A stretch of DNA of 64,000 bases from Sporosarcina sp. Te-1 (lineage in GTDB: Bacteria > Bacillota > Bacilli > Bacillales_A > Planococcaceae). The number at the start of each line of letters is the position of its first letter. Position 1 is the stretch's first letter. Both the position numbers and the translations under genes were made by a program. Under the pieces are notes generated by a model that saw only the letters and a program-made list of their open reading frames with translations, was not told where the DNA came from and did no database searches. The stretch is from assembly GCF_017498505.1 (NCBI RefSeq), contig NZ_CP071798.1, positions 2,687,501-2,751,500 of the forward strand, read 5' to 3'. Shown here piece after piece: positions 1-64,000 of this stretch.

Positions 1-1617
1 ATAAAATGGTGTCATGCCTGTTCCGTAGTTTTTAATCGGAAACAATTTATTCTCTTTCAGCACGATCGGCTCTTCGAAAAAGCTCCGTTCCGCCTGTGGA
101 TCATTTTGGAGCAGTTGAATGATCTCATTAATATCTGTTTCCCCTTTTACTTCCCTAATCCTGTTGGCCAAGCTTTTCACTTTTTCAGAGACATATGGAT
201 ATTCCGCCATTACTTGATCCAGCATACCCTGCCCTTCCGCCAGATGGGTCGATGTGCTAGATAAGACGCGCTCCACTTCCGGAATGGTCGTTTGAATTTG
301 GACGAGCATAGACCGTCCCTGCTGCAATGTTCCTTTCGCTCGTTTCACTTCGCTTCGCACAGTCGGTTCAATTGTCTGCTCGTATTCGGCAATAAACTGA
401 TCAAGGCGAACGGACACACGGCCTGAGATATCTTGCAGATCTGTCAGCGTTTGTTTCATTTGTTGCTGCTTCCCTTCCACAAGTCCATTTAAATTGCGTG
501 CATTCGTTTGCGTTTCTGTCATGAGGGCTTTGATTTCACCCGTCCGGTCAATCGCATTCTGCAGTCGCTGCTCACGCTCCGGGTCTGCCGGAGCGGCGTC
601 CCCTTCCTCGGATGGTTTGGACTCCGCTGCCCTATCACGGAGCCATACAAGATCTGCCTGAATTGCGTCCACTTTCTCTATGGCATTTGTCATCCGGGTG
701 TCGACTCGTTCTTTTGCTTGGTCGAGCTCCGAGAAATCGAGCTGGACATTCCCGACTTTCGTCAAAAAATCGTTCGTCTCTTTTGATATTCGGGAAGCCG
801 TATTTAAATCTTGCTTGATGGTCGGTGCCATTTCGTTCAATCTGGCTTCTGCTTGATTCAAGAAACCAAGGGTCCTGTCGATTGTGCCAAGCCCTTCTGA
901 AACAGTCTGTTTGGCGGCCGGCATTTTGTTTTGGGCTTGATGGACCAACTGCCGAGCTGTCTTCGCATCATTCCGCGTGCCAATTAATGTTTCATGAATG
1001 GCCGGCAGCTTCTCCTCCAGGTCAAAAATGTACTGTTCAAATCGTTCAATGTCAGGCAGATCTTTCTGGATTTCGACACCAACTTGATTGAACAGATCGA
1101 ATATCACTTCGTTAACCGTGGCAATAAACTGGCTGCTCACCTTCTCCACAATGACACTGGCCCCTTTTTCCGTAATCTTCGGGGCGATGGAATTCAGTTT
1201 TTCATTCACATAATATTCGATTTGGGACTTTTCAGGCTCCCCTGAAATGACCGTTCCAAGGCGCTCCGAAAAATCTTCTGGTATGATTAAAACCGCAAAG
1301 TAATCCCCATATTCGATCCCCTCCATCGCTTGCTCGCGTGTCGTGAAGGTCCAATCCATATCCCGGTTCTCCTTCAGTGTATCAACGAGCTGCCCGCCTA
1401 CATCGATCGGCTCAGCGCGGACGGTCGCCCCTTTATCCTCATTGACAACTGCGACCGGAAGCTGATCCGTATTGGCATAAGGATCCCATGAAGCATATAT
1501 ATTAAGCCAAGCGTATAAAGAAGGTAAAAATATAAGTCCCCCGATAATGATCGCAGCCACCCAATTGCGGCTCAAATTCCTTAAATCTGTTATGTAAATG
1601 GACCAACTTTTCCGCAC
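1..1617 (-). CDS. YhgE/Pip-family membrane protein, 3'-truncated by window edge
   Basis: The reading frame is open from a GTG at 1617 to the window edge (539 codons seen). GGAGGG lies 7 nt before the GTG and no better start is in frame. The N-terminus is basic and followed by one transmembrane segment near residues 15-35. A long extracytoplasmic, heptad-rich region follows (residues about 150-480), typical of the YhgE/Pip family (phage infection protein, also seen in type VII secretion contexts). The C-terminal ABC-2-like membrane domain would lie beyond the window. The gene is divergent from the cobalamin locus, so the riboswitch does not control it. Its role here is unknown. Confidence 0.8.
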   Translation of the reverse strand, partial: MRKSWSIYITDLRNLSRNWVAAIIIGGLIFLPSLYAWLNIYASWDPYANTDQLPVAVVNEDKGATVRAEPIDVGGQLVDTLKENRDMDWTFTTREQAMEGIEYGDYFAVLIIPEDFSERLGTVISGEPEKSQIEYYVNEKLNSIAPKITEKGASVIVEKVSSQFIATVNEVIFDLFNQVGVEIQKDLPDIERFEQYIFDLEEKLPAIHETLIGTRNDAKTARQLVHQAQNKMPAAKQTVSEGLGTIDRTLGFLNQAEARLNEMAPTIKQDLNTASRISKETNDFLTKVGNVQLDFSELDQAKERVDTRMTNAIEKVDAIQADLVWLRDRAAESKPSEEGDAAPADPEREQRLQNAIDRTGEIKALMTETQTNARNLNGLVEGKQQQMKQTLTDLQDISGRVSVRLDQFIAEYEQTIEPTVRSEVKRAKGTLQQGRSMLVQIQTTIPEVERVLSSTSTHLAEGQGMLDQVMAEYPYVSEKVKSLANRIREVKGETDINEIIQLLQNDPQAERSFFEEPIVLKENKLFPIKNYGTGMTPFY

Positions 1618-1737
1618 ATTGCAGCCCTCCAAGTCCAGACAATCTCGTCCCAAGTATACCCTTCCTTTTTGCCTTCGAATCATAGGCAAGTATTCCCCGC
1701 CCCATCAATTTGTGGTACAATCGTTCAGTTGAATAAA

Positions 1738-1900
1738 TAATTGAAAAAGTCATAGAAGCCTATGTCAATGGGGAATCCGGTTAAAATCCGGAACTGTTTC
1801 CGCAACTGTACGTGTGGACGAAGTGAGACAATGCCACTGTTCGATAAGAATGGGAAGGCTCTCACGGAGAATGAAGCACAAGTCAGGATACCCGCTTTTT
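1738..1900 (+). promoter_or_regulatory. Cobalamin (B12) riboswitch
   Basis: The core consensus blocks are visible in order: a GGGAATCCGGT...AATCCGGAACTG block with CCGCAACTGT (about 1771-1807), GCCACTG (about 1831), GGGAAGGC (about 1853) and AAGTCAGGATACCCGC (about 1880-1895). It lies upstream of two cobalamin-type genes and is followed at 1987-2012 by an intrinsic terminator, which suggests transcriptional OFF control when cobalamin is bound. Exact 5' and 3' limits are estimated by eye. Confidence 0.93.
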
Positions 1901-1986
1901 CAATGTGTATTTTGCTCCTTCGGAAAAAAGGGAAGATACGACATATTGGATTAGTAGGCATTAGTTGCTATAGATCTGTTTGTCGC

Positions 1987-2012
1987 CACCCATCTCCCTG
2001 GGTGGTTTTTTT
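1987..2012 (+). terminator. Riboswitch expression-platform terminator
   Basis: The hairpin CCACCC-loop-GGGTGG is followed by seven T. It sits between the aptamer and the TTG start at 2069, so premature termination is the likely switching step. Confidence 0.88.
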
Positions 2013-2068
2013 CATGGCGCCAGAAGCGAATACATCATTTATTCGAGAGAAAAGGAGGAGGAGCAAAG

Positions 2069-2614
2069 TTGAAACAAGATAAACGGTACATTTGTTATCC
2101 GTTCATGCGGGAATCGGCTTCTACCGTCGATTTTGAAATCCGTACAGATTCATTGACAACAAGGATTGGCGAAGCACTGGCACTGACGAAAAGTATTGAA
2201 AAAGTCCATACAGACCTCCGGTATTTACAGCCTCTCGCCTACCATCTGAATGGGTCAGTACGTGGAAAACTGGCGATTACGACGGAAGACTTGGAGCGCT
2301 TGAGCGACCTGTACGATTCCTATGTAACAGAAGTCGGAGAGTTGATTGAGCAGTTCGTATTGCCACAAGGTTCGCATGCAGCTTGTGTGCTTCATGTATG
2401 TCGCAGCGAAGCGAAGAAATCGGTACGGGCTTTGCATAAGGTTTCTTTGGAACGCGAAGTGCCGGACATTTTATTCGATTATGCGAATTTGCTGGCGAAT
2501 GTCTTATTCGTGATGGCCGTCTATACGAACAAAATGAGCGGTGTTGATGAAATACCGTTCATCAGCAAGTCTTATCCCGTCCGGAAAATGAAAAAACAAG
2601 TGGAGGTCAATTGA
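2069..2614 (+). CDS. Divergent PduO-type cobalamin adenosyltransferase-like protein
   Basis: This 181-aa protein starts at TTG with a strong GGAGGAGG site about 6 nt upstream. Residues about 95-125 carry FVLPQGS followed by a helix with LHVCR, the hallmark region of PduO-family ATP:cob(I)alamin adenosyltransferases, which attach the adenosyl group to cobalamin. The usual N-terminal glycine-rich TGDxG nucleotide loop is not seen; the protein begins RYICYPFM. The basic CRRAER segment is altered to CRSEAKKSVR. It may therefore be a catalytically altered or cobalamin-binding-only member. It is the first gene after the riboswitch, with 1 nt between its stop and the BtuF-like start, so the two are co-expressed. 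Confidence 0.72.
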   Translation: MKQDKRYICYPFMRESASTVDFEIRTDSLTTRIGEALALTKSIEKVHTDLRYLQPLAYHLNGSVRGKLAITTEDLERLSDLYDSYVTEVGELIEQFVLPQGSHAACVLHVCRSEAKKSVRALHKVSLEREVPDILFDYANLLANVLFVMAVYTNKMSGVDEIPFISKSYPVRKMKKQVEVN

Positions 2615-2615
2615 G

Positions 2616-3572
2616 ATGAATAAACGGATTTGGTTGAACGGACTTCTTTCCCTTCTAGTCGTTCTTATGCTGGGTGCATGTGGAACCGACAAGAAGAGCG
2701 AGGGAGCAGAAACAGAAAAGGCAGAAACACCGCAAGAGGAAGTCGCTTCCTACACAGTAACGGATGATCGAGGGAAAGAAATCACTTTTGAAAAAACACC
2801 AGAGACCATTGTCTCCTTGCAGCCAAGCAACACAGAAATTCTTTTCGCATTAGGCGTCGGAGACCAAATTATCGGGGCTACGGATTATGATACCTATCCG
2901 AAGGAAGCATTGGACATTGAACGGGTTTCCGATTCTGTCAAATTTAACGGAGAACGGATCATTGAAATGAATCCCGACGTTGTTATCGCCTATACGACAG
3001 GTGGGGAAGTGGAAGGACTCGCCACATTGGAGGAAGCGGGCATTCCGGTGTTCGTCATTCAATCTGCAAGCTCCTTTGATGATGTATATGGCGATATTGC
3101 ACAAATTGCCGACGTGTTGAACCTTCAAGAAAAGGGAGATTCCGTTATCGAAGACATCAAGTCTAAAATCAGCTCTGTTACAGATAAGCTGGGCGATTTA
3201 GATAATCCAAAACAGATGTATTTTGAAATCAGTCCGGCTCCGGATATTTACACGACCGGTAAAGGCACGTTCCAGCAGGAAATCTTTAATCAAGCGAACG
3301 TAACGAATGTATTCGGAGATCTGGAAGGTTGGCCTAAAGTATCTGAGGAAGATATCCTTACCAAACAACCGGATGTCATTGTCACGACCGTGTCGTATAT
3401 TCCGGACCCTGTCGGTGAAATCAAAGGCCGTGAAGGTTGGGATACGTTACAAGCTGTGAAAGAAGACCGCGTCATCCAACTGGATAGCGATATCATGTCA
3501 AGACCAGGGCCGCGCATCGGAGAGGCAGTCGAACTTCTAGCGAAAGCGATTTATCCTGAACAATTTGAATAA
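2616..3572 (+). CDS. BtuF-like ABC transporter substrate-binding lipoprotein
   Basis: This 318-aa protein has a lipoprotein signal peptide with the lipobox LGAC (Cys about 22), then an acidic linker and a helical-backbone metal-receptor fold (Pfam periplasmic binding protein family 2). Motifs include TVTDDRGKEITF, the IVSLQPSNTEILFALGVGD stretch and MNPDVVIAY. The family binds vitamin B12, heme or siderophores; the upstream cobalamin riboswitch makes corrinoid the best substrate guess. No BtuC permease or BtuD ATPase is adjacent, so the membrane parts must be elsewhere. A clear terminator follows. Confidence 0.85.
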   Translation: MNKRIWLNGLLSLLVVLMLGACGTDKKSEGAETEKAETPQEEVASYTVTDDRGKEITFEKTPETIVSLQPSNTEILFALGVGDQIIGATDYDTYPKEALDIERVSDSVKFNGERIIEMNPDVVIAYTTGGEVEGLATLEEAGIPVFVIQSASSFDDVYGDIAQIADVLNLQEKGDSVIEDIKSKISSVTDKLGDLDNPKQMYFEISPAPDIYTTGKGTFQQEIFNQANVTNVFGDLEGWPKVSEEDILTKQPDVIVTTVSYIPDPVGEIKGREGWDTLQAVKEDRVIQLDSDIMSRPGPRIGEAVELLAKAIYPEQFE

Positions 3573-3579
3573 AACAGAC

Positions 3580-3610
3580 AAGCCAGGCGCAAGTGAGGGC
3601 CTGGCTTTCT
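3580..3610 (+). terminator. Terminator of the cobalamin operon
   Basis: AAGCCAGGC and GCCTGGCTT form a 9-bp stem followed by a T-rich tract. Confidence 0.85.
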
Positions 3611-3620
3611 TATGGCTTAC

Positions 3621-4406
3621 TTAGAAAAATTCGTACAATCCATCTGCGAAATATACGTACTCTTCCCTATTGATTGACATTCCATATCCCTCAAAAAAAA
3701 TCTCCCTGTCCTCGGTTCTCTCAAACATTCCCGGTTTCGGCCGGATGGCGAGGGCCAGATCATAACGGGGATCGCCAAATGCCCCGCCACTCCAATCGAT
3801 GATGCCCGTTACTTTGCCTTCTGCAGCAAGAACATTGTCGACAGTGAAATCGCCATGGATTAATTTCTGTTCTATCGCTCTCGGCTTGGATGTCTTCAAA
3901 CGATCCAGCAACTCTGCAGTTCCATCCACTTGATAGTGATGTGAATTGTATGTTGCGGTTTCAAGTTGCCGGTCCAGCCAATTGCCTTCTTCTATAAGAC
4001 CAACAGGACATGGAGCGACATGTAAACGGGCGAGCGCTTGGCCGAACTGAAATAGCAGGGAACGGCGTTTCGTTTCATCCGTCTCCCTCGAGAGTGCTGA
4101 GCGGATCGGTTCCCCTTCCAATACCTCAAGTACCAACCAATGCCCGGCCGGAGTTGCTGCACTTCCATAAACTTTAGGGACAGGCAGGCCTGTTCCCTGT
4201 AGATGTCGCAGCACATCCTCCTCCCGCACTAACCACGAGCGAAACGGCTCCTCTTTTGACCGCTTCACGATATATGTACCTTTCTCTCCGTTCACGATTC
4301 CCACGTCTGACGTTTGTCCTTGTTTTGGAAATTGTATATCCCGAATCTCCCCCGTCAAGTAAATCAATTCGCCTGGTATCTCTTCTTTGGATAACGGTGT
4401 TGTCAT
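3621..4406 (-). CDS. Aminoglycoside phosphotransferase (APH)-family kinase
   Basis: The 261-aa protein has the APH/choline-kinase fold. The catalytic loop LIHGDFTVDN lies near residue 188 and the metal-binding IIDWSG near 207. A degenerate N-lobe precedes them, with IVKRSKEEPF supplying the likely ATP-contacting lysine. AGGAGGG lies 7 nt before the ATG. Members phosphorylate small-molecule hydroxyls, including antibiotics and other metabolites. Nothing adjacent identifies the substrate, so a resistance role should not be assumed. It converges on the cobalamin operon, and its 5' flank holds a 20-bp repeat array. Confidence 0.85.
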   Translation of the reverse strand: MTTPLSKEEIPGELIYLTGEIRDIQFPKQGQTSDVGIVNGEKGTYIVKRSKEEPFRSWLVREEDVLRHLQGTGLPVPKVYGSAATPAGHWLVLEVLEGEPIRSALSRETDETKRRSLLFQFGQALARLHVAPCPVGLIEEGNWLDRQLETATYNSHHYQVDGTAELLDRLKTSKPRAIEQKLIHGDFTVDNVLAAEGKVTGIIDWSGGAFGDPRYDLALAIRPKPGMFERTEDREIFFEGYGMSINREEYVYFADGLYEFF

Positions 4407-4431
4407 GTAGTCCCTCCTACTACTAATGTTT

Positions 4432-4530
4432 GCCCTGGTTATCTGGCGTTCGTCCCGGTTATCTGACGTTCAACTCGATTTTCTGGCGCTCATTCCAATA
4501 CCCTCGCAGTCACCGTTTATCTGACGCTGC
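4432..4530. repeat. Array of five degenerate 20-bp repeats
   Basis: Five consecutive units start at 4432, 4452, 4472, 4492 and 4512. The clearest copies read CCCGGTTATCTGACGTTC. On the minus strand the core is GTCAGATAACCGGG, which resembles the 43.7-kb array. It lies in the gap between the APH kinase and the ZIP gene. The remaining part of this gap (4531-4670) shows nothing recognisable. Confidence 0.7.
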
Positions 4531-4688
4531 TCCTTTTAGGTGATTCTCACTTCTTCTCCATATCCCTTCCATTTTCCTTCTCAGGACGCAGCGGGCTTTG
4601 GGGAGGAAAATTAGAGACCTTTGAATTTCAGTACTGTCGTAATCGGAAGGGACATACACTTTCCATATCAGATAGGAGGAGGTTTAGT

Positions 4689-5417
4689 GTGGCATCGTTG
4701 CCGATCGTCAGTATTTTCATCTCGTCATTTTGCACATTGCTTGGGGCCCTCCCGACATTATTCATTGCCAACCTTTCACACGGAAAAAAAGACAACCTGC
4801 TAGCGTTTACCGCTGGCGTGATGGTTGCCGCCTCCACCTATAGCCTCATTCCTTCTGCGCTCAAGCTGTCAAATATGTTCGTGCTTTGTGTGGGTATCCT
4901 GTTAGGAGCTCTCGTATTGACCTTACTCGAAAAATCCCTTCCGCACAGTGACTTGGAACATTCTCAAACCATGCATGCGAGTGCATTTCTACTGTTCATC
5001 ACAATGGCGTTGCATAATATACCAGAAGGCCTGTCCGTCGGCGTCAGTTTTGCCAGTCAAGTGGAAGACCTGGGACCGCTTGTCGCTTTGGCGATCGGCT
5101 TGCAAAATATCCCTGAAGGTTTCCTGCTTGCCCTCTTTCTTATCACACAAGGGACCGGCCGCTGGAAGGCGTTCGGCTATACTTTTTTAGCCGGCTTTAC
5201 AGAATTCGCTTCCGCATTATCCGGCATGATTTTCGGTGAGCAGATGTTTACGATTGTCCCATATGGACTGGCTTTTGCCGCGGGCGCCATGTTGTTTATT
5301 GTCTACAAAGAATTGATTCCGGAAAGCCATGGGCATGGACATGAGCGTTCTGCCACGTTTTCCTTCATCCTTGGGCTGCTGATGATGATCGTTCTGACAG
5401 GATATCTTGGCGAATAA
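4689..5417 (+). CDS. ZIP-family divalent metal transporter
   Basis: This 242-aa membrane protein has about eight hydrophobic segments. The two metal-binding helices carry HNIPEGLSVGVSFA (about residues 112-125) and QNIPEGFLLALFL (about 143-155); in the second one the expected His is Gln. A histidine cluster SHGHGHE lies near residue 218, before the last helix. ZIP proteins move Zn(II) or other divalent metals into the cytoplasm. The start is GTG at 4689, preceded by AGGAGG; a downstream ATG is not needed. It is monocistronic. Confidence 0.9.
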   Translation: MASLPIVSIFISSFCTLLGALPTLFIANLSHGKKDNLLAFTAGVMVAASTYSLIPSALKLSNMFVLCVGILLGALVLTLLEKSLPHSDLEHSQTMHASAFLLFITMALHNIPEGLSVGVSFASQVEDLGPLVALAIGLQNIPEGFLLALFLITQGTGRWKAFGYTFLAGFTEFASALSGMIFGEQMFTIVPYGLAFAAGAMLFIVYKELIPESHGHGHERSATFSFILGLLMMIVLTGYLGE

Positions 5418-5428
5418 AAGGGATATAA

Positions 5429-5460
5429 AAAGGACCTTCTCTCTTCAGGGAAGGTCCTTG
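5429..5460 (-). terminator. Terminator hairpin, copy 1
   Basis: AAGGACCTTC and GAAGGTCCTT form a 10-bp stem. On the minus strand it is followed by TTTTTAT. It is nearly identical to the hairpin at 5664-5692. Confidence 0.7.
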
Positions 5461-5465
5461 CAGAG

Positions 5466-5662
5466 TGTAGACAAAGTAGATTTTAACTTTGTCTACAGAA
5501 TTATAGTTGCTTTTTTCAACTAATTGGCACACATCTCAGCCTGGCTTGAAAACGCTTGCCAGACTAGGCGCGAAGGCGAGCGAAGACTCGAATAGAACTT
5601 TAAGTTCATGAGAGGACGAGCGAGCCGAGCAACAACGTATGAAAGCGTTTGTCAACAGGCTG
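5466..5662. repeat. Structured non-coding element with nested inverted repeats
   Basis: No ORF is credible here. A perfect 12-bp inverted repeat (TGTAGACAAAGT / ACTTTGTCTACA, 5466-5497) comes first. Outer arms CAGCCTG...AAACGCTT (5537-5557) and AAGCGTTT...CAGGCTG (5643-5662) then enclose a region rich in GCGAGCGA-type motifs. The whole lies exactly between two near-copies of a terminator. It looks like a small dispersed intergenic element, but copy number cannot be judged from one window. Confidence 0.55.
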
Positions 5663-5663
5663 A

Positions 5664-5692
5664 AAGGACCTTCTCTCTACGGGAAGGTCCTT
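5664..5692 (-). terminator. Terminator hairpin, copy 2
   Basis: The same stem as at 5429-5460 with a changed loop (TCTCTACG). It lies directly after the stop codon of the leftward small gene. Confidence 0.7.
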
Positions 5693-5703
5693 GCTCCTGC
5701 ATA

Positions 5704-5874
5704 TTACTGGTCATTCGAATATTTTTGATGGCGTTTCACTTCGTCCTGTGCTTCTTTGCGTATCTCATCCACGCGCTGCTCCGCCTTTTTAGCCGCATTA
5801 TTTGCAATGGAGGAAAAGTCCCCCTGATTGACAGTTGGATTGTTTTCTTGATCTCCCGCATAGCTTTTCGTCAA
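5704..5874 (-). CDS. Small hydrophilic protein, unknown
   Basis: A TTG at 5874 has AAGGAG 8 nt upstream and gives a 56-residue acidic/basic protein with no membrane segment. An in-frame ATG at 5895 has no ribosome site and is less likely. The C-terminal half (AAKKAEQRVDEIRKEAQDEVKRHQ) is a predicted amphipathic helix. I do not recognise the family. It ends just before a terminator. Confidence 0.55.
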   Translation of the reverse strand: MTKSYAGDQENNPTVNQGDFSSIANNAAKKAEQRVDEIRKEAQDEVKRHQKYSNDQ

Positions 5875-5943
5875 TCCAATCACTCCTTGTCTCATTTCCC
5901 ACTAGCATTCCCGATTCGACTTGTTTAAAACGTATACATACCG

Positions 5944-5967
5944 TGAAATTTTAAAATTAAAATTTCA
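5944..5967. promoter_or_regulatory. AT-rich palindrome, possible operator
   Basis: TGAAATTTTAA and TTAAAATTTCA are perfect 11-bp arms separated by AA. It lies between the divergent small gene and the c-di-GMP gene. No regulator is assigned. Confidence 0.4.
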
Positions 5968-6039
5968 GCACTCTCTCCTCTTATAAAAGCCCCCAGGCAA
6001 CCGATATATTCCGTATCATCCTAATCCAGAGGTGTTATT

Positions 6040-8388
6040 GTGGATCATTCCATCGCTTCCATGTCAGAACATCAGCATATTCCCTATCTTGTCGTATTGT
6101 CGTATTTGATTGCGACGATGTCCGCATATGCCTCAATTGTCTTGGCTCGGCGTGTTACATTTACCCGGCAATCGGCGAAGCGGATTTGGCTCATTTTAGG
6201 GGCTGGAACACTCGGGATTGGCATTTGGTCGATGCATTTCATTGCCATGCTGTCCTACCAGTTTCCTGTCCCTGTGTATTACAATAATCTGCTTGTCGCC
6301 ACCTCGGTGGTCATTGCAATTGTCGGCTGTTATTTCGGCTATTTCATCATATCAGTGAATAATAAAAATAAAGTCCGTTTTTTTCTATCCGGCCTCATCA
6401 TGGGAATCGGCATTGCATCAATGCATTATGTCGGCATGGCCGCCCTGGAAGCAGTCACAATTGAATACAATCCGCTTCTATTTTCGATTTCCCTGTTGAT
6501 CGCCATCACTGCTTCGTGGGTCGCCATCTGGATTGGTTTTCTATCTCCTTATGCACGTCGACATATGGCATGGAAATTAAAAATAGTTTTTTCCATGATC
6601 ATGGCTGTCGCCATTACCGGCATGCATTACTCTGGCATGGCAGCTGCGACATTTTCCAGTATGTCAGCGTCTGACTCTTTTAAGGATGGCATGGATTCGA
6701 CACGGTTGGCGTGGTTCGTGGCCAGTGTCACCGTGCTTATCTTTGCCCTTTTCTTCTGCTCCATCGTCATCGACCGGCTGTGGCAGAAACGGGAATTGGT
6801 CCAAAATACATTACTGGATTCCATTGCAGATGGCATTGTTATTACCGATCAAACAGGCACCATTTTGCACGCCAATCCTTCTTTCCGTCAATTGATGGGA
6901 GAGGTAACATCTAGCCAACGTTTCGATAAACTGCAGTATTACCATCCAGAATTAACTGAACAGATTACGAGTGAGCTTGATTTCCATGTAGCCATTCAAT
7001 CGTTGATTTTGGAAGTAAAGCGACGACCCATCCAGGAGGAAGCTCTTCATCATTCACTTTGGTTCCTGCGGGATATTACAGAGCAAATTAAAAATGAAAA
7101 ACAAATCACATACATGGCTTATCATGATTCGTTGACGAGGCTTCCAAATCGACATAAGCTGGATGCCACTCTGGCCAATTGGTTCGATGCCAAAAAGACG
7201 ATCGGCTGTATTTTCATAAATGTGGATCGGATGAAATTCGCGAACGACACACTCGGCCACCAAGCGGGGGACCAGCTTCTCCGCCAAATCGCAGGCCGAC
7301 TTGAGGAAAACATTCAGGATAAAGGCTTCCTTGCCAGAGTCGGTGGTGATGAATTTGTCATCCTGTTGGCGGATGGCTATGTAAAAGAATCGTTCCGTTT
7401 GGCGGAAGCATGTGTTTCAGCCATGAATGAACCCCTTTCTATTCACGGAACTCAGCTGGCCATCTCGATAAGCGCAGGCACCTGCATTTATCCGAAGGAT
7501 GCCGCCAATCCGAACGAGCTTCTTCAGTTTGCAGACTTGGCCATGTCCGAGTCCAAACGGAATGGAAAAAATCAAGTGACTGCCTTCACAGCAAAGTTAA
7601 ACGACCAATATCGTCGCAAGCTTCAAATTGAAGAGGCACTATCTCTGGCAATCGATCAGGCCGAACTCCATCTCCTGTATCAACCCAAAGTGTCGGTAAG
7701 AAGTGGCAAGGTAAAAGGCGTCGAAGCATTATTGCGTTGGATCCATCCACAGCATGGCTTCATCTCGCCTGTAGAATTCATTCCGATTGCAGAGGAGAAA
7801 GGGTTGATTCATAAAATCGGAGATTGGGTTCTGAAGGAAGCATGCCTGCAATGGGTGAAATGGAAAAACGAAATGGAAGAGCCACCGATTATTGCGGTCA
7901 ACATTTCGCCTCTTCAACTCTCAAGAGAGGATTTCTTGCCTGGGTTACTGAAAATCTTGCAGGAAACGAAGATGGATCCGCGTTTCTTAGAATTGGAACT
8001 GACAGAATCCGCTTCCCTTGGCTTCGCTGAAAAGACGAATGGGTGGCTCAGTCATTTGCACGAACTGGGCATCCAAATTTCACTCGATGACTTTGGCACA
8101 GGCTATTCCTCCTTTAGCCATTTAAAGGAGCTGCCCATTGATGTGTTGAAAATCGACCGCTCCTTCCTGCGTAATCTGATTAACAACCCCGGGCAAGAAG
8201 CCATTGTCCGCTCCATCATCCAGCTAGGCCATAATTTAAACTTGCAAGTGCTGATGGAAGGCGTGGAGGAAAAAGTACAAGTGGAATGGCTAGAGAAGGA
8301 AGGTTGTGACCTTATTCAAGGTTACTATTTCGCCAAGCCGCAATTACCGGCGGACCTTGAGCCGATGCTAAAAGATAACGGCTTGTGA
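6040..8388 (+). CDS. MHYT-GGDEF-EAL cyclic-di-GMP enzyme (DgcW/YkoW-like)
   Basis: The 782-aa protein starts at GTG after GAGGTG. Residues about 10-250 form seven membrane helices with repeated MHF/MHY motifs (WSMHFIAM, ASMHYVGM, TGMHYSGM), the MHYT sensor that probably binds metal and a diatomic gas. A short PAS-like linker follows (about 262-345). The GGDEF domain (about 355-510) has an intact RVGGDEF signature, and the EAL domain (about 525-775) keeps EALLRW, ELTESA and DDFGTGYSS. Both synthesis and hydrolysis of c-di-GMP are therefore possible. The domain order matches Bacillus subtilis DgcW (YkoW). Confidence 0.93.
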   Translation: MDHSIASMSEHQHIPYLVVLSYLIATMSAYASIVLARRVTFTRQSAKRIWLILGAGTLGIGIWSMHFIAMLSYQFPVPVYYNNLLVATSVVIAIVGCYFGYFIISVNNKNKVRFFLSGLIMGIGIASMHYVGMAALEAVTIEYNPLLFSISLLIAITASWVAIWIGFLSPYARRHMAWKLKIVFSMIMAVAITGMHYSGMAAATFSSMSASDSFKDGMDSTRLAWFVASVTVLIFALFFCSIVIDRLWQKRELVQNTLLDSIADGIVITDQTGTILHANPSFRQLMGEVTSSQRFDKLQYYHPELTEQITSELDFHVAIQSLILEVKRRPIQEEALHHSLWFLRDITEQIKNEKQITYMAYHDSLTRLPNRHKLDATLANWFDAKKTIGCIFINVDRMKFANDTLGHQAGDQLLRQIAGRLEENIQDKGFLARVGGDEFVILLADGYVKESFRLAEACVSAMNEPLSIHGTQLAISISAGTCIYPKDAANPNELLQFADLAMSESKRNGKNQVTAFTAKLNDQYRRKLQIEEALSLAIDQAELHLLYQPKVSVRSGKVKGVEALLRWIHPQHGFISPVEFIPIAEEKGLIHKIGDWVLKEACLQWVKWKNEMEEPPIIAVNISPLQLSREDFLPGLLKILQETKMDPRFLELELTESASLGFAEKTNGWLSHLHELGIQISLDDFGTGYSSFSHLKELPIDVLKIDRSFLRNLINNPGQEAIVRSIIQLGHNLNLQVLMEGVEEKVQVEWLEKEGCDLIQGYYFAKPQLPADLEPMLKDNGL

Positions 8389-8402
8389 GAAGCGTTGCAA
8401 TC

Positions 8403-8437
8403 AACCCGTCATGCGTCATGCGCATACGGGTTTTTAG
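8403..8437 (+). terminator. Terminator of the c-di-GMP gene
   Basis: AACCCGT and ACGGGTT arms are followed by a T tract. Confidence 0.8.
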
Positions 8438-8506
8438 CCTTTTTGTTTTGAATCCGCCTCGAATTGCATGCTACAGTGTGAATATCAAAAGAAAACGGGA
8501 GGATTT

Positions 8507-9769
8507 ATGGATATCAGAATACAAGCGATTGCAGATAGAGCCCAAACCGAATTCGGCCTTGAAAACTACCGGTTGGGACGCCATGCAATTTTTCAAAAAC
8601 AAGATGCCCTGGGGGAACCGTACTATCAACTTTCAATGGAATGGTTTCCGTTCACAGCAGGCGAAATAGAAGAGGATGAAAATCCTGACGGAACTGCAGT
8701 CATTGATTATCATATTCAGGAGGAGCGTTTTGAAACGGTCATTTTTGTGATGGAGCAATCCGAGTCGACTTGCCGGCCTTTTATGAACAAGACCGTTGAG
8801 GAGATGGCATCCTTTGTGGAACGGCAAACCCGATACCAATTCGGCCGTGATTTTTTTGTACGAGAGTTCTATGGTTCTGGGGTTTCGTTCCATTCGGAGG
8901 TAGATGGCATCCGTCTATCCCCCAACTTCCAAGCTGAAGTAAATTGCGATGAACAAGGGCGATTGATTTCCTTTACAACGTATGGAAAAGCGCCGGACCC
9001 ACATGCGATCATGCAACAAGAGTTCCATATGACGCTCGAGGAAATTGAACCGCTTGTACAAGAGCATGTCAAACTGTTTGAATTCCCTTCAGAAACAAGG
9101 GGGAAATTTGTTTCTGCCTATACCGTAGATGAAGTATTCATTGCTGTCGATGGTTCGACCTGCCTTCCATTTTTCACGGATGAGCGCATGGCAGTACCGG
9201 TGGGGGAATTATTGGAGTGGACAGAGCCATTGCACGGTTCAATTAACCGAAACCCACTGGGGCCTTCACAGGCGGTTGATGTTGAGGAAGCCTTCCAAGA
9301 GCGAACGACAGAAGCCTTCTGCCTCTCCGCTGAACAAGTAGAGCAGTGTAAATTGGCAGTGCTTACCGCATTACGCATGGAATATCCCGAGGAGAGCGGG
9401 AAATGGAGATTGAAAATGCTGCAGCCAGAACAGCGATACATCAGCGCATTCTGTCAAGCTGCTGAAAGTACAGCCAGCGATATTCTTCGCCCGAAGCTAG
9501 TCTTCTTTATCGACAAGTCTACGATGAATGTTATGAACCTGATGGACAACCGGCTGATGCTGCAAGACATGTTCAACTCATTCCAGCCTGCAGAACCAGC
9601 TAAAATCGATAAAGGCACAGCCTTTGAAGCTTTAGTGCCATATATTACAATGGAACCTGTCTACGTTTATGACTTCCGCAACAAAACATATGTATTATGT
9701 GGATTAATTGATACGGATGTTGCGGTGGATGCTGTCAGTGGAGAGATTGTAACGTTGGAGGATTTATAA
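8507..9769 (+). CDS. Unknown 420-aa protein with YcdB/PepSY-like features
   Basis: ATG at 8507 is preceded by CGGGAGGA; an in-frame ATG at 8468 lacks a site. There is no signal peptide or membrane segment. The protein is acidic and built of two similar-looking alpha/beta halves. Its end, IDTDVAVDAVSGEIVTLED, resembles the repeat ends of YcdB/YcdC and PepSY-type proteins, but this is only a visual match. It is a single-gene unit closed by a terminator. I do not assign a function. Confidence 0.75.
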   Translation: MDIRIQAIADRAQTEFGLENYRLGRHAIFQKQDALGEPYYQLSMEWFPFTAGEIEEDENPDGTAVIDYHIQEERFETVIFVMEQSESTCRPFMNKTVEEMASFVERQTRYQFGRDFFVREFYGSGVSFHSEVDGIRLSPNFQAEVNCDEQGRLISFTTYGKAPDPHAIMQQEFHMTLEEIEPLVQEHVKLFEFPSETRGKFVSAYTVDEVFIAVDGSTCLPFFTDERMAVPVGELLEWTEPLHGSINRNPLGPSQAVDVEEAFQERTTEAFCLSAEQVEQCKLAVLTALRMEYPEESGKWRLKMLQPEQRYISAFCQAAESTASDILRPKLVFFIDKSTMNVMNLMDNRLMLQDMFNSFQPAEPAKIDKGTAFEALVPYITMEPVYVYDFRNKTYVLCGLIDTDVAVDAVSGEIVTLEDL

Positions 9770-9773
9770 AAAT

Positions 9774-9803
9774 GAGGCCGCTCCTAGGTAAGGCGGCCTC
9801 TTA
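9774..9803. terminator. Bidirectional terminator
   Basis: GAGGCCGC and GCGGCCTC stem between the convergent unknown gene and the amidase. Confidence 0.8.
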
Positions 9804-9827
9804 ACTTATAAAACTGTACTTGCGTTA

Positions 9828-10631
9828 TTATTGTTCCACAGCGATGATAAACGCTTCAAACCCAGCCCGCTGCAGGTCGGCCACTTGCTTGTCCGCATTG
9901 GCTTTATCTGCAAAAGAGCCTGTGATGACACGATAATACGTAACCCCGCTTTGCGTAAAGATATCGATGAAACTGTCGAATCCTTTCGCTTTCAATTCAG
10001 CAACACGCTGATCGGCGTTTGCGCGGGAAGTGAATGAACCTGTTACGACACGGTATACCACATTGCCGGCTGGCGGCGGCGTGCTTGACTTGATTAGGCC
10101 CAGTGCTTTCGCCAACCCATTAACATGGCCGCGTGCGGCACTGTCCAGCCAAGCGGACGTTTTCATTTTCGCAGCATCCGTCGCATTATCGATAAAACCG
10201 TTTTCCGTCAACATCGCATGCATCCTTGACTCGCGCAGCACATGAAAGTTCTCCTTCTTCTTGCCGCGGTTTGGCATATTGATCAATTTAACGATTTCCG
10301 CATGGATTGTGTTACGCAACTGAGCAGTTGTGGAGGAATCTGACAGATTGCTGTGAATATAATCCTCATATCCTGTCCCTCCGCCTGCATTAATATGAAT
10401 ACTTAAATAGAAGTCCGCCCCCCATGCATTGGCATCATTCGTACGTTGCGTCAAACTCACCGTCTGATCTCCTGTTCGGCTCATCCGAACCGAAGCATTC
10501 GTGTATTCATTAACCAGAATGTTTCTTACCCTCGTCGCAATTGCCAGCGTCACATCTTTTTCCTTTAACCCATTTGCCGAAGCGCCACCGTCTGTTCCAC
10601 CATGTCCCGGATCAAGATAAATTTTTACCAT
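9828..10631 (-). CDS. N-acetylmuramoyl-L-alanine amidase with C-terminal SPOR repeats (CwlC/BlyA-like)
   Basis: ATG at 10631 follows GAGGAGG; the 267-aa product begins MVKIYLDPGHGG. The Amidase_3 catalytic domain spans residues about 1-180: zinc ligands and catalytic residues lie in DPGHGG, LKEKD, SIHINAGGG and TENGFID. Two SPOR-like repeats follow (VYRVVTGSF..., YYRVITGSF...; about 190-267), which bind glycan. There is no signal peptide, as in phage endolysins and mother-cell CwlC, so it needs a holin or cell lysis to reach the wall. The sequence strongly resembles CwlC, and the adjacent holin supports a phage lysis origin. Confidence 0.9.
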   Translation of the reverse strand: MVKIYLDPGHGGTDGGASANGLKEKDVTLAIATRVRNILVNEYTNASVRMSRTGDQTVSLTQRTNDANAWGADFYLSIHINAGGGTGYEDYIHSNLSDSSTTAQLRNTIHAEIVKLINMPNRGKKKENFHVLRESRMHAMLTENGFIDNATDAAKMKTSAWLDSAARGHVNGLAKALGLIKSSTPPPAGNVVYRVVTGSFTSRANADQRVAELKAKGFDSFIDIFTQSGVTYYRVITGSFADKANADKQVADLQRAGFEAFIIAVEQ

Positions 10632-10644
10632 TTTACTTCCTCCT

Positions 10645-10692
10645 CTAATTTTTATTTTTTTCCGCGGCCTTAGCAACAAACAACTTTTTCAT
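10645..10692 (-). CDS. Possible 15-aa leader peptide
   Basis: ATG follows CAGGAGG at good spacing and encodes MKKLFVAKAAEKNKN before TAG. It lies between the holin terminator and the amidase start. It may be a leader or chance. Confidence 0.3.
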   Translation of the reverse strand: MKKLFVAKAAEKNKN

Positions 10693-10734
10693 TAGCCTCC
10701 TGATTTACATCCGCACCACCTCCTTTCCGCAATA

Positions 10735-10768
10735 AAAAAAAGCGATGCCTATTTGGGTGGCAATCGCT
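10735..10768 (-). terminator. Terminator overlapping the holin 3' end
   Basis: AGCGATtGCC and GGCatCGCT arms are followed by eight T on the minus strand. The stem includes the last holin codons, so amidase expression would need read-through or its own promoter. Confidence 0.75.
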
Positions 10769-10949
10769 GCTTCACTTCTCGTATCTCATCGGATATGTCA
10801 TCATATTTTTCCGCCATCGCTTCCAGCAAATCCTGGTAGCGTCGTTCCCTCGACTCACTACTTTTCACCTGATACCAAAACAGCCAAACGAACAACACCG
10901 CAAACGGCCCCTGCGTCAAAAAATAACCTAACACTTCCTTGGCATCCAT
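10749..10949 (-). CDS. BhlA/UviB-family holin-like protein
   Basis: ATG at 10949 follows AAAGGAGGGATGGG and gives 66 aa; the longer in-frame start lacks a site. The N-terminal half has one membrane helix (GYFLTQGPFAVLFVWLFWYQ), followed by a charged coiled-coil tail, the BhlA/UviB arrangement. In phage SPbeta, bhlA sits beside the endolysin gene blyA. UviB is the related clostridial bacteriocin-release protein. Here it would permeabilise the membrane and let the signal-less amidase reach peptidoglycan. Confidence 0.88.
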   Translation of the reverse strand: MDAKEVLGYFLTQGPFAVLFVWLFWYQVKSSESRERRYQDLLEAMAEKYDDISDEIREVKQRLPPK

Positions 10950-11152
10950 CCCATCCCTCCTTTTTGGAATAAAAAAAAGAACGCCCTGTTGGACGCCCCC
11001 CATAACCCGTATTCCACCGATCTCTCGTACTCTTTTTCTGGCTTGTCCCCATTGTAACCGAAAAAAATGCTGCCCGTCATTTCTTCGACTTCTGCGGCGC
11101 CCGCGACATTTGCGACCTGGGAGAACAATCGAAACTCATGCTGTATCACCAC
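10928..11152 (-). CDS. Doubtful 74-aa ORF upstream of the holin
   Basis: A GTG-initiated frame (VIQHEFRLFSQVANVAGAA...) fills the gap between the ArpU-like gene and the holin and overlaps the holin start by 22 nt. No strong ribosome site is visible and no family is recognised. It could be a small phage gene or untranslated leader. Confidence 0.25.
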   Translation of the reverse strand: MVIQHEFRLFSQVANVAGAAEVEEMTGSIFFGYNGDKPEKEYERSVEYGLWGASNRAFFFLFQKGGMGWMPRKC

Positions 11153-11236
11153 TCAAATTGTGGATCCTACCACTTGAAAGAAAAATATCGCCATTCAGAT
11201 GGTGTTTATCCCCATATACACAACCTGCCTCCCCAT

Positions 11237-11653
11237 TTAATTGACGACAACCGGACTTTCGCTGACAAGCCGTTGGATTACAGAGTCTTTGATTCTTCCG
11301 ATATGGCGATCAGACAGTTGCATGTGGCGCCCAATCCAACGAAGGCTTTTTCCTTCAAGCATCCAATGAAGCACTTCAAATTCCCGATCGTCCTCAATAA
11401 GTGTCATTCGTTCTTGAACAAGTTGAATTTTCTTCTCATACTCATACACTTTTTTCATACGACGTTCCCTTCTCGTTGCCTCACGGTAAATCGGATCACT
11501 ATGCCCCCCTTTTCGTTTTGGCATTGCCGCTTCTACCCCATATTGCGCCGTTAATCCTCCCATGTCGCCCATTCCCTCCCGAATGACTTTGACGCTATTG
11601 ATCATCCAGTGATAATCTCTTACAATTTGTTCCATTTCCATAAAAGTTGTCAT
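11237..11653 (-). CDS. ArpU/RinA-type phage late-gene transcription regulator
   Basis: The 138-aa protein starts at ATG 11653 after AAGGGG. Its N-terminal half is helical, containing QRMTLIEDDREFEVL. The C-terminus (about 100-130) is a sigma-region-4-like helix-turn-helix, KSLRWIGRHMQLSDRHIGRIK. This is the layout of ArpU/RinA-type regulators that activate late or lysis genes in Gram-positive phages. It is divergent from the repressor gene, and a perfect operator-like palindrome lies directly before its ribosome site, so repression by the neighbouring XRE protein is likely. Confidence 0.8.
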   Translation of the reverse strand: MTTFMEMEQIVRDYHWMINSVKVIREGMGDMGGLTAQYGVEAAMPKRKGGHSDPIYREATRRERRMKKVYEYEKKIQLVQERMTLIEDDREFEVLHWMLEGKSLRWIGRHMQLSDRHIGRIKDSVIQRLVSESPVVVN

Positions 11654-11667
11654 CTTATCACCCCTTC

Positions 11668-11795
11668 TTGTTTCATTAATGAAACAAAGATGTTCAATTG
11701 TTTCAAAAGTGAAACTAGCTTATTACATAAGGTAACATATGTTCCGTTTCACTTTCAACATCTTTATTCAAATTTGTTGTCACTTTTGAAACAAC
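11668..11795. promoter_or_regulatory. Array of four repressor operator-like sites
   Basis: O1 at 11668-11687 is a perfect 20-bp palindrome, TTGTTTCATTAATGAAACAA. O2 at 11698-11715 is TTGTTTCAAAAGTGAAAC. O3 at 11746-11759 is the weaker GTTTCACTTTCAAC. O4 at 11776-11795 is GTTGTCACTTTTGAAACAAC. The shared core is GTTTCA-N4-TGAAAC. The sites cover both divergent promoters, as in temperate phage or ICE switch regions. Confidence 0.82.
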
Positions 11796-11805
11796 AGACT
11801 ATACT
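11777..11805 (+). promoter_or_regulatory. Promoter of repressor-ImmA operon
   Basis: TTGTCA (-35), 17-bp spacer and TATACT (-10). Operator O4 covers the -35, implying autoregulation. Confidence 0.75.
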
Positions 11806-11831
11806 GGAAATAACAAGTAGGAGGGAAAGAC

Positions 11832-12164
11832 ATGCATTCATTGAGCACTGCACTGAAAAAGATCCGACTGGATAACAAACTATCGCAAGAGGAATTTGCG
11901 GAACGTGTTAATAAGCAACAAGGGCTCTCCATAACCAAAGGGATGGTTTCAAAATGGGAATCGGGGACAATCGAACCAAAAACAAGGATGATGAAAGCGA
12001 TTGCCGAAACGTTTCACGTATCAATTGATGGCATTCTCGGCCTGCAAGTGCCTGACAAGCCACCGATTGAAACGATTGCGGCCCATATTGACGATGATCT
12101 GACAGAAGAAGAGCTGGAGGAAATAAAAAAATATATCCAGTTTATTAAATCTCAACGAAAGTGA
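11832..12164 (+). CDS. XRE-family phage/ICE-type repressor (ImmR-like)
   Basis: The 110-aa protein has an N-terminal helix-turn-helix (residues about 5-65; LSQEEFAERVN...MVSKWESG). An acidic C-terminal helix EEELEEIKKYIQFIKSQ is typical of short ImmR/cI-like repressors. AGGAGGG precedes the ATG. The gene is followed after 9 nt by an ImmA-type peptidase and is flanked upstream by four operator-like palindromes. By analogy with ICEBs1 ImmR and phage 105 repressors it should repress the divergent ArpU-like gene and itself. Confidence 0.9.
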   Translation: MHSLSTALKKIRLDNKLSQEEFAERVNKQQGLSITKGMVSKWESGTIEPKTRMMKAIAETFHVSIDGILGLQVPDKPPIETIAAHIDDDLTEEELEEIKKYIQFIKSQRK

Positions 12165-12173
12165 GGTGGTTGC

Positions 12174-12623
12174 ATGACGTATGAATCCCTCATCGCCCAA
12201 TATCCGCATCTTGTTATAAAAGAAGTGAAAACAATGCCTCCTGGTCTGGCGGGACTCTATATAGACAATATGATTTTGATCGACCAACAGCGCAGTGGGT
12301 ATGAGAAGCATTGCATCTTGGCCGAGGAGCTGGGACATTACGAAACAACGTATGGGGATATTACGAATCTACAATCTTTGCGAAATTGGAAGTTGGAACT
12401 TCTTGCGAGAAGATGGGGCTATGAGAAAATTGTGTCGCTCGACAAATTGATCGAGTGCCATGAATTAAATTATCGTTCGATCGAAGAAGTTTGTGGCCAC
12501 CTCGAAGTGACCGCGGAATATTTGGAGTTATCGATTGCGCATTATTATACACGTTTTGGTCTGTTCGTCCACCATAAAGGCTACGAAATCTATTTTGATC
12601 CCCTGTCGGTTTCTAAACGATGA
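12174..12623 (+). CDS. ImmA/IrrE-family anti-repressor metallopeptidase
   Basis: The start at 12174 follows GAGGTGGTTGC. The 149-aa protein carries ILAEELGHYETTYGD (about 43-57): the peptidase M78 motif HExxH in which the first His is Ala while the Glu and second His remain. A helical tail (WKLELLARRWGYEKIV...HLEVTAEYL) is typical of the family. ImmA cleaves its partner repressor after DNA damage or a signal. The start is 9 nt after the repressor stop, so the pair is one operon. Confidence 0.88.
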   Translation: MTYESLIAQYPHLVIKEVKTMPPGLAGLYIDNMILIDQQRSGYEKHCILAEELGHYETTYGDITNLQSLRNWKLELLARRWGYEKIVSLDKLIECHELNYRSIEEVCGHLEVTAEYLELSIAHYYTRFGLFVHHKGYEIYFDPLSVSKR

Positions 12624-12664
12624 GCGACCGTCCTGTACATCATAGGGCAGGTGGCTCTTTCTTT
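12622..12664 (+). terminator. Terminator of repressor-ImmA operon
   Basis: Imperfect GAGCgACC...GGTGGCTC stem followed by TTTCTTT, starting at the immA stop codon. Confidence 0.6.
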
Positions 12665-12751
12665 GGGCTTTATGCTTCAAAATGGTCCTCGTAGTACCCC
12701 TTTTATTTCTTGTTGCCATACTATACGGCGTGGCCATATTGTTGCTCAATT

Positions 12752-12782
12752 CAAAACGACCGCCACATTGAAGTGTCGGTCG
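12752..12782 (-). terminator. Terminator of selO
   Basis: CGACCG-CAC and GTG-CGGTCG arms followed by TTTTG on the minus strand, just after the selO stop. Confidence 0.75.
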
Positions 12783-12789
12783 CCCTTTA

Positions 12790-14253
12790 TCATGTTCCAC
12801 AATATGTCCGATACGGGACATTGGAGGAAGATGGAGCCATGTATTCTAATTGTTCCTTCGTATGCGCATACGGTTCCGCAAGTGCATTCATGAGCTGGTC
12901 CATGACCGTGAAGTCACCACGATCGACAGCCGCTTCCAATGCCTCTTCCACGCGATGATTTCTTGGGATGACGGCAGGATTGCTTGCCCGCATCAATTTG
13001 GCGGACTCTTCCTTTGTCTCGGATTGCCGCGCACGCCGTGCCTCCCACTTGCCGAACCATTTCTTGAATACGTTCGTCTCGCTCATAGGCACGCCCGACC
13101 ATTCATCTACTGTCAACGCCCGGAATGTATTCGTATAATCCGCCCCTTGATTCTGCATAATGGTCAGCAATTCCTCAACAAGCTCCCCATCCTGCTCTTC
13201 TTCTGCAAACAGACCGAGCTTGTGCCTCATACCCTGAAGCCAATGTTTATGATAAAGCTCTCTGTATGCTGACAGCTTATCTTCCGCTATTTTGATGGCT
13301 CTCTCGTTATCTGCGTCGAATAACGGCAGCATAGCCTCCGCCAATCTCGCCAGGTTCCACTCCCCGATGCCAGGCTGGTTTCCGTAGGCATATCGACCTT
13401 GCCGATCAATTGAACTAAACACCGTTGCGGGATCATACATATCCATAAACGCACACGGCCCATAATCGATCGTCTCACCACTAATTGTCATATTATCTGT
13501 GTTCATCACTCCGTGGATAAAACCGACAAGCTGCCACTGGGCAATTAATAAGGCCTGCCGTTCCACCACCTTCTCGAATAAAGCCACGTAAGAATGCGAT
13601 GCTCCTTTCACCTCGGGATAATGCCGCTCGATCGCATAATCGGCAAGCGCCCGAAGATCCTCCACCACATTTCGGGCAGCCGCATATTGAAAAGTACCGA
13701 CTCGCAAATGGCTTGCGGCCACTCGGGTAAGAATTGCCCCTTCCAATGTCTCTTCCCGATAAACAGGTTCCCCTGTCGTGACAACCGCCAAACTCCGTGT
13801 GGTTGGGATGCCCAGAGCATGAATTGCTTCACTTATTATAAACTCCCGCAACATTGGTCCCAGCGCCGCGCGGCCATCACCCCCACGGGAAAAAGGCGTC
13901 CGACCAGAACCTTTTAACTGAATATCCAACCGCTTGCCATCCGGCGTGATTTGTTCACCAAGAAGGACGGCACGACCATCACCCAGCATGGTGAAATGTC
14001 CGAATTGATGGCCCGCATACGCTTGCGAAATCGGCTCAGCCCCTTCTGGCAGGCGGTTTCCAGCAAGCTCGTCAATGCCCTCTTTTCTCTCTAATTCATC
14101 CGTATCCAGGCCGAGAGAAGCCGCCAACGGATAATTCAAAACGATCAATTCCGGAGATGGGGACCGTGCCGGTTCCGTTCTCGCATAAAAGATTTCCGGT
14201 AATGTAACATAACTGTTGTCCATGCGCCATCCGATTGTATTGTTTGGACTCAT
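12790..14253 (-). CDS. selO: SelO/YdiU-family protein adenylyltransferase
   Basis: The 487-aa protein matches SelO from end to end. [10 protein letters not shown] and [11 protein letters not shown] (about 80-105) start the pseudokinase fold, and [17 protein letters not shown] (about 115-131) is the family signature. [21 protein letters not shown] (about 250-270) holds the catalytic and metal-binding Asn/Asp pair. SelO binds ATP in an inverted orientation and transfers AMP to Ser/Thr/Tyr of redox proteins. GAAGGGA precedes the ATG. The C-terminal selenocysteine of eukaryotic homologues falls near a normal Cys here (YRTYCGT end). Confidence 0.95.
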
Positions 14254-14393
14254 TGTCTTCCCTTCTTTCTCCTATTACTATACCCGTTACGAACAAAAAC
14301 ATCAGGCATGTCGTTTCGCGGGTTATTCATAAAACAAGCGATATGGGGAATTGTATAGTTGTGTGTACTCAAGAGAAGAAAGGAGGGGACAAA

Positions 14394-14633
14394 ATGGTGC
14401 GAATTGCAGTGGAGCAACCGTACGAAGACGTGATGGCTGCCCTTCAGTCAAAAGGATACGAGGTGAAAATGTTTAACACGGACGAAGACGTGAGCGGTTA
14501 TGATATTGGCATTGTTCGGGCTTTGAATGAAGGAAATACGCATGAATTCAACTTCCCTGTCATCACGATGAAAGGCAGGTCCATTGACGACGTCGTCCAA
14601 GCCGTGGAAGAAAAGGCGAATCTTCTTCAATGA
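14394..14633 (+). CDS. UPF0180 family protein (YkuS-like)
   Basis: ATG at 14394 follows GAAAGGAGGGG; upstream in-frame Met codons have no site. The 79-aa protein begins VRIAVEQPYEDVMAALQSKGYEV and contains YDIGIVRALN and FPVITMKGRS, matching the short UPF0180/YkuS family. The function of the family is unknown. A good terminator follows. Confidence 0.85.
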   Translation: MVRIAVEQPYEDVMAALQSKGYEVKMFNTDEDVSGYDIGIVRALNEGNTHEFNFPVITMKGRSIDDVVQAVEEKANLLQ

Positions 14634-14638
14634 TCAGC

Positions 14639-14682
14639 AGACAGAATCTTAGGCGGCAGCCGGGATTCTGTCTATTTAGTTT
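14639..14682 (+). terminator. Terminator of the UPF0180 gene
   Basis: AGACAGAATC and GATTCTGTCT form a 10-bp stem, then a T-rich tract. Confidence 0.85.
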
Positions 14683-14687
14683 TTTGG

Positions 14688-15149
14688 CTAGCGGCCTGTT
14701 TCCAACCTCATAATTTGTTCTCCGTTGATATCGAGCTCATTAATAAATTGGAAGCCGAGCCTTTCATATAAATGGACAGCGCCTTCATTCTCCTGATAGA
14801 CACTTAAATAGATGGGCTGACGGCCATATTCATCCTCGAGCTTTTCGATCAATGCCCGCATGAATAACCTTCCAAATCCTTTCCCTTGATGTGATTCATC
14901 GATCAAAATCCGATCGATCCATAATCGTCCATTCACCGCTTCATCTGGAAAATACCCATACATTGCAAACCCGACAAGCTGCCTATCCACATACAACCCG
15001 ACTGGCCGGTATTCTTTCCAAATCGCCGCATCGCGAAGACATTGCTTCGGTGTTTCGATAAAATGAAGCTGAGCGGGTGCTACATGCAAACTAAGCATTT
15101 CCCGGTAATTATGTACTGTTACGTCATGAATGCCAATATCCACGACCAT
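14688..15149 (-). CDS. bltD: Spermine/spermidine-type GNAT acetyltransferase (BltD-like)
   Basis: ATG at 15149 with AAAGGG upstream gives 153 aa, the length of BltD; an in-frame upstream ATG at 15209 is not needed. Motifs match BltD closely: QLHFIETPKQCLRDA, RPVGLYVDRQLVGFAMYG, LIDESHQGKGFGR (acetyl-CoA loop) and IYLSVYQENEGAVHLYERLGF. BltD acetylates spermine and spermidine with acetyl-CoA in the cytoplasm. The efflux partner Blt is not adjacent. The interval 15150-15452 contains nothing recognisable except the next gene's leader. Confidence 0.82.
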   Translation of the reverse strand: MVVDIGIHDVTVHNYREMLSLHVAPAQLHFIETPKQCLRDAAIWKEYRPVGLYVDRQLVGFAMYGYFPDEAVNGRLWIDRILIDESHQGKGFGRLFMRALIEKLEDEYGRQPIYLSVYQENEGAVHLYERLGFQFINELDINGEQIMRLETGR

Positions 15150-15452
15150 TCCATCCCTTTCTTCTCGATATGTATCTAGTCTATTCAATGCCATGTTGCT
15201 CAGGCTCACTTCATACTATCCAATGCACCCATCTCTTTCGATAAAATCTCGAGAATAGTATGGCGCATTCTAACTGTCCTCATACCCGTTTCTTCGTTTA
15301 TCAAACTGTTGAATTCAGCCCACTCCCTAAAGCGACAAAAGAACTGACAGTCCCCAACTTGTCCTACAGCTAAAGTATCAATTTCTCCCGGCTATGAATC
15401 TATCATTCTTGTCATCCGTACTATCGGTATGAGTTAGACTGGAGGCAGATGA

Positions 15453-16331
15453 ATGAAGAGGATCCTATTATTGCTTTTGGCAATTTGTTTACTGGGTGCA
15501 TGCTCCACGGAAAAGGACAAAGAAAAAGAAACAGCCCAGGCAGGCACAGAAAATGCACAAAGCAGTCCACTACAGGACAAACCGGAAGAAGAGATAAAAA
15601 AAGAACAAGCCGAACCGGATGAAACTACGGAAAGCGATGACATTGGTAAATTTTCCATCCCTACTGTTCAAGTTCCATCTCCCTATAACGAGGAGGGCAA
15701 TATGGCAAAGGAACACACAATGGAGGAGTATATGGAGCTAATCGAGAAACAAGGCGGCATCGTTCGTTTTGAGATGGATGACTATCCAGTACGTGCGATT
15801 GACAATGATAAAGTACGAAATATTACTAATCTAGGGGATGCCTATATCGATATATCCGAAAATGCAGCCTACCAAATACCAAAATCAGAAATACCTGTCG
15901 TGTACGAATGGTTCCTTTCGGTGCAACCGGAAGACCTAAAAGGAACGCCCGCTTCTGAATACCGCACGTGGGAAGAAGCCACAAACTTGGAACGCGGCAT
16001 CATGCAAATGGTCTATCTGACAGCCCCTTCCTTAAATAATTTAGGCTACATCATAGAAAATGATGAATATGATCATCCGGCATTGCAAATCATTCAACAA
16101 GATTTCTTTCAGTTGGGCTCGCCATCCGTCTTAATCCCGGCACCACAAACTGCGACCGACATGACCATGTTTGACCTGATGCTCAAAATGAAATATCAGT
16201 GGGAACAAGTCGGCAAGTTCGAAAATCCAGCGGAAAACAGGGCGGAATTTGAAAAGCTGTACAAAGAACTGCGTAGTGAGACGAATAATTTATTTGTGCG
16301 GATCAATTATGTTCTCACTCAAACATACTAA
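15453..16331 (+). CDS. Lipoprotein of unknown function
   Basis: The 292-aa protein has a lipoprotein signal peptide with LLGAC (Cys about 16), then a low-complexity acidic linker of some 50 residues. A globular domain (about 85-292) follows. The site GGAGGCAG precedes the ATG. I do not recognise the domain. It should be anchored on the outer face of the membrane. Confidence 0.8.
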   Translation: MKRILLLLLAICLLGACSTEKDKEKETAQAGTENAQSSPLQDKPEEEIKKEQAEPDETTESDDIGKFSIPTVQVPSPYNEEGNMAKEHTMEEYMELIEKQGGIVRFEMDDYPVRAIDNDKVRNITNLGDAYIDISENAAYQIPKSEIPVVYEWFLSVQPEDLKGTPASEYRTWEEATNLERGIMQMVYLTAPSLNNLGYIIENDEYDHPALQIIQQDFFQLGSPSVLIPAPQTATDMTMFDLMLKMKYQWEQVGKFENPAENRAEFEKLYKELRSETNNLFVRINYVLTQTY

Positions 16332-16464
16332 GTTTTCACCCACGCCCTAAAGCCTATCAGACCCGAGACCGATATAAAATCAAACCGGCGTCTAGTAGGA
16401 ATCGCAAGGATTTCCACGTATGATGAATACAATGAATGTTGACGCAGTGAAAAGGAGAATGGAA

Positions 16465-17187
16465 ATGAAAAAAATATTGTGGATCGGTTTGATCGGCGGT
16501 TTCTTGATAGTGCTGGGGCTATATGGGTATGATCGTATTTTTGCAAGTGTGATCGGGAAAGAGCATACAATTGAACGGGACAATGCGAAGGCATTACATG
16601 TCGATCTCGACTTCGGTGCGGGAGAATTATTAGTTTCCGGCGGTTCAGATGAATGGATGAACGGGAAATTCCTCCACAACTCAAGTAAACATGCCCCTCA
16701 AATTTCTTACAAAGAAAAACGCGGCACAGGCTTTTTGGACATTAAGCAGCGGTCGAGAGTTACATTCGGCTTTACCAAGAGAAAATTTGAAAATGATTGG
16801 AATATACAGCTCACAGATAAAATACCGCTTGATTTGGATATTGATATGGGCGTATCCGATACCACATTGGACTTGAAGGGTTTGCAGTTGAACAAACTTA
16901 CAATTGATAGCGGAGTAAGTGACTCTACCATCGATTTGAGTGGTGACTGGAAGGAGAGCTTCCCTGCGAATATCGACATCGGTGTTGGTGATTCTACGCT
17001 GTTGTTGCCGAAACAAACCGGTGTTAGACTATCTATTAGTAGAGGAATCGCTAATGTGGATCTAAAGGATTTCATTTCGAAAGGCAATGGGATCTATGTG
17101 AATGAAGCATTTGACAAGGCAGACGTTATTATCGACATTACAATGAATATTGGCATCGGCGACGTGGAGGTTAAACTCGTAGACTAA
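16465..17187 (+). CDS. Membrane-anchored toast-rack/LiaF-type beta-repeat protein
   Basis: ATG at 16465 follows AAAAGGAG; two earlier Met codons lack a site. One N-terminal membrane helix (about 5-24) precedes an extracytoplasmic beta-rich domain. Regular GVSDTTLDLKG, GVSDSTIDLSG, GVGDSTLLLP and GIGDVEVKL repeats mark a right-handed toast-rack/LiaF-like fold. Such proteins often act in envelope stress sensing. No LiaRS kinase is adjacent, so the role is open. A terminator follows. Confidence 0.8.
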   Translation: MKKILWIGLIGGFLIVLGLYGYDRIFASVIGKEHTIERDNAKALHVDLDFGAGELLVSGGSDEWMNGKFLHNSSKHAPQISYKEKRGTGFLDIKQRSRVTFGFTKRKFENDWNIQLTDKIPLDLDIDMGVSDTTLDLKGLQLNKLTIDSGVSDSTIDLSGDWKESFPANIDIGVGDSTLLLPKQTGVRLSISRGIANVDLKDFISKGNGIYVNEAFDKADVIIDITMNIGIGDVEVKLVD

Positions 17188-17207
17188 TTTGATAGCCGCT
17201 TCTTTCG

Positions 17208-17238
17208 ACCCCTTCTTTCTATAAGACAGGGGTTTTTC
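17208..17238 (+). terminator. Terminator of the toast-rack gene
   Basis: ACCCCT and AGGGGT arms followed by TTTTT. Confidence 0.7.
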
Positions 17239-17392
17239 ATTATTATACTCCGGATTTTTTGCAGAGCATGCAATGAAAGAGCATGTAACAGCTTTGATTG
17301 CAAATCAAAATTTACGGTTAGCTCCGATGAAAGTAGGCTATAGAAAGAGAGAGAGCAACTATTGCCCATTGAGAGAGGAAGGAGAGTATCAG

Positions 17393-17791
17393 TTGATTAC
17401 ATACACATTCGAGAAAACAGACTTGACGAAAGAAGGAATTGAACAGCTTTTCCAATCGGTTGAGTGGGAGTCTGCTTCCTACCCGGAAGATTTATACCAA
17501 GCCATTATGAACTCACATTCGGTGGCGACCGCCTGGGACGGAGACCGTCTGGTCGGCTTGGCGAATGCCCTATCCGACGATTCCATGGCGGTCTATTTTC
17601 ATTACGTGTTAACAGACCCCGCCTACCAAGGCTGTGGTATTGGCAAAACTATCATGAATATGATGCTGGATCGTTACGAGGACATGCACACGAAAGTGCT
17701 CGTTTCCTATCCAAAAGCAGTTGGTTTTTACGAAACCCTCGGATTTCAGCCAGAACAAACGAGCACGCCGATGTATGTATTTTCACGCTAA
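17393..17791 (+). CDS. GNAT-family N-acetyltransferase
   Basis: I choose the TTG at 17393 because GGAAGGAG lies 8 nt upstream and the encoded 132 aa equal a minimal GNAT domain. An ATG at 17273 is in frame but has no site. The acetyl-CoA loop is DPAYQGCGIGKTIM (about 75-88), and YETLGF lies near the end. The substrate is unknown. It lies 58 nt before the oxidoreductase gene on the same strand. Confidence 0.75.
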   Translation: MITYTFEKTDLTKEGIEQLFQSVEWESASYPEDLYQAIMNSHSVATAWDGDRLVGLANALSDDSMAVYFHYVLTDPAYQGCGIGKTIMNMMLDRYEDMHTKVLVSYPKAVGFYETLGFQPEQTSTPMYVFSR

Positions 17792-17849
17792 CTGCGCTTA
17801 TTTCATGCACGCGAGGGTAAACTGCAATTAAAAAGGATGTTCCGATCAT

Positions 17850-18758
17850 ATGAAATACGATTGCGTCATTATAGGCGGAGGGCCAGCCGGATTGAATGCA
17901 GCCCTCGTTCTCGGACGGGCCAGACGCCGTGTCCTATTGTTTGACGATGATAAAGCGAGAAACAGGGTAACCCGGGAGGCTCACGGATTTATTACACGGG
18001 ATGGCATTAAGCCTGCTGAGTTCAGAAAAATCGCCCATCAAGAAATATCCAACTATCCATCTGTTGAAGTCAAAAACGAATCGATCGTTGCCGTTCAACA
18101 GCTGTCTAAAACTGAATTTGAACTGGCCACTGCAGGTGGCCATACGTTCCACAGCACGAAAATCCTGCTTTCAACAGGACTGAAAGACGAGCAACCGAAC
18201 ATCCCCAATATTGAGCGCTTCTTCGGCACGAGCCTATTCAGTTGCCCCTATTGCGATGGATGGGAACTGCGCGACCAGCCGCTCGCTGTCATTGCGGATA
18301 AAAATGTGTACAAGCTCGCAAAGGAAGCCTACATATGGAGCAATGATCTCGCTATTTTCACAAATGGAGAAGGCCGTCTGGAATTGGATGAACGAAACCG
18401 CTTGCTCGCGAAAGGAATAAAAGTGTACGAAGATATCATTTCGGGGTTGGAAGGAGAAAATGGACAACTTCGCAGTGTCCGGCTAGAAGATGGAACATTG
18501 ATTGACAGATCGGGCGGATTTGTCACCCCTCTTTGGAGCCTTCCGAATCAGTTTGCAGAGCAACTGGGCTGTAAACTAAATGAATATGGCGGCATTCATA
18601 CCGATGAATACGGAAGAACCAACGTCTGGAACGTCTATGCAGCCGGGGACACCGCCCACATCGTTCCCGCGCAGCTCGTCATCGCGGCAGGGGCTGGAAG
18701 TGCTGCCGCCATCGGAATCAATGGCGACTTGACCAATGAATTTTTTGATGGCGAATAA
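17850..18758 (+). CDS. Thioredoxin-reductase-like NAD(P)/FAD oxidoreductase
   Basis: This 302-aa protein has an N-terminal FAD dinucleotide fold (VIIGGGPAGLNAALVLGRA) and a redox CPYCDGWE motif near residue 131. The second nucleotide domain is degenerate: the usual GxGxxA is replaced by IADKNVYKLAKEA. The C-terminal FAD contact is VYAAGDTAH. It has the size of low-molecular-weight thioredoxin reductase. The altered NAD(P)H loop suggests either an atypical donor or a ferredoxin-type or FAD-only disulfide reductase. Its substrate is unknown. Confidence 0.85.
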   Translation: MKYDCVIIGGGPAGLNAALVLGRARRRVLLFDDDKARNRVTREAHGFITRDGIKPAEFRKIAHQEISNYPSVEVKNESIVAVQQLSKTEFELATAGGHTFHSTKILLSTGLKDEQPNIPNIERFFGTSLFSCPYCDGWELRDQPLAVIADKNVYKLAKEAYIWSNDLAIFTNGEGRLELDERNRLLAKGIKVYEDIISGLEGENGQLRSVRLEDGTLIDRSGGFVTPLWSLPNQFAEQLGCKLNEYGGIHTDEYGRTNVWNVYAAGDTAHIVPAQLVIAAGAGSAAAIGINGDLTNEFFDGE

Positions 18759-18769
18759 ACCCACACGAA

Positions 18770-18807
18770 GCAGGTCCACTTCCATTCAGCAGTGGACCTG
18801 CATTTTC
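18770..18807 (+). terminator. Terminator of the oxidoreductase gene
   Basis: CAGGTCCACT and AGTGGACCTG form a 10-bp stem, then ATTTTCC. Confidence 0.85.
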
Positions 18808-18810
18808 CTG

Positions 18811-18993
18811 TTATTCAGGTCTCTGCAAAAGGCGCTTCATCCGCGCCTCCCGCACCTTGCGCTCTTGCTCCACCGTCAGTCGATGCTTACGAAGTTGGCC
18901 ATTCATCCGAGGATCTTGCGCTGTCATATCCCGCAATCCTGATGGATCCACCCTCTTTCTAGCCTTTTGGATTTCATCCTCAAAAAATAACAT
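18811..18993 (-). CDS. Small basic protein, unknown
   Basis: The 60-aa frame starts at ATG 18993, with GGGAGGTG about 10 nt upstream. It is highly charged (KARKRVDP, RKHRLTVEQERKVREARMKRLLQ), with no membrane segment. I do not recognise it; a nucleic-acid-binding role is only a guess from charge. Confidence 0.55.
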   Translation of the reverse strand: MLFFEDEIQKARKRVDPSGLRDMTAQDPRMNGQLRKHRLTVEQERKVREARMKRLLQRPE

Positions 18994-19139
18994 GTCCGAC
19001 TCACCTCCCGCCGTTTGGAAACCTGCCGTTCATCTCACTTCCCCTTACCCTACCATATGCAACCAACGCCCGAGGACAAGGGGTATGTGCACAAGCATAA
19101 GAGAAAAATTAGTATCCGCATCCGGTTTACTAAACGAAA

Positions 19140-19169
19140 ATGGAGCCGCCTCTCATAGCGCGGCTCCAC
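19140..19169 (-). terminator. Terminator of the 29-aa membrane peptide gene
   Basis: GGAGCCGC arms around TATGAGA, followed on the minus strand by ATTTTCGTTT. Confidence 0.7.
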
Positions 19170-19177
19170 TCATGTAT

Positions 19178-19267
19178 TCAAAACCCATTCTCCATAAAGA
19201 CAGTTAGGACTATCCCCAGAATTGTGCCGATGATAATCGTTGCGCTAAATAATAATGTCCGTTTCAT
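19178..19267 (-). CDS. 29-aa single-span membrane peptide
   Basis: ATG at 19267 follows AAGGGGATGAGGAAA. The product begins MKRTLLFSATIIIG and is almost one hydrophobic helix, ending MENGF. A terminator follows the stop. Function unknown; the nearby type I toxin is separate. Confidence 0.6.
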   Translation of the reverse strand: MKRTLLFSATIIIGTILGIVLTVFMENGF

Positions 19268-19358
19268 TTTCCTCATCCCCTTACTTTCTATTACTAAAAT
19301 GTATTAGTAGAGGGTAAGGAATATTCGATTGGCTTGGAGAACTAGGCGCAAATCCACC

Positions 19359-19387
19359 TTGAACATTCTAGTGGAAATCGTTATACT
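19359..19387 (+). promoter_or_regulatory. Antitoxin RNA promoter
   Basis: TTGAAC (-35), exact 17-bp spacer, TATACT (-10), directed toward the 3' end of the small toxin gene. Confidence 0.7.
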
Positions 19388-19393
19388 ATGTAT

Positions 19394-19525
19394 AGATAAG
19401 AAATACATTAAAAAGAGACCGTCCAATGGCTGCACATTGAACGGCCCGTGTAAATAGCAGGTTCCCACCGGGGATCGGCAAAGATAGGCTGTAACCCATC
19501 CGAGCGCTCAACTCAAGGATGGGTT
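19394..19525 (+). ncRNA. Putative antisense antitoxin RNA of a type I system
   Basis: The region is transcribed convergently to the toxin from the promoter at 19359-19387 and has no ORF. It would be fully complementary to the toxin 3' untranslated region. An AACCCATCC / GGATGGGTT hairpin at 19493-19525 reaches the toxin stop codon. This layout is that of TxpA/RatA and BsrG/SR4 systems. The 5' and 3' ends are inferred. Confidence 0.6.
19410..19446 (-). terminator. Terminator of the toxin mRNA
   Basis: On the minus strand GGCCGTTCAAT and ATTGGACGGTC pair and are followed by TCTTTTT. It gives the toxin transcript a roughly 80-nt 3' untranslated tail. Confidence 0.65.
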
Positions 19526-19607
19526 ATTTGTTGTTGTGAAACGACAGCATTGCAATGATTAGCGTCGCAAATGTAAAGACGAGCATTAGCGCTTCGAATA
19601 CTGTCAA
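19524..19607 (-). CDS. Holin-like type I toxin, 27 aa
   Basis: TTG at 19607 follows a very strong AAAGGGGGTGG; a GTG two codons upstream is also possible. The product begins MTVFEALMLVFTFATLII and ends SFHNNK: a short membrane helix with a polar C-terminus. This matches the putative holin-like toxin family of Firmicutes (Hol_Tox). The long 3' tail, terminator and convergent promoter support a type I toxin-antitoxin locus, in which an antisense RNA limits a membrane-damaging peptide. Confidence 0.75.
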   Translation of the reverse strand: MTVFEALMLVFTFATLIIAMLSFHNNK

Positions 19608-19679
19608 ACGCACCACCCCCTTTCCGCGAGGGAATAGAGATGGCCAACCACCCTTGAGTCACCATGCCATTACTCTTTT

Positions 19680-19708
19680 ATTTTACCACACATACGTTCG
19701 TATCTAAA
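19680..19708 (-). promoter_or_regulatory. Toxin promoter with LexA-like box
   Basis: TTTAGA (-35), 17-bp spacer and TAAAAT (-10). Inside the spacer, 19687-19700 reads CGAACGTATGTGTG on the minus strand, 12 of 14 matches to the Bacillus LexA consensus CGAACRNRYGTTYC. Confidence 0.5.
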
Positions 19709-19821
19709 GTGCCATCCGGTCTATTTATTATGTTTTCATCAGAAAAAATGACACTTGCTACAGGAACATGACAGAATAAGTAAATAAAAATCGCATTACT
19801 CTTTTTTTAATGAATACATAC

Positions 19822-19851
19822 AAAAAGGGGCTCCTATAATTAGGAAGCCCC
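19822..19851 (-). terminator. Terminator of the repeat-HTH gene
   Basis: GGGGCTtCCTA / TAGGaGCCCC stem followed by TTTTTG on the minus strand. Confidence 0.75.
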
Positions 19852-19891
19852 ACCCTTCAATTTTCCTATGTTTTTGTTATAATCCCTTGGA

Positions 19892-20803
19892 TCAACGGAC
19901 CATCAATCTTGAAATCCATTCGCTTAACGTACTTTTATCAATAAACGGGGCAAGACGGGCGAGTGTGTCAGGATCCATTTGATCCAGCCCTTTTTCATTC
20001 ACAATCTTTTTCAAACTTTCTCGATCTAAAAACGGAGCCAACGACATGAGTTGACGATCACTTAACATGCCAGCATCCATCTCTTCAACCAACCGACGGA
20101 GCATGTCTTTGCTGACAAACGGAGCCAAGCGGAGCATGACCTTCCATTCCAATTTTCCTTCCAGCACCTGATCCACAAGCTGATCCATCCGTTCTTTTGA
20201 CAAAAATGGGGCGAGACGAGTAATCTGGTCTCCATCCAGACGGTCAAAAGAGGCCTGATCGACGATTTGATCTAAAACTTGACGACTGACAAATGGGGCA
20301 AGCGAGGAGACCCGTTTCCAGTCATACGACTGCGCTCCTACCTGCACGATTAGCTTATCCAAAAGGTCTGTTTCCACAAAAGGGGCAAGCTTCATAAGTA
20401 TATCCATATCAAACATTCGGGGTTCGACACGCTCCGCCACATCGGCAATTTCAGTTGCCTTCAATAACGGCGCTACCTCAATCAGACCGTTCATATCTAC
20501 TTCCGCCGCATTGATCATACCGGCCACATCTTCCCTCCGGTTTTCCGATAATCCCCTCACCATGCGTCCCATATTGCTTCCATACCGGTTCAAATCCCCT
20601 GCACTCATCAAATCGTCTACGGATGTTTCAAACACATCTGCTATGTGAGGCAACATTGAAATATCGGGCAATGAATCCCCCCGCTCCCATTTTGAAATCG
20701 CCTGATGGCTCACATGAAGCCGATCCGCCAACTCCACTTGTGTCCAATCCCGCTCTTTTCTCAATTTTGAAATATAGCTCCCGATCCGGTTTGCATCTAA
20801 CAT
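19892..20803 (-). CDS. XRE-family HTH protein with seven 29-residue repeats
   Basis: ATG at 20803 has AAGGAG 9 nt upstream; the ATG three codons earlier abuts the site and is unlikely. Residues about 8-62 form an XRE HTH (WTQVELADRLHVSHQAISKWERG). From residue 110 to the end there are seven units, each exactly 29 residues long; the last is cut at 20. Each begins LAPF(V/L/I)xxxxL (VAPLL in the first) and continues with an amphipathic helix. These look like helical solenoid repeats for protein or ligand binding. The target is unknown. The gene is monocistronic. Confidence 0.88.
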   Translation of the reverse strand: MLDANRIGSYISKLRKERDWTQVELADRLHVSHQAISKWERGDSLPDISMLPHIADVFETSVDDLMSAGDLNRYGSNMGRMVRGLSENRREDVAGMINAAEVDMNGLIEVAPLLKATEIADVAERVEPRMFDMDILMKLAPFVETDLLDKLIVQVGAQSYDWKRVSSLAPFVSRQVLDQIVDQASFDRLDGDQITRLAPFLSKERMDQLVDQVLEGKLEWKVMLRLAPFVSKDMLRRLVEEMDAGMLSDRQLMSLAPFLDRESLKKIVNEKGLDQMDPDTLARLAPFIDKSTLSEWISRLMVR

Positions 20804-20934
20804 TCCAACCATCTCCTTGTTTTTTTATCAGCGCGCACTGTTGTATTGAGCGTACCATATCCCTTGCAAGGAGCCTATCAACGGTTGGTTGAATCGAGAT
20901 TCTACCTATGGTTGAAGGAACGTAAACCACTAGG

Positions 20935-21705
20935 TCATTCGAGCAATTGCTCTTTTAGTCCTTCTACAATAGTTGTATCAATTTGACAGGCTTTATGTAG
21001 ATAGTCCTCCACCGACCCATATTCCCTCGTTATTTCCGAATAGATATGATGTAAATACTCTGGTTTCGCTTCCATAATGTATTTCACTCTCTCGGGCGTA
21101 ACTCGAAAAAGACTCAACCATCCCATCAACCGACTTAGTTTTTCAAGCCGCTTGGCATAGAACTGATTCGTAAGCAGATAATTTTCTTCCACCTTTTCAT
21201 ACGGTACGCCAACCAACAACTGTATAATCGCCGAGATAATGCCCGTTCGATCTTTACCTGCCGAACAATGGATGACGGCAGGCAGATTTTCTGGCGATGC
21301 TAGCAGACGTAGAATATCATTTACATAGGATGTCCGTTCAAAAATAATCCTTCGATAATAATCTCTAATAAAGCGGTCAAATTGTTCTTCTCCCTGCTTA
21401 CCAAACAGAAAACCTAGAATCTTCCTTCTGTCCCCATCCTGGGTTTCATACTGTTGTAAAGGAACATTAACTATATGTAGTGTATCGTTTGCCTGTATTT
21501 TGGCCGGTTTGGATTGATATTCACCCTCCGTACGCAAGTCACAAATAAGCTTAATGTTCAATTGTTCAAATTTTTTTATATCATTCTCTGTTAACTTTGA
21601 TAGAGCACCAGAGCGAAATAACACGCCCGTTTTCATTCTAGAGCCATCTGTCGTTCGATATCCTCCAATGTCTCTAAAGTTCGCTAACTTCTCAAATTGG
21701 TTCAA
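20935..21705 (-). CDS. Tyrosine protein phosphatase (IphP-type)
   Basis: The 256-aa protein starts at TTG 21705 after GGAGG. NFRDIGGYRTTDG (about 9-21) is the N-terminal signature of this family. The P-loop HCSAGKDRTG (about 148-157) carries the catalytic Cys and Arg (CX5R). The family dephosphorylates tyrosine or phosphoinositides. Tyrosine kinase genes are not adjacent. Confidence 0.9.
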   Translation of the reverse strand: MNQFEKLANFRDIGGYRTTDGSRMKTGVLFRSGALSKLTENDIKKFEQLNIKLICDLRTEGEYQSKPAKIQANDTLHIVNVPLQQYETQDGDRRKILGFLFGKQGEEQFDRFIRDYYRRIIFERTSYVNDILRLLASPENLPAVIHCSAGKDRTGIISAIIQLLVGVPYEKVEENYLLTNQFYAKRLEKLSRLMGWLSLFRVTPERVKYIMEAKPEYLHHIYSEITREYGSVEDYLHKACQIDTTIVEGLKEQLLE

Positions 21706-21766
21706 TGTAATCCTCCATAATTTGTTTCAAAATACTTTTGTTGCAACGACCATAGGCTGTTTCACT

Positions 21767-22954
21767 TTACGGAATGGATAAAGTTAGATTCTCTTCATCA
21801 AACCGGCCGATAAACTTTCCCACCCCTTTGATGACTACACCATGTTCTAGCATTTCCGGCTGCTCATTCAACATGATCTTCAGTTGATGGCAATCGAATA
21901 AATGATCCACGTACTCGGCAATGACAGGCTGTTGAAACAAATATTCCTGTTCATTGATGAAGATACGCAAAAAATGCTTATGCAAAGCCACCTTCTCCCC
22001 TGCAATGATATTCATTGGATCAATCCCCGTTATCCGAATAGAACCGTGAATAGTCAAAACGACTGGTGCCTGCCGTTCGACTTCCAACAACGCCTCTGCC
22101 CTTTCCTCTCGGATACATTCCAGGGTGGCCACCGTTTCCTCCGTGATTTGGACAGCTTCCACCTCGCTGTTCTCCACATCTACAAACTGAAGAAAAAATG
22201 AATAAAGGGACCTGTCTGTTTCCATGAATGCCACTTGCCAATCCGGGCATAGCTGATCTAGCAGCAGACAGATAAATAACCCCGAACTATAACAGCTTCG
22301 CCGAACATGACGAACCGATTCTTCTTTATCCAGCAAGGATTCCCCATACTGTTGGATTGCTTCATTAAATGGCAACCCACTTTGATCGGCAAACGCCTTC
22401 AACTCCACATACCACGCTGGACCTTCCACAGTTTCTGTTAACAGCTCATATGAAATGAAATCCTCTATCCTTCCAGCACGAGCTTCTCGTTGAAGTATGA
22501 ATTGGCGAAGATGCGCCGCCCTCGCTGTTGAATCTGTTTCCATAACAGCATGATATAGGTGAAACCGTTCCCGATTACGCCTCTCTGCATTATCTGCCAG
22601 GAGCGGATAAGTGATTCCCTTGAGTTCATCCGGAAACCGCGTTTCACCCAGGACATGCTGATGGCCATGGAACATTTCATGAACCAATACAGCGTATATA
22701 GTCGCATCATCCGGGCAACTGTCCCAATGAACAATCGCAGTCGGATAGTCTTGGAACAGGATGAGAGTATTCCCCATGAATGCCTCGCTCCACGGAAGAC
22801 AAACAAACGGCGATTCCGGGAAATTAGGATGATTGAATACATAAACCGATTTGTCGTCATAGACGGCATAGGCTACCTTTTGAAAATTCGGCCAGTAAAT
22901 TGTTACATCTGTTGTTGACAAAGAATGGATCAATTTCGTCATCTGTATTGCCAT
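21767..22954 (-). CDS. Putative zinc metallopeptidase of unknown family
   Basis: The 395-aa protein has AGGGGGTC before its ATG. LVHEMFHGHQH near residue 90 is an HExxH zinc motif, and a glutamate-rich stretch (SYELLTETVEGPAWYVE, about 168-184) downstream could supply the third ligand, as in gluzincins. There is no signal peptide, so it would act in the cytoplasm. The C-terminal 120 residues look beta-rich. I cannot name a family. Confidence 0.7.
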   Translation of the reverse strand: MAIQMTKLIHSLSTTDVTIYWPNFQKVAYAVYDDKSVYVFNHPNFPESPFVCLPWSEAFMGNTLILFQDYPTAIVHWDSCPDDATIYAVLVHEMFHGHQHVLGETRFPDELKGITYPLLADNAERRNRERFHLYHAVMETDSTARAAHLRQFILQREARAGRIEDFISYELLTETVEGPAWYVELKAFADQSGLPFNEAIQQYGESLLDKEESVRHVRRSCYSSGLFICLLLDQLCPDWQVAFMETDRSLYSFFLQFVDVENSEVEAVQITEETVATLECIREERAEALLEVERQAPVVLTIHGSIRITGIDPMNIIAGEKVALHKHFLRIFINEQEYLFQQPVIAEYVDHLFDCHQLKIMLNEQPEMLEHGVVIKGVGKFIGRFDEENLTLSIP

Positions 22955-23142
22955 GTTGACGACCCCCTATTAATTTATTTCAATCTACTAGTTCTGTACG
23001 GAACGAAAACAGGTTTGGTTCCCTCGGCTACTGATTGAAATGGACTCATTTGATGCCTGCGTCTAGAATTATAAATCGAAAAGGCATATGAGACGTTGGC
23101 GAGGAGCATTTTTATCTGCACATTGCACATAGAGCCTGTAAT

Positions 23143-24006
23143 TTAAATATTTTTTAATTTATCCGGATTTCTAATGAAATATAAGTTTTGAATTACATTC
23201 TTGTGAACTTGCATTAATGCCACAGTGTCGACTTTATTACCCGTCCGATAAACAACTCCAATTTGGCCATTTATTTCTGCAACCTCTACCATATCATTAC
23301 CTAGCGCTGTTTTTCGCTTAATACCTAAAAGGAACCGGGCGACATGATCACTCGATTGAATTGGACGGATTGCTGCAAACGCCTTTCCTCCTCCGTCAGA
23401 AATTAATGTGACATCTTCCGCTAAAACGGAAAGAATTTTATTCATGTCGCCTTGTTCGAGGGCAGACAAAAACCGCTCAATCCATTTTCTTTCTATAACT
23501 TCTTCTATCAAGTCTTCGGTACTTGTTCCTATCTTTTCTCTAGCACGACTGACCAGCTTGCGGCAATTCACTTCACTTTTTCCAATGATCTTTGCAATTT
23601 CGGAATACTTAAAGGAAAGAGCGTGATGAAGTACGAATGCAGCCCGCTCCGCAGCTGTCAGCTTTTCTAGTAAAACGAGTATTGCATACGATAACAGTTC
23701 GTTTTGAATAACAGATCCAATCAATTCATCATCGGAAGTACGAATTGGTTCTGGCAGCCATTGACCAACGTACTGCTCCCGCTTTCTACGAGCGGATTTT
23801 AATATATCCAGAGACCGGTTCGTTGCCATCTTACACAGATAAGCCTTCGGTTCAACAATACGATCTAATTCCATATCATGTAATTTCATAAAAACATCCT
23901 GAACTACATCCTCCGCATCGACAGCAGAGCCGGTTAACTGGTACGCTAACGTGAAGAGGAGTCTTCTATATTGAACATAATAATTTTCGATTTCTTGGCG
24001 CTCCAT
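23143..24006 (-). CDS. ECF41-family sigma factor (SigJ-like) with fused SnoaL-like domain
   Basis: The 287-aa protein has sigma region 2 (about 10-80, AEDVVQDVFMKLHD), then sigma region 4 (about 110-160). The C-terminal extension (about 170-287) has an NTF2/SnoaL fold. The three ECF41 hallmarks are present: WLPEP at 83-87 in the linker, DGGGK at 204-208 and NPDKL at 280-284. In ECF41 the extension itself controls activity instead of a separate anti-sigma factor. It begins 17 nt after the oxidoreductase, in one operon. Confidence 0.92.
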   Translation of the reverse strand: MERQEIENYYVQYRRLLFTLAYQLTGSAVDAEDVVQDVFMKLHDMELDRIVEPKAYLCKMATNRSLDILKSARRKREQYVGQWLPEPIRTSDDELIGSVIQNELLSYAILVLLEKLTAAERAAFVLHHALSFKYSEIAKIIGKSEVNCRKLVSRAREKIGTSTEDLIEEVIERKWIERFLSALEQGDMNKILSVLAEDVTLISDGGGKAFAAIRPIQSSDHVARFLLGIKRKTALGNDMVEVAEINGQIGVVYRTGNKVDTVALMQVHKNVIQNLYFIRNPDKLKNI

Positions 24007-24023
24007 TCATTTCCACTACCTGT

Positions 24024-25211
24024 CTATCGTTTAATCAAACTCGCCATGTCCCACGTCCATTTTCTAATGAACCAGCCTAGTTTCCCAGATACCGTCAGAT
24101 TCAGTCCCCATCGTCTAATCCAAACAATCCCCTGTCCCGGACCAAGGGATATACAAAAGAAATCCATATAACTTTTGTGTGATGGCACCCGCCTGCCTTT
24201 CCTATCTGCTAATATAATCCGGCCAAGTGTTGCTGCCTGGGCTGTAGCTTCCTTACATGTCTTTCCATCTGGCTTGCCACTAGTTGGATCGATAATATGT
24301 GCACAGTCTCCAATACAGTATACGTCTTGAAGTCCCTTCACCCGATAACTTGCATCTACTATCACGCATCCCTCACTCGTAAGAGGCAACCCAAAATTCT
24401 TGACAGATGGGTTAGGCAAGAGTCCCAATGTCCAGATGCATAGACCAACTGGAAGCGTTTCACCGTTTGAAAGCGTGACTATGCCCTCTGCTTCCTTTAA
24501 CGCCTTACACTCGTGTTTAATTGTAACGCCTCTGTGTACAAGCGCGTGTTCCAATCCACGACCTACTTTAGCTGGACCTTCCTTGAAAAGTCGATTCTGG
24601 GAATTCAAAAGAACGATCTTCACTTCACTTGGGTCGAGTCCTAATGCTTTTGCATCGGCACGAACGGAATGCGCCAGTTCAGCTGATGTTTCCATTCCGC
24701 TAATGCCAGCGCCAGCCACAGCAATTGTCATGAGTGCAGACCGCAATGCCGAATCTGGTTCATATCTCGCCTTATATAGATTGGAACGCCATTTCTGTTG
24801 GATTTCCCTTGCAGACTCTATATCACTTAAAACAATCCCCCCTTGCGCTGGATTCGGTTTACGAATCCTACTCCCTACAGCAAGGACGAGGCTATCATAC
24901 TTCAGACAATGCTTCTGACTCAGACTGTCTTGGTACTGAATTCTCTTATGTTCCGTCTCGATATTTGTTACCGTGGCCTGAATAATTTCCACACCTTGTG
25001 GAAAGATCTTTTTCAGCGGAACGGTAATCTCCTGCTCGCCAACGGCTGGTTTAAAAAGCAATACTTTACGAAGATGATATGGATTCTTATCAATCAATAT
25101 AATCCGAAGCGTTTGTTTAGCAGATGTAGTACCCACATATTTTTGAATCGATGTAACAGCGTGAATACCTGCATATCCGCCTCCTACCACTACACATGTC
25201 ATCACAGTCAC
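24024..25211 (-). CDS. FAD/NAD(P) oxidoreductase (NDH-2-like), ECF41 partner
   Basis: Start chosen at GTG 25211 because AGGAG lies 8 nt upstream; an in-frame GTG at 25220 abuts it. The 395-aa protein has an N-terminal FAD fold VVVGGGYAGIHA, a second nucleotide loop AGAGISGMETS (about 165) and CIGDCAH near 290. These are the features of type II NADH dehydrogenase-like enzymes. ECF41 genes are typically linked to carboxymuconolactone decarboxylases, oxidoreductases or epimerases, so the pair is canonical. The substrate is unknown. Confidence 0.87.
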   Translation of the reverse strand: MTVMTCVVVGGGYAGIHAVTSIQKYVGTTSAKQTLRIILIDKNPYHLRKVLLFKPAVGEQEITVPLKKIFPQGVEIIQATVTNIETEHKRIQYQDSLSQKHCLKYDSLVLAVGSRIRKPNPAQGGIVLSDIESAREIQQKWRSNLYKARYEPDSALRSALMTIAVAGAGISGMETSAELAHSVRADAKALGLDPSEVKIVLLNSQNRLFKEGPAKVGRGLEHALVHRGVTIKHECKALKEAEGIVTLSNGETLPVGLCIWTLGLLPNPSVKNFGLPLTSEGCVIVDASYRVKGLQDVYCIGDCAHIIDPTSGKPDGKTCKEATAQAATLGRIILADRKGRRVPSHKSYMDFFCISLGPGQGIVWIRRWGLNLTVSGKLGWFIRKWTWDMASLIKR

Positions 25212-25222
25212 GGTGATCACTC

Positions 25223-25268
25223 CTACTCTCGTTTTTCATATAACGAGAGTAGACACTGTTTTGTGACA
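25223..25268 (-). promoter_or_regulatory. ECF41-type promoter and overlapping inverted repeat
   Basis: On the minus strand TGTCACA (25268-25262), 16 nt, then CGTT (25245-25242), close to the ECF41 consensus TGTCACA/CGTC. An 11-bp perfect inverted repeat, CTACTCTCGTT and AACGAGAGTAG (25223-25233 and 25242-25252), covers the -10 and reaches the ribosome site. Confidence 0.78.
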
Positions 25269-25382
25269 GACTTTAATATTGATCCCAATTTAAAATCATA
25301 GACGGTAGACAATTGTTTTTTCTAATGGAACAACTGTAAGTATTCAATGGCGCGATAAGCACCATGAGAGAAAATGAAAAAT

Positions 25383-25409
25383 GCTAGCTCCTTAATGCAG
25401 GAACTAGCC
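25383..25409 (-). terminator. Terminator of the 119-aa gene
   Basis: GCTAGTTCCT and AGGAGCTAGC arms with TTTTTCATTTTC on the minus strand. Confidence 0.75.
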
Positions 25410-25419
25410 ATTATCAAAG

Positions 25420-25779
25420 TCAAATCGCCGACATGCCCTCCAGCAATGCCTTTGCATCGGTATTTAAATAATGATGAATATCCTCCCGCAGGAGCAATTC
25501 GGGATTTTCCGCTATCGACAACTTCAGCCCCCGCACATTGAACGTGGACGCATAGTTATTAATATAATGGATCTGATTCATCTCTTGCCGATTCAACGGC
25601 CGGATTCCCGTTTCCATCATGGACGCCAGCACATCCACCAACTCCCGGACATTCCGCTTCAGGACATGGCGATTCTCCTGCAATGCCCCCATATTATCCT
25701 CAATCAATTGCCTCGCCGATACTAAATCCGACTGCTCCAAACACCCCTGAATCGTATGCATAACTCTCTCCAGATGCAC
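25420..25779 (-). CDS. Unknown helical protein, 119 aa
   Basis: GTG at 25779 follows GGAGGAGGAG; the longer frame from 25818 has no site. The product is mostly helical, soluble and without recognised motifs (ENRHVLKRNVRELVDVL, EMNQIHYINNYAS). It is monocistronic. Function unknown. Confidence 0.65.
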   Translation of the reverse strand: MHLERVMHTIQGCLEQSDLVSARQLIEDNMGALQENRHVLKRNVRELVDVLASMMETGIRPLNRQEMNQIHYINNYASTFNVRGLKLSIAENPELLLREDIHHYLNTDAKALLEGMSAI

Positions 25780-25903
25780 GCCAACTCCTCCTCCACTTCC
25801 CCTATATGGAACCGTCATACTTTATACCATAAATATACCAACGTTTTGATGGGATGGGAAGGGGTTTTGGATGGAAAGGCAGCTATGGTTTAATTCACCG
25901 CCT

Positions 25904-26212
25904 TCACTTTTTCTGGGGCAGAAGTCCTTTGGTAATCGTCCGAAGAAGTCCTGTCCAAATGGCCTTTCCAACACTTAGGGTTAGAAAGACAATTAGAACA
26001 AATACCAAAAACCCCAGAAATGTATTTGAAATTTGTCCAGCCAGCCAATTGCCTCCATAGTAAATAGCGACATATGCAACAGCTACCACACCTAAAAATG
26101 AGAGGACAATCCAAACTCTTTGGAAGGATGTTAACTTCTTCCATATATCTTTATTTTTATATACAATTATTAAAACTAAAACTGCGGATACTAACAACGA
26201 TAAACTATCCAT
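25904..26212 (-). CDS. Small three-span membrane protein
   Basis: The 102-aa protein has hydrophobic segments at about 5-18, 32-52 and 62-85 and a basic end. AAAGGGCGG precedes the ATG. No family recognised. Next upstream gene is another membrane protein on the same strand. Confidence 0.65.
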   Translation of the reverse strand: MDSLSLLVSAVLVLIIVYKNKDIWKKLTSFQRVWIVLSFLGVVAVAYVAIYYGGNWLAGQISNTFLGFLVFVLIVFLTLSVGKAIWTGLLRTITKGLLPQKK

Positions 26213-26277
26213 TAGACGGAACCGCCCTTTATAAAACTACAGGAATACATTAAGAAAAGTTTCGGCTAAATGGTCTA

Positions 26278-26721
26278 TCAAAAAGACTCCGAATTCGCGA
26301 GGAATTCCATGTTCTGCTTCTCGACCGTTCGTTGTCTGCGCCATTGAAGAATCATCATGAATAAAGCGACTATCAGGACAAACCCCAAATGCAACACTGG
26401 AGCCAATTGTATTTGTAGGAGGGCGGGGTCATAGCCAGCGTGAAACATTCGGCGATCGAGAACCTGTATGTTAAATAGGAAAACCGCGGTAAGAAGTAAA
26501 AGCGCCACACCGTATGCGGCTCTACTCGGAATTGAAATAACGCCACAAATCAGGAAGAGCGTTGATACGAAGTAAAGAATATGAATAACGAGCGCTTCCG
26601 TTGCTGTGAATGAAACGGGAATGTCAGAAATCATAATTGTTTGCAGCATGAATGTTACGAATCCGATTAAACTGCCGAGCACGAATGTAAATCCCACAAA
26701 CACCAGCCTTGCAATTTTCAT
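26278..26721 (-). CDS. Four-span membrane protein, unknown
   Basis: ATG at 26721 has AAGGAG 8 nt upstream. The 147-aa protein has four membrane segments (about 5-27, 40-60, 65-85, 110-130) and a basic cytoplasmic tail WRRQRTVEKQ. No family recognised. Confidence 0.7.
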   Translation of the reverse strand: MKIARLVFVGFTFVLGSLIGFVTFMLQTIMISDIPVSFTATEALVIHILYFVSTLFLICGVISIPSRAAYGVALLLLTAVFLFNIQVLDRRMFHAGYDPALLQIQLAPVLHLGFVLIVALFMMILQWRRQRTVEKQNMEFLANSESF

Positions 26722-26849
26722 GCAGACCACTCCTTCACCTTCTGTTTCATTTTAGACGCTCCTTTTCAATTTTCGGTTTCAACATTGCCTTGAATAACCC
26801 GACCCCATTTGTACATGCTAATAATGCTTTTAGAAAGGGTGTGCTGCGG

Positions 26850-27002
26850 ATGAAAAAGGATTGGATGCCGGAGGAGACGCCACTTGCCGAGCTGACAGAT
26901 GTGCAGCTGGAGGCGCTCGGCGCAATGGAGAAGGAACTGGGAGTGACACTCGTTGCGTATGAAAATACGGACGACGGGAAGACAAATGTGTTTAAAGGAT
27001 AA
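26850..27002 (+). CDS. Small acidic protein, 50 aa
   Basis: ATG at 26850 follows AAAGGGTG. The product is soluble (MPEETPLAELTDVQLEALGA). The stop is immediately followed by a terminator, which supports a real gene. Function unknown. Confidence 0.6.
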   Translation: MKKDWMPEETPLAELTDVQLEALGAMEKELGVTLVAYENTDDGKTNVFKG

Positions 27003-27028
27003 AGGGCTGCGGAGGCAGTCCTTTTCTA
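27002..27028 (+). terminator. Terminator of the 50-aa gene
   Basis: AAGGGCTGC and GCAGTCCTT arms, then TTTTC. Confidence 0.7.
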
Positions 27029-27087
27029 ATGCAGGGAGATAGTAATTGAGAAAGAACGACTTGGAGCTTCTAGTTTGACCAGCATAC

Positions 27088-27942
27088 TTATGGCTCTACC
27101 AGCTCTTGTGCCTGTCGGATGATGTCATAATCACTTTCGTCTGCTGGTACATAGCCAACATGCCCGAAGAGCGTACGCATAAGCTGGCGGCCTTGTTTTG
27201 ATTCGCCTAACGAAAGAAATGCCTGCCGGATGGACTCCTGCCACTCATCCGTCATGTCCGGACGGACGGCAATTGCATCAGTGGGTATTCGATTCTCAGT
27301 CTCCAATTGGACGAGCCCCTGCGCGGGTACCGTTTCAACGGCGAACAGAGCGTCCGCTTTCCCGTTTTTTACCGCCTTGATGCCCTGCGCATCACTATCC
27401 ACTCCAAGAAGCGTAATGTCTTTCTGAATGTCAATGCCCGCTTTGGCCAAGTCACCGAGCTGCACCACGTCCTTACCCTCTTGGGTAGCAATCGTCTTAC
27501 CAACAAGGTCTTGGAGTGAAGAGAAGCCGCTTGATTTCTCGAACAACACCTGTCCTTTCAACGAGGTTACGTTCTTTTTTGGGTTGCCTATAGACAGCTG
27601 AGGCTGTAAGATGACTGTCGCCTCTCTTAACTTATTCGCTTCTACATAATCATAAGGCTGCATCATCACAACGTCCGATTTCTTCGAGCGAATGTCTTTG
27701 CCGGCTGTATTATAATTAGGAACGATCGTCAGCTCGACAGGAATGCCTAGCTCCTTGGCTAGCAGATCCGCTAACGCGTTCACTTGCTCCTCATCCTCCT
27801 GAACCGAAACAAATTGGATCTGTAACGCCTCTGGTTCATATGGAGAAGTGCTCGACTGATCATGGACCGATTTGATAAAGCCGCAAGCAGATAAGGAAAT
27901 AAGCATAGCTGACGCCAAACAAATAAATGCAATTTGTCTCAT
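27088..27942 (-). CDS. PhnD-like substrate-binding lipoprotein, second copy
   Basis: ATG at 27942 with GGAGGGAG upstream gives 284 aa. The lipobox LSAC is at Cys about 20. It is a PhnD/phosphonate-binding type protein; it shares with the 33.8-kb copy EALQIQFVSVQ, LADLLAKELGIPVE, AIAVRPDMTDEW and FGHVGYVPADESDYDIIR. Two binding proteins for one transporter could widen substrate range. It is separated from the nucleotidase gene by the 21-bp repeat array and a terminator, so it is likely its own unit. Confidence 0.85.
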   Translation of the reverse strand: MRQIAFICLASAMLISLSACGFIKSVHDQSSTSPYEPEALQIQFVSVQEDEEQVNALADLLAKELGIPVELTIVPNYNTAGKDIRSKKSDVVMMQPYDYVEANKLREATVILQPQLSIGNPKKNVTSLKGQVLFEKSSGFSSLQDLVGKTIATQEGKDVVQLGDLAKAGIDIQKDITLLGVDSDAQGIKAVKNGKADALFAVETVPAQGLVQLETENRIPTDAIAVRPDMTDEWQESIRQAFLSLGESKQGRQLMRTLFGHVGYVPADESDYDIIRQAQELVEP

Positions 27943-28060
27943 GGTGTTGCTCCCTCCACTATGTAATGCATCTAGTATGTGCAGGTTACAGCGGAACGAC
28001 ACGGAGGGAATGAATTATGCCCTTCTTTGTAAATTATCGGATACATGTCGTATAGCCGTG

Positions 28061-28163
28061 TTACCACCAACTTGAAGGAGTTTACCACCGACTTGAGGGA
28101 GTTTACCACCGTCTCTCGCAGCTTTACCACCGTCTTGGCGTGGGTTACCACCGACTCGACATG
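28061..28163. repeat. Array of five 21-bp repeats
   Basis: Units begin at 28061, 28082, 28103, 28124 and 28145. Each starts TTACCACCRNCT; the first nine bases are invariant and the rest degenerate (GACTTGAGGGAGT-type). It lies between the two parts of the phosphonate locus, with no ORF or terminator in the array. Confidence 0.9.
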
Positions 28164-28193
28164 AAATCCCATTCATAAAAATCCTCCACATAA

Positions 28194-28223
28194 AAAACCG
28201 CCACTCGCGAAAAGTGGCGGTTT
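28194..28223 (-). terminator. Terminator after the nucleotidase gene
   Basis: AAACCGCCACT and AGTGGCGGTTT form an 11-bp stem around CGCGAAA. It sits at the end of the leftward operon. Confidence 0.8.
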
Positions 28224-28231
28224 CGTGTGTA

Positions 28232-29809
28232 TTAGTCGTGAATGACTTTCCAGTTATGGTTGCATGTTGCTGTGACTGTTTTATGCTCTAAAAAGTAATT
28301 GGCGAGCAATTCGGAGACGTCGGTTGGCACTTCCTGAACCACAGGTTTGTTTTGGTACATGAGGTAGTCGCCACCTCCGCCTGCCCGATAATTGTTCATG
28401 ACGACATCGTATTCTCCACTCATGTCGACGGGTTTGCCTGCGTGTTCGAGCTGGACGATTCGTTCCCCGACCGGTTTTGAAATATTGATGATATAGTCAA
28501 TGCCTTCCCACATGTCGTAGTTGTAGTGCTGCGGCTTTGGTTCCAGGAAGGATGGACTCACCTCAATCGTGCCGCCGTCGTATTGTTTGAAGTAGGCGGC
28601 AGACCGCTCTAATGCGTCCTTCATGTCTTGCCCGCTGATACGGAGGACTTTGAGCGTATTCGGGTAAATGTAATTCGCTACGATATCCCGCATTGTGACA
28701 TTTTCCGGCAAGCCGGGTGATTGGTTACTGAAGATGGCTGTATTGGAAATGGTAACTTTGGTCACTTCCATTTGGACACGGTTAATGAATTCGACTAGCG
28801 GGTTATCCTGCAAACGTGTTTGCACGGCGTCCCGGATGACCATGTCGCCTTCGATATGTCCAATTGGCGTATCGAGCCATTCCTGTGTCGCCTCTTCGTA
28901 TGTGGATGCAAGCTTAAGAATTGATTCATCCGGCTCCACACCGTTTACCGATAGCAATTCACTCGTTTTCTGGACAACCGCCCAGCGGCCGTTCCGATCC
29001 TCCAGCTGGAGCGTCACTTTACCGAGCGTCTGCCCCATATGGCCCGGTTGCACGATAAGTACGCCGTTAATCTTTGTACCTGCCAGTTGCCGATGCTGAT
29101 GGCCCGTCAAGAGTACATCAATTCCCTCAACTTCCATACAAAGTTCGTAGCCTTTGTTTTCCCCTGTCAGCATTTCGGTCGGTTCCCCGGTTTCGGGATC
29201 CCGTTCGAATCCGCCATGATACGAGACAATCAGCAGGTCGGCTCCTTCTCTTTCCCGGAGATGCGTCACCCATTGTTTCGCAGTTTCCACCGGATCCGCA
29301 AACTGGATGCCGGTAATATGGGCGGGTTCTTCCCAGTTTGGTATATAGGAAGTGGTTAAACCGAGGATGCCCACTTTCACGCCGCCCACTGTTTGGATCA
29401 TGTAAGGCTTGCCGAAATATGGTTCCCCCGTCTTTTCATCGAGCAGATTGGCGGAAAGCCATGGAAAGTTGGCTTGTTCTATAATGTGCTCCAACACGTT
29501 TGTCCCATAGTTGAATTCATGATTTCCAAAAACAGCCGCATCATATTGGAGCTCGTTTGCCGCTTGGATCAGCGGATTCGGCCGCTCGCTTGCCATTTTG
29601 ATCGCATGGTAGGCAAGTGGCGTTCCCTGAATCAAATCTCCGTTGTCGATCAACAAAACATGTTCATGCTCTTCCCGTTCACGCTTGATGAGCGATGCGA
29701 TTTTCGCGAGGCCGACTTGTTCGGTTTGATTGCTCCCATAGTTGAGCGGAAAAATGTTTCCATGTATATCGCTTGTTTCTAGTACAACAATTTCCAAATG
29801 GTTGTTCAT
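28232..29809 (-). CDS. 5'-nucleotidase/2',3'-cyclic phosphodiesterase-family enzyme, cytoplasmic
   Basis: ATG at 29809 has AGGAGG upstream. The 525-aa protein has an N-terminal metallophosphatase domain with ETSDIHGN (first metal site), [17 protein letters not shown] and TGHQHR. A 5'-nucleotidase C-terminal domain follows (about 330-500). There is no signal peptide or anchor, unlike YfkN or secreted UshA. It should therefore release phosphate from nucleotides or cyclic nucleotides inside the cell. It is the last gene of the phn-type operon, 10 nt after a PhnE gene, and is a paralogue of the 32.2-kb gene. Confidence 0.88.
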   Translation of the reverse strand: MNNHLEIVVLETSDIHGNIFPLNYGSNQTEQVGLAKIASLIKREREEHEHVLLIDNGDLIQGTPLAYHAIKMASERPNPLIQAANELQYDAAVFGNHEFNYGTNVLEHIIEQANFPWLSANLLDEKTGEPYFGKPYMIQTVGGVKVGILGLTTSYIPNWEEPAHITGIQFADPVETAKQWVTHLREREGADLLIVSYHGGFERDPETGEPTEMLTGENKGYELCMEVEGIDVLLTGHQHRQLAGTKINGVLIVQPGHMGQTLGKVTLQLEDRNGRWAVVQKTSELLSVNGVEPDESILKLASTYEEATQEWLDTPIGHIEGDMVIRDAVQTRLQDNPLVEFINRVQMEVTKVTISNTAIFSNQSPGLPENVTMRDIVANYIYPNTLKVLRISGQDMKDALERSAAYFKQYDGGTIEVSPSFLEPKPQHYNYDMWEGIDYIINISKPVGERIVQLEHAGKPVDMSGEYDVVMNNYRAGGGGDYLMYQNKPVVQEVPTDVSELLANYFLEHKTVTATCNHNWKVIHD

Positions 29810-29819
29810 GGCCATCCTC

Positions 29820-30611
29820 CTAAACTAATTTCTGGCGCAATTTACCGGAAATAATATCAATGACAGTAACCATGACGATAATTCCTAGCAGGATGATCCC
29901 GACACGATCCCACGAGCGGGAATTTAGTGCAAATATAAGCGGTGTCCCGATTCCACCTGCACCAACCAATCCAAGGATGGTCGCGTAACGGACAGCGATT
30001 TCAAATCGATACAGCGTATAGGACAAGAATTCCGGAACAAGTTGTGGCAGCGTTGCGAAGAACAGCACTTTCGCTTTGTTCCCCCCTGCTGCGACGACAG
30101 ACTCCGACGGGCCATGGTCCATCGCTTCGATGGATTCGCTATAAAACTTGGCCAGCATGCCGATTGCTCCAACGCCGAGCGCTAAGATTCCTGCAAATGA
30201 TCCCGGACCTACCATTTTAATAAACAAAAGGGCTAAAATGATATCCGGAAACGTCCGGATGGCCGACGATACGAATTTTCCTGATGAGGACACGATTTTA
30301 CGCTGACCTTTTGAACGTGCAGACCAGAAGCCAAATGGAATGCTCAGCAGACTGGACATGATCGTACCAAGAATGGCAATTGCCAACGTTTCAACTAGGA
30401 GGGAAATTAAGTCCTCTCCTTCCCCTGTCCAAACATAACCCCAATCCGGGTGTGTGAAGCCTTCCACAATGGATTGGACCGTCTGCCAGGCAGTTGCTTT
30501 AATACCGTTAAATGAGATCCCCGCAAAAGCCCAGACGAAAATCACAAGGACTACGAGGAGCGTCATAATAGTTTTAGCTCGATTTCCTTTTGGCGGTTTA
30601 GGTAATGTCAT
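29820..30611 (-). CDS. phnE: PhnE-type phosphonate ABC transporter permease 2
   Basis: The 263-aa protein has six membrane segments and the permease EAA-type loop (SESIEAMDHGPSESVVAAGG, about 155-174) that contacts the ATPase. It starts in an ATGA-type 4-nt overlap with permease 1, so translation is coupled. It is 44% similar-looking by eye to permease 1 in the loop region (SIE(A/T)(M/I)D...GP), typical of paired PhnE subunits. Confidence 0.9.
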   Translation of the reverse strand: MTLPKPPKGNRAKTIMTLLVVLVIFVWAFAGISFNGIKATAWQTVQSIVEGFTHPDWGYVWTGEGEDLISLLVETLAIAILGTIMSSLLSIPFGFWSARSKGQRKIVSSSGKFVSSAIRTFPDIILALLFIKMVGPGSFAGILALGVGAIGMLAKFYSESIEAMDHGPSESVVAAGGNKAKVLFFATLPQLVPEFLSYTLYRFEIAVRYATILGLVGAGGIGTPLIFALNSRSWDRVGIILLGIIVMVTVIDIISGKLRQKLV

Positions 30612-31399
30612 AGCAGCTTTTCCCTCACTTTATTACTCACATAATCGATTGCCAGCACGACAACGAAAATGATCAAGATGATGACAGCTACACGATCGTA
30701 GCGAACTTGGCTCAATGCACGTTGAAGGAAAATACCGATACCGCCCGCACCGATATATCCAAGGACAGTGGATGCCCTGATGTTGATTTCAAACGCAAAT
30801 AGCACATAGTTCCAGTAATAGCTAATGACCTGCGGGATGACACCAAACCGCATGATCTCCAGTCGATTGGCACCACTCGATTTAAGTGCTTCGATCGGCC
30901 CTTCGTCAATCGTTTCGATGGATTCAAAAAACAATTTCGTCACCATCCCGAAAGAGAAAATAGCCAAAGCGATAATCCCTGCAAACGGCCCGATGCCGAA
31001 AACGGCGACGAAAACGGCCGCGAGCAACAATTCCGGAATCGTCCGGATAATATTCAAAATAAAACGCAATACGCTGCTGAATGCCTTATTTGATTCCATA
31101 TTCCGCGCCACATAGAGCGAAAACGGAAAGGCGAGGATCGCGCCGAATGCCGTGCCTAAAATGGCCATTCGAATCGTTTCCACCAACGGGCTTAACACGA
31201 CACTGACATATGACCAATCCGGATGGCTCATCTGCTCCAATATATAGCCTGCTTGCCCTAGGTTGGTAAGCAATTGCCAAAAGTCCACATCCGTAATAAT
31301 CGCACTAGTAATAATGATAATCAGCAGCATAGTCAAAGTTGTAAAAAACTTTGCCTTGCCTGTCTTTTTCGGGAGGGTTGTCTGATTTGGTATCATCAT
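30608..31399 (-). CDS. phnE: PhnE-type phosphonate ABC transporter permease 1
   Basis: The 263-aa protein has six membrane segments with the coupling loop [19 protein letters not shown] (about 157-175). It overlaps the ATPase stop by 4 nt and permease 2 by 4 nt. It would form a heterodimeric channel with permease 2. Confidence 0.9.
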
Positions 31400-32202
31400 G
31401 CTTCCTCCTTGTTGTCCTCTTCTTCGAGAATTGCTTCTCCGTAAATGGCGCGCAGTGTACTATCGGTCGCTTCAGCTGTCGGTCCGTCAAAGACCAGTTC
31501 GCCGCCCCGCAGGCCGATGATCCGGTCGCCGTATTTTCGGGCAAGTTCGATAGAATGAAGATTGACGAGGACTGTAATGCCTAGATCCCGGTTGATGCGC
31601 AATAGATCATCCATGACCCGTTCTGTTGTTACCGGGTCGAGAGAAGCTACTGGCTCGTCCGCCAAAATGATCTTCGGTTCCTGTGCAAGTGCACGCGCAA
31701 TGGATATACGCTGTTGCTGGCCGCCGGAAAGCTGGTCTGCCCGTGTATATACTTTCTCCGCCAAGTTGACGCGCTTTAAAGCGTCATACGCGATTTCCTT
31801 ATCCTTTTTAGGAAAAATGCCGAGAAGCATGTTCAATGTCGAATGGTAGGCGACACGCCCCGTCAAGACATTCCGCAAAACGGAGGATCGTTTTACAAGA
31901 TTGAAGCTTTGGAAGATCATACCGATATTCCGGCGAATTTCGCGAAGCGCTTTTCCTTTCGCCCGGGTTATGGATTGACCGTCGATGATAATGTCCCCGC
32001 TTGTAATCTCGTTCAACCGGTTGATTGAGCGAAGCATTGTACTTTTTCCGGCACCGGATAATCCGATGACGATCACGAATTCACCTTGTCCAATGGATAG
32101 GTTCAAATCTTTGAGACCTTGAACACCATTCGGGTATGTTTTATTCACATTGACCAGTTGGATGACTGGTCGTTGTTCAGTAGCTGCTTGTGTAGTTGCC
32201 AT
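31396..32202 (-). CDS. phnC: PhnC-type phosphonate ABC transporter ATP-binding protein
   Basis: The 268-aa ATPase has Walker [10 protein letters not shown] (about 47-55), signature [17 protein letters not shown] (about 155-171) and Walker [15 protein letters not shown] (about 176-189). The end of the ABC domain carries the H-switch ([22 protein letters not shown]). AAGGAGAAG precedes the ATG. It has the PhnC/PhnE arrangement, with overlapping permeases downstream. Confidence 0.93.
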
Positions 32203-32219
32203 CCTTCTTCTCCTTGTAG

Positions 32220-33698
32220 TTAATGAATTGTCTTATATTGGTGCGTTTGAACCGGCAGCGTCATTTGCCCATTCACCGCAAGTCCCGCCACTAGATCTGG
32301 CACATAAATCATGATTTCATTTGTAACTGCATGTTTCGGAAAGATGCGGATTCCTTCGCCTATTGTCTTATAGTGATTACAAACGAAAGTGACCATACCC
32401 TCTTCTCGAACCGACCGTCCATTCATTTCCATCCGGCTCACCTCTCCATTTACGATGGAATAGGTGAGTCCTTTCCACATATCAGACTCACTTGCCGCAC
32501 TCTCTTTACGGAAAGGCGTCAGACGTCCGACCTCTGTTAATTGAAAATAAAGGAACGCCTTCTGCAACGATTCTTTCAGCTCTTGTCCGGTTAGACGAAG
32601 GACCGCAAATGTACAGGGAAATGTATAATTTCTCATCAGTTGCTTCATTGTGACAGGTCCGCCGGATGCAGTCGTTTCAAATAAAGAAATGGCAGAAACT
32701 GCTTCCCCTGTTACCGTTTGTTGAATGGTATGCAGCAATTCTGGAATTGACCTGTCCAGGTAGCTCGCTATCGGCGAATCTAACCATTCCGTCGACTCTT
32801 CTAACCACGGCGACAACTGCTGAATCAACTCCCCATCTTCGGGAATGTCCTCCATACTGATTAGATCTACCTGCCGATCAACCAACTTCCAATGATGTTT
32901 CTCGTCTTTTTCGACAGTAAAGGAAAGTTCTCCAACGTGGCTTCCTCTAGTTCCAGGTTGCAGGACAGGGACCTCACCGACGTATCCAGCTAACGCTTTG
33001 TGCTGGTGGCCTGCGATGACGCCGTCGATTCCTTTGACTTCAGACGCCAAGCGGTAGGCCACGTTTTCACCAGTCTGATATTCAGTCGGCAATCCCGTCG
33101 CCAAGTCCCGTTCCGTGCCGCCATGATAGGAGAGAAGCAATATATCCACTTGGGGACGCAGTTCTGCCACCCACTGATGAGCCGTTTGAATAGGGTCCAG
33201 GAAAGCAAGTCCCGAAACGTTGGCCGCGTGCTCCCATCTCGGAATATAATCCGTAATCAAACCAATAATGCCTATTTTTACACCAGATCGTTCAATGATC
33301 GTATAAGGTTGCCAAAGTGGTGCAAGGGTCTGTTGATTGACTATATTTGCGGCGATATAGGGAAAGGCCATCTGTTGCACACTTCGCTCAAGATAGGGGA
33401 GTCCATAATTAAATTCGTGGTTTCCGGGGACGGCTGCATCATATTGCAAGGCATTCATTGCAGCACTCAAGGGATGGTCCGTCCAGCGATGCTGATTCAT
33501 GTAGAGAAAAGTGGCAAGTGCCGAGCCTTCCAGAAAGTCGCCATTGTCCACGAGAACGATCGAATCACCGTTCGCCCTTCTGTTTTTTACAAATGTGGAA
33601 ACACGGCTTAACCCAGTAGGTGTAATATGACCGGACAATTCATCCGCAGCTTGGATATAGCCATGAACGTCGCTAGTAGCCAGAATGGATATTCTCAT
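32220..33698 (-). CDS. 5'-nucleotidase/cyclic phosphodiesterase-family enzyme, first copy
   Basis: The 492-aa protein has the same two domains as the 28.2-kb gene. Metal-site motifs [25 protein letters not shown] and AGHQHK occur in order, then the C-terminal nucleotide-binding domain (about 310-480). It lacks a signal peptide. It lies between the binding-protein gene and phnC, 17 nt before phnC, so it belongs to the transporter operon. Its substrate is likely related to what the importer brings in, but that is inference. Confidence 0.88.
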
Positions 33699-33783
33699 AG
33701 GGTTGCCTCACTTTCTAATCTGATTGCCACAAGGGTTTCAATAAAGTTTGCATGTATTTGAAAATAAAACCAAAAAACTAGAG

Positions 33784-33820
33784 AAAAGGGATGTTAGAAA
33801 TCACCGTCTAACATCCCCCG
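33784..33820 (-). terminator. Hairpin between phnD and the nucleotidase gene
   Basis: GGGATGTTAGA and TCTAACATCCC arms, followed on the minus strand by CTTTTCTC. It could stop or attenuate transcription, or protect the phnD message, so that the binding protein is made in excess. Confidence 0.7.
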
Positions 33821-33829
33821 ACCATACCA

Positions 33830-34762
33830 TTATTGACCTACAAGTTTACCATATTCTCGGATTACGTCGTAGCTGCTATCATCTGCCTCAACATAACCGA
33901 CATGTCCATAAAGTGCTTCCACAATTTCACGGCCGTCTTCCGACTCACCTATTGCAATGAACGCTTTACGAATTTTTTCAATCCATTCTTTATCCATGTC
34001 TGTCCGTACAGCAATCGCATCATTCGGAATACGTGCTTCCGTAAAGAAGGAGTCCAGTTCCTCATGGATGTTCGGGTAGTCTTTCATCAATAGGTTGCGA
34101 CCATCTTCGAAACTGAAAGCCGCATCTGCGTCACCATTGATGACAGCGAGGATTGCATTATCAATTCCGCCGACTGTTACAAAATTCACGTCTCGGTCTA
34201 CATCGATTCCAGCTTTGATCATTTCAGCGACAGGGAATACGTAACCACTTGCAGACACGACATCTTGTGAGGCAATTGTTTTGCCTTTAAGATCTTCGTA
34301 ACCTTTGATTCCGCTATCCTTTTTAAAAATAATTTGTCCTCTAAAGTCAGAAACTTTCGTTGTCTCATCCTTTTGACCACCAGGTTGTTTCACACCATAC
34401 AACTCAGATTGCAAAATGGCATTTGCAGCTCCACGGTCTTTCGCAAGGACGTATGCGTTTGGCGGCATAATTCCTAGATCAATTTGCTTGGAAGCCATCG
34501 CTTCAATAATCGTGCTATAGTCCGTGGATACACTCACCTCAACGGGAATGCCAAGTTCTTTGGATAGTAAGTCTGCCAACGGCTTTGCTTTCGCATCTGC
34601 TGTACTTTCCGATTTAGTCGGAACAAACTGAACCCGCAATGTTTCAGGAGCATACGCTTCATCTTTTTTACTATTATTTTTGTCCGTTGAATCCGATTTA
34701 CCGCAAGCTGCCAGCATGACGAGCATGAACGCAGCCAAAACTAGAAGAGCCTTCTTCTTCAT
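33830..34762 (-). CDS. phnD: PhnD-like phosphonate-type substrate-binding lipoprotein
   Basis: The 310-aa protein has a lipobox LAAC (Cys about 20), an acidic linker and a PhnD-type two-lobe fold (TLRVQFVPTKSES, GELGIMPPNAYVL-type motif as DLGIMPPNAYVL, SKELGIPVEVSV). AAAGGAG precedes the ATG. It is first in the leftward cluster of binding protein, nucleotidase, PhnC, two PhnE and nucleotidase. Phosphonate, phosphite or a phosphate ester are possible ligands. Its promoter region holds two TTAACA-type hexamers 11 bp apart. Confidence 0.9.
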   Translation of the reverse strand: MKKKALLVLAAFMLVMLAACGKSDSTDKNNSKKDEAYAPETLRVQFVPTKSESTADAKAKPLADLLSKELGIPVEVSVSTDYSTIIEAMASKQIDLGIMPPNAYVLAKDRGAANAILQSELYGVKQPGGQKDETTKVSDFRGQIIFKKDSGIKGYEDLKGKTIASQDVVSASGYVFPVAEMIKAGIDVDRDVNFVTVGGIDNAILAVINGDADAAFSFEDGRNLLMKDYPNIHEELDSFFTEARIPNDAIAVRTDMDKEWIEKIRKAFIAIGESEDGREIVEALYGHVGYVEADDSSYDVIREYGKLVGQ

Positions 34763-34836
34763 GTTTGAATTCTCCTTTGTTGTTTGTTAATAGTTATACG
34801 ACTTTTTTAACACCCTCTGTAATCGTAAAGGACTAT

Positions 34837-34853
34837 TGTTAACTAAATATTAA
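34837..34853 (-). promoter_or_regulatory. Possible half PhoP box
   Basis: On the minus strand TTAATA and TTAACA are 11 bp apart (34853-34848 and 34842-34837), as in Bacillus PhoP boxes, which usually need four. Only two clear copies are present. The gap 34763-35103 is AT-rich and shows nothing else. Confidence 0.3.
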
Positions 34854-35103
34854 CGAAACGTTTTTTTAAAGTAAAACCTTTTTTCATCCAATTTAAAAGT
34901 CTAACTATTTGATAAATTGGATGCAGTATTTTTATTCTTCCCCATACTGTTAAAAGCTATTCTAACGCCTTGCAAACACTGCATTCTACATAAAATGGAA
35001 CTGTATAATTTTTCAACTTACAGAAATTTATTACCTCAATGTATAATACAAAGAGAAAAGAAAGTAAACGGATGCATAGACTATTATTACTATTTACACA
35101 AGA

Positions 35104-35133
35104 AAAAACCTCACTTCAAAGTGAGGTTTTTTT
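35104..35133. terminator. Bidirectional terminator
   Basis: AAACCTCACTT and AAGTGAGGTTT arms with T tracts on both sides. Confidence 0.85.
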
Positions 35134-35145
35134 ACACTCAATATC

Positions 35146-35997
35146 CTACTTTCGTTCCACTGGCATCGAGCAGCATCTGAAAGAACCACCCGATTTGATG
35201 ATTTCCGAGAAATCAATTTCAATAACGTCGAAGCCTTGTTTGCGTAAGGCGGCATTCACCTCTTTGTTCTGAGGTAAACTGAACACTTTGCCGTTACCGA
35301 TGGATAGCACATTTGTCCCCATCGTGAACTGTTCCTCGACGCTCACTTCTATTAATTCATAGGAAGCCGCAAGTTCTTCCGCAATCTGCGGATCGAATGC
35401 CGGCGGGAAAATAAGGGCCAATTCTGACGATATAATGTTGAATACACAATCCAAATGCAAATATTTTTCATCAAACGGGATCTTCTTGACTTCATAGCCC
35501 GTTAGATTTTGCTCCAACTGCCGGACTGCTTCTTCTGATGTACGACTGCTTATGCCGACAAATACTGTATCCCCATCGACAATTACATCCCCGCCTTCTA
35601 CACGGCTCGTTGTCGCCTGGTATGGTATATCCTCAGCTGTCAGCCATTCTTTCAGTTTGGTCTCTTCCCCTTTCCGAATGTCTGTGGCAAGTTCTGCGAT
35701 GAAGACAGTTTCTCCTATCGTAAAACCGATATCACGCGTAAACACTTGTTCCGGATATTCGGGACAGGCGGGGAGCTTGATCACTTCGACGCCATGTTCT
35801 TTCAGCAGCTTTTCAAATTGGTCATGTTGCTTCATTGCCTGATGTTGATTTATATTTTCCGTTTCATACTTTTTTTGCACTTCATTGATTGCTTCTTCAA
35901 TGGCCATGAATTTCGGTTGGCAAAGGATGACACGACGTAATTGATCGTATTCTGTATCGCATTTGGTTATAATTTCGTTTTTTATATGAGCTTCCAT
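35146..35997 (-). CDS. Dimethylarginine dimethylaminohydrolase (DDAH)-like amidinotransferase-fold enzyme
   Basis: The 283-aa protein has GGAGG before its ATG. It shows the five-bladed amidinotransferase motifs: VFTRDIGF (about 80), SRVEGGDV (about 131-138), KYLHLDC (catalytic His, about 178) and a final GGSFRCCSMP with the nucleophilic Cys about residue 277. DDAH converts N-methylarginines to citrulline and methylamines; other members act on arginine or form agmatine. There are no arginine genes adjacent, so the physiological substrate is open. Confidence 0.88.
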   Translation of the reverse strand: MEAHIKNEIITKCDTEYDQLRRVILCQPKFMAIEEAINEVQKKYETENINQHQAMKQHDQFEKLLKEHGVEVIKLPACPEYPEQVFTRDIGFTIGETVFIAELATDIRKGEETKLKEWLTAEDIPYQATTSRVEGGDVIVDGDTVFVGISSRTSEEAVRQLEQNLTGYEVKKIPFDEKYLHLDCVFNIISSELALIFPPAFDPQIAEELAASYELIEVSVEEQFTMGTNVLSIGNGKVFSLPQNKEVNAALRKQGFDVIEIDFSEIIKSGGSFRCCSMPVERK

Positions 35998-36062
35998 TAC
36001 ATATGCCTCCAGTAACTAAAGTCATCCTTTCCTTTCCCTTTCATTACCGGAAGCAAACATCT

Positions 36063-36338
36063 TTAGGAACCCTTTTCCTGATCAGACATGAGTGGGTAAT
36101 CGGAGATTGGTTCGGCAAACGGCGGCATGAGTTCGCTGGAGGCCAAACCGGATGCACCTGGATTCCGAGCTTTTCGGATGACCAGTTCCGAGTCTTGCAT
36201 CACCACTTCCACTGTTTCACCAATGATGACCTGTAAATAATCCAACATCTCTTCGCTCAATGTGACCGCAAACGCATTGTTCGCCCGTATAATTCGCTGT
36301 GCTGATCGTTTTGAGTCGTTTCCCTTCCATGGGTCCAT
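36063..36338 (-). CDS. AbrB/MazE-type swapped-hairpin protein
   Basis: The 91-aa protein, ATG 36338 after GGAGGGAG, has an AbrB/MazE-like core (AFAVTLSEEMLDYLQVIIGETVEVVMQDSELVIRKA split around residues 22-57) and a disordered tail. No toxin gene is adjacent, so it is more likely a transcription factor or orphan than an antitoxin. Confidence 0.6.
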   Translation of the reverse strand: MDPWKGNDSKRSAQRIIRANNAFAVTLSEEMLDYLQVIIGETVEVVMQDSELVIRKARNPGASGLASSELMPPFAEPISDYPLMSDQEKGS

Positions 36339-36370
36339 CCAACTCCCTCCTCCCTTTCATCGTTACCAAG

Positions 36371-36895
36371 TCATGACTTGACCATACACGACAAATCGCC
36401 GGCTTCCTCTAACTCCAACAGTTTCTTTTTCATATTAAGCCCACCACGGAAGCCCGTTAATTTTCCGTTCTTGCCGATAACACGGTGACATGGCACAGCA
36501 ATTAATATGGGATTGGCTCCGATGGCCCCACCGACTGCCCGGACCGCACTAGGCCTCCCAATTGATTCAGCAATTTCCGCATAGTTCTTCGTGACACCAT
36601 AAGGAATTTGTTGCAGTGCGTTCCATACGTCTTGCTGAAAAGGTGTTCCGTAGAGATCAACAGGCATGGAAAACTCATTCAATGATCCATCCAAGTAGGC
36701 GGCAAGCTCCTTTGTACAGAGGGTGAGCTTCTCAGGGGTTTCGTGACAAACCGCTTCCGGCATTCTTTTCTTCAACCACTCAACCAGCTCCTCAAACGCT
36801 GATTGATCGGGACCAATATAACAAATGCCCTTTGCCGTTGCCGCTACAACCAATTGCCAATCACGGTGCCTGAAATTTGTCCAATAAATATCCAT
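36371..36895 (-). CDS. ogt: Methylated-DNA-protein-cysteine methyltransferase
   Basis: The 174-aa protein has an N-terminal domain, then the MGMT domain with the acceptor motif IAVPCHRVIGKNG (Cys about 138) and the arginine-finger motif RPSAVRAVGGAIG (about 115-127). GGAGG precedes the ATG. It removes O6-alkyl groups from guanine in one suicidal transfer to Cys. It is divergent from the alkA-like gene, sharing a 90-bp intergenic region, so the two repair functions may be co-regulated. Confidence 0.95.
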   Translation of the reverse strand: MDIYWTNFRHRDWQLVVAATAKGICYIGPDQSAFEELVEWLKKRMPEAVCHETPEKLTLCTKELAAYLDGSLNEFSMPVDLYGTPFQQDVWNALQQIPYGVTKNYAEIAESIGRPSAVRAVGGAIGANPILIAVPCHRVIGKNGKLTGFRGGLNMKKKLLELEEAGDLSCMVKS

Positions 36896-36984
36896 CCTAT
36901 TACCTCCTTAGCTCATTTAATTTGATTATATCCATTACGTCCTTCCATATCTATGATACAACTTATTATAGAGGAGGAATTGGA

Positions 36985-37884
36985 ATGGAGCGATATAACG
37001 AATTACGAATATCTGTACCAGAGGAGTTTAACTTTGAACAAAATCTGAAGTACTTGGCGGATTCCGGAAATGAATGTATGTATGAAGTCGATGAGGGCCA
37101 CATTCGTCGGGCGCTCTCTTTTCCTGGGGAGGCACCGGTTTTCATCGACATCAGCGATGCCGGAACCGATGGCTTACTCGTCCACGTATACTTTTCTACA
37201 ACCGATGAGACACTTCGAAAAGTGGAACATTTCGTAACAGACTGGTTTGATTTGGAGACTGATTTACGTCCGTTTTACGCAATGGCACAGAAAGATCGTT
37301 ACTTGCAAAAGGCAATACAACAGTTCTACGGTTTACGCAACATGGGGATTCCTGATTTTTTTGAAGCGATCAGCTGGGGGATCATTGGACAGCAAATCAA
37401 TCTGGCATTCGCCTTCACTGTAAAACGTCGATTTGTCGAGACGTACGGGTCGTTTATCGAATGGCATGGTAAGCGCTATTGGCTATTTCCCACGCCGGAA
37501 AAGATTTCTGAACTGTCTGTGGAGGAGCTAATGCCATTACAGATGACGCAGCGAAAGAGCGAGTATTTGATCGGTGTCGCCCGGCTGATTGTGGAAGGGA
37601 AACTTTCAAAAGAAGTTGTACAGGCTGCGGGTTCATACAAAGAAGCAGAAAAACGGTTAACTTCCGTGCGAGGGATTGGTCCATGGACAGCGAATTACGT
37701 GCTCATGCGCTGCCTCCGTTCACCGAATGCTTTTCCACTTGCCGATGTTGGATTGCAAAATGCTATCAAGTATCTTGATAATTTAGATGAAAAACCGAGT
37801 CGTGAAGATATTTTACGTCTTGCTGTTCCTTGGGCTGATTGGGAATCTTATGCCACGTTTTATCTATGGCGGTTTTTGTATTGA
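36985..37884 (+). CDS. DNA-3-methyladenine glycosylase II (AlkA-like)
   Basis: ATG at 36985 follows GAGGAGG; the earlier in-frame Met at 36877 overlaps ogt and has no site. The 299-aa protein has an N-terminal AlkA domain and then a HhH-GPD domain (about 115-295). The HhH hairpin is SVRGIGPWTANYVLMR (about 222-237) and the catalytic Asp is in PLADVGLQ (about 247). It excises N3-alkylpurines and related lesions. It is divergent from ogt. Confidence 0.92.
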   Translation: MERYNELRISVPEEFNFEQNLKYLADSGNECMYEVDEGHIRRALSFPGEAPVFIDISDAGTDGLLVHVYFSTTDETLRKVEHFVTDWFDLETDLRPFYAMAQKDRYLQKAIQQFYGLRNMGIPDFFEAISWGIIGQQINLAFAFTVKRRFVETYGSFIEWHGKRYWLFPTPEKISELSVEELMPLQMTQRKSEYLIGVARLIVEGKLSKEVVQAAGSYKEAEKRLTSVRGIGPWTANYVLMRCLRSPNAFPLADVGLQNAIKYLDNLDEKPSREDILRLAVPWADWESYATFYLWRFLY

Positions 37885-37927
37885 ATTGAATAACAGCTTG
37901 ACTGCCGCTGAAGTGCTGCGCAAATTT

Positions 37928-38007
37928 CGATTTATTTAGGGAGCATACGCACTTTATTGCGGAAATAGTTTATTTCCCGGAGGAATAAATTCATTGAGAA
38001 CAATCGG
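37928..38007. repeat. Array of four degenerate 20-bp repeats
   Basis: Units start at 37928, 37948, 37968 and 37988 with exact 20-nt spacing. The recurring core is TTTATT...GGAGAATA-like, with clear copies such as CGCACTTTATTGCGGAAATA. A 14-bp palindrome ATTTCCCGGGAAAT follows near 38073. It lies in the convergent gap between the glycosylase gene and dsdA. Confidence 0.5.
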
Positions 38008-38092
38008 CTAAACACTGATCTAACAACCTTTCCCTACTAATTTTGCCAGGAAATAATTTCATTTCTCTGTCGATTTCCCGGGAAATAAATCG

Positions 38093-38125
38093 AAAGGGAA
38101 CTCCATTTCCCAGAGTTCCCTTTCC
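38093..38125 (-). terminator. Terminator of dsdA
   Basis: AAAGGGAACTC and GAGTTCCCTTT form an 11-bp stem, T-rich on the minus strand. Confidence 0.85.
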
Positions 38126-38130
38126 TCTTC

Positions 38131-39444
38131 TTATCTCCCTTTACCAATCCCATAGTAATGATCCATTTCTACTTCGGGCACCATGCCGCCACCCGTTGCC
38201 CATACGAGGTGCGTTGCATTTGGATGGGCCGCGTCCTGAACATCTTTGGAAAGCATTTGAATCGGACCCGTCATTCCCGCTAACGCAGACGGTTCGAGAC
38301 GGATGCCCTCTCTATCGACAAGCACAGCGAGGAGCTTAAACATCGTCTGATCTGCTATCGTGAAGCACCCTTCGATGAGCGGAGCCATCGTCTTCCCGAC
38401 AAAACCGGACGGCCTGCCTACCGCGAGGCCATCCGCAGCTGTTTTATTGTCCAATCCGATGTCATTTACGGCGATTTCTTCATGTAATCCCGTCATCATG
38501 CCGAGCAACATACAAGGGGAATGGGTCGGCTCAGCAAAGAAGCAATGGACATGGTCTCCGAATGCCCGCTTTAAACCAAATGCGACACCCCCGGGGCCTC
38601 CCCCGACACCGCACGGTAAATAAACGAAAAGCGGATGCTCTTTGTCCACCTTGATTCCTTGATCTTTTAACTGAGCGGCTACCCGTTCTCCTGCAACTGC
38701 ATATCCGAGAAATAGATCGACTGAGTTCTCATCATCGACAAAATGACAAAGCGGATCGGCATCCGCCTGCTTGCGTCCTTCCTCAACTGCCTTGCTATAA
38801 TCGTCCGCATACTCGATGACTGTTACGCCCTTTTCCCGCAGCATATCCTTCTTCCACTGCTTGGCATCCGCTGACATATGGACCGTTACATTGAATCCAA
38901 GCTTCGCACTCATGATACCGATGCTAAGTCCGAGATTTCCTGTGGAACCGACTGCAATCTTATGTCTGGCTAATTCATTACGCAGGGCCGGTTCGTCAAA
39001 CTTGATATAGCTATCTTCTTCGGTGATCAATCCTTGTTCAAGCGCAATCGTTTCCGCATGCTTTAATACCTCATAAATGCCGCCACGTGCTTTGATGGAG
39101 CCTGAAATAGGCAAGGCATTGTCTTCTTTCAGGTAAAGCTTACCTGGCATCGGGCGTCCATAGAATTCTCCCAACGCTTGTCCCATAGCTGGAATCTCTG
39201 TTAATGGGGACTCGATGATCCCTTGAGATGGAGCCGTCTCTGGAAACACCTTAGCGATATAGGGAGCAAAGCGTTTTAGACGTGCGCTCGCTTCCTGTAC
39301 CTCGGACTCGGATATACCTGACTGCACAATCCCTACTTGAGCCGGGCCGTTCTCCGGATTGAGCCATAGTACTTCCTTTTGATCGATCAGGTCCCGAATC
39401 AGTGGAAAGTCTACCATCAAATTTGCTCGTTGTACTTCCTTCAT
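38131..39444 (-). CDS. dsdA: D-serine ammonia-lyase
   Basis: ATG at 39444 is preceded by AGGCGGTG; a GTG three codons earlier is also in frame. The 437-aa PLP enzyme carries SGSIKARGG (about 114-122) with the Schiff-base Lys, [12 protein letters not shown] (about 160) for phosphate binding and the glycine-rich [14 protein letters not shown] (about 275). It deaminates D-serine to pyruvate and ammonia, used for detoxification or nitrogen supply. Length matches DsdA/YqjR. The permease and regulator found in E. coli are absent. Confidence 0.93.
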
Positions 39445-39489
39445 CTCAAACACCGCCTACTAGAATATTATTTCCTAGTATAGCATGTC

Positions 39490-40350
39490 TCAATTTAAGG
39501 CATACTCATCCAGCAATTGACGTGTTACCTCAAAGCGGGAAGGATTGGTTTGATTCCGATCCTCTGCAGCCCCCATGACCACGGTAATAATCCGTCTTCC
39601 GTCAAAAACACCCGTACTGGCAAAACACGACCCCGCTTCTTCTGTGTAGCCTGTCTTCAATCCATCCATTCCTTTCATCGCCATAGGCATTCCGGGAAGC
39701 ATGGCATTGGTATTCCAGCGGCGAATTCCTTCACTCGTCGTAAAATCAGTCATCTTCGTATAGTCGAGCACTTCAGGATGATCCTCAATTAATCGCCGTG
39801 CCAACACAGCTACATCTCTTGCCGAAGCCACATTCGTCTCCCCTGCATCCAGACCTGTAGCATTTATGAAATGGGCAGACTGTAGACCGAACTTTTCTGC
39901 TTGCACATTCATGACTTCCACAAATGCTTCTTCAGAACCGCTCACCACTTCCGCCAGAGCGATCGCTGCATCATTTGCCGAAATAACGGTCATCGCTGTA
40001 AACAATTCGTTGACCGTATATGTACTCGATGAAGACATGCCAAGTGTCACCAACTCTGGCTGAGCCGTCTTTTGAAAAACGGCGGCAGATGGTTGATACA
40101 GGGTATCCCATTGGATGTCCCCATTTTTAATTGCATCCAGCACAATATATTGCGTCATCATCTTGGACATGCTCGCAATAGGCATAGCCTCCTGGCTATT
40201 CATTTCATATAATATCTTGTTCGTCTCCGCATCGAGTACAATGGCTGCTTTTGCATCCATAACGGGCGTATCTTCTTTCGCCGATTGTTCTCTTTGGAAG
40301 TATAGGAAAGCCAATAAAAGGACCGTCAATAGAGTCAACGTTTTCTTCAT
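39490..40350 (-). CDS. D-alanyl-D-alanine carboxypeptidase (class A low-mass PBP)
   Basis: ATG at 40350 follows GGAGG. The 286-aa protein has an N-terminal uncleaved or type I signal anchor (about 3-15). The catalytic triad motifs are SMSK (about 59), SAN (about 120, VISANDAAIA) and KTG (about 228, GLKTGYTEEAG). It trims pentapeptide stems of peptidoglycan. A short PBP lacking the usual C-terminal beta domain and membrane tail is consistent with the 286-aa length. It belongs to the DacF-like group. Confidence 0.9.
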   Translation of the reverse strand: MKKTLTLLTVLLLAFLYFQREQSAKEDTPVMDAKAAIVLDAETNKILYEMNSQEAMPIASMSKMMTQYIVLDAIKNGDIQWDTLYQPSAAVFQKTAQPELVTLGMSSSSTYTVNELFTAMTVISANDAAIALAEVVSGSEEAFVEVMNVQAEKFGLQSAHFINATGLDAGETNVASARDVAVLARRLIEDHPEVLDYTKMTDFTTSEGIRRWNTNAMLPGMPMAMKGMDGLKTGYTEEAGSCFASTGVFDGRRIITVVMGAAEDRNQTNPSRFEVTRQLLDEYALN

Positions 40351-40646
40351 AAGACATCCTCCATGTTTATTTTCCTCTATCATCTCTGACAATCATGAAG
40401 AAATCTGCATCATCATTCTGAAGAATTTCTTAAGATATGCAATTCACCCCTCCTCCAACCGCACACACCTCAATGTTCGCTTTGGAATATTGTAAGAGTA
40501 ATGACACATCAAACTCAGGAAACTCTGGGGACAAACTCGTACGACTGTTTTTTTTGGTCTACTGCGGGAAGGTGATGCATATTTCATTGTATAACGATGT
40601 TCTTTCTTGAAAGGAAAACTGACAGAAAGGAAGGATGCTCACCCCA

Positions 40647-40826
40647 ATGAATACAGAGGATTTTCCTATTTCCCATCTAAGGAAACACAGGAAATCTCGT
40701 GCACAGTCGCTATTCCCAGAGTGGGGCAATGGGCTGAAACGGTTCGGGGAGGGGTTCCTACGGTCGAAGCTCTTTAAATTCGGCAAGTTCATTGCCAGCT
40801 CATCCTCTTACAAGAACAATAATTAA
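40647..40826 (+). CDS. Possible small basic protein, 59 aa
   Basis: ATG at 40647 is 12 nt after AAAGGAAGG, a little far; an ATG at 40635 touches the site. The product is basic (HLRKHRKSRAQSLFPEWGNGLKRFGEG...) and unrecognised. A terminator follows about 70 nt later. The stretch 40351-40634 shows nothing else. Confidence 0.35.
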   Translation: MNTEDFPISHLRKHRKSRAQSLFPEWGNGLKRFGEGFLRSKLFKFGKFIASSSSYKNNN

Positions 40827-40894
40827 GGAAGACTGAACGGCTTTGCCTTTCTTTAAGCAATCCAATAGTAATTCCAGTTCAAAAATAATACGTT

Positions 40895-40932
40895 AAAAGC
40901 TGTCTCCATAGTAACGAGGAGACAGCTTTTTT
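40895..40932 (-). terminator. Terminator of the kyn operon
   Basis: AAAAGCTGTCTCC and GGAGACAGCTTTT arms, with T tracts on both strands. Confidence 0.85.
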
Positions 40933-40935
40933 CAC

Positions 40936-41754
40936 TTATAGTTTTGTCCGCACATTCCAAAGCTCCGGGAAAAATTGGTGTTCCAGCATTTGTTTCAAAT
41001 AGCTGACGCCTGACGAGCCGCCCGTTCCCGGTTTGAAGCCGATAATCCGTTCGACGGTTTTCATATGACGGAAGCGCCACTGCTGATGGCAGTCTTCAAT
41101 ATCGACAAGCTTTTCGGCAAGCTGGTATAAGTCCCAGTGCGCATCCACGTCTTGATACACTAGCAACCATGCATCCGCGACGGTCTGATCTCCTTGGTAG
41201 GTAACCGAATAATCGCGGTCCAGCAATTCGGGATTGATGGAAAAGCCGGCCCGTGCCAAGGCACGAATGGCGACGTCGTAAATCCCTGGGGCGTGATAAG
41301 CTGCCGTTAATTCTCGGGCAAGCTCGGGATCTTTCTCATATATTTTCAAGATGTGCGGCTGTTTATACCCTAATGCGAACTCGATCAGCCGATTCTGGTA
41401 AGATTGAAACCCCGATGCACGGCCGAGACTTTCACGGAATTCCATATATTCTGCAGGCGTTAAGGTGGCGAGAACATCCCAAGCCTGGATAATTTGCGAC
41501 TGGACGCGGGACACACGTGCCAACATTTTGAAGGCTTCCGGCAGTTCGTCTCGTTCAATGGATTCAATTGCCGTGTTCAACTCATGCAAAATGAGTTTCA
41601 TCCAAAGCTCGCTCACTTGATGGATGACAATGAACAGCATTTCATCATGATGGCCGGACAAACGCTCTTGGCTTGTTAACAATTTTTCGAGCTGGAGGTA
41701 CTCCCCATACGTCATATTGTCTTTAAAGTCTGTGTGGATACCCTTTTCCGTCAT
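40936..41754 (-). CDS. kynA: Tryptophan 2,3-dioxygenase
   Basis: The 272-aa heme dioxygenase starts at ATG 41754, which overlaps the kynB stop (ATGA), with AAGGAAG upstream. Family stretches [32 protein letters not shown] split around residue 42, [25 protein letters not shown] and [24 protein letters not shown] (with the heme-ligand His) are intact. It converts L-tryptophan to N-formylkynurenine. It is the last gene of the kyn operon. Confidence 0.96.
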
Positions 41755-42383
41755 GCACGCCACTTCCTTAGAACGGCGCGTACCGGGCTGCCATCGGCTC
41801 CTTGAAGCGGAAGCGGCAATGCGATTAATTCATAATCTCCGGGCTCCACCTCGTCCAGCACAATGTTTTCTAGAATTAAAACACCATTCGCATGAAGGGC
41901 GTGATGGGCATCCAGCGTCTTGCTCGGTTCAGGATCGACAGACGGTGTGTCGACGCCGATCAACTTGACGCCACGCTCTCGCAACAACAGGCCGAGATCC
42001 TCGCGCAGTACCGTGTAAGCTTCCGGGAACACGTCCGGACTTGGACGGCTTCCTGTTTTGAGTAAAATCCGGCTTACCCCGTCAAAATCGATTGACTCCA
42101 AATCAGAACGGCCGACGCTCTCAAGACCTGTCACATCAATCACCTTGGCTCTTCCGATATACATATCAAGCGGAAGCTCATCCACTTTCGCTCCATTATT
42201 GTCGTAATGGAAGGGGGCATCGATATGTGTTCCCATATGAGTGCTCGTCGTCAACTTGCCTATGTTGACCGAGCCGGTAAACTCTTTGATAAAACGCACT
42301 TCGTAGGAGAACGGTGTGTCTCCCGGCCATTCTGCTATGCCATTATGAAGCGGCTGCGAAATATCGATCCATTTCTCTGTCAT
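41751..42383 (-). CDS. kynB: Kynurenine formamidase (arylformamidase)
   Basis: The 210-aa metal-dependent cyclase-family enzyme has the signature [15 protein letters not shown] (about 46-60, HxGTHxDxPxH). It hydrolyses N-formylkynurenine to kynurenine. Start and stop both overlap neighbours by 4 nt, so kynU, kynB and kynA form one coupled unit. Confidence 0.96.
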
Positions 42384-43651
42384 GCCACGACTCCCCTTTT
42401 GTTTTCAAATTGTTCATAGCGCTTTTCTTCCATGATGATTTTGAGCTTTTGCACTGTATGCCAAATGTCTTCATACGAATTGTAAAGTGCGACGGGCGCA
42501 AGGCGAATGCCATTTGGCGCTCTAAAATCCGGTATGACGCCATCCTGTTTAAGCGCTTTGCAAATACGTGCGGCTTCCGGATGTTCCAATAAAATATGGC
42601 CGCCTCGTGAATCATCAATCGGATTGCCAATAGTAAATTCATATGCTGCCAGTTCATGTTTGATTAATTCCAACAAATAAGACGTCAGCTTAAGCGATTT
42701 CTCCCGAATAGCGGACATGCCCACTTCGTCAAACAGCGTAAGTGAACCGAGCAACGGAGCGAGGCTCAACACATGGGGCGTGCCAATTTGAAAAGCGCCA
42801 ACATGCTCCGCAGGATCCATCGTATGTTCCATATCAAATTGGGTTTCCTTTTTGGAGCCGAACCAGCCTGCTAAACCAGGCAATGTACCAAAATGCTTCT
42901 CATGAATGTACAGACCTCCCACTGAACCTGGCCCGCCGTTCAAATGCTTGTATGTACACCAGAAGGCGAAATCCGTTCCCCACTCATGAAGGGCATGCTC
43001 GATTGAACCGACCGAGTGACATAAGTCGAAACCGATTGGGATGTTACGCTCGTGTGCTGCTTGTGTCAGTCTTTCCATATCGAGAATCTGGCCGCTTCGA
43101 TACAACACAGCCGGGAGAACGATAAGCGCCACCTCATCCGTCATAGCTGCGATAATATCCTCCTCGCGTAAAAACCGCCCATCCGGACTGGCCACTCGAA
43201 TCAAATGGTCCGCCGGGTCATACCCCTTCAACCGCAATTGACTTTGAAGCGCATAAATGTCGGAAGGAAAATTCAACTCGTCAGCCAAAATTTTCGTTCT
43301 CTTGCCCGCCGGCTTGTAAAACGTCGCAACGAGCTGATGGAGATTTGTCGTTGTAGAGCCCGTCGCAATCGTCTCCTCCTTTTTAGCCCCGACGAGCGGC
43401 GCCATCTTTTCGCCTACCTGTTCGGACAAATAAAACCACTGATGCTTCCCCTCCGTCCAACCATCAATCCCGAGTAGTTTCCATGATTCCAACAACTCTT
43501 GCATCGTCTGCTCCGCCCGCTTGGACAGCAAACCAAGTGAATTCCCGTCCATGTAAATCGCATGCGGCGGTACATAAAACTCTTCTTTATAAGCAGCGAG
43601 GCCATCTTGCTCATCTAACGCTCTTGCATAAGCTAAAGTCAGTGTTTCCAT
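42380..43651 (-). CDS. kynU: Kynureninase
   Basis: ATG at 43651 with AGGGGAG upstream gives 423 aa; the track of Met codons further upstream lacks a site. The PLP lysine lies in [13 protein letters not shown] (about 234). It cleaves kynurenine to anthranilate plus alanine. No kynurenine 3-monooxygenase is present, so anthranilate is the expected product. First gene of the kyn operon; its 5' flank carries a 20-bp repeat array. Confidence 0.96.
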
Positions 43652-43747
43652 ACGAACTCCCCTTTCCTTCACCTTACTAGAAGAATAGCATATCCAGCAG
43701 GGTCGAGGGAAAGGCAACTTAAAAATGGAGAGAATGATATTTTGGGT

Positions 43748-43844
43748 GAGTGATTGATAGTATTGGAGTGATTGATAACTCCGGGAAAATGACGATAAAC
43801 CGGGGAAAGTGACCGATAAATACGAGGTGATCGATAATTCACTT
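43748..43844. repeat. Array of five degenerate 20-bp repeats
   Basis: Units of 18-20 bp start at 43748, 43766, 43785, 43805 and 43825. The core is GAAARTGAcCGATAAaCCGGG, with GATAA or GATAG in every unit. It lies in the gap between kynU and the desR terminator. On one strand it shares GATAA...CCGGG with the 4.4-kb array. Confidence 0.85.
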
Positions 43845-43859
43845 GAAACACTGCAATCA

Positions 43860-43893
43860 AAAAACCACTCCTTGGCCTACCGGCTGGAGTGGT
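43860..43893 (-). terminator. Terminator of des operon
   Basis: CCACTCC and GGAGTGG arms followed by TTTTTT on the minus strand. Confidence 0.75.
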
Positions 43894-43918
43894 GATGGGG
43901 TCTTCTCAGTCTTGTCAG

Positions 43919-44530
43919 TCATTTGAACCAGCCTTTTTCCTTGAAGCGGGAAATTGCTTCAATGCGGTTGCCGACGCCAAGTTTGTCGAGAATGGTGGAG
44001 ATGTAGTTGCGGACAGTGCCAGGCGTTAAGAACAGCTCGCCGGCAATCTCTTTTGTCGTTTTGCCTTCCGCCACTAGGCCGAGCACTTGACTTTCCCGTT
44101 CGGTGAGCGGGTTTTCCGTGTCGTCGCTATCGCCATAAGCAATGTCGACAAGCTCCGGTGCGTAGATTCGGCGTCCGTCCATGATGGCATGGATGGATGA
44201 GACGAGTTCTTCGATTGGGCTGTCTTTCAACAAATAGCCTCGCACCTGGGCTTTTCGGGCCCGTTCAAAATAGCCGGCCCGCGCGAATGTCGTCAAGATA
44301 ATGATTTTACAGTCTTTCCCGTGCAGCATCTCCGCTGCGTCCAGACCTGTTTTCACCGGCATTTCAATATCCATAATGCAGACGTCCGGGTCGTGTGCAT
44401 TAACCAGAGCCACTGCCTCTTCTCCATTTTTCGCCATGCCGACCACTTCCATATCCTCTTCCATGTTCAGCAGGGAACCGAGCGCCCCTAACATCATGCC
44501 CTGGTCCTCTGCGATGACAATACGAATCAT
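43919..44530 (-). CDS. desR: NarL-family response regulator (DesR)
   Basis: The 203-aa protein has a receiver domain (about 1-120, DIEMP with phospho-Asp about 54, KDSP near 105) and a LuxR-type HTH (about 138-200, LTERESQVLGLVAEGKTTKEIAGELF). It overlaps desK by 4 nt. In Bacillus subtilis DesR activates des upon cold through DesK phosphorylation; the gene order here supports the same. Confidence 0.92.
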   Translation of the reverse strand: MIRIVIAEDQGMMLGALGSLLNMEEDMEVVGMAKNGEEAVALVNAHDPDVCIMDIEMPVKTGLDAAEMLHGKDCKIIILTTFARAGYFERARKAQVRGYLLKDSPIEELVSSIHAIMDGRRIYAPELVDIAYGDSDDTENPLTERESQVLGLVAEGKTTKEIAGELFLTPGTVRNYISTILDKLGVGNRIEAISRFKEKGWFK

Positions 44531-45663
44531 TCCGATTCCTCTCCTCCCTGGTGAGTGATGACGAGCGGCACACGGATCGTCAATGTCGTGCCTGTTTCCA
44601 CTTCAATCCCCAAACTGCCATTTACAAATTCTAATCGCTCCGCCATCCCGCGTAGTCCACTACCTGTCGTTTCTCCGGCCTTCCGGGCCAAACCGCTTCC
44701 GTTGTCCTGAACGATAAGCCGAAATTCGTTCATGCGACGTTCAAAGAGTATGAGACAAGCGGTGGCTCCACTATGCTTGACGATATTCGTCACCGCTTCC
44801 TTCAAACACATGCTCAAAACGTTTTCCAAGATGACCGGGAGTTCCCCCAGTTGGTTCTCTCCCTCTATCCGACACTCCATTTCAGCCGCCTTTGTGATTT
44901 GCCGGACCCGGATTAACTCGTCCTGCAGCTTGGTCGCCCGGATGCCGGCAACTAATTCGCGCACTTCTTTCAGCGCCATACTCGCAGTATGCCGGATGTC
45001 ATTCAATTCCTTTTCGGCCTCTTCTGGACTGCGCTTGATCAATCTTCGAGCCAAATCACTTTTCAGCCCAATCATGGACAACTTTTGGCCTAGCGTATCA
45101 TGCAAATCACGTGCAATTCGTTCTCGCTCCTCTAATAAAACCAATTCCGAAATACGCTCCTTGGCGTCTTCCAGCTGCCCCTCTAAATTCTCCCGTTTGC
45201 CTCGGTAATACAAATTGAAAGGCAGCAGTATCACACCAATGACCGTGATGATGATGAAATGAACTTGCGGCAAAAACAAGTGGATATCAATAAAAAATCC
45301 GGCCACAATGGCACCGATCGTAAAAAAGATATGCAAACCATACATAATGAAAAATCCGACCGGCCTCCGAATATTCCCAATAAAAAACGCAGTAAAAATG
45401 GAGGAATACACATAGCCAAATAGCAAAGTCATGACAATATTAATGACCATTTCAAAGCTAAGCCACATGTAGACAATCCCAGACTTCGCTCTAAATGAAA
45501 AAAAATAAGACAAGAAAAACAATAGTAGTAAGCTTATACCGATTGCTCCGTTAAAAAGATTGGATGAACGGAAGATGAAAAAGAACGGAAGCAGGCAAAA
45601 GATAACCCATGCATAAATACTGAGCCATGGGTTTCTCGGAAATATGGTATACCATTTTTGCAT
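44527..45663 (-). CDS. desK: Membrane thermosensor histidine kinase (DesK)
   Basis: ATG at 45663 follows GAGGTG. The 378-aa protein has four or five membrane helices in residues about 15-165, followed by the HisKA_3 box RIARDLHDTLGQKLS (His about 190) and a HATPase with NVLSMCLKEAVTNIVKHSG and DNGSG. The dimerisation stretch is nearly identical to Bacillus DesK. It senses membrane thickness or order and controls DesR. Confidence 0.93.
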   Translation of the reverse strand: MQKWYTIFPRNPWLSIYAWVIFCLLPFFFIFRSSNLFNGAIGISLLLLFFLSYFFSFRAKSGIVYMWLSFEMVINIVMTLLFGYVYSSIFTAFFIGNIRRPVGFFIMYGLHIFFTIGAIVAGFFIDIHLFLPQVHFIIITVIGVILLPFNLYYRGKRENLEGQLEDAKERISELVLLEERERIARDLHDTLGQKLSMIGLKSDLARRLIKRSPEEAEKELNDIRHTASMALKEVRELVAGIRATKLQDELIRVRQITKAAEMECRIEGENQLGELPVILENVLSMCLKEAVTNIVKHSGATACLILFERRMNEFRLIVQDNGSGLARKAGETTGSGLRGMAERLEFVNGSLGIEVETGTTLTIRVPLVITHQGGEESE

Positions 45664-45768
45664 AGGCTGCACCTCGATCCATTCGTTACTTCAGTATACC
45701 GCAGGATGCCAGTCCGGCCACAAAAAGCACTGAAAATAATTGCCCTTTATTTCATTATTCCATGAAAA

Positions 45769-45796
45769 CAACCGCCCCTATGACGAGGCGGCTCCT
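45769..45796 (-). terminator. Terminator of the desaturase gene
   Basis: GCCGCC and GGCGGT arms followed by TGTTTT on the minus strand. It separates des from desK. Confidence 0.65.
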
Positions 45797-45798
45797 TC

Positions 45799-46851
45799 TT
45801 ATTTACTGTCGAAACTCGTACGTTTCGGTTTCAAATCAAGAGACAGTGCTGTGCGCTTGACCCGGTCCTTCACTTCCTTGAAAGTGACAAACGTTTTATG
45901 CTCAGGATCATATAACTTATAACGCAACGATTCCAAGCTCGTTCGAATTGTAATCGTCGTTGCCTTCTGAAGAGGCGGTGTCGATTCATGTGCGATTTCC
46001 AAGTTATAATTCGGCACACGCGGCGCTAGGTGGTGCACATGGTGGAAACCGATATTTCCTGTAGCCCATTGCAGTACTTTCGGAAGCTTGTAATAGGAGC
46101 TCCCTTCAACAGCCGCCTTTACGTAATCCCAATCCGACTCTTCCTCGAAATAAGAATCCTCGAACGTATGCTGAATGTAAAACAGCCAAATGCCGAGAGC
46201 CGCTGCAACAAACATGATCGAACCTTGTACAATGAGGAACGACGGCCAACCGACAAGCCAGATCATAAGGGCATACAGCGCCACAATGACCACATTCGTT
46301 ACATACGTATTCATCCGCTCTTTCCGGCGGGCATCCTTCCGGTTGAACCGGCTCGAGATAAGGACTAGATAAAGCGGCCCTAAACCGAACATCACGAAAG
46401 GATTGCGATAAAAACGATAAGCGAACCGTGTCCATTTGGATGCTTCCAAATACTCTTCAATCGTTAATACCCAGATGTCGCCGACTCCGCGCTTATCAAG
46501 GTTCGAGCTGGAAGCATGGTGAATCGCATGCTCGCGCTTCCATTTTTCATAAGGAAATAAAGTGAGCACGCCCGTAATCGTGCCAACGACATCATTCGCT
46601 TTTTTATTCCTGAAAAATGAACCGTGCGTACAATCATGGAAGATGATAAACGTCCGCACAACAAATCCTGCTGCTACAATGGCGATTGCAAATGTAAGCC
46701 AGATGGAAACGGCTAAACTTTGGTAGGCAAGGAACCAAAGGACAAAAATTGGCGGAACCGTATTAATCAACTGGATGACACTCTTTTTCAAGTCTGACTT
46801 TGCAAAGGGAGCTACGTCTTTATGCAACTGCTTCGTCTTCTCTTTACTCAT
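45799..46851 (-). CDS. des: Membrane acyl-lipid desaturase (Des)
   Basis: ATG at 46851 has GGAGG upstream; earlier Met codons lack a site. The 350-aa integral-membrane di-iron enzyme has the three histidine boxes: HDCTHGSFF (about 82), HAIHHASSS (about 119) and HHVHHLAPR (about 288). It introduces a double bond into membrane phospholipid acyl chains. The desKR pair next to it fits the cold-response circuit. Its upstream region has TCATATGA and other TCAT half-sites that could be DesR targets. Confidence 0.92.
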   Translation of the reverse strand: MSKEKTKQLHKDVAPFAKSDLKKSVIQLINTVPPIFVLWFLAYQSLAVSIWLTFAIAIVAAGFVVRTFIIFHDCTHGSFFRNKKANDVVGTITGVLTLFPYEKWKREHAIHHASSSNLDKRGVGDIWVLTIEEYLEASKWTRFAYRFYRNPFVMFGLGPLYLVLISSRFNRKDARRKERMNTYVTNVVIVALYALMIWLVGWPSFLIVQGSIMFVAAALGIWLFYIQHTFEDSYFEEESDWDYVKAAVEGSSYYKLPKVLQWATGNIGFHHVHHLAPRVPNYNLEIAHESTPPLQKATTITIRTSLESLRYKLYDPEHKTFVTFKEVKDRVKRTALSLDLKPKRTSFDSK

Positions 46852-46987
46852 GGTACGTTCCTCCTCAACTCGGAAGTTTTTTGATACTACCATCGTAAAA
46901 TGAATAGCCCTTTGGCAGAAGACATAAACGTAATGACTTTTCATATGACAACTATCATTTTATGTGAATCAATTCACAAACTGATCC

Positions 46988-47731
46988 TTATTTCAACATA
47001 CCGCCATCCACTTCCAGCACCGTGCCGTTCACAAAGTCCGCTTCATCAGATGCGAGAAACAAGTACGCGTTTGCTATATCTTCCGGTTTGCCTAAACGAG
47101 TAAAGGGAGTCATCAATCGAATCTGTTCCATCACCTTCGCAGGAATGGTATGGATCATCTCCGTTTCAATAAATCCCGGTGCAACCGCATTTACATTAAT
47201 GCCTTTCCTCCCATATTCCTTCGCCCACGTGCGTGTCATGCCAATGATGCCGGCTTTCGATGCGGCATAATTCGTCTGGCCGACATTGCCGCCCGTCCCC
47301 GCGATGGAAGACGTATTAATAATTTTCCCTTTCCCTTGCGCCAGCATGGCAGGCAAAAATGCTTGCGTGCAATGAAAAACACCTGTCATATTGACATCAA
47401 TCACCCGCTGGAAGTCAGCTGGGTCCATTTTGACAAGCAATGCATCTTTTGTGATGCCTGCGTTATTCACAAGAATATCGACCTTATTAAAGTGCGCCAG
47501 GACTTGAGCAGCAGCAGCGTGTACAGATTCCCGGTCCGCCACATCTACTTGAAAGAAAGCTACTTCGATTCCTTCGCCGTGCAATTGCCGGGCGGTCTCC
47601 TCGCCAGCTATCCCCACATAATCTAAAATAGCGATCTGTGCCCCTTCTTTACCAAACAGACGGGCAGCGACCGCCCCAATTCCTTTTGCGCCTCCCGTTA
47701 GAACTGCCGTCTTCCCTTTCAAACGCCCCAT
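46988..47731 (-). CDS. fabG: 3-oxoacyl-ACP reductase-like short-chain dehydrogenase
   Basis: The 247-aa protein has the NAD(P) loop TGGAKGIGAVAARL (about 12-25), NNAG (about 88), catalytic Ser in SSIAGTGG (about 138) and YAASKAG (Tyr/Lys about 152). The C-terminus EVDGGM is classic. It resembles FabG, but as it is not in a fab operon it could serve another 3-hydroxyacyl or hydroxy substrate. The start has GAGGGA upstream. Confidence 0.82.
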   Translation of the reverse strand: MGRLKGKTAVLTGGAKGIGAVAARLFGKEGAQIAILDYVGIAGEETARQLHGEGIEVAFFQVDVADRESVHAAAAQVLAHFNKVDILVNNAGITKDALLVKMDPADFQRVIDVNMTGVFHCTQAFLPAMLAQGKGKIINTSSIAGTGGNVGQTNYAASKAGIIGMTRTWAKEYGRKGINVNAVAPGFIETEMIHTIPAKVMEQIRLMTPFTRLGKPEDIANAYLFLASDEADFVNGTVLEVDGGMLK

Positions 47732-47835
47732 TAAATCCCTCTTTCCCCATTTTTTATTTTTTGATTATTCTTATTCTAGCACATTGTAAAAAAACACACC
47801 TTGATTCACAGATACAATCCTATCCAACAACGTAA

Positions 47836-47867
47836 AAAGCAGGCCTCAAGAGATGAGTGCCTGCTTC
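47836..47867 (-). terminator. Terminator-like hairpin between fabG and brxC
   Basis: AAGCAGGC and GCCTGCTT arms, T tract on the minus strand, 10 nt after the brxC stop. Confidence 0.75.
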
Positions 47868-47876
47868 TGTCCTTCC

Positions 47877-48203
47877 TTACACGTATGTTTCTACCGCCGA
47901 CTGGATTTTAGAACGGGTAATACCATAATGGCTCGCGTTCCAAACCGCTTGGCCATCGACAAACAATAAAAGTTGGGGCGTTTCGTGACGGATGCCAGTA
48001 TTCAATTCAATATCATTGGATACTGGACGGGCCGTTTGAACCGTGAGAAAGTACTTGGGGATGTCTGTATCGAATCGTTCAAATTCGCGGAAACCCGCCG
48101 CACTGACCGGACACGTGGAACTATGCTTAAGAAGGAACACAGCACCATCCTTCGAGGCATTCTTCACATCCGACCAATCATCAGTAGTATGGATTTCTTT
48201 CAT
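47877..48203 (-). CDS. brxC: Bacillithiol system redox protein (BrxC/YtxJ)
   Basis: This 108-aa thioredoxin-fold protein has SSTCPVS near residue 30, the monothiol BrxC/YtxJ active site, and TPQLLLF near residue 75 with the cis-Pro. It reduces or debacillithiolates proteins. Its presence indicates a bacillithiol-using firmicute. Confidence 0.93.
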   Translation of the reverse strand: MKEIHTTDDWSDVKNASKDGAVFLLKHSSTCPVSAAGFREFERFDTDIPKYFLTVQTARPVSNDIELNTGIRHETPQLLLFVDGQAVWNASHYGITRSKIQSAVETYV

Positions 48204-48229
48204 GGTTATCCTCTCCTTTTAATCACAAC

Positions 48230-48808
48230 TTACTTATTTTTTCCCGTCCGCCCGGCAAATCTAAACATAAGATCTTTCAGATGTGCGAAAATCAGGAGAA
48301 CAGAAATGGCACTTAACAATAAAGGGACCAAATGGTCGAATGGGAATAAGCAAGCCAGGAATGGTGTGGCTATAATCGCCCCGAAGCCCGCCAAGGTAAA
48401 GCTTCTGATGAATGGATAAAGAAGCAGGAACACAGCTGCGAACCCGGCAAATAATAGTGGATGGAATAGCAGTAAACCGCCGATGTATGTGGAAATCCCC
48501 TGCCCTCCACGAAACCTATAGGATACTGGTAAAATATGTCCTATCATAGCCGAGAGAAGAACCACTAATTCTACTGTTGTCCCCATTTCAAGCCATCTGG
48601 CAATTGCAACAGGAATGGCTCCTTTCAATGCGTCGCCTAAGAAAACGAGAACAAACGCACCCTTCCCCAATACACGCCCCGCATTACGGGCCCCCGGATT
48701 GCCGCTCCCTTCAATTCGAATATTTCGGCCGAATAATTTGCCAACCCACGCAGCCGTAAGTATAGTTCCAAGCAAATAAGCTCCGATAATCAGAAATAGT
48801 ACAGTCAT
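48230..48808 (-). CDS. plsY: Glycerol-3-phosphate acyltransferase (PlsY)
   Basis: ATG at 48808 follows AGAAGG; the long upstream frame is antisense to the PAP2 gene and discarded. The 192-aa protein has five membrane segments. Conserved motifs are SGNPGARNAGRVLG (about 35-48), IGHILPVSYRFRGGQG (about 92-107) and a third near 140. PlsY transfers acyl from acyl phosphate to glycerol-3-phosphate in phospholipid synthesis. The first motif varies from the usual SGNPGATN, with Arg at the Thr position, so a divergent paralogue is possible. Confidence 0.87.
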   Translation of the reverse strand: MTVLFLIIGAYLLGTILTAAWVGKLFGRNIRIEGSGNPGARNAGRVLGKGAFVLVFLGDALKGAIPVAIARWLEMGTTVELVVLLSAMIGHILPVSYRFRGGQGISTYIGGLLLFHPLLFAGFAAVFLLLYPFIRSFTLAGFGAIIATPFLACLFPFDHLVPLLLSAISVLLIFAHLKDLMFRFAGRTGKNK

Positions 48809-48893
48809 GACAGACCTTCTTTCGAACTTTTCGTTGTGACATGCGTTTGTTATTATGTATGAAAAACAAGTAATGAAATTGAGGTGTAGTTCC

Positions 48894-49559
48894 TTGAAAG
48901 TACTTTTCACCCGAATGACAGCAGCCTTTGTGCTTTGCCTATTGTTCGGAGGCATTTTTGCGGTCATTGCTCGAGGGATCAGTAAAGCGACCATTTTCCG
49001 ATTCGACGAGACAGTTGTCGAATTTGTGCAAGGATGGGAAAATGATTGGCTCACTCCCATCATGAAGGCGTTTACGTGGATCGGCTCCACTTCCGTCGTC
49101 CTTTGTCTCATTGCAGCCGGAACGGTTCTTCTCTATTTTATTCTGAAAGAACGGAGGCTGGCCTATCTTTTCTTAACCGTCATGCTGGGAACCGGTATAT
49201 TGAATCAAGTGCTGAAATTTATTTTCAAACGCGAGCGGCCTGATATCCATCGGCTGATTGAAATCGGAGGCTACAGCTTCCCGAGCGGCCATACGATGAT
49301 GTCATTCAGCCTATATGCCATCCTTGCGTACATTGTTTGGCGGCATACAAAAACAGCTGTTAGCCGGTTTGGGTTGCTTCTATTCTCCATTCTAATGGCC
49401 TTGATGATCGCAATCAGCCGTATTTATCTCGGCGTACACTATCCGAGCGACGTGGCGGGCGGAATGGCAGCAAGCGCGTTTTGGCTCGTAGTGTCAATTT
49501 CAGTTTATGGCTACTATCAGAATCGTACATCCAAACAATCGAAACCGTCCACTACCTAA
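48894..49559 (+). CDS. PAP2-family membrane phosphatase
   Basis: TTG at 48894 follows GAGGTG. The 221-aa protein has six membrane helices and the three phosphatase motifs: KFIFKRERP (about 114), FPSGHTM (about 133) and SRIYLGVHYPSD (about 181-192). It dephosphorylates phosphatidic acid, undecaprenyl pyrophosphate or phosphatidylglycerophosphate. It is divergent from plsY, with 85 bp between starts; the two may both serve lipid metabolism. Confidence 0.92.
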   Translation: MKVLFTRMTAAFVLCLLFGGIFAVIARGISKATIFRFDETVVEFVQGWENDWLTPIMKAFTWIGSTSVVLCLIAAGTVLLYFILKERRLAYLFLTVMLGTGILNQVLKFIFKRERPDIHRLIEIGGYSFPSGHTMMSFSLYAILAYIVWRHTKTAVSRFGLLLFSILMALMIAISRIYLGVHYPSDVAGGMAASAFWLVVSISVYGYYQNRTSKQSKPSTT

Positions 49560-49570
49560 AGTGGGCGGTT
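49544..49570 (+). terminator. Terminator overlapping the PAP2 stop codon
   Basis: ACCGTCCACT and AGTGGGCGGT arms around the stop, with weak T tract. Confidence 0.65.
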
Positions 49571-49658
49571 ACCATTTGTGGATTTCGGAAGTTACTAATT
49601 AGCCTTCCCGTTTCAGTATATGGTCCTCTTCCCTAGTTTGATAAAGGGAAACAGACTT

Positions 49659-50204
49659 TTATCCTTCATACTTCCTTGCTTCTTCTTCCAACAGCACACG
49701 CGGCTTAAAACCGCTCACTTCCACAAACTCCACCCGACCGTTGACTTTTACTTCGTACACATTCCTGTCTGTCGTGACTTGGACGGATTCCACCGTCTCA
49801 CCTTCATCTTTATAGAAAGCGGTAATGTCCTGTTCCACCCATAACGGGATTTCGTTAAAAAATTTTTGACGCTCTTCCTGCTTTTGTTCCCATGCTTCCT
49901 TCGCTTTTGGATCCAACCGGAAATAAATATCTTGCAACAGGTCGATTACTTCTCCGAACCCAATGATAAGAATGCCATATAGCACATGCTTGCCAATAAT
50001 ATGAATGAAACCATAGAGAGACAGATCGCTGATCGAACTATTTACATAAACGGCTTCCCCAAATTCATTGAAGATCTGACCCCCCATGCCGGATGTTGTA
50101 GCCAGGAAGATCATTGCTTGAATAAGCCCCCATCCCATAACGACAATTCCAGCAATCTTTATCAAATTCCCGATAATACTGCGCTGTTTGAAAAATGACC
50201 GCAT
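49659..50204 (-). CDS. Two-span membrane protein, unknown
   Basis: ATG at 50204 with AAGGGG upstream gives 181 aa. Two hydrophobic segments (about 15-35 and 65-85) precede a cytoplasmic, charged C-terminal half with a small beta-rich end (VQVTTDRNVYEVKVNGRVEF). No family recognised. Confidence 0.7.
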   Translation of the reverse strand: MRSFFKQRSIIGNLIKIAGIVVMGWGLIQAMIFLATTSGMGGQIFNEFGEAVYVNSSISDLSLYGFIHIIGKHVLYGILIIGFGEVIDLLQDIYFRLDPKAKEAWEQKQEERQKFFNEIPLWVEQDITAFYKDEGETVESVQVTTDRNVYEVKVNGRVEFVEVSGFKPRVLLEEEARKYEG

Positions 50205-50283
50205 TCGTTCCACCCCTTGTTTTTCACTTCTTATCTACTGTACGATACAAAAAAGACAATAGTTTCAGAACGGGGGAATTTGG

Positions 50284-50619
50284 ATGAATCCATTTACGGA
50301 AAAAGTCGTCGCCATTATCTCTAGTATTCCGGCTGGACGGGTCATGACGTATGGGCAGATAGCAGCCTGCGCCGGAAATCCGCGAGGAGCAAGACAAGTG
50401 GTGCGTGTACTACATGCCCTAAGTGCGAAACAACAATTGCCGTGGCATCGGGTCATCAATGCCCAAGGCGGCATCTCCACGCCGACGGACAGAGAGGATA
50501 AAGGAAACAGGCAACGGGAGCTGCTTGAGTCGGAAGGTGTGCAGTTCGGCGAGAACGGGAAAATCGACCTGTCTATTTATCGATGGTTTCCTGAAGTTGG
50601 AGATGAGGAATGGCGATGA
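50284..50619 (+). CDS. Alkyltransferase-like (ATL) DNA-binding protein
   Basis: The 111-aa protein aligns with the MGMT domain (VMTYGQIAACAGNPRGARQV) but has PWHRVI in place of PCHRV near residue 57; the acceptor Cys is Trp. ATL proteins bind O6-alkylguanine and hand it to nucleotide excision repair. A complete MGMT (ogt) lies 13 kb upstream, so both are encoded. Start: ATG with GGGGGAATTTGG upstream. Confidence 0.93.
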   Translation: MNPFTEKVVAIISSIPAGRVMTYGQIAACAGNPRGARQVVRVLHALSAKQQLPWHRVINAQGGISTPTDREDKGNRQRELLESEGVQFGENGKIDLSIYRWFPEVGDEEWR

Positions 50620-50687
50620 AGGAATGATGGTCAAGTTCCGTGCTCCTTGATGAGGATGGGAATCAAAAATGGCAGGGAAATGCCGAG

Positions 50688-50909
50688 TTATATTGCCGTG
50701 GATTCCTTATAAACAACCCGTTGGATCGAAAGGATACGATCGATTTTGAACATTCGCTTCTCCTTGCGTAAATAACAGTAGGCTACGAAAGTATTTACGC
50801 CGACGGATATGATTTCAACCCTGCGCTTCGTAAGCTGGCCATCCGCCCGCATATAAATCATGTCCGCCAACTCGTGACGTTTGCACAATTTCAGTACATC
50901 ATTTCGCAT
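50688..50909 (-). CDS. Short WYL-like domain protein
   Basis: ATG at 50909 has AGGAGG upstream, giving 73 aa. It begins MRNDVLKLCKRHELADMIYMRADGQ, and RRVEIISVGVNTFVAYCYLRKEKRMFKIDRIL (shown in two parts: residues about 31-45 and 46-60) matches the C-terminal WYL pocket strand-turn pattern. It may be a stand-alone ligand-binding regulator. Confidence 0.65.
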   Translation of the reverse strand: MRNDVLKLCKRHELADMIYMRADGQLTKRRVEIISVGVNTFVAYCYLRKEKRMFKIDRILSIQRVVYKESTAI

Positions 50910-51139
50910 ACAAGAACCTCCTATAAAGGAACATTTGTTCTCATTATATGCGAACATAGCGACAAATGCAATTGGCGGATCCTGTAAAACAGTTGGTTAA
51001 ATCGTCAATACCGTAAAAGGATGAATACAAGGACACCCCTCCACACTTCCGCCACAACTCCGGTATGGATTGCATTGCCACTCCTGACGGGGAATGGTAC
51101 AATAGCCAGTAGGATATTGATGAAAAGGAGTGAGTCTTC

Positions 51140-51232
51140 ATGTGGTTCCTATATATTATGTTCACGTTGTTTGCGTTTATCTTAGCAGGTACGTTGTTCG
51201 GTCTTGTGCAGACGTTTTCTAATCATAAATAA
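51140..51232 (+). CDS. 30-aa single-span membrane peptide
   Basis: ATG at 51140 follows AAAAGGAGTGAG. The product begins MWFLYIMFTLFAFILAGTLF and is one helix with a polar end SNHK. A good terminator follows. Function unknown. Confidence 0.6.
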   Translation: MWFLYIMFTLFAFILAGTLFGLVQTFSNHK

Positions 51233-51242
51233 GAAGATGACC

Positions 51243-51275
51243 AGTCGTTACATGCTTGCGTGTAATGACTTTTTT
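51243..51275 (+). terminator. Terminator of the 30-aa peptide gene
   Basis: AGTCGTTACA and TGTAATGACT form a 10-bp stem followed by TTTTTT. Confidence 0.85.
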
Positions 51276-51293
51276 ATTGGGGAGATATAAGAA

Positions 51294-51750
51294 ATGGAAA
51301 TTCAAACGGATAGATTATTGCTGACCGCTTGTACCGAAATATCTGTTGTGGAGGCATCCATTGCCGGATATCAAATTGGACCGCATATCCGCAAGCATCT
51401 ATTGGCATTACAAGAGAACCCGTTTTTGCTGGGGTGGGGAGCCTGGCTAGTCACTTGCAAAGCGACAGGCGAGGTGATCGGAGATATTGGATTTAAAGGA
51501 AGACCGGACGCAAAAGGAGAAGTAGAAGTAGGTTATTTGGCATTCTCACGACCGCACAAAGCAAAGGTTTTGCGACGGAATCCGTTTGTGCTCTGATCCA
51601 TTGGGCTTTTTTATCAGCAGCAGTCAATCAAATCGCCGCAGAATGCCATGCTGACAATTTTTCTTCCATTCGTGTATTGGAGAAGTTGGGGATGGAACAG
51701 GTGGGCAAGAAAGACGGATTGTTGAAGTGGCGTTTACGAAAAAAATGATT
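51294..51750 (+). pseudogene. GNAT acetyltransferase with a frameshift
   Basis: The first frame encodes EIQTDRLLLTA and WLVTCKATGEVIGDIGFKG, a RimJ/RimL-type GNAT start, but ends at 51596. Near 51560 the reading must shift by one base to give KGFATESVCALIHWAF, then RVLEKLGMEQVG and KWRLRKK with a stop at 51748-51750. Adding one base near 51558 would restore a normal ~150-aa enzyme. Either a recent one-base deletion or a sequencing error. Confidence 0.8.
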
Positions 51751-51833
51751 GGCTGGCAAACAAGCTCCTACCAATCACTACGGGCTGCTCTTCAGTCCTG
51801 TTCTTATGGCAGAAGAGCAGCGTTTCCACTGGA

Positions 51834-51992
51834 TCATTGCGGCGGCATTACATCAGGCGGATGCAGATTTCCATTGCCCGTTGTATAGGTGGACATTTCA
51901 TCGTTCACTTGAACGGATGCAAATGCGTTTCCCGTGCCGACGAAAGCTAAAAATAAGACAGCCAAGAACGCTACAGACCATTTTCGCTTCAT
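51834..51992 (-). CDS. Secreted propeptide of an RRNPP-type signalling pair
   Basis: The 52-aa ORF begins at ATG 51992, which overlaps the receptor stop codon (ATGA). The ribosome site GGGGAGA lies inside the receptor's last codons. Basic N-terminus MKRK, hydrophobic core (about 6-18) and a cleavage-like NAFA (about 22-25) form a Sec signal peptide. The rest is short and polar, ending with NLHPPDVMPPQ. This is the arrangement of Rap-Phr and NprR-NprX, where a C-terminal 5-8-mer is exported, cut, re-imported by Opp and binds the receptor. The mature peptide is inferred. Confidence 0.75.
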   Translation of the reverse strand: MKRKWSVAFLAVLFLAFVGTGNAFASVQVNDEMSTYTTGNGNLHPPDVMPPQ

Positions 51993-53227
51993 GTCATCTT
52001 CTCCCCTTTCTCATAAAAGTAAATCGCATAGGCATCGGCCTTCTCATAGTTGCCGATGGAGCGGTGATAGTTGGCGAGTCGCCAAGCAAAACGTCTTGCT
52101 TCCCCTATATAACCATGTTCTTTTAAAAAAGGGAATGCTATTTGTTCACAATAGTCAAAAAGATCTCGTTGGGAAAATTTCACCTTACGAAAGTATGTCA
52201 GTTGTATGGTTAAATATGGGTCATCCTTCCCTCGAAGGAATACCTCTAATTCCTCAAGCAGGTGATCTATTTCAAGTCCTTCCTCTGCGGATGTCTGCAA
52301 CATATGAATGAGAACCGATGAATATATCGGTGCTTCCGGTGTGATCAACGATTTTAATTCCTTCAACAGCATATAGGCCGACTTGTGGTGCCCTCTTCTG
52401 TTCTGAAGCATCGAATAATTATAGAGCACACCTTCATACAAGGACGACTCTTCCATAAGACGAGCGTTCCGCAAAAGTGTCTTAAACAACTCCTCCGCCT
52501 GCAAATATAAATCCCGATTGGCATAGTTCACAGCTTGGAGCATTTGAGCATGCATCAGGCGCAAATAATTACAGTCCTTCTGGAACTGATTGATAGCCAG
52601 TTCCGCGAAATAGGACGATTTGCCGTATTCAGTGTTCCTCTGTGATAGCCAGGCATTCTGATAGTAAAACTCCCCCTCAAACAATTGTGGCACCCGCCCT
52701 TGACTATCTTCGATGCGCCCGACAATCTCCTTCGCTTTTTCTTTGTCTTGAATTGACACATAATATATAAGGTAAAAGACCTTGGCAGCCCCACGTTCGT
52801 ATTCATCAAATGTCGGCTCCAACCTTGATAAAATTCTCATTTGCTGGGTTGCTCTCTGCCGATCTTGTTGAAATAAATAATATCGAAGCTTGTATAGCTC
52901 ATAGCGATTGATCAGGTCAGTAGACTGTAAATAATCCCTGTTCTGTTCCAATTCTGCATAGAGTGCTTCCATGGATTTCAAATCATAGTAAACCGAGTAC
53001 GTAATGAACTTTTCTAACTTCTCTTTATAGGCATGATATACATCCACCTCTTGGTTCCACTCGATATTCATCCGTGCAAAGAGCTCTTCTAACGTCTCTT
53101 GATGCGGAACATATTTGTTCGATTCAATTTTACTCAAATGGGAGATCGAACAAATTCCCTCGCATAACTCAGCTTGGGTAAGATTATGTTTCATACGGTA
53201 ATACTTCACGATCGAACCGATATTCAT
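51989..53227 (-). CDS. RRNPP-type HTH-TPR quorum-sensing receptor
   Basis: ATG at 53227 has GGGGGTG upstream; a longer frame lacks a site. The 412-aa protein has an XRE HTH at residues about 4-58 (IVKYYRMKHNLTQAELCEG, SHLSKIESNKYVP) followed by helical TPR-like repeats to the end (residues about 90-405), as in PlcR, NprR and Rgg/ComR-type RRNPP proteins. The last codons overlap the propeptide start. A terminator separates it from the subtilisin gene upstream, so the protease is a plausible target or neighbour. Confidence 0.88.
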   Translation of the reverse strand: MNIGSIVKYYRMKHNLTQAELCEGICSISHLSKIESNKYVPHQETLEELFARMNIEWNQEVDVYHAYKEKLEKFITYSVYYDLKSMEALYAELEQNRDYLQSTDLINRYELYKLRYYLFQQDRQRATQQMRILSRLEPTFDEYERGAAKVFYLIYYVSIQDKEKAKEIVGRIEDSQGRVPQLFEGEFYYQNAWLSQRNTEYGKSSYFAELAINQFQKDCNYLRLMHAQMLQAVNYANRDLYLQAEELFKTLLRNARLMEESSLYEGVLYNYSMLQNRRGHHKSAYMLLKELKSLITPEAPIYSSVLIHMLQTSAEEGLEIDHLLEELEVFLRGKDDPYLTIQLTYFRKVKFSQRDLFDYCEQIAFPFLKEHGYIGEARRFAWRLANYHRSIGNYEKADAYAIYFYEKGEKMT

Positions 53228-53285
53228 TCGATACACCCCCACTTTTAACTCAAACCTATCATAGAATATCGGTTGTATACATGAG

Positions 53286-53318
53286 AAAACAGTCCCAGGG
53301 GAGTTGAGGACTGTTTTA
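53286..53318 (-). terminator. Terminator between protease and receptor genes
   Basis: AAAACAGTCC and GGACTGTTTT arms, T tracts on both strands. Confidence 0.85.
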
Positions 53319-53358
53319 CTCATGACTCATATAATAAAGTTGCTTAGGACACTTTTAA

Positions 53359-54648
53359 TTAGCGAACCCGAGCAAACCCGAATCCAGAAGCGATATCATC
53401 ACCTGCAGCTGCATAATAGCCACCGTTGATATCATAAGCTTTAGCGCGATTTTGCAAGTTCGTCCGCAATTGAATATTGGAATAGCCAGGATTTTCAGCC
53501 CAAATTTTAGCTGCCAACCCTGAAACATGCGGTGTCGCCATCGATGTTCCACTGATGGTTGCATAACTACCGTTGTACCACGTGGAATAAATTTGAGTTC
53601 CTGGTGAAGCTATTTCAACATCACCGCGTTGGATAACATAATCTCCAGCTGTCTGCGAAAACCCTCTGGAAGATGTATTGGCCACACGGTAGGTGCCATT
53701 TTCCATTCGATTTTCTAAATTGGCTACCGCCACTGCGGTAGGTAGAGCTGCCGGATAACCGATGGAACCAGGGGAATAACCGCTATTACCAGCTGCTGCC
53801 ACAATCAATGCTCCTCGCTCATAGGCATAGTTGACTGCGTTTGTAATCAGTGAACTTTCTCCACTGGAACCAAGGGACATATTGATAACTACATTCGTCC
53901 GTTGTGCAGACGCCTGATCCGCTGCATGTCGAATGGCATTTGCAATATCATCCGCATAACCATTGCCTGCATCATTTAACACCTTATACGCCCACAGCTT
54001 TGCGTCAGGGGCAACACCGTATACACCTCTTTGATCGGCACCTCCATCCCCTAACGCCGTTCCGGCTACATGTGTGCCATGTCCATTCCGATCTGTACAT
54101 GTATTGTTCACAATTGGAGAACTTTGTGTAAAGTCTTTACATTGCTCCGCATTGGCATAAAGGTCGCTATGGGTGATATTGACGCCCGTATCAAGTACAG
54201 CAACCCGGATACCGGTTCCACCTGTTGTAGATGTTAAGTTCGTGTCATTATAAATTGCTTTAATCCCCCATGGCACCGATTGGCTGGCAGCTGCAGCTTC
54301 CATTTCATCAGTGACTTCTAAGGACGCTGGATCAATTTGTACGGAAAGAACCGGGACTTTTTCAACCTTTACATGCCCCATCTGCTGAAGTGCTTGATAT
54401 TCCTTTTCTGTCACGTCTGCGGTATAGGATCGGGTGTCAAATTGATTGCGCAACGGAAAACTCTGTTGCAATTCTTGAATCTCGGTATGACTTTCCGTTT
54501 CAATCAATACTCGGAACGTATCACCACGTTGTTCCAGTTTTTCCTCCTTCAGTTCACGCAAACCATCCTTGGCGTTTACTCCGGTTGTCGGAAACATCAT
54601 ACCTGCGGCAAGAAATAAAGCGGCAATCACTTTCACTCGATTCTTCAA
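53359..54648 (-). CDS. Secreted subtilisin-family serine protease
   Basis: The 429-aa preproprotease has a signal peptide (about 1-26, cleavage near VNA), an inhibitor I9-type propeptide (about 40-105) and an S8 catalytic domain. The catalytic triad is Asp153 (VLDTG), His190 (NGHGTHVAG) and Ser369 (GTSMATPH); Asn288 forms the oxyanion hole. Two Cys (170 and 184) could form a disulfide, as in thermostable proteases of the Ak.1 type. TTG start after AGGGGCG. Probably an extracellular nutritional protease. Confidence 0.94.
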   Translation of the reverse strand: MKNRVKVIAALFLAAGMMFPTTGVNAKDGLRELKEEKLEQRGDTFRVLIETESHTEIQELQQSFPLRNQFDTRSYTADVTEKEYQALQQMGHVKVEKVPVLSVQIDPASLEVTDEMEAAAASQSVPWGIKAIYNDTNLTSTTGGTGIRVAVLDTGVNITHSDLYANAEQCKDFTQSSPIVNNTCTDRNGHGTHVAGTALGDGGADQRGVYGVAPDAKLWAYKVLNDAGNGYADDIANAIRHAADQASAQRTNVVINMSLGSSGESSLITNAVNYAYERGALIVAAAGNSGYSPGSIGYPAALPTAVAVANLENRMENGTYRVANTSSRGFSQTAGDYVIQRGDVEIASPGTQIYSTWYNGSYATISGTSMATPHVSGLAAKIWAENPGYSNIQLRTNLQNRAKAYDINGGYYAAAGDDIASGFGFARVR

Positions 54649-54784
54649 ATGCTTCGCCCCTATTCAAATTTTTTTGCCTTACAACTTTACTGTAGCAAAC
54701 TATGACAACCTTCGAAATTGGGAAAAACCGCTTCTTTCCACTTCAGTAGAGACTTATATACTAAGAACTTTATAACTACATATA

Positions 54785-54815
54785 AAAAACCACCGGCAAA
54801 CTGATTGCCGGTGTT
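54785..54815 (-). terminator. Terminator of the six-gene ABC operon
   Basis: CACCGGCAA and TTGCCGGTG form a 9-bp stem, then GTTTTTT on the minus strand. Confidence 0.85.
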
Positions 54816-54821
54816 TTCCTA

Positions 54822-55805
54822 TTAAGCTTTTACATCCCGCTGGACAAACGTCGTGTAGCTGATGACAAGAAACACGACAACGTACACAGCGAGGACAGCT
54901 AGCGAGAATGGCAGTGAGATGCCCGCTACCACCTGATAGCCCGTTTCATACTGCGTCAAATCCATATGGGTGAATAAGATGTATTTTGCCACTTCGTATC
55001 GAGCCAGCAACATCGTAACCGTAGAGCCCATGAAATAAATGAACAGCGACAGACCGATTGCCAGTGAGCTGGAACGGAACACACTGCCGATTGTAAAGGC
55101 GAATGCTGTTGTCACAAATACACTGCCAAACGACAGAAGCATGATATAGAAGCTTCGACCCCAAATGGAGCCTTCCACTACTTCTTTTCCGTTCCAAACA
55201 AGATACTGTCCCTCACCCGATTTGAATAAAATAAACGCCAGTGCAACGTACACAATATATCCAATGAGCATAAGCAAAATACCGAACAAGTTGACTGTAA
55301 TGAATTTCGAGGTTAGTATTTTCCATCGTTTCACCGGGCGAGTCAACAGCATCTTAATCGTCCCTTGCGAAAATTCTGCTGCGACAATACCCGCTGCCAC
55401 AATGACTGTCAGCAAGAGCACGGTACTCGCAATGCTCGAGGGATCCATGATCATGCCTTCCCGCTCAAAATCATCGAGTGGGGCGATCGATTGGGACAGG
55501 TGATACTCAAGTACTTTTTCCTTTCCTTGCAGTTCGCTGCGTTTTGTTTTTGACAGCGAGTCATCCGCTAGTTGCGCTTGAATACCTGCAAGCTCTCCCT
55601 CAACGCTAGCCTTCCATTCCGTCTGATCCACTTCCACTTCAATCGACCCGTTTCCAACTTCCTTGGATACGTCCGTCTGTTGTGTTTCAATCCACTTCAT
55701 CAAGCTCATCGTCCCTGCTGTAATAATGACCAACAGGGCGACCATGACCCACGTGCCCTTTTTATGCCACAATTTCATCCATTCATTTTGTAAGAGTTTC
55801 AGCAA
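54822..55805 (-). CDS. ABC-2-type transporter permease
   Basis: TTG at 55805 has GGAGG 8 nt upstream. The 327-aa protein begins with a short cytoplasmic basic segment, one membrane helix (about 18-36), a large extracytoplasmic charged loop (about 38-115) and five more helices (about 125-320). It overlaps the preceding ATPase gene by some 20 nt. It should pair with the ATPase at 55783 for export. Confidence 0.87.
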   Translation of the reverse strand: MLKLLQNEWMKLWHKKGTWVMVALLVIITAGTMSLMKWIETQQTDVSKEVGNGSIEVEVDQTEWKASVEGELAGIQAQLADDSLSKTKRSELQGKEKVLEYHLSQSIAPLDDFEREGMIMDPSSIASTVLLLTVIVAAGIVAAEFSQGTIKMLLTRPVKRWKILTSKFITVNLFGILLMLIGYIVYVALAFILFKSGEGQYLVWNGKEVVEGSIWGRSFYIMLLSFGSVFVTTAFAFTIGSVFRSSSLAIGLSLFIYFMGSTVTMLLARYEVAKYILFTHMDLTQYETGYQVVAGISLPFSLAVLAVYVVVFLVISYTTFVQRDVKA

Positions 55806-56700
55806 TTTGGCCACCTCCCGTCATTTCCAAAAACTCATCTTCCAGCGTTTTCTTATGCGGCTGGACGGCGAACACTTCCACGCCCTCCGCGATAAATGAC
55901 CTTACAAGTCCCGGAATTTGCGCTTGTTCTGCATTGACAATGAACCCATCTTTAGATCGATCTACATTGAAACCTTGAGTAGCAAGCAATGTTTCCACCT
56001 GCTCTGCCGGCGTCGCTTCCACGTAATAAAACGACCCCTGCGTCTCGGACATTTCCCGGATATCAATTAGTTTTCCGTTTTGGATGACCGCAATCCGGTC
56101 ACACATGAGTTCAATTTCCGACAACATGTGGCTCGAGACGAAGACCGATACACCTTCTGTTTCCGCAATCCGGCGCAAATACGTACGGAATTCCCGGATG
56201 CCTGCCGGGTCCAAACCGTTTGTCGGTTCATCCAGAATCAAAAACTTCGGACGATGCAATAACGCCTGTGCCAGCCCAAGCCGCTGACGCATGCCGAGTG
56301 AGTAGGTCCCGACCTTTTCATGAATCCGGTTTTGCATCCCTACTTGGTGGACAACCTCGTCAATGCGCTCCTTCGTCACCCCTTTATGCATGCGGGCGAA
56401 GTGCAGCAAGTTCTTATAACCGGTCATGTATTTATACATCTCCGGATTTTCAACGATAACCCCCACTTTGGACATGCCTTCTTCAAAATTATCGCGAAGC
56501 GAGACGCCGTCAATGATGACATCGCCGCTCGTCGGTTTCATGAGACCGACCATCATCCGAATTGTCGTTGTTTTCCCCGCGCCATTCGGACCGAGGAATC
56601 CCGTAATCTGTCCTGGATATAAAGATAGATTCAGATTGTCAATCAACTGTTTACCGCCGATCGACTTGGATAGGTTTTTCAATTGCACAATTGGTTTCAT
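55783..56700 (-). CDS. ABC transporter ATP-binding protein (BcrA/YtrE-like)
   Basis: ATG at 56700 with AAGGAAG upstream gives 305 aa. Walker A GPNGAGKTT (about 39-47), signature YSLGMRQRLGLA (about 130-141), Walker B FLILDEPTNGLDP (about 151-163) and a C-terminal extension are of the BcrA/CcmA drug-export family. It partners with the 54.8-kb permease. Confidence 0.9.
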   Translation of the reverse strand: MKPIVQLKNLSKSIGGKQLIDNLNLSLYPGQITGFLGPNGAGKTTTIRMMVGLMKPTSGDVIIDGVSLRDNFEEGMSKVGVIVENPEMYKYMTGYKNLLHFARMHKGVTKERIDEVVHQVGMQNRIHEKVGTYSLGMRQRLGLAQALLHRPKFLILDEPTNGLDPAGIREFRTYLRRIAETEGVSVFVSSHMLSEIELMCDRIAVIQNGKLIDIREMSETQGSFYYVEATPAEQVETLLATQGFNVDRSKDGFIVNAEQAQIPGLVRSFIAEGVEVFAVQPHKKTLEDEFLEMTGGGQIAETLTK

Positions 56701-56721
56701 TTCAATATCCACTTCCTTTCA

Positions 56722-57420
56722 TTAGGCTTTCTCCTTAAACAGGGACACCATCCAGCTTGTCGCATCCACACCATACACATCACGTATTTCGTCGATTGGT
56801 TCCTTGGCAATGATCTTTCCACGACGCAATACGATAATCTCGTCCAACAGCGGTTCCACTTCTTTAATTTCATGCGTGGACATTAAAACGGTTTGGCGCT
56901 CCGGATCCGTAAAGCGGATTAATCCTTTCGCAATATCTTCTCTCACCATCGGATCCAGCCCGGAAAACGGTTCGTCCAACAAATAATAATCCGCTTCTCT
57001 CCCGAGTGTCACTGCAATCTTCACCCGACCCCGGTTTCCTTTTGACAAGTTTTTCATCCGAGCATCCAGTGAAATATTTAGAAACTGGGCAATCTCTTTT
57101 GCTTTAATCAAGTCAAAGTCCTCGAACTGAGAAGCGTAATAGTCAAATAGCTGACCAACTTTGAAATAAGGGTAGAACGCATCCGTATCCGACATATACG
57201 CCAAATGAGCGGCGATATTCCTCGTAATCGGCTCGCCATTAAACGTGGCTCGCCCCTCGTCTGGCGTCAGCAACCCGGCTACCACTTTTAGCATCGTGGA
57301 CTTACCGCTCCCATTTTCCCCGACTAGCCCGATAATCTTCCCTTTCGGCAATTCCAATGTTACCTGATCGAGGACACGCTTACCGCTATACTTTTTCGAA
57401 ATGCCCTGTAATTTAATCAT
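56722..57420 (-). CDS. ABC transporter ATP-binding protein (YtrB-like)
   Basis: ATG at 57420 has GGAG upstream; it overlaps the GntR gene end by 8 nt. The 232-aa ATPase has Walker A GENGSGKST (about 35), signature LSKGNRGRVKIA (about 125) and Walker B DYYLLDEPFSGLDP (about 145-158). It likely serves the two 57.8-59.4-kb membrane proteins. The overall layout resembles the ytr operon of Bacillus subtilis. Confidence 0.9.
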   Translation of the reverse strand: MIKLQGISKKYSGKRVLDQVTLELPKGKIIGLVGENGSGKSTMLKVVAGLLTPDEGRATFNGEPITRNIAAHLAYMSDTDAFYPYFKVGQLFDYYASQFEDFDLIKAKEIAQFLNISLDARMKNLSKGNRGRVKIAVTLGREADYYLLDEPFSGLDPMVREDIAKGLIRFTDPERQTVLMSTHEIKEVEPLLDEIIVLRRGKIIAKEPIDEIRDVYGVDATSWMVSLFKEKA

Positions 57421-57781
57421 CCGAGCCACTCCGTTCCATCAGTACTTTCACCATCTCATCCCTCGTAAAGCCAAACGCCTCCACGCTTTGAAGGAAAGTC
57501 GTGACAAGTTGTTCCTTCATCTCATGACGGAGTGCTGCAATTCTCTCCTCATTTTCAGTCACGAACGAACCTTGCCCCCTTCTCGTTTCCGTGATCTCCA
57601 TTTGCTCCAACTCCTTATACACACGTTGCATCGTATTCGCGTTCACACCTGCCTCAACAGCGTATTCCCGAACAGATGGCAGCTTCTCGCCTGACTTCAA
57701 GTTGCCCCGGATGATGTCCCCCATGATGCGATCGATGAGCTGCTGGTAAATGGGTTTATCCGGTGAAAATTCAATGCTCAT
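57413..57781 (-). CDS. GntR-family repressor of the YtrA subfamily
   Basis: The 122-aa protein, ATG after GAGGAACGG, has a GntR winged HTH (about 1-70; PIYQQLIDRIMGDIIRG, LPSVREYAVEAGVNANTMQRVYKELE) and a short C-terminal tail with no effector domain, the YtrA subfamily. It overlaps the membrane gene by 4 nt and lies in the middle of the operon. A palindromic site sits at the operon promoter, so autoregulation is likely. Envelope-acting antibiotics induce related regulators. Confidence 0.92.
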   Translation of the reverse strand: MSIEFSPDKPIYQQLIDRIMGDIIRGNLKSGEKLPSVREYAVEAGVNANTMQRVYKELEQMEITETRRGQGSFVTENEERIAALRHEMKEQLVTTFLQSVEAFGFTRDEMVKVLMERSGSDD

Positions 57782-58596
57782 CGTCCGTTCCTCACTTTCC
57801 GGCCAAGCAGGAAAACTGCTGCCATAAATAGTAGCAATGTAAAGAAGCCATACAACAGTAAACCCCCGCCTGTTACAAACGCACTCTCCGGCATAAGGGC
57901 CGTTAAGATGAAATGGCGGTACTCCATGAAGGTGAGATTATTTATACCGAACTTTGTACTCATAATGGGCCATGCTTCCCGGAGCCTTGTAAAAGGTTCA
58001 CTAAAATAGATAGCTCCCCAAAGAATCATGCCTCCAAAAGCCAGAATAGCCGTCAAGATATAAGCAACCAATCGTGAACCCATCGTACTTTTTATCATTT
58101 GGTAGAACGACCAGACAAAGAAGCTGACCGCCATAATGAACACACCATTGATCATCAGCGTTACTATGACCCCGGCGGCGATGTAAAGTGCCGTCCCGAT
58201 TGTGATGGTGCTGCCCGATAGACTGCCTGTGTAATACACGAGACCAGACATTACGGCACATAAGATGAGCGAGCCAAACGTGACCATGATGGCAAGTACA
58301 GCTTTCATTCCAACGAGTCGGAGGAGAGAATTTTCAGTATGAAGCCAGAGATCTAGATGGATTAGCTCTTGATTCACACTGGTAATCAATAAAAAGGCTA
58401 TTAAAAACATATGGATCGCAAACCACATGCCCGCCATGTCTTTAATCTCTAGAACGGTATTCAATCGAGGATTACTAAACAGCGGTGCATAGCTGAACAC
58501 ACCAATGATGATATTGACGACAAAGAAACTGACAGCCGTCCATCGAGACTGCATCCATTCTTTGTATAGGAGACCTGCTGACACCCCCATCTTCAT
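57778..58596 (-). CDS. ABC-type membrane component 2 of the Ytr-like operon
   Basis: The 272-aa protein has six hydrophobic segments and ends in a short basic tail. It begins SAGLLYKEWMQSRWTAVSF, like ABC-2 permeases. Start overlaps the previous gene by 4 nt. A Met two codons downstream is an alternative. Confidence 0.82.
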   Translation of the reverse strand: MKMGVSAGLLYKEWMQSRWTAVSFFVVNIIIGVFSYAPLFSNPRLNTVLEIKDMAGMWFAIHMFLIAFLLITSVNQELIHLDLWLHTENSLLRLVGMKAVLAIMVTFGSLILCAVMSGLVYYTGSLSGSTITIGTALYIAAGVIVTLMINGVFIMAVSFFVWSFYQMIKSTMGSRLVAYILTAILAFGGMILWGAIYFSEPFTRLREAWPIMSTKFGINNLTFMEYRHFILTALMPESAFVTGGGLLLYGFFTLLLFMAAVFLLGRKVRNGR

Positions 58597-59378
58597 CGCC
58601 TCACTTTCTTTTCAAGCAGCATCGCTCCAACGATGAATAATACAAGGAGGCACGCGATTTCAAATATCCACTCACCGATATAAAACGTCGTACCGGTTAT
58701 TTCATAATAGGAGTTCTGCAAATCAATCCTTTGATTTTTGAAGTTCAGCAAATCCAGCTTGCCTCGAAGAATGACCATCTCATAAAACCGGGAAGAAACA
58801 AAAATTGTATAAAGACGCATTGATAAGATGAACAGCAGCAATGTGATTACAACGGAAAAAGCCTTGATATACGGCTTTATTAATTGATCCAGCACAACGA
58901 AGAAAAACCCGATAATCATTATACAAATAGAGCCGAGGAAAACGACTGAGATGAATAGGCTGCCATAAAACAACAACTCATCAAACAAAATATACGGCTG
59001 CTTCGTGAATACAAACCAAATGGCCACAACAACTACCGATAAGAGCAAACTGGCCAATCCGACTAATGTAGCGAGCACCATCTTTACACCGACCAGTTTA
59101 TAAATCGAAGCTGTTGAATGAAGCCACAAATCCGGTTTCCGCATATCACGATAAAACAGCATAAAAAAAGTGAAGCATGGAACAAAAACACTGAATGCCG
59201 CCCAGACAAAACAAAGAACTGTCGCAATTTCAAAAGAGCTGGCATTGAATAGCCCAACAAAGGAACTGAAAAACAGCGGCAATCCTACAAGCCCCAAGCC
59301 GAATAGAATAAAACTCCCGATCATCTGCCATTTAATCGGCAACCATTCTCTCAGCAACAAACCATTCCACTGCTTCAT
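58593..59378 (-). CDS. ABC-type membrane component 1 of the Ytr-like operon
   Basis: The 261-aa protein has six hydrophobic segments and begins KQWNGLLLREWLPIKWQM, similar to component 2 (KEWMQSRWTAV), so the two are distant paralogues. GAAGGAGAG precedes the ATG. It is the first gene of the six-gene leftward operon; the operator-promoter is just upstream. Confidence 0.82.
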   Translation of the reverse strand: MKQWNGLLLREWLPIKWQMIGSFILFGLGLVGLPLFFSSFVGLFNASSFEIATVLCFVWAAFSVFVPCFTFFMLFYRDMRKPDLWLHSTASIYKLVGVKMVLATLVGLASLLLSVVVVAIWFVFTKQPYILFDELLFYGSLFISVVFLGSICIMIIGFFFVVLDQLIKPYIKAFSVVITLLLFILSMRLYTIFVSSRFYEMVILRGKLDLLNFKNQRIDLQNSYYEITGTTFYIGEWIFEIACLLVLFIVGAMLLEKKVRR

Positions 59379-59400
59379 ACCACTCTCTCCTTCTGTACCG

Positions 59401-59443
59401 GTGTATTAGTTATATAGTACACTATATGAAATGAGGTTGTAAA
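59401..59443 (-). promoter_or_regulatory. Promoter and GntR-type operator of the ABC operon
   Basis: On the minus strand TTTACA (59443-59438), 18 bp, TACTAT (59419-59414). The palindrome ATATAGT-AC-ACTATAT (59412-59427) covers the -10 and is the likely binding site of the YtrA-like repressor. Confidence 0.65.
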
Positions 59444-59651
59444 GGGATACATAATTTTTTTAAAAGAGAAGAATGCAATCTACGGCGATAAAGCTCCCAG
59501 CCTCGCTTTTAATACCTAATACAAAGCTCATTCTTATAAAAAATAGAAATCATCATTCAATTCACTTATGAGTAACCATTCAAAACCAAACATGGCATTC
59601 CCCTGTCGGCTCACTTACACTGGGAGTAGGAAAAGAAAGGAGTGGATGGGA

Positions 59652-60020
59652 ATGCATTCTTTTATCACGGGGATTGATCATGTTCAGCTGGCGGCTCCGC
59701 CGCATTCTGAGGATAAAGCCCGTCACTTTTATGGCGAGTTGCTTGGCATGGAAGAGATTCCGAAGCCAGATAATTTAAAAGGAAGAGGCGGGTGTTGGTT
59801 CCGTTGCGGATCGCAGGAAGTGCATATCGGCATTCAAGCGGATTTTATGCCAGCGCAAAAAGCGCATCCCGGTTTTACCGTTCATGCGCTGGATCAACTG
59901 CGGACCCGCTTGCAGGTCGCTGGTTGCCGAATTACGGAGGAACCGCCAATCGATGGTCGTTCCCGCTTCTTCACCCAGGATCCCTTCGGCAACCGTATTG
60001 AATTTTTGGAGTTCGATTGA
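59652..60020 (+). CDS. VOC-family (glyoxalase-type) protein
   Basis: ATG at 59652 follows GAAAGGAG; the earlier in-frame Met lacks a site. The 122-aa protein shows the two beta-alpha-beta-beta-beta VOC modules: GIDHVQLAAPP with HFYGELLGMEEI, and FFTQDPFGNRIEFLEFD at the end. His and Glu positions fit a metal site. The ligand or substrate is unknown; fosfomycin or bleomycin-type roles should not be assumed. Confidence 0.85.
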   Translation: MHSFITGIDHVQLAAPPHSEDKARHFYGELLGMEEIPKPDNLKGRGGCWFRCGSQEVHIGIQADFMPAQKAHPGFTVHALDQLRTRLQVAGCRITEEPPIDGRSRFFTQDPFGNRIEFLEFD

Positions 60021-60023
60021 CGA

Positions 60024-60054
60024 TAGGCCGCCCTGCTGCAGGCGGCCTTTTTTA
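60024..60054. terminator. Bidirectional terminator
   Basis: AGGCCGCC and GGCGGCCT arms followed by TTTTTT, between the VOC gene and the convergent coiled-coil gene. Confidence 0.88.
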
Positions 60055-61002
60055 TGACTCGATGATGGTTCTCTCTTGTTCGTCCAAGCGGCGCAGTTCC
60101 TCTAATGATTCGTCCCGCTTTCTCCCTAATTGGGTTTGCACCCTGCGAACATCCTGCAATACAGCATTCAGTTTGCTTTTAGCATCAGATATGCGGGAGT
60201 GCACCATCCAATCCGAAAAAATATTGTCAAAGAAAATATCAGTGAAGGTGAAAATATCATTTTGATTTACTTTGAACGATTCCGTGACAATGTTTTGCAC
60301 ATCCATCAGCTCCGTCTCATAGTGGCGCAAGGCCCGTTGAGCACGGTGCACTAAATCATCCGAGCCGTCCATTTCCGAGTATTTCAAAGCACTGACGATC
60401 AGACCGCCACCTAAGAATGTATCCCACATGGATAGCCCTTCTGCGTTGCCCAGTTTATCGAGTGCTTTATCGAGCGCACGTAAGGCTTTTTCTCCCGCCT
60501 CATACGCTTCATTGATTTCCCGAATCATGGAGCGGACACGAACCCGATCATCCGCTATTTTTTGAAGCGTGCGGTTGGCATCCGTGTCATTTTGACGAAT
60601 CCATGTTTCTTTTTCCTTTATAAAATCAGCCCAATCCTCTTCCACATAAGCAAATTCCACATGATTCGCCTGCTCCCGAAGTCGGGCAATGTCGGCTTCC
60701 AAATCCGTCACAGTTTTCGCAGCTTCATTGTATTTCAGCTCCGCCTCTGCCACTTCATTGATCTCTTTCTCCATTTGGACGTCCCATTTACCCGACCATT
60801 CTTTCCATTTATTCGCAAACGAAAACTTTCCAAGCTTGATGACGTCCTGCTGTTCCTTCGACAACTGCTGTTGCAGCCGATCACGCAGCTGGATAGCATC
60901 CTTCAGCTGGGCTTCCGCCCCATCCAACCGCCGGATTACCCGGTTTCGCTCGTTTCGGCGCATAGTCAGCTCCATTTGTCGTTCTTGTATCGAATTTCCC
61001 AT
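60052..61002 (-). CDS. Coiled-coil protein, unknown
   Basis: ATG at 61002 has GGAGTG upstream. The 316-aa protein is almost wholly helical, with heptad repeats at about 5-60 and 75-130 and again near the end (IQERQMELTMRRNERNRVIR, LEELRRLDEQE). A central segment holds GLSMWDTFLGGGLIVSALKYS, a possible short membrane or hinge region, and the motif TDIFFDNIFSDW follows. It lies between two terminators, so it is monocistronic. I do not recognise the family. Confidence 0.75.
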   Translation of the reverse strand: MGNSIQERQMELTMRRNERNRVIRRLDGAEAQLKDAIQLRDRLQQQLSKEQQDVIKLGKFSFANKWKEWSGKWDVQMEKEINEVAEAELKYNEAAKTVTDLEADIARLREQANHVEFAYVEEDWADFIKEKETWIRQNDTDANRTLQKIADDRVRVRSMIREINEAYEAGEKALRALDKALDKLGNAEGLSMWDTFLGGGLIVSALKYSEMDGSDDLVHRAQRALRHYETELMDVQNIVTESFKVNQNDIFTFTDIFFDNIFSDWMVHSRISDAKSKLNAVLQDVRRVQTQLGRKRDESLEELRRLDEQERTIIES

Positions 61003-61096
61003 AGCCCGCACACTCCTTTATCCTATTTACGGAAGAATAAAGGGAAAGTTTCACAAATAACTTATCCTGTCCTCGACCATCTAACTGCGTCGCTTC

Positions 61097-62767
61097 TCAT
61101 CCCTCTTCTTGCCGCGGCAGCCGAATGGCGATTTCCGTCCCCTTTGAGGAAGTACCTACCTGCACCTCTCCTCCATGTGCTTCAATCAATTGCTTGGCAA
61201 TCGTTAAACCGAGGCCGGTGCCGGATTCGTCCGTCGTTGTGTTCGTCCCCCGATAGTAGCGATTAAACAAATGATCCATCACTTCTGGTGGGATTCCGGC
61301 TCCCTCATCCCGAATCACCAGTTCTATCCATTCTGACCGTGACGCCAATTGAAGATGAATAACCGTCTCAGGCGGATTATGCTTGCTCGCGTTGCCGATC
61401 AGATTATCCAACACCCGTTCAAATCGAGATGGATCGATAAGGACATGTCCTCTCTTCTCTCCTTCTATAAAGATAGGATTCCGCCAATCCCGCCGCTCCA
61501 CATAACTCCGAATGTACTCATACAGTTCAATGTTCTTCTTATCCAATTGGACTCCGTCGTTTTTCAACTGGTAGGTATACGTTAAATCATTAATCAGCGC
61601 ATCCATATACCCAGCTTTCTCCATCATTGTTTTGGCGAATCCTCTCACCTCGTCAGAAGACCACTGATGATTTGATTCCAGCATGACCGCATACCCATAG
61701 ATGGAGCTTAATGGAGTTTTCAAATCATGAGAAAGACCCGTAATCCAATCTTCCCGTAGCTTTTCAGTCTGGTTGATCATCCTTTCGTTTTCCTGCAGAT
61801 TTTGAGCCAATCGGGTGAGCGAGAAATCTACATCCTCGTAAATCCGATACTTCCTTTTCAATCGGTCATCCTTCCGCCGACGAATTTTTCGATCCTCGGG
61901 GCGTCGATACTCCTTCTTTGACAAACGTTCCATCCACCTCAGGAAATAAAATACCGGCTTGCCAAACCGTCGGCCGATCCACAAGGAAAACCCTAGGGTG
62001 ACGAATAGCAACAACAAATGGTAGAGAACAAACCACTTAGAGAATGTACTGAAAAGCTGCTTATCCAGTGATGCCAATGCTTGATAATAAGGGTTTTCCA
62101 TCCAGACGACGGCTATGCTTCCACCTTGCACAGTCGTCGCTGACAATAATTCCTTTCTTTCATTTACTGCTGAATTGGACTCCAATAAATCAGTTGCCAG
62201 TAATGACTTCGAGTTAGCTGGGGATGTAGAAAACAATAATTCCCCCGTATCAGAGAATAGTTCAAAAACAGCTCCCTCTTTTTCAAGCAAATGAAGATCT
62301 TGATCATCCAAGTCAGGAAAGCTCGAATTCTTCTGTAACTCAGCCAACAAGACATCCGTTTCCGTGTATTCCTGAAACAGCAAATAGTGTCCATCCTCCA
62401 GCGTCCAGGTGCGGATTCCCTTTTGTTCCGCCAAGTTCTTCAATTCTTTCATTCCATAAGAGGTTGGAAGAATTCCCTCTTTCGATGACGTCAGCACAGA
62501 TCCGTCCTTATCGAGAATCTGCACAATTCCCCCGCTCCGTTCCGCAATGTCTAACAGAGCATCAGAAAGGCTGATTCCGCCTTCATCTTGAAGAACGGCC
62601 CACTCCACTTCACTTTGCTCCAACACCCGTATATCGTGGTAATAAAACCCTTTCATCATTTCAAATATAAAAAAGCCGAACATAAGGGCCGTGCCGATAA
62701 ACAGCATGCCGTAAAACGTAAGAAAGTAAAGTATGAAGCGGAATGTCATCTTATTCGATAATTTCAT
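61097..62767 (-). CDS. Sensor histidine kinase
   Basis: The 556-aa kinase has an N-terminal membrane helix (about 10-35), a 210-residue extracytoplasmic sensor and a second helix (about 245-265), with a basic linker. HisKA box is GLSHDLKTPLSSIYGY (His about 346), and the HATPase has NLIGNASKHNPP, DEGAGIP and GTGLGLTIAKQLI. GGGGG precedes the ATG, 11 nt after the regulator stop. The sensor is not recognised. Confidence 0.92.
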   Translation of the reverse strand: MKLSNKMTFRFILYFLTFYGMLFIGTALMFGFFIFEMMKGFYYHDIRVLEQSEVEWAVLQDEGGISLSDALLDIAERSGGIVQILDKDGSVLTSSKEGILPTSYGMKELKNLAEQKGIRTWTLEDGHYLLFQEYTETDVLLAELQKNSSFPDLDDQDLHLLEKEGAVFELFSDTGELLFSTSPANSKSLLATDLLESNSAVNERKELLSATTVQGGSIAVVWMENPYYQALASLDKQLFSTFSKWFVLYHLLLLFVTLGFSLWIGRRFGKPVFYFLRWMERLSKKEYRRPEDRKIRRRKDDRLKRKYRIYEDVDFSLTRLAQNLQENERMINQTEKLREDWITGLSHDLKTPLSSIYGYAVMLESNHQWSSDEVRGFAKTMMEKAGYMDALINDLTYTYQLKNDGVQLDKKNIELYEYIRSYVERRDWRNPIFIEGEKRGHVLIDPSRFERVLDNLIGNASKHNPPETVIHLQLASRSEWIELVIRDEGAGIPPEVMDHLFNRYYRGTNTTTDESGTGLGLTIAKQLIEAHGGEVQVGTSSKGTEIAIRLPRQEEG

Positions 62768-62778
62768 CTCGAAGCCCC

Positions 62779-63468
62779 CTATACTTGCAGCTTGTAGCCG
62801 ATTCCCCTGACGGTCACTATATACTCAGGGCGGCTCGGATCCACTTCCAGCTTCTCCCGCAGCTTGCGGATATGGACCATGATCGTGTTGTCATCGACAA
62901 ATCCCTCAAATCCCCAAACCTGTTCATACAGCTGCTCCTTTGAAAGGACTTGGTTTGGATGATGACAAAATAGTTCAAGCAGCTGAAATTGTTTTTGTGT
63001 TAACGTGACTGCCTGCCCACGAACCGTCAATGCAGCGCCTTCTACATCCAACCGGAACTCCCCAACCTCGTATATTTTCCGTTTGTCATGGAGGGACGCC
63101 ATGTATCGAGCCGTTTGCACTTTCACCCGTGCCGCAAGTTCCATCGGATTGAACGGCTTCGTAATATAGTCATCTGCGCCGTGCATAAATCCCCGTAACA
63201 CATCCGCATCCGCCGTTTTTGCAGTCAAAAAGAAAATGGGGGCCGTCGAACGCTTTCTGATCGTTGATGCCAGTTCCAGGCCAGTGCCATCCGGCAACAT
63301 AATATCTAAAATGTACAAATCATAGTCCTCGTTCAGCAACTGCGCTTCCGCTTCTTTGTACGTTTCACATACGTCAATGAAGGTAAACCCTTCTTTTCGC
63401 AAAATAATTTCTACCATATCTCCAATGGCCTGTTCATCATCGACAACGAGAATTTTTGCCTCTTCCAT
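62779..63468 (-). CDS. OmpR/PhoB-family response regulator
   Basis: ATG at 63468 with GGGAGGG 6 nt upstream gives 229 aa. The receiver domain (about 3-115; phospho-Asp about 52 in YILDIMLPDG, Lys in DYITKPF about 101) is followed by a winged-helix domain (about 130-228; TLTQKQFQLLELFCHHPNQVLSKEQL). It forms an operon with the kinase and is divergent from the DUF418 gene, a likely target. Confidence 0.93.
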   Translation of the reverse strand: MEEAKILVVDDEQAIGDMVEIILRKEGFTFIDVCETYKEAEAQLLNEDYDLYILDIMLPDGTGLELASTIRKRSTAPIFFLTAKTADADVLRGFMHGADDYITKPFNPMELAARVKVQTARYMASLHDKRKIYEVGEFRLDVEGAALTVRGQAVTLTQKQFQLLELFCHHPNQVLSKEQLYEQVWGFEGFVDDNTIMVHIRKLREKLEVDPSRPEYIVTVRGIGYKLQV

Positions 63469-63632
63469 TGTCATCCCTCCCAAAAATAAGATTCCGATAA
63501 GGTTCCTGTTATATGCAGTTAAGTTTCATAGAACATACTAGACTCGAGCATCATGATTCTACCATACCGAAAGCACATAACGGTGACAATCCTTGGTTTT
63601 GATAGAGACTATTTAAGAAAGGTGACGAAAAA

Positions 63633-64000
63633 ATGAATCAAAAACGAGTCCATCTAATTGATGGAATGAGAGGCCTCAGCCTTTTCGGAATACTATTAGC
63701 CAACCTACTGATTTTTCAATATGGAATGTGGGGGAAGGAGGAACTACATCTTTCAGGAATAAATGAAGGTGCATTCCACTTCACAAAAGTGTTTATCGAA
63801 GGCAGCTTCATGCCAATTTTTACCTTCCTTTTTGGGTATTCGATGGTCAAAATGGCGGAAGGGCTTCGTCAAAGAGACTTGAAAGTGAAACGGTATTTCG
63901 CGAGACGATTTTTACTTTTGGCAGTTATCGGGTGGGCCCATGGCACATTCCTTTGGGAAGGGGATATCTTATTTTTCTATGGACTCATGGGCTTCTTCCT
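63633..64000 (+). CDS. DUF418-family membrane protein, 3'-truncated by window edge
   Basis: ATG at 63633 follows GAAAGGTG. The visible 122 residues begin with the family motif RVHLIDGMRGLSLFGILLAN and continue with FIEGSFMPIFTFLFGYSMVKM and FARRFLLLAVIGWAHGTFLW, a multi-span DUF418-type protein. It is divergent from the two-component system, suggesting regulation by it. The remainder is outside the window. Confidence 0.85.
   Translation, partial: MNQKRVHLIDGMRGLSLFGILLANLLIFQYGMWGKEELHLSGINEGAFHFTKVFIEGSFMPIFTFLFGYSMVKMAEGLRQRDLKVKRYFARRFLLLAVIGWAHGTFLWEGDILFFYGLMGFF

What the first reader, a model, noticed from the sequence alone, without database searches (positions are those of the whole stretch)
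51834..53227. Candidate RRNPP peptide quorum-sensing pair beside a subtilisin
Seen: a 412-aa HTH plus TPR-repeat receptor whose stop codon overlaps (ATGA) the start of a 52-aa ORF with a basic N-terminus, hydrophobic core, NAFA cleavage-like site and polar C-terminus. Known: Rap-Phr, NprR-NprX and PlcR-PapR work this way, with a C-terminal 5-8-mer imported by Opp. Inferred: a mature peptide from the PPDVMPPQ end; NprX also carries a PD core. The propeptide is too short for ordinary ORF calling. A separately terminated subtilisin precedes it and is a plausible target.
Basis: partly seen in the sequence, partly recalled or inferred. Interest (0 to 1): 0.8.

Follow-up and report, generated by a model that had tools for sequence, protein, structure and literature searches.

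The report
Peptide quorum-sensing pair guarding a subtilisin
A bacterium related to Sporosarcina carries a small secreted-type signal peptide and the protein that probably senses it, kept beside one protein-digesting enzyme across almost a hundred related species, so this is probably a cell-density switch for that enzyme.

Summary
In detail: a 412-aa HTH receptor (minus strand, 53227-51989) overlaps by ATGA a 52-aa secreted-type ORF (51992-51834). The pair is not chance. Of 261 family genomes, 92 carry this receptor subfamily; 91 of the 92 have an adjacent leader-type small ORF with a conserved [IV]x-Pro-Pro tail (window: PPDVMPPQ), while the middle varies or is absent; 0 of 185 control genes do. 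Four propeptides repeat the tail 3-4 times, which marks the pheromone. Sequence and fold searches put the receptor nearest NprR, then Rap. The neighbouring subtilisin is adjacent in 85 of 92 genomes, same-strand in 54, divergent in 31. All 85 carry TTTTCCCAAT (70 exact at 32 nt before an extended -10, 14 with 1-2 mismatches at 32, one exact at 31); the exact form occurs once in the own genome. Best reading: an NprR-like quorum-sensing pair dedicated to one exoprotease. Secretion, peptide binding, DNA binding and direction of control are inferred. Known kind (RRNPPA); no description of this subfamily was met in the papers searched.

The parts
51989..53227 (-). Receptor: 412-aa HTH plus TPR-type regulator of the RRNPPA kind, NprR-like
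53063..53209 (-). HTH_3 DNA-binding domain of the receptor (residues 7-55)
   Evidence: E 6.8e-8; 36 of 36 relatives
51834..51992 (-). Propeptide ORF, 52 aa, ATGA overlap with the receptor stop
   Evidence: dN/dS 0.10, 0.14 and 0.11 against L005, L006 and L007
51918..51992 (-). Signal-peptide-like segment (residues 1-25, MKRK... NAFA)
   Evidence: Sequence; no signal-peptide program was available
51837..51860 (-). Predicted pheromone region PPDVMPPQ (residues 45-52; exact ends unknown)
   Evidence: conserved tail, tandem copies and short propeptides in relatives
53359..54648 (-). Subtilisin (S8 protease, 429 aa, TTG start), predicted target
   Evidence: linkage
54717..54726 (-). Conserved element TTTTCCCAAT upstream of the subtilisin, candidate operator
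54689..54697 (-). Extended -10 (TGCTACAGT) of the subtilisin promoter, 32 nt from the element start to the TA
53286..53317 (.). Inverted repeat between subtilisin and receptor (AAAACAGTCC ... GGACTGTTTT), terminator-like
   Evidence: similar repeats in relatives' intergenic regions; not listed (loop too long)

Best explanation
This is a peptide quorum-sensing pair of the RRNPPA kind. The 52-aa propeptide is exported (Sec-type leader), cut to a short Pro-Pro-containing pheromone from its C-terminus, taken back up by an oligopeptide permease, and bound in the TPR groove of the 412-aa receptor. The peptide-loaded receptor then binds the TTTTCCCAAT element at about -44 to -35 of the predicted subtilisin promoter and switches on the subtilisin at high cell density. 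Shown: the pair, its conservation, the conserved tail, the NprR-like profile and fold match, the linkage to the subtilisin and the element at a fixed place. Inferred: export, cutting, uptake, peptide binding, that this receptor is what binds the element, and that the effect is activation.
Against: No experiment. The model is of middling confidence (mean pLDDT 74, pTM 0.53; residues 1-50 in blocks of 37-57). Genomes are related, so loci are not independent events and Fisher's p is too small. The tail and element patterns were chosen after seeing the relatives. The element is not a clear inverted repeat and could serve another regulator; exact element-like matches occur somewhere in 116 of 261 genomes, receptor or not. 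Five genomes of the own genus lack the subtilisin yet keep the pair, the promoter and the element, so either the loss is recent or the element has another use. Selection on the propeptide is weaker in some pairs (L013-L019: dN 0.19, dS 0.40, 2 non-synonymous codons in the last ten). In another family (f33; L137, L138) the triad is present but the element has one mismatch and no fitting -10 at 32 nt. G074 has a subtilisin with element (spacing 31) and no receptor at E 1e-20, though its contig ends 193 bases beyond the gene.
Confidence: 0.77

Rival explanations
1. The pair is a real pheromone-receptor system and controls the subtilisin, but as a repressor that the peptide releases (as in Rap or AimR type logic), not as a peptide-dependent activator.
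For: The element overlaps the predicted -35 region of the subtilisin promoter, where a repressor would also act; PMC11343458 (introduction read) states that in AimR and Rap systems the pheromone usually inhibits the receptor.
Against: The nearest relative by profile, NprR, needs its HTH for nprA expression and is a tetrameric activator with peptide (PMC4970707, passages). The subtilisin promoters have an extended -10 and, by eye, no good -35, as activator-dependent promoters often do (recalled).
Confidence: 0.2
2. The pair is a pheromone-receptor system, but the subtilisin is the maturation protease of the propeptide rather than its target; the shared neighbourhood reflects processing.
For: PMC11343458 (passages) says that one or several of eight extracellular proteases mature a Phr propeptide in B. 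subtilis and cites a paper on subtilisin, Epr and Vpr for CSF. Linkage in 85 of 92 would fit this as well.
Against: A fixed promoter element in front of the subtilisin, missing in the G016 subtilisin that lacks this receptor, speaks for regulation. Five genomes keep the pair without the subtilisin. Propeptides of 28-33 aa need little further cutting. Not exclusive with the best explanation.
Confidence: 0.15
3. The small ORF is not a signal but a secreted inhibitor or chaperone of the subtilisin that happens to be co-transcribed with an HTH regulator.
For: It is secreted-type and lies near a secreted protease.
Against: Across genera only the short C-terminal tail is conserved, some propeptides are 28 aa, some repeat the tail, it follows the receptor gene rather than the protease in tandem and divergent arrangements alike, and it persists where the subtilisin is missing.
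Confidence: 0.04
4. The small ORF is a chance reading frame.
For: Overlapping or nearby frames of this size are common: 40 of 50 window genes have some small ORF behind them.
Against: 91 of 92 relatives, synonymous change exceeding non-synonymous change, 0 of 185 controls with leader and tail.
Confidence: 0.01

Closest known systems
NprR-NprX (Bacillus cereus group)
   Same: HTH plus TPR receptor of about the same length, profile match over positions 59-402 (E 4.1e-34), propeptide gene next to it, extracellular protease gene as a target (nprA; passages of PMC4970707; that nprA encodes a protease is recalled)
   Different: NprR residues for Spo0F (D107, Y118, Y223; E188 kept) and for NprX (R126, W167, H201, N306, D309) are not kept in the window protein by the alignment; pheromone is a C-terminal Pro-Pro peptide, not SKPDIVG; the linked protease is an S8 subtilisin with a fixed element
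Rap-Phr
   Different: Rap lacks an HTH; this receptor group has one in 36 of 36 relatives scanned
PlcR-PapR
   Same: HTH plus TPR activator with secreted propeptide (recalled and PMC9765709, passages)
   Different: No PlcR chain among the seven PDB sequence matches at E 1e-5, which excludes nothing; a PlcR box was not searched for
RRNPP_detector clusters (34 high-confidence clusters, 21 novel; PMC10075063)
   Same: Same definition: 250-500 aa TPR receptor with adjacent 10-100 aa exported propeptide (passages and sections 7, 8)
   Different: Whether one cluster is this subfamily could not be checked: figure 3 and the data set are not held; the main text has none of the genus names searched for
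Leaderless communication peptides with RopB-clan receptors (PMC10518010)
   Same: A predicted pair in Lysinibacillus sphaericus, so peptide signalling has been proposed in this bacterial family before (passages)
   Different: Those peptides are mostly 8-10 aa without leader and belong to RopB-clan receptors; here there is a leader and an NprR-like receptor

Membership tests
RRNPPA receptor-pheromone systems | Intracellular receptor with TPR-type superhelix | tested here: met
   Profile match to NprR and Rap, fold match, single TPR models in up to 16 of 36 relatives
RRNPPA receptor-pheromone systems | Adjacent gene for a short exported propeptide, conserved with the receptor | tested here: met
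   91 of 92 loci; export judged by leader composition only
RRNPPA receptor-pheromone systems | Mature C-terminal peptide binds the receptor | not testable with these tools
   Needs a binding assay or a complex structure
RRNPPA receptor-pheromone systems | Oligopeptide permease for uptake in the genome | tested here: met
   11 matched stretches of PF00496, about 9 genes; 11 of 14 control genomes have the family too, and specificity for this peptide is unknown
NprR subfamily | HTH and TPR region with similarity along the NprR chain | tested here: met
   Alignment to 4gpk over profile positions 59-402 plus HTH_3
NprR subfamily | Spo0F-contact residues D107, Y118, E188, Y223 | tested here: not met
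   Aligned window residues S102, K113, E184, C219: one of four kept (low-identity alignment)
NprR subfamily | NprX-contact residues R126, W167, H201, N306, D309 | tested here: not met
   Aligned window residues Q121, K162, R197, I301, S304: none kept (low-identity alignment)
NprR subfamily | SKPDIVG-like pheromone | tested here: not met
   Tails are [IV]x-PP type in 91 of 91 propeptides
Rap | No DNA-binding domain | tested here: not met
   HTH_3 present
PlcR | Closest sequence or fold match is PlcR | tested here: inconclusive
   No PlcR chain or among the rows shown; absence from a list excludes nothing

The most novel reading that the evidence does not exclude
A family-wide, three-gene quorum module in Planococcaceae: a Pro-Pro pheromone that is chemically suited to survive subtilisin, its own NprR-like receptor, and one dedicated subtilisin that both answers to the pheromone and helps to mature it, so that protease output and signal reinforce each other. 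In divergent genera one element serves both promoters: it lies over the -35 region of the subtilisin promoter and, in 24 of 31 divergent loci, between a -35-like and a -10-like hexamer of the receptor promoter, which would switch the protease on while limiting the receptor.
Probability: 0.22. Interest if true: 0.78.

Novelty: new member of a known kind. Interest (0 to 1): 0.62.

Why it matters
It proposes, from sequence alone, all four parts of a quorum-sensing circuit: pheromone, receptor, operator candidate and target. 41 distinct pheromone tails among 91 species genomes, with one target promoter design, make a natural set for testing how peptide and receptor specificity co-evolve. In the papers searched I met only one proposal of peptide signalling in this bacterial family, a leaderless RopB-clan pair in Lysinibacillus sphaericus (PMC10518010, passages), and none of this subfamily (listings or passages only).

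Tried and rejected
Rejected: chance ORF; NprX-like PD core (Asp not conserved); a mobile-element home (no relative confirmed among 26 candidate stretches of viral contigs; one 55-residue match to the HTH part in phages; 3 plasmid matches at 25-29% identity). A large regulon of this exact design: with up to 2 mismatches the own genome has 27 matches against 13 for the reversed pattern; I did not check what genes the others face. Pfam RNPP_C (PF18768) does not match in the own genome. The promoter-terminator scan was not far above its shuffles (11 against 6.7, 4 against 2.9). PHROGs gave only weak matches, mostly regulators. PlcR does not appear among the fold rows shown, which excludes nothing.

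Literature, what I saw: search listings for (10 of 142 listed); passages of PMC9765709, PMC10075063 (sections 7 and 8 in 29, 30), PMC11343458 (introduction in 82), PMC12700828, PMC4970707 (section 10 in 72) and PMC10518010. The other listed papers were not opened. Supplements and figures were not available, so an earlier listing of this subfamily in the RRNPP_detector data cannot be excluded.

Counting notes: the subfamily set held 90 loci because L100 and L101 were left out by mistake; both have leader and tail and are in the 92. Five named loci (L005-L009) stand for five unnamed copies of the same contigs. Eight of the 100 genomes are outside the subfamily (more distant receptors, none with a matching small ORF by the scan).

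Full report
What is there. On the minus strand of the window, a 412-aa receptor gene (53227-51989) ends in ATGA, which starts a 52-aa ORF (51992-51834). A subtilisin gene (54648-53359) lies upstream on the same strand, with a 10-pair inverted repeat between the two genes (53286-53317). The nearest named relatives found are Sporosarcina luteola S00266 (92% receptor identity), S. cyprini (88%), Sporosarcina sp. NCCP-2222 (87%), S. luteola NBRC 105378 (62%) and S. quadrami (59%).

Is the pair real? 100 of 261 genomes of the same family have a receptor relative at E 1e-20. With a profile of 36 relatives, 92 of the 261 fall into one clear group (391 bits or more; the next hits are at 272 bits and below, the first four being second copies in G012-G015). 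I read the stretch behind the receptor in each. 91 of 92 have a small ORF with a hydrophobic leader whose C-terminal part carries [IV]x-Pro-Pro; the exception is L093. In 36 of 92 a start lies in the 4-base overlap, as in the window. In 51 of 91 the ORF ends one residue after the last Pro-Pro, in 29 two residues after, in the other 11 three to six. The two prolines are part of the search pattern, so their presence in 91 of 91 is by construction; that 91 of 92 loci satisfy the pattern is the result. 41 distinct tails occur, for example PPDVMPPQ (window), PPSILPPQV, GPNVLPPI, APHILPPL, TIPILPPID, SVPIHPPVL. As a control, the same scan behind 50 other window genes and 135 genes flanking the receptors gave 0 and 0 with leader and tail; a hydrophobic small ORF of any kind was found behind 1 of 50 and 20 of 135, against 89 of the 90 receptors then in the set. 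The propeptide shows more synonymous than non-synonymous change (window versus L005: dN 0.034, dS 0.34; versus L006: 0.079 and 0.56), with no amino-acid change in the last ten codons but 1-3 synonymous ones in all six pairs of L001, L005, L006, L007. Of the six other pairs tried, three have 2 non-synonymous codons there (L008-L009, L014-L019, L013-L019) and three have none; the weakest constraint was L013-L019 (dN 0.19, dS 0.40).

What is the pheromone? Three hints agree. The tail is the part that is conserved across genera. In L083, L100 and L101 the unit IPIHPPIG occurs three times, and in L097 FPIHPPIL four times. And 28 of 91 propeptides are only 28-33 aa, a leader followed almost at once by the tail (GPNVLPPL, APHILPPL, IPIYPPVLS). 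So the active peptide is probably 7-9 residues ending at or near the C-terminus; in the window PPDVMPPQ or HPPDVMPPQ.

What does it control? Clustering of the neighbouring genes gave one outstanding family: the subtilisin. It is next to the receptor in 85 of 92 genomes, on the same strand in 54 and divergent in 31. Of the seven others, L034 is at a contig edge and its genome (G105) has the subtilisin, with element, on another contig; five genomes of the own genus (L006, L007, L008, L009, L013) have no close subtilisin; L093 lacks it too. Searched on its own, a close subtilisin (E 1e-60) occurs in 87 of 261 genomes, 85 of which have the receptor; receptor without it 7 (one of them G061, where the gene is cut by a contig end), it without receptor 2 (G016, G074), neither 167 (Fisher p 1.7e-57). 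Relatedness of the genomes makes this p too small, but the link survives a change of gene orientation between genera whose receptors are only 25-27% identical to the window's.

The promoter element. The divergent intergenic regions show ATTGGGAA(A); read towards the subtilisin this is TTTTCCCAAT. The same word stands in front of the subtilisin in the tandem genomes. Over all 85 linked loci, after fetching the 13 that had been cut short or missed, it lies before the TA of an extended -10 (TGnTAnnnT): exact at 32 nt in 70, with one mismatch at 32 in 13, with two mismatches at 32 in 1, exact at 31 in 1 (L095). In the window it is at 54726-54717 with TGCTACAGT at 54697-54689. In the whole own genome the exact element with TGnTA at a gap of 17-21 occurs once, here; with fixed spacing and up to two mismatches 27 times against 13 for the reversed pattern. 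Family-wide, 116 of 261 genomes have some exact match, so the word is not exclusive; its place is what is conserved. The five genomes of the own genus without subtilisin still carry promoter and element upstream of the receptor (0-1 mismatch, 32 nt), like a scar of a recent loss. L093 lacks propeptide, subtilisin and element together. G016 has a subtilisin orthologue (about 60% identical) without this receptor and without the element; beside it, divergent, is a different receptor-like gene with its own leader-type small ORF. This swap is the best natural control that the element goes with the receptor, but it is one case. G074 has subtilisin and element (spacing 31) and no receptor at E 1e-20, its contig ending 193 bases beyond the gene. 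In 24 of 31 divergent loci the element also lies between a -35-like and a -10-like hexamer (4 of 6 or more in the -10) of the receptor promoter; no shuffle control was run for that.

Outside the family, two genomes of another family (f33; L137, L138) have the full triad: subtilisin at 53% identity, receptor (387 and 377 bits), small ORFs ending MPPILPPA and MPPIQPPV; the word there is TTTTCCCAAA and no fitting -10 stands at 32 nt. These came from 398 genomes drawn from the class; L139, the next receptor at 312 bits, had no such small ORF by the scan used.

How it probably works. Export by the Sec route and trimming, uptake by Opp (11 matched PF00496 stretches, about 9 genes), binding in the receptor groove, and activation of the subtilisin promoter from a site over the -35 region. 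NprR, the nearest known relative, needs its HTH to activate nprA and is a tetramer with NprX (PMC4970707, passages). Activation is therefore preferred over repression, but neither is shown. The subtilisin might also trim the propeptide; extracellular proteases do this for a Phr peptide in B. subtilis (PMC11343458, passages). The prolines of the tail would make it a poor subtilisin substrate (inference).

What is known. The kind is well known. Four RRNPPA papers do not hold the words Planococc-, Sporosarcina, Lysinibacillus or Solibacillus in the main text. A fifth, PMC10518010, predicts a leaderless RopB-clan pair in Lysinibacillus sphaericus, a different class (passages). No listed title or abstract start (10 of 142 shown) and 78 describes this subfamily; most listed papers were not opened. 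The RRNPP_detector data set may list some of these pairs; it could not be opened. I therefore file it as a new member, apparently an undescribed subfamily, of a known kind.

Noticed in passing
Own genome, L002 (G000:C1:1349388-1350626, minus): A second receptor-propeptide pair; its propeptide tail ADDDLPEPLKGKPPVHQKGN is nearly the same in L198, L199 and L200 from three other genomes; a fourth (L197) showed no such ORF by the scan.
   Followed up: partly
Own genome, L004 (match G000:C1:3976691-3977557, minus) and L003 (match 2804564-2804728, minus): Two further receptor-like genes each followed by a leader-type small ORF; the L004 type recurs in other genomes (L201-L210, L212) with tails such as DQLPKVFKTFSYTIQK.
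   Followed up: partly
L163 (G016), 5816-8648 and just after: The same subtilisin (about 60% identity) is divergent to a different receptor-like gene with its own small ORF ending DPGVPEIIVEG: an apparent swap of quorum-sensing regulator on one target.
   Followed up: partly
L215 (G013), 4065-5282: In four genomes of one genus (G012-G015) a second TPR-type protein that matches the profile only from about position 32-45 on, so seems to lack the HTH, follows the propeptide.
   Followed up: no
L166 (G100:C24): Two subtilisin genes in tandem, each with its own element at the 32-nt spacing.
   Followed up: no
L160 (G116:C12): The subtilisin promoter with its element is duplicated, 97 bases apart.
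   Followed up: no
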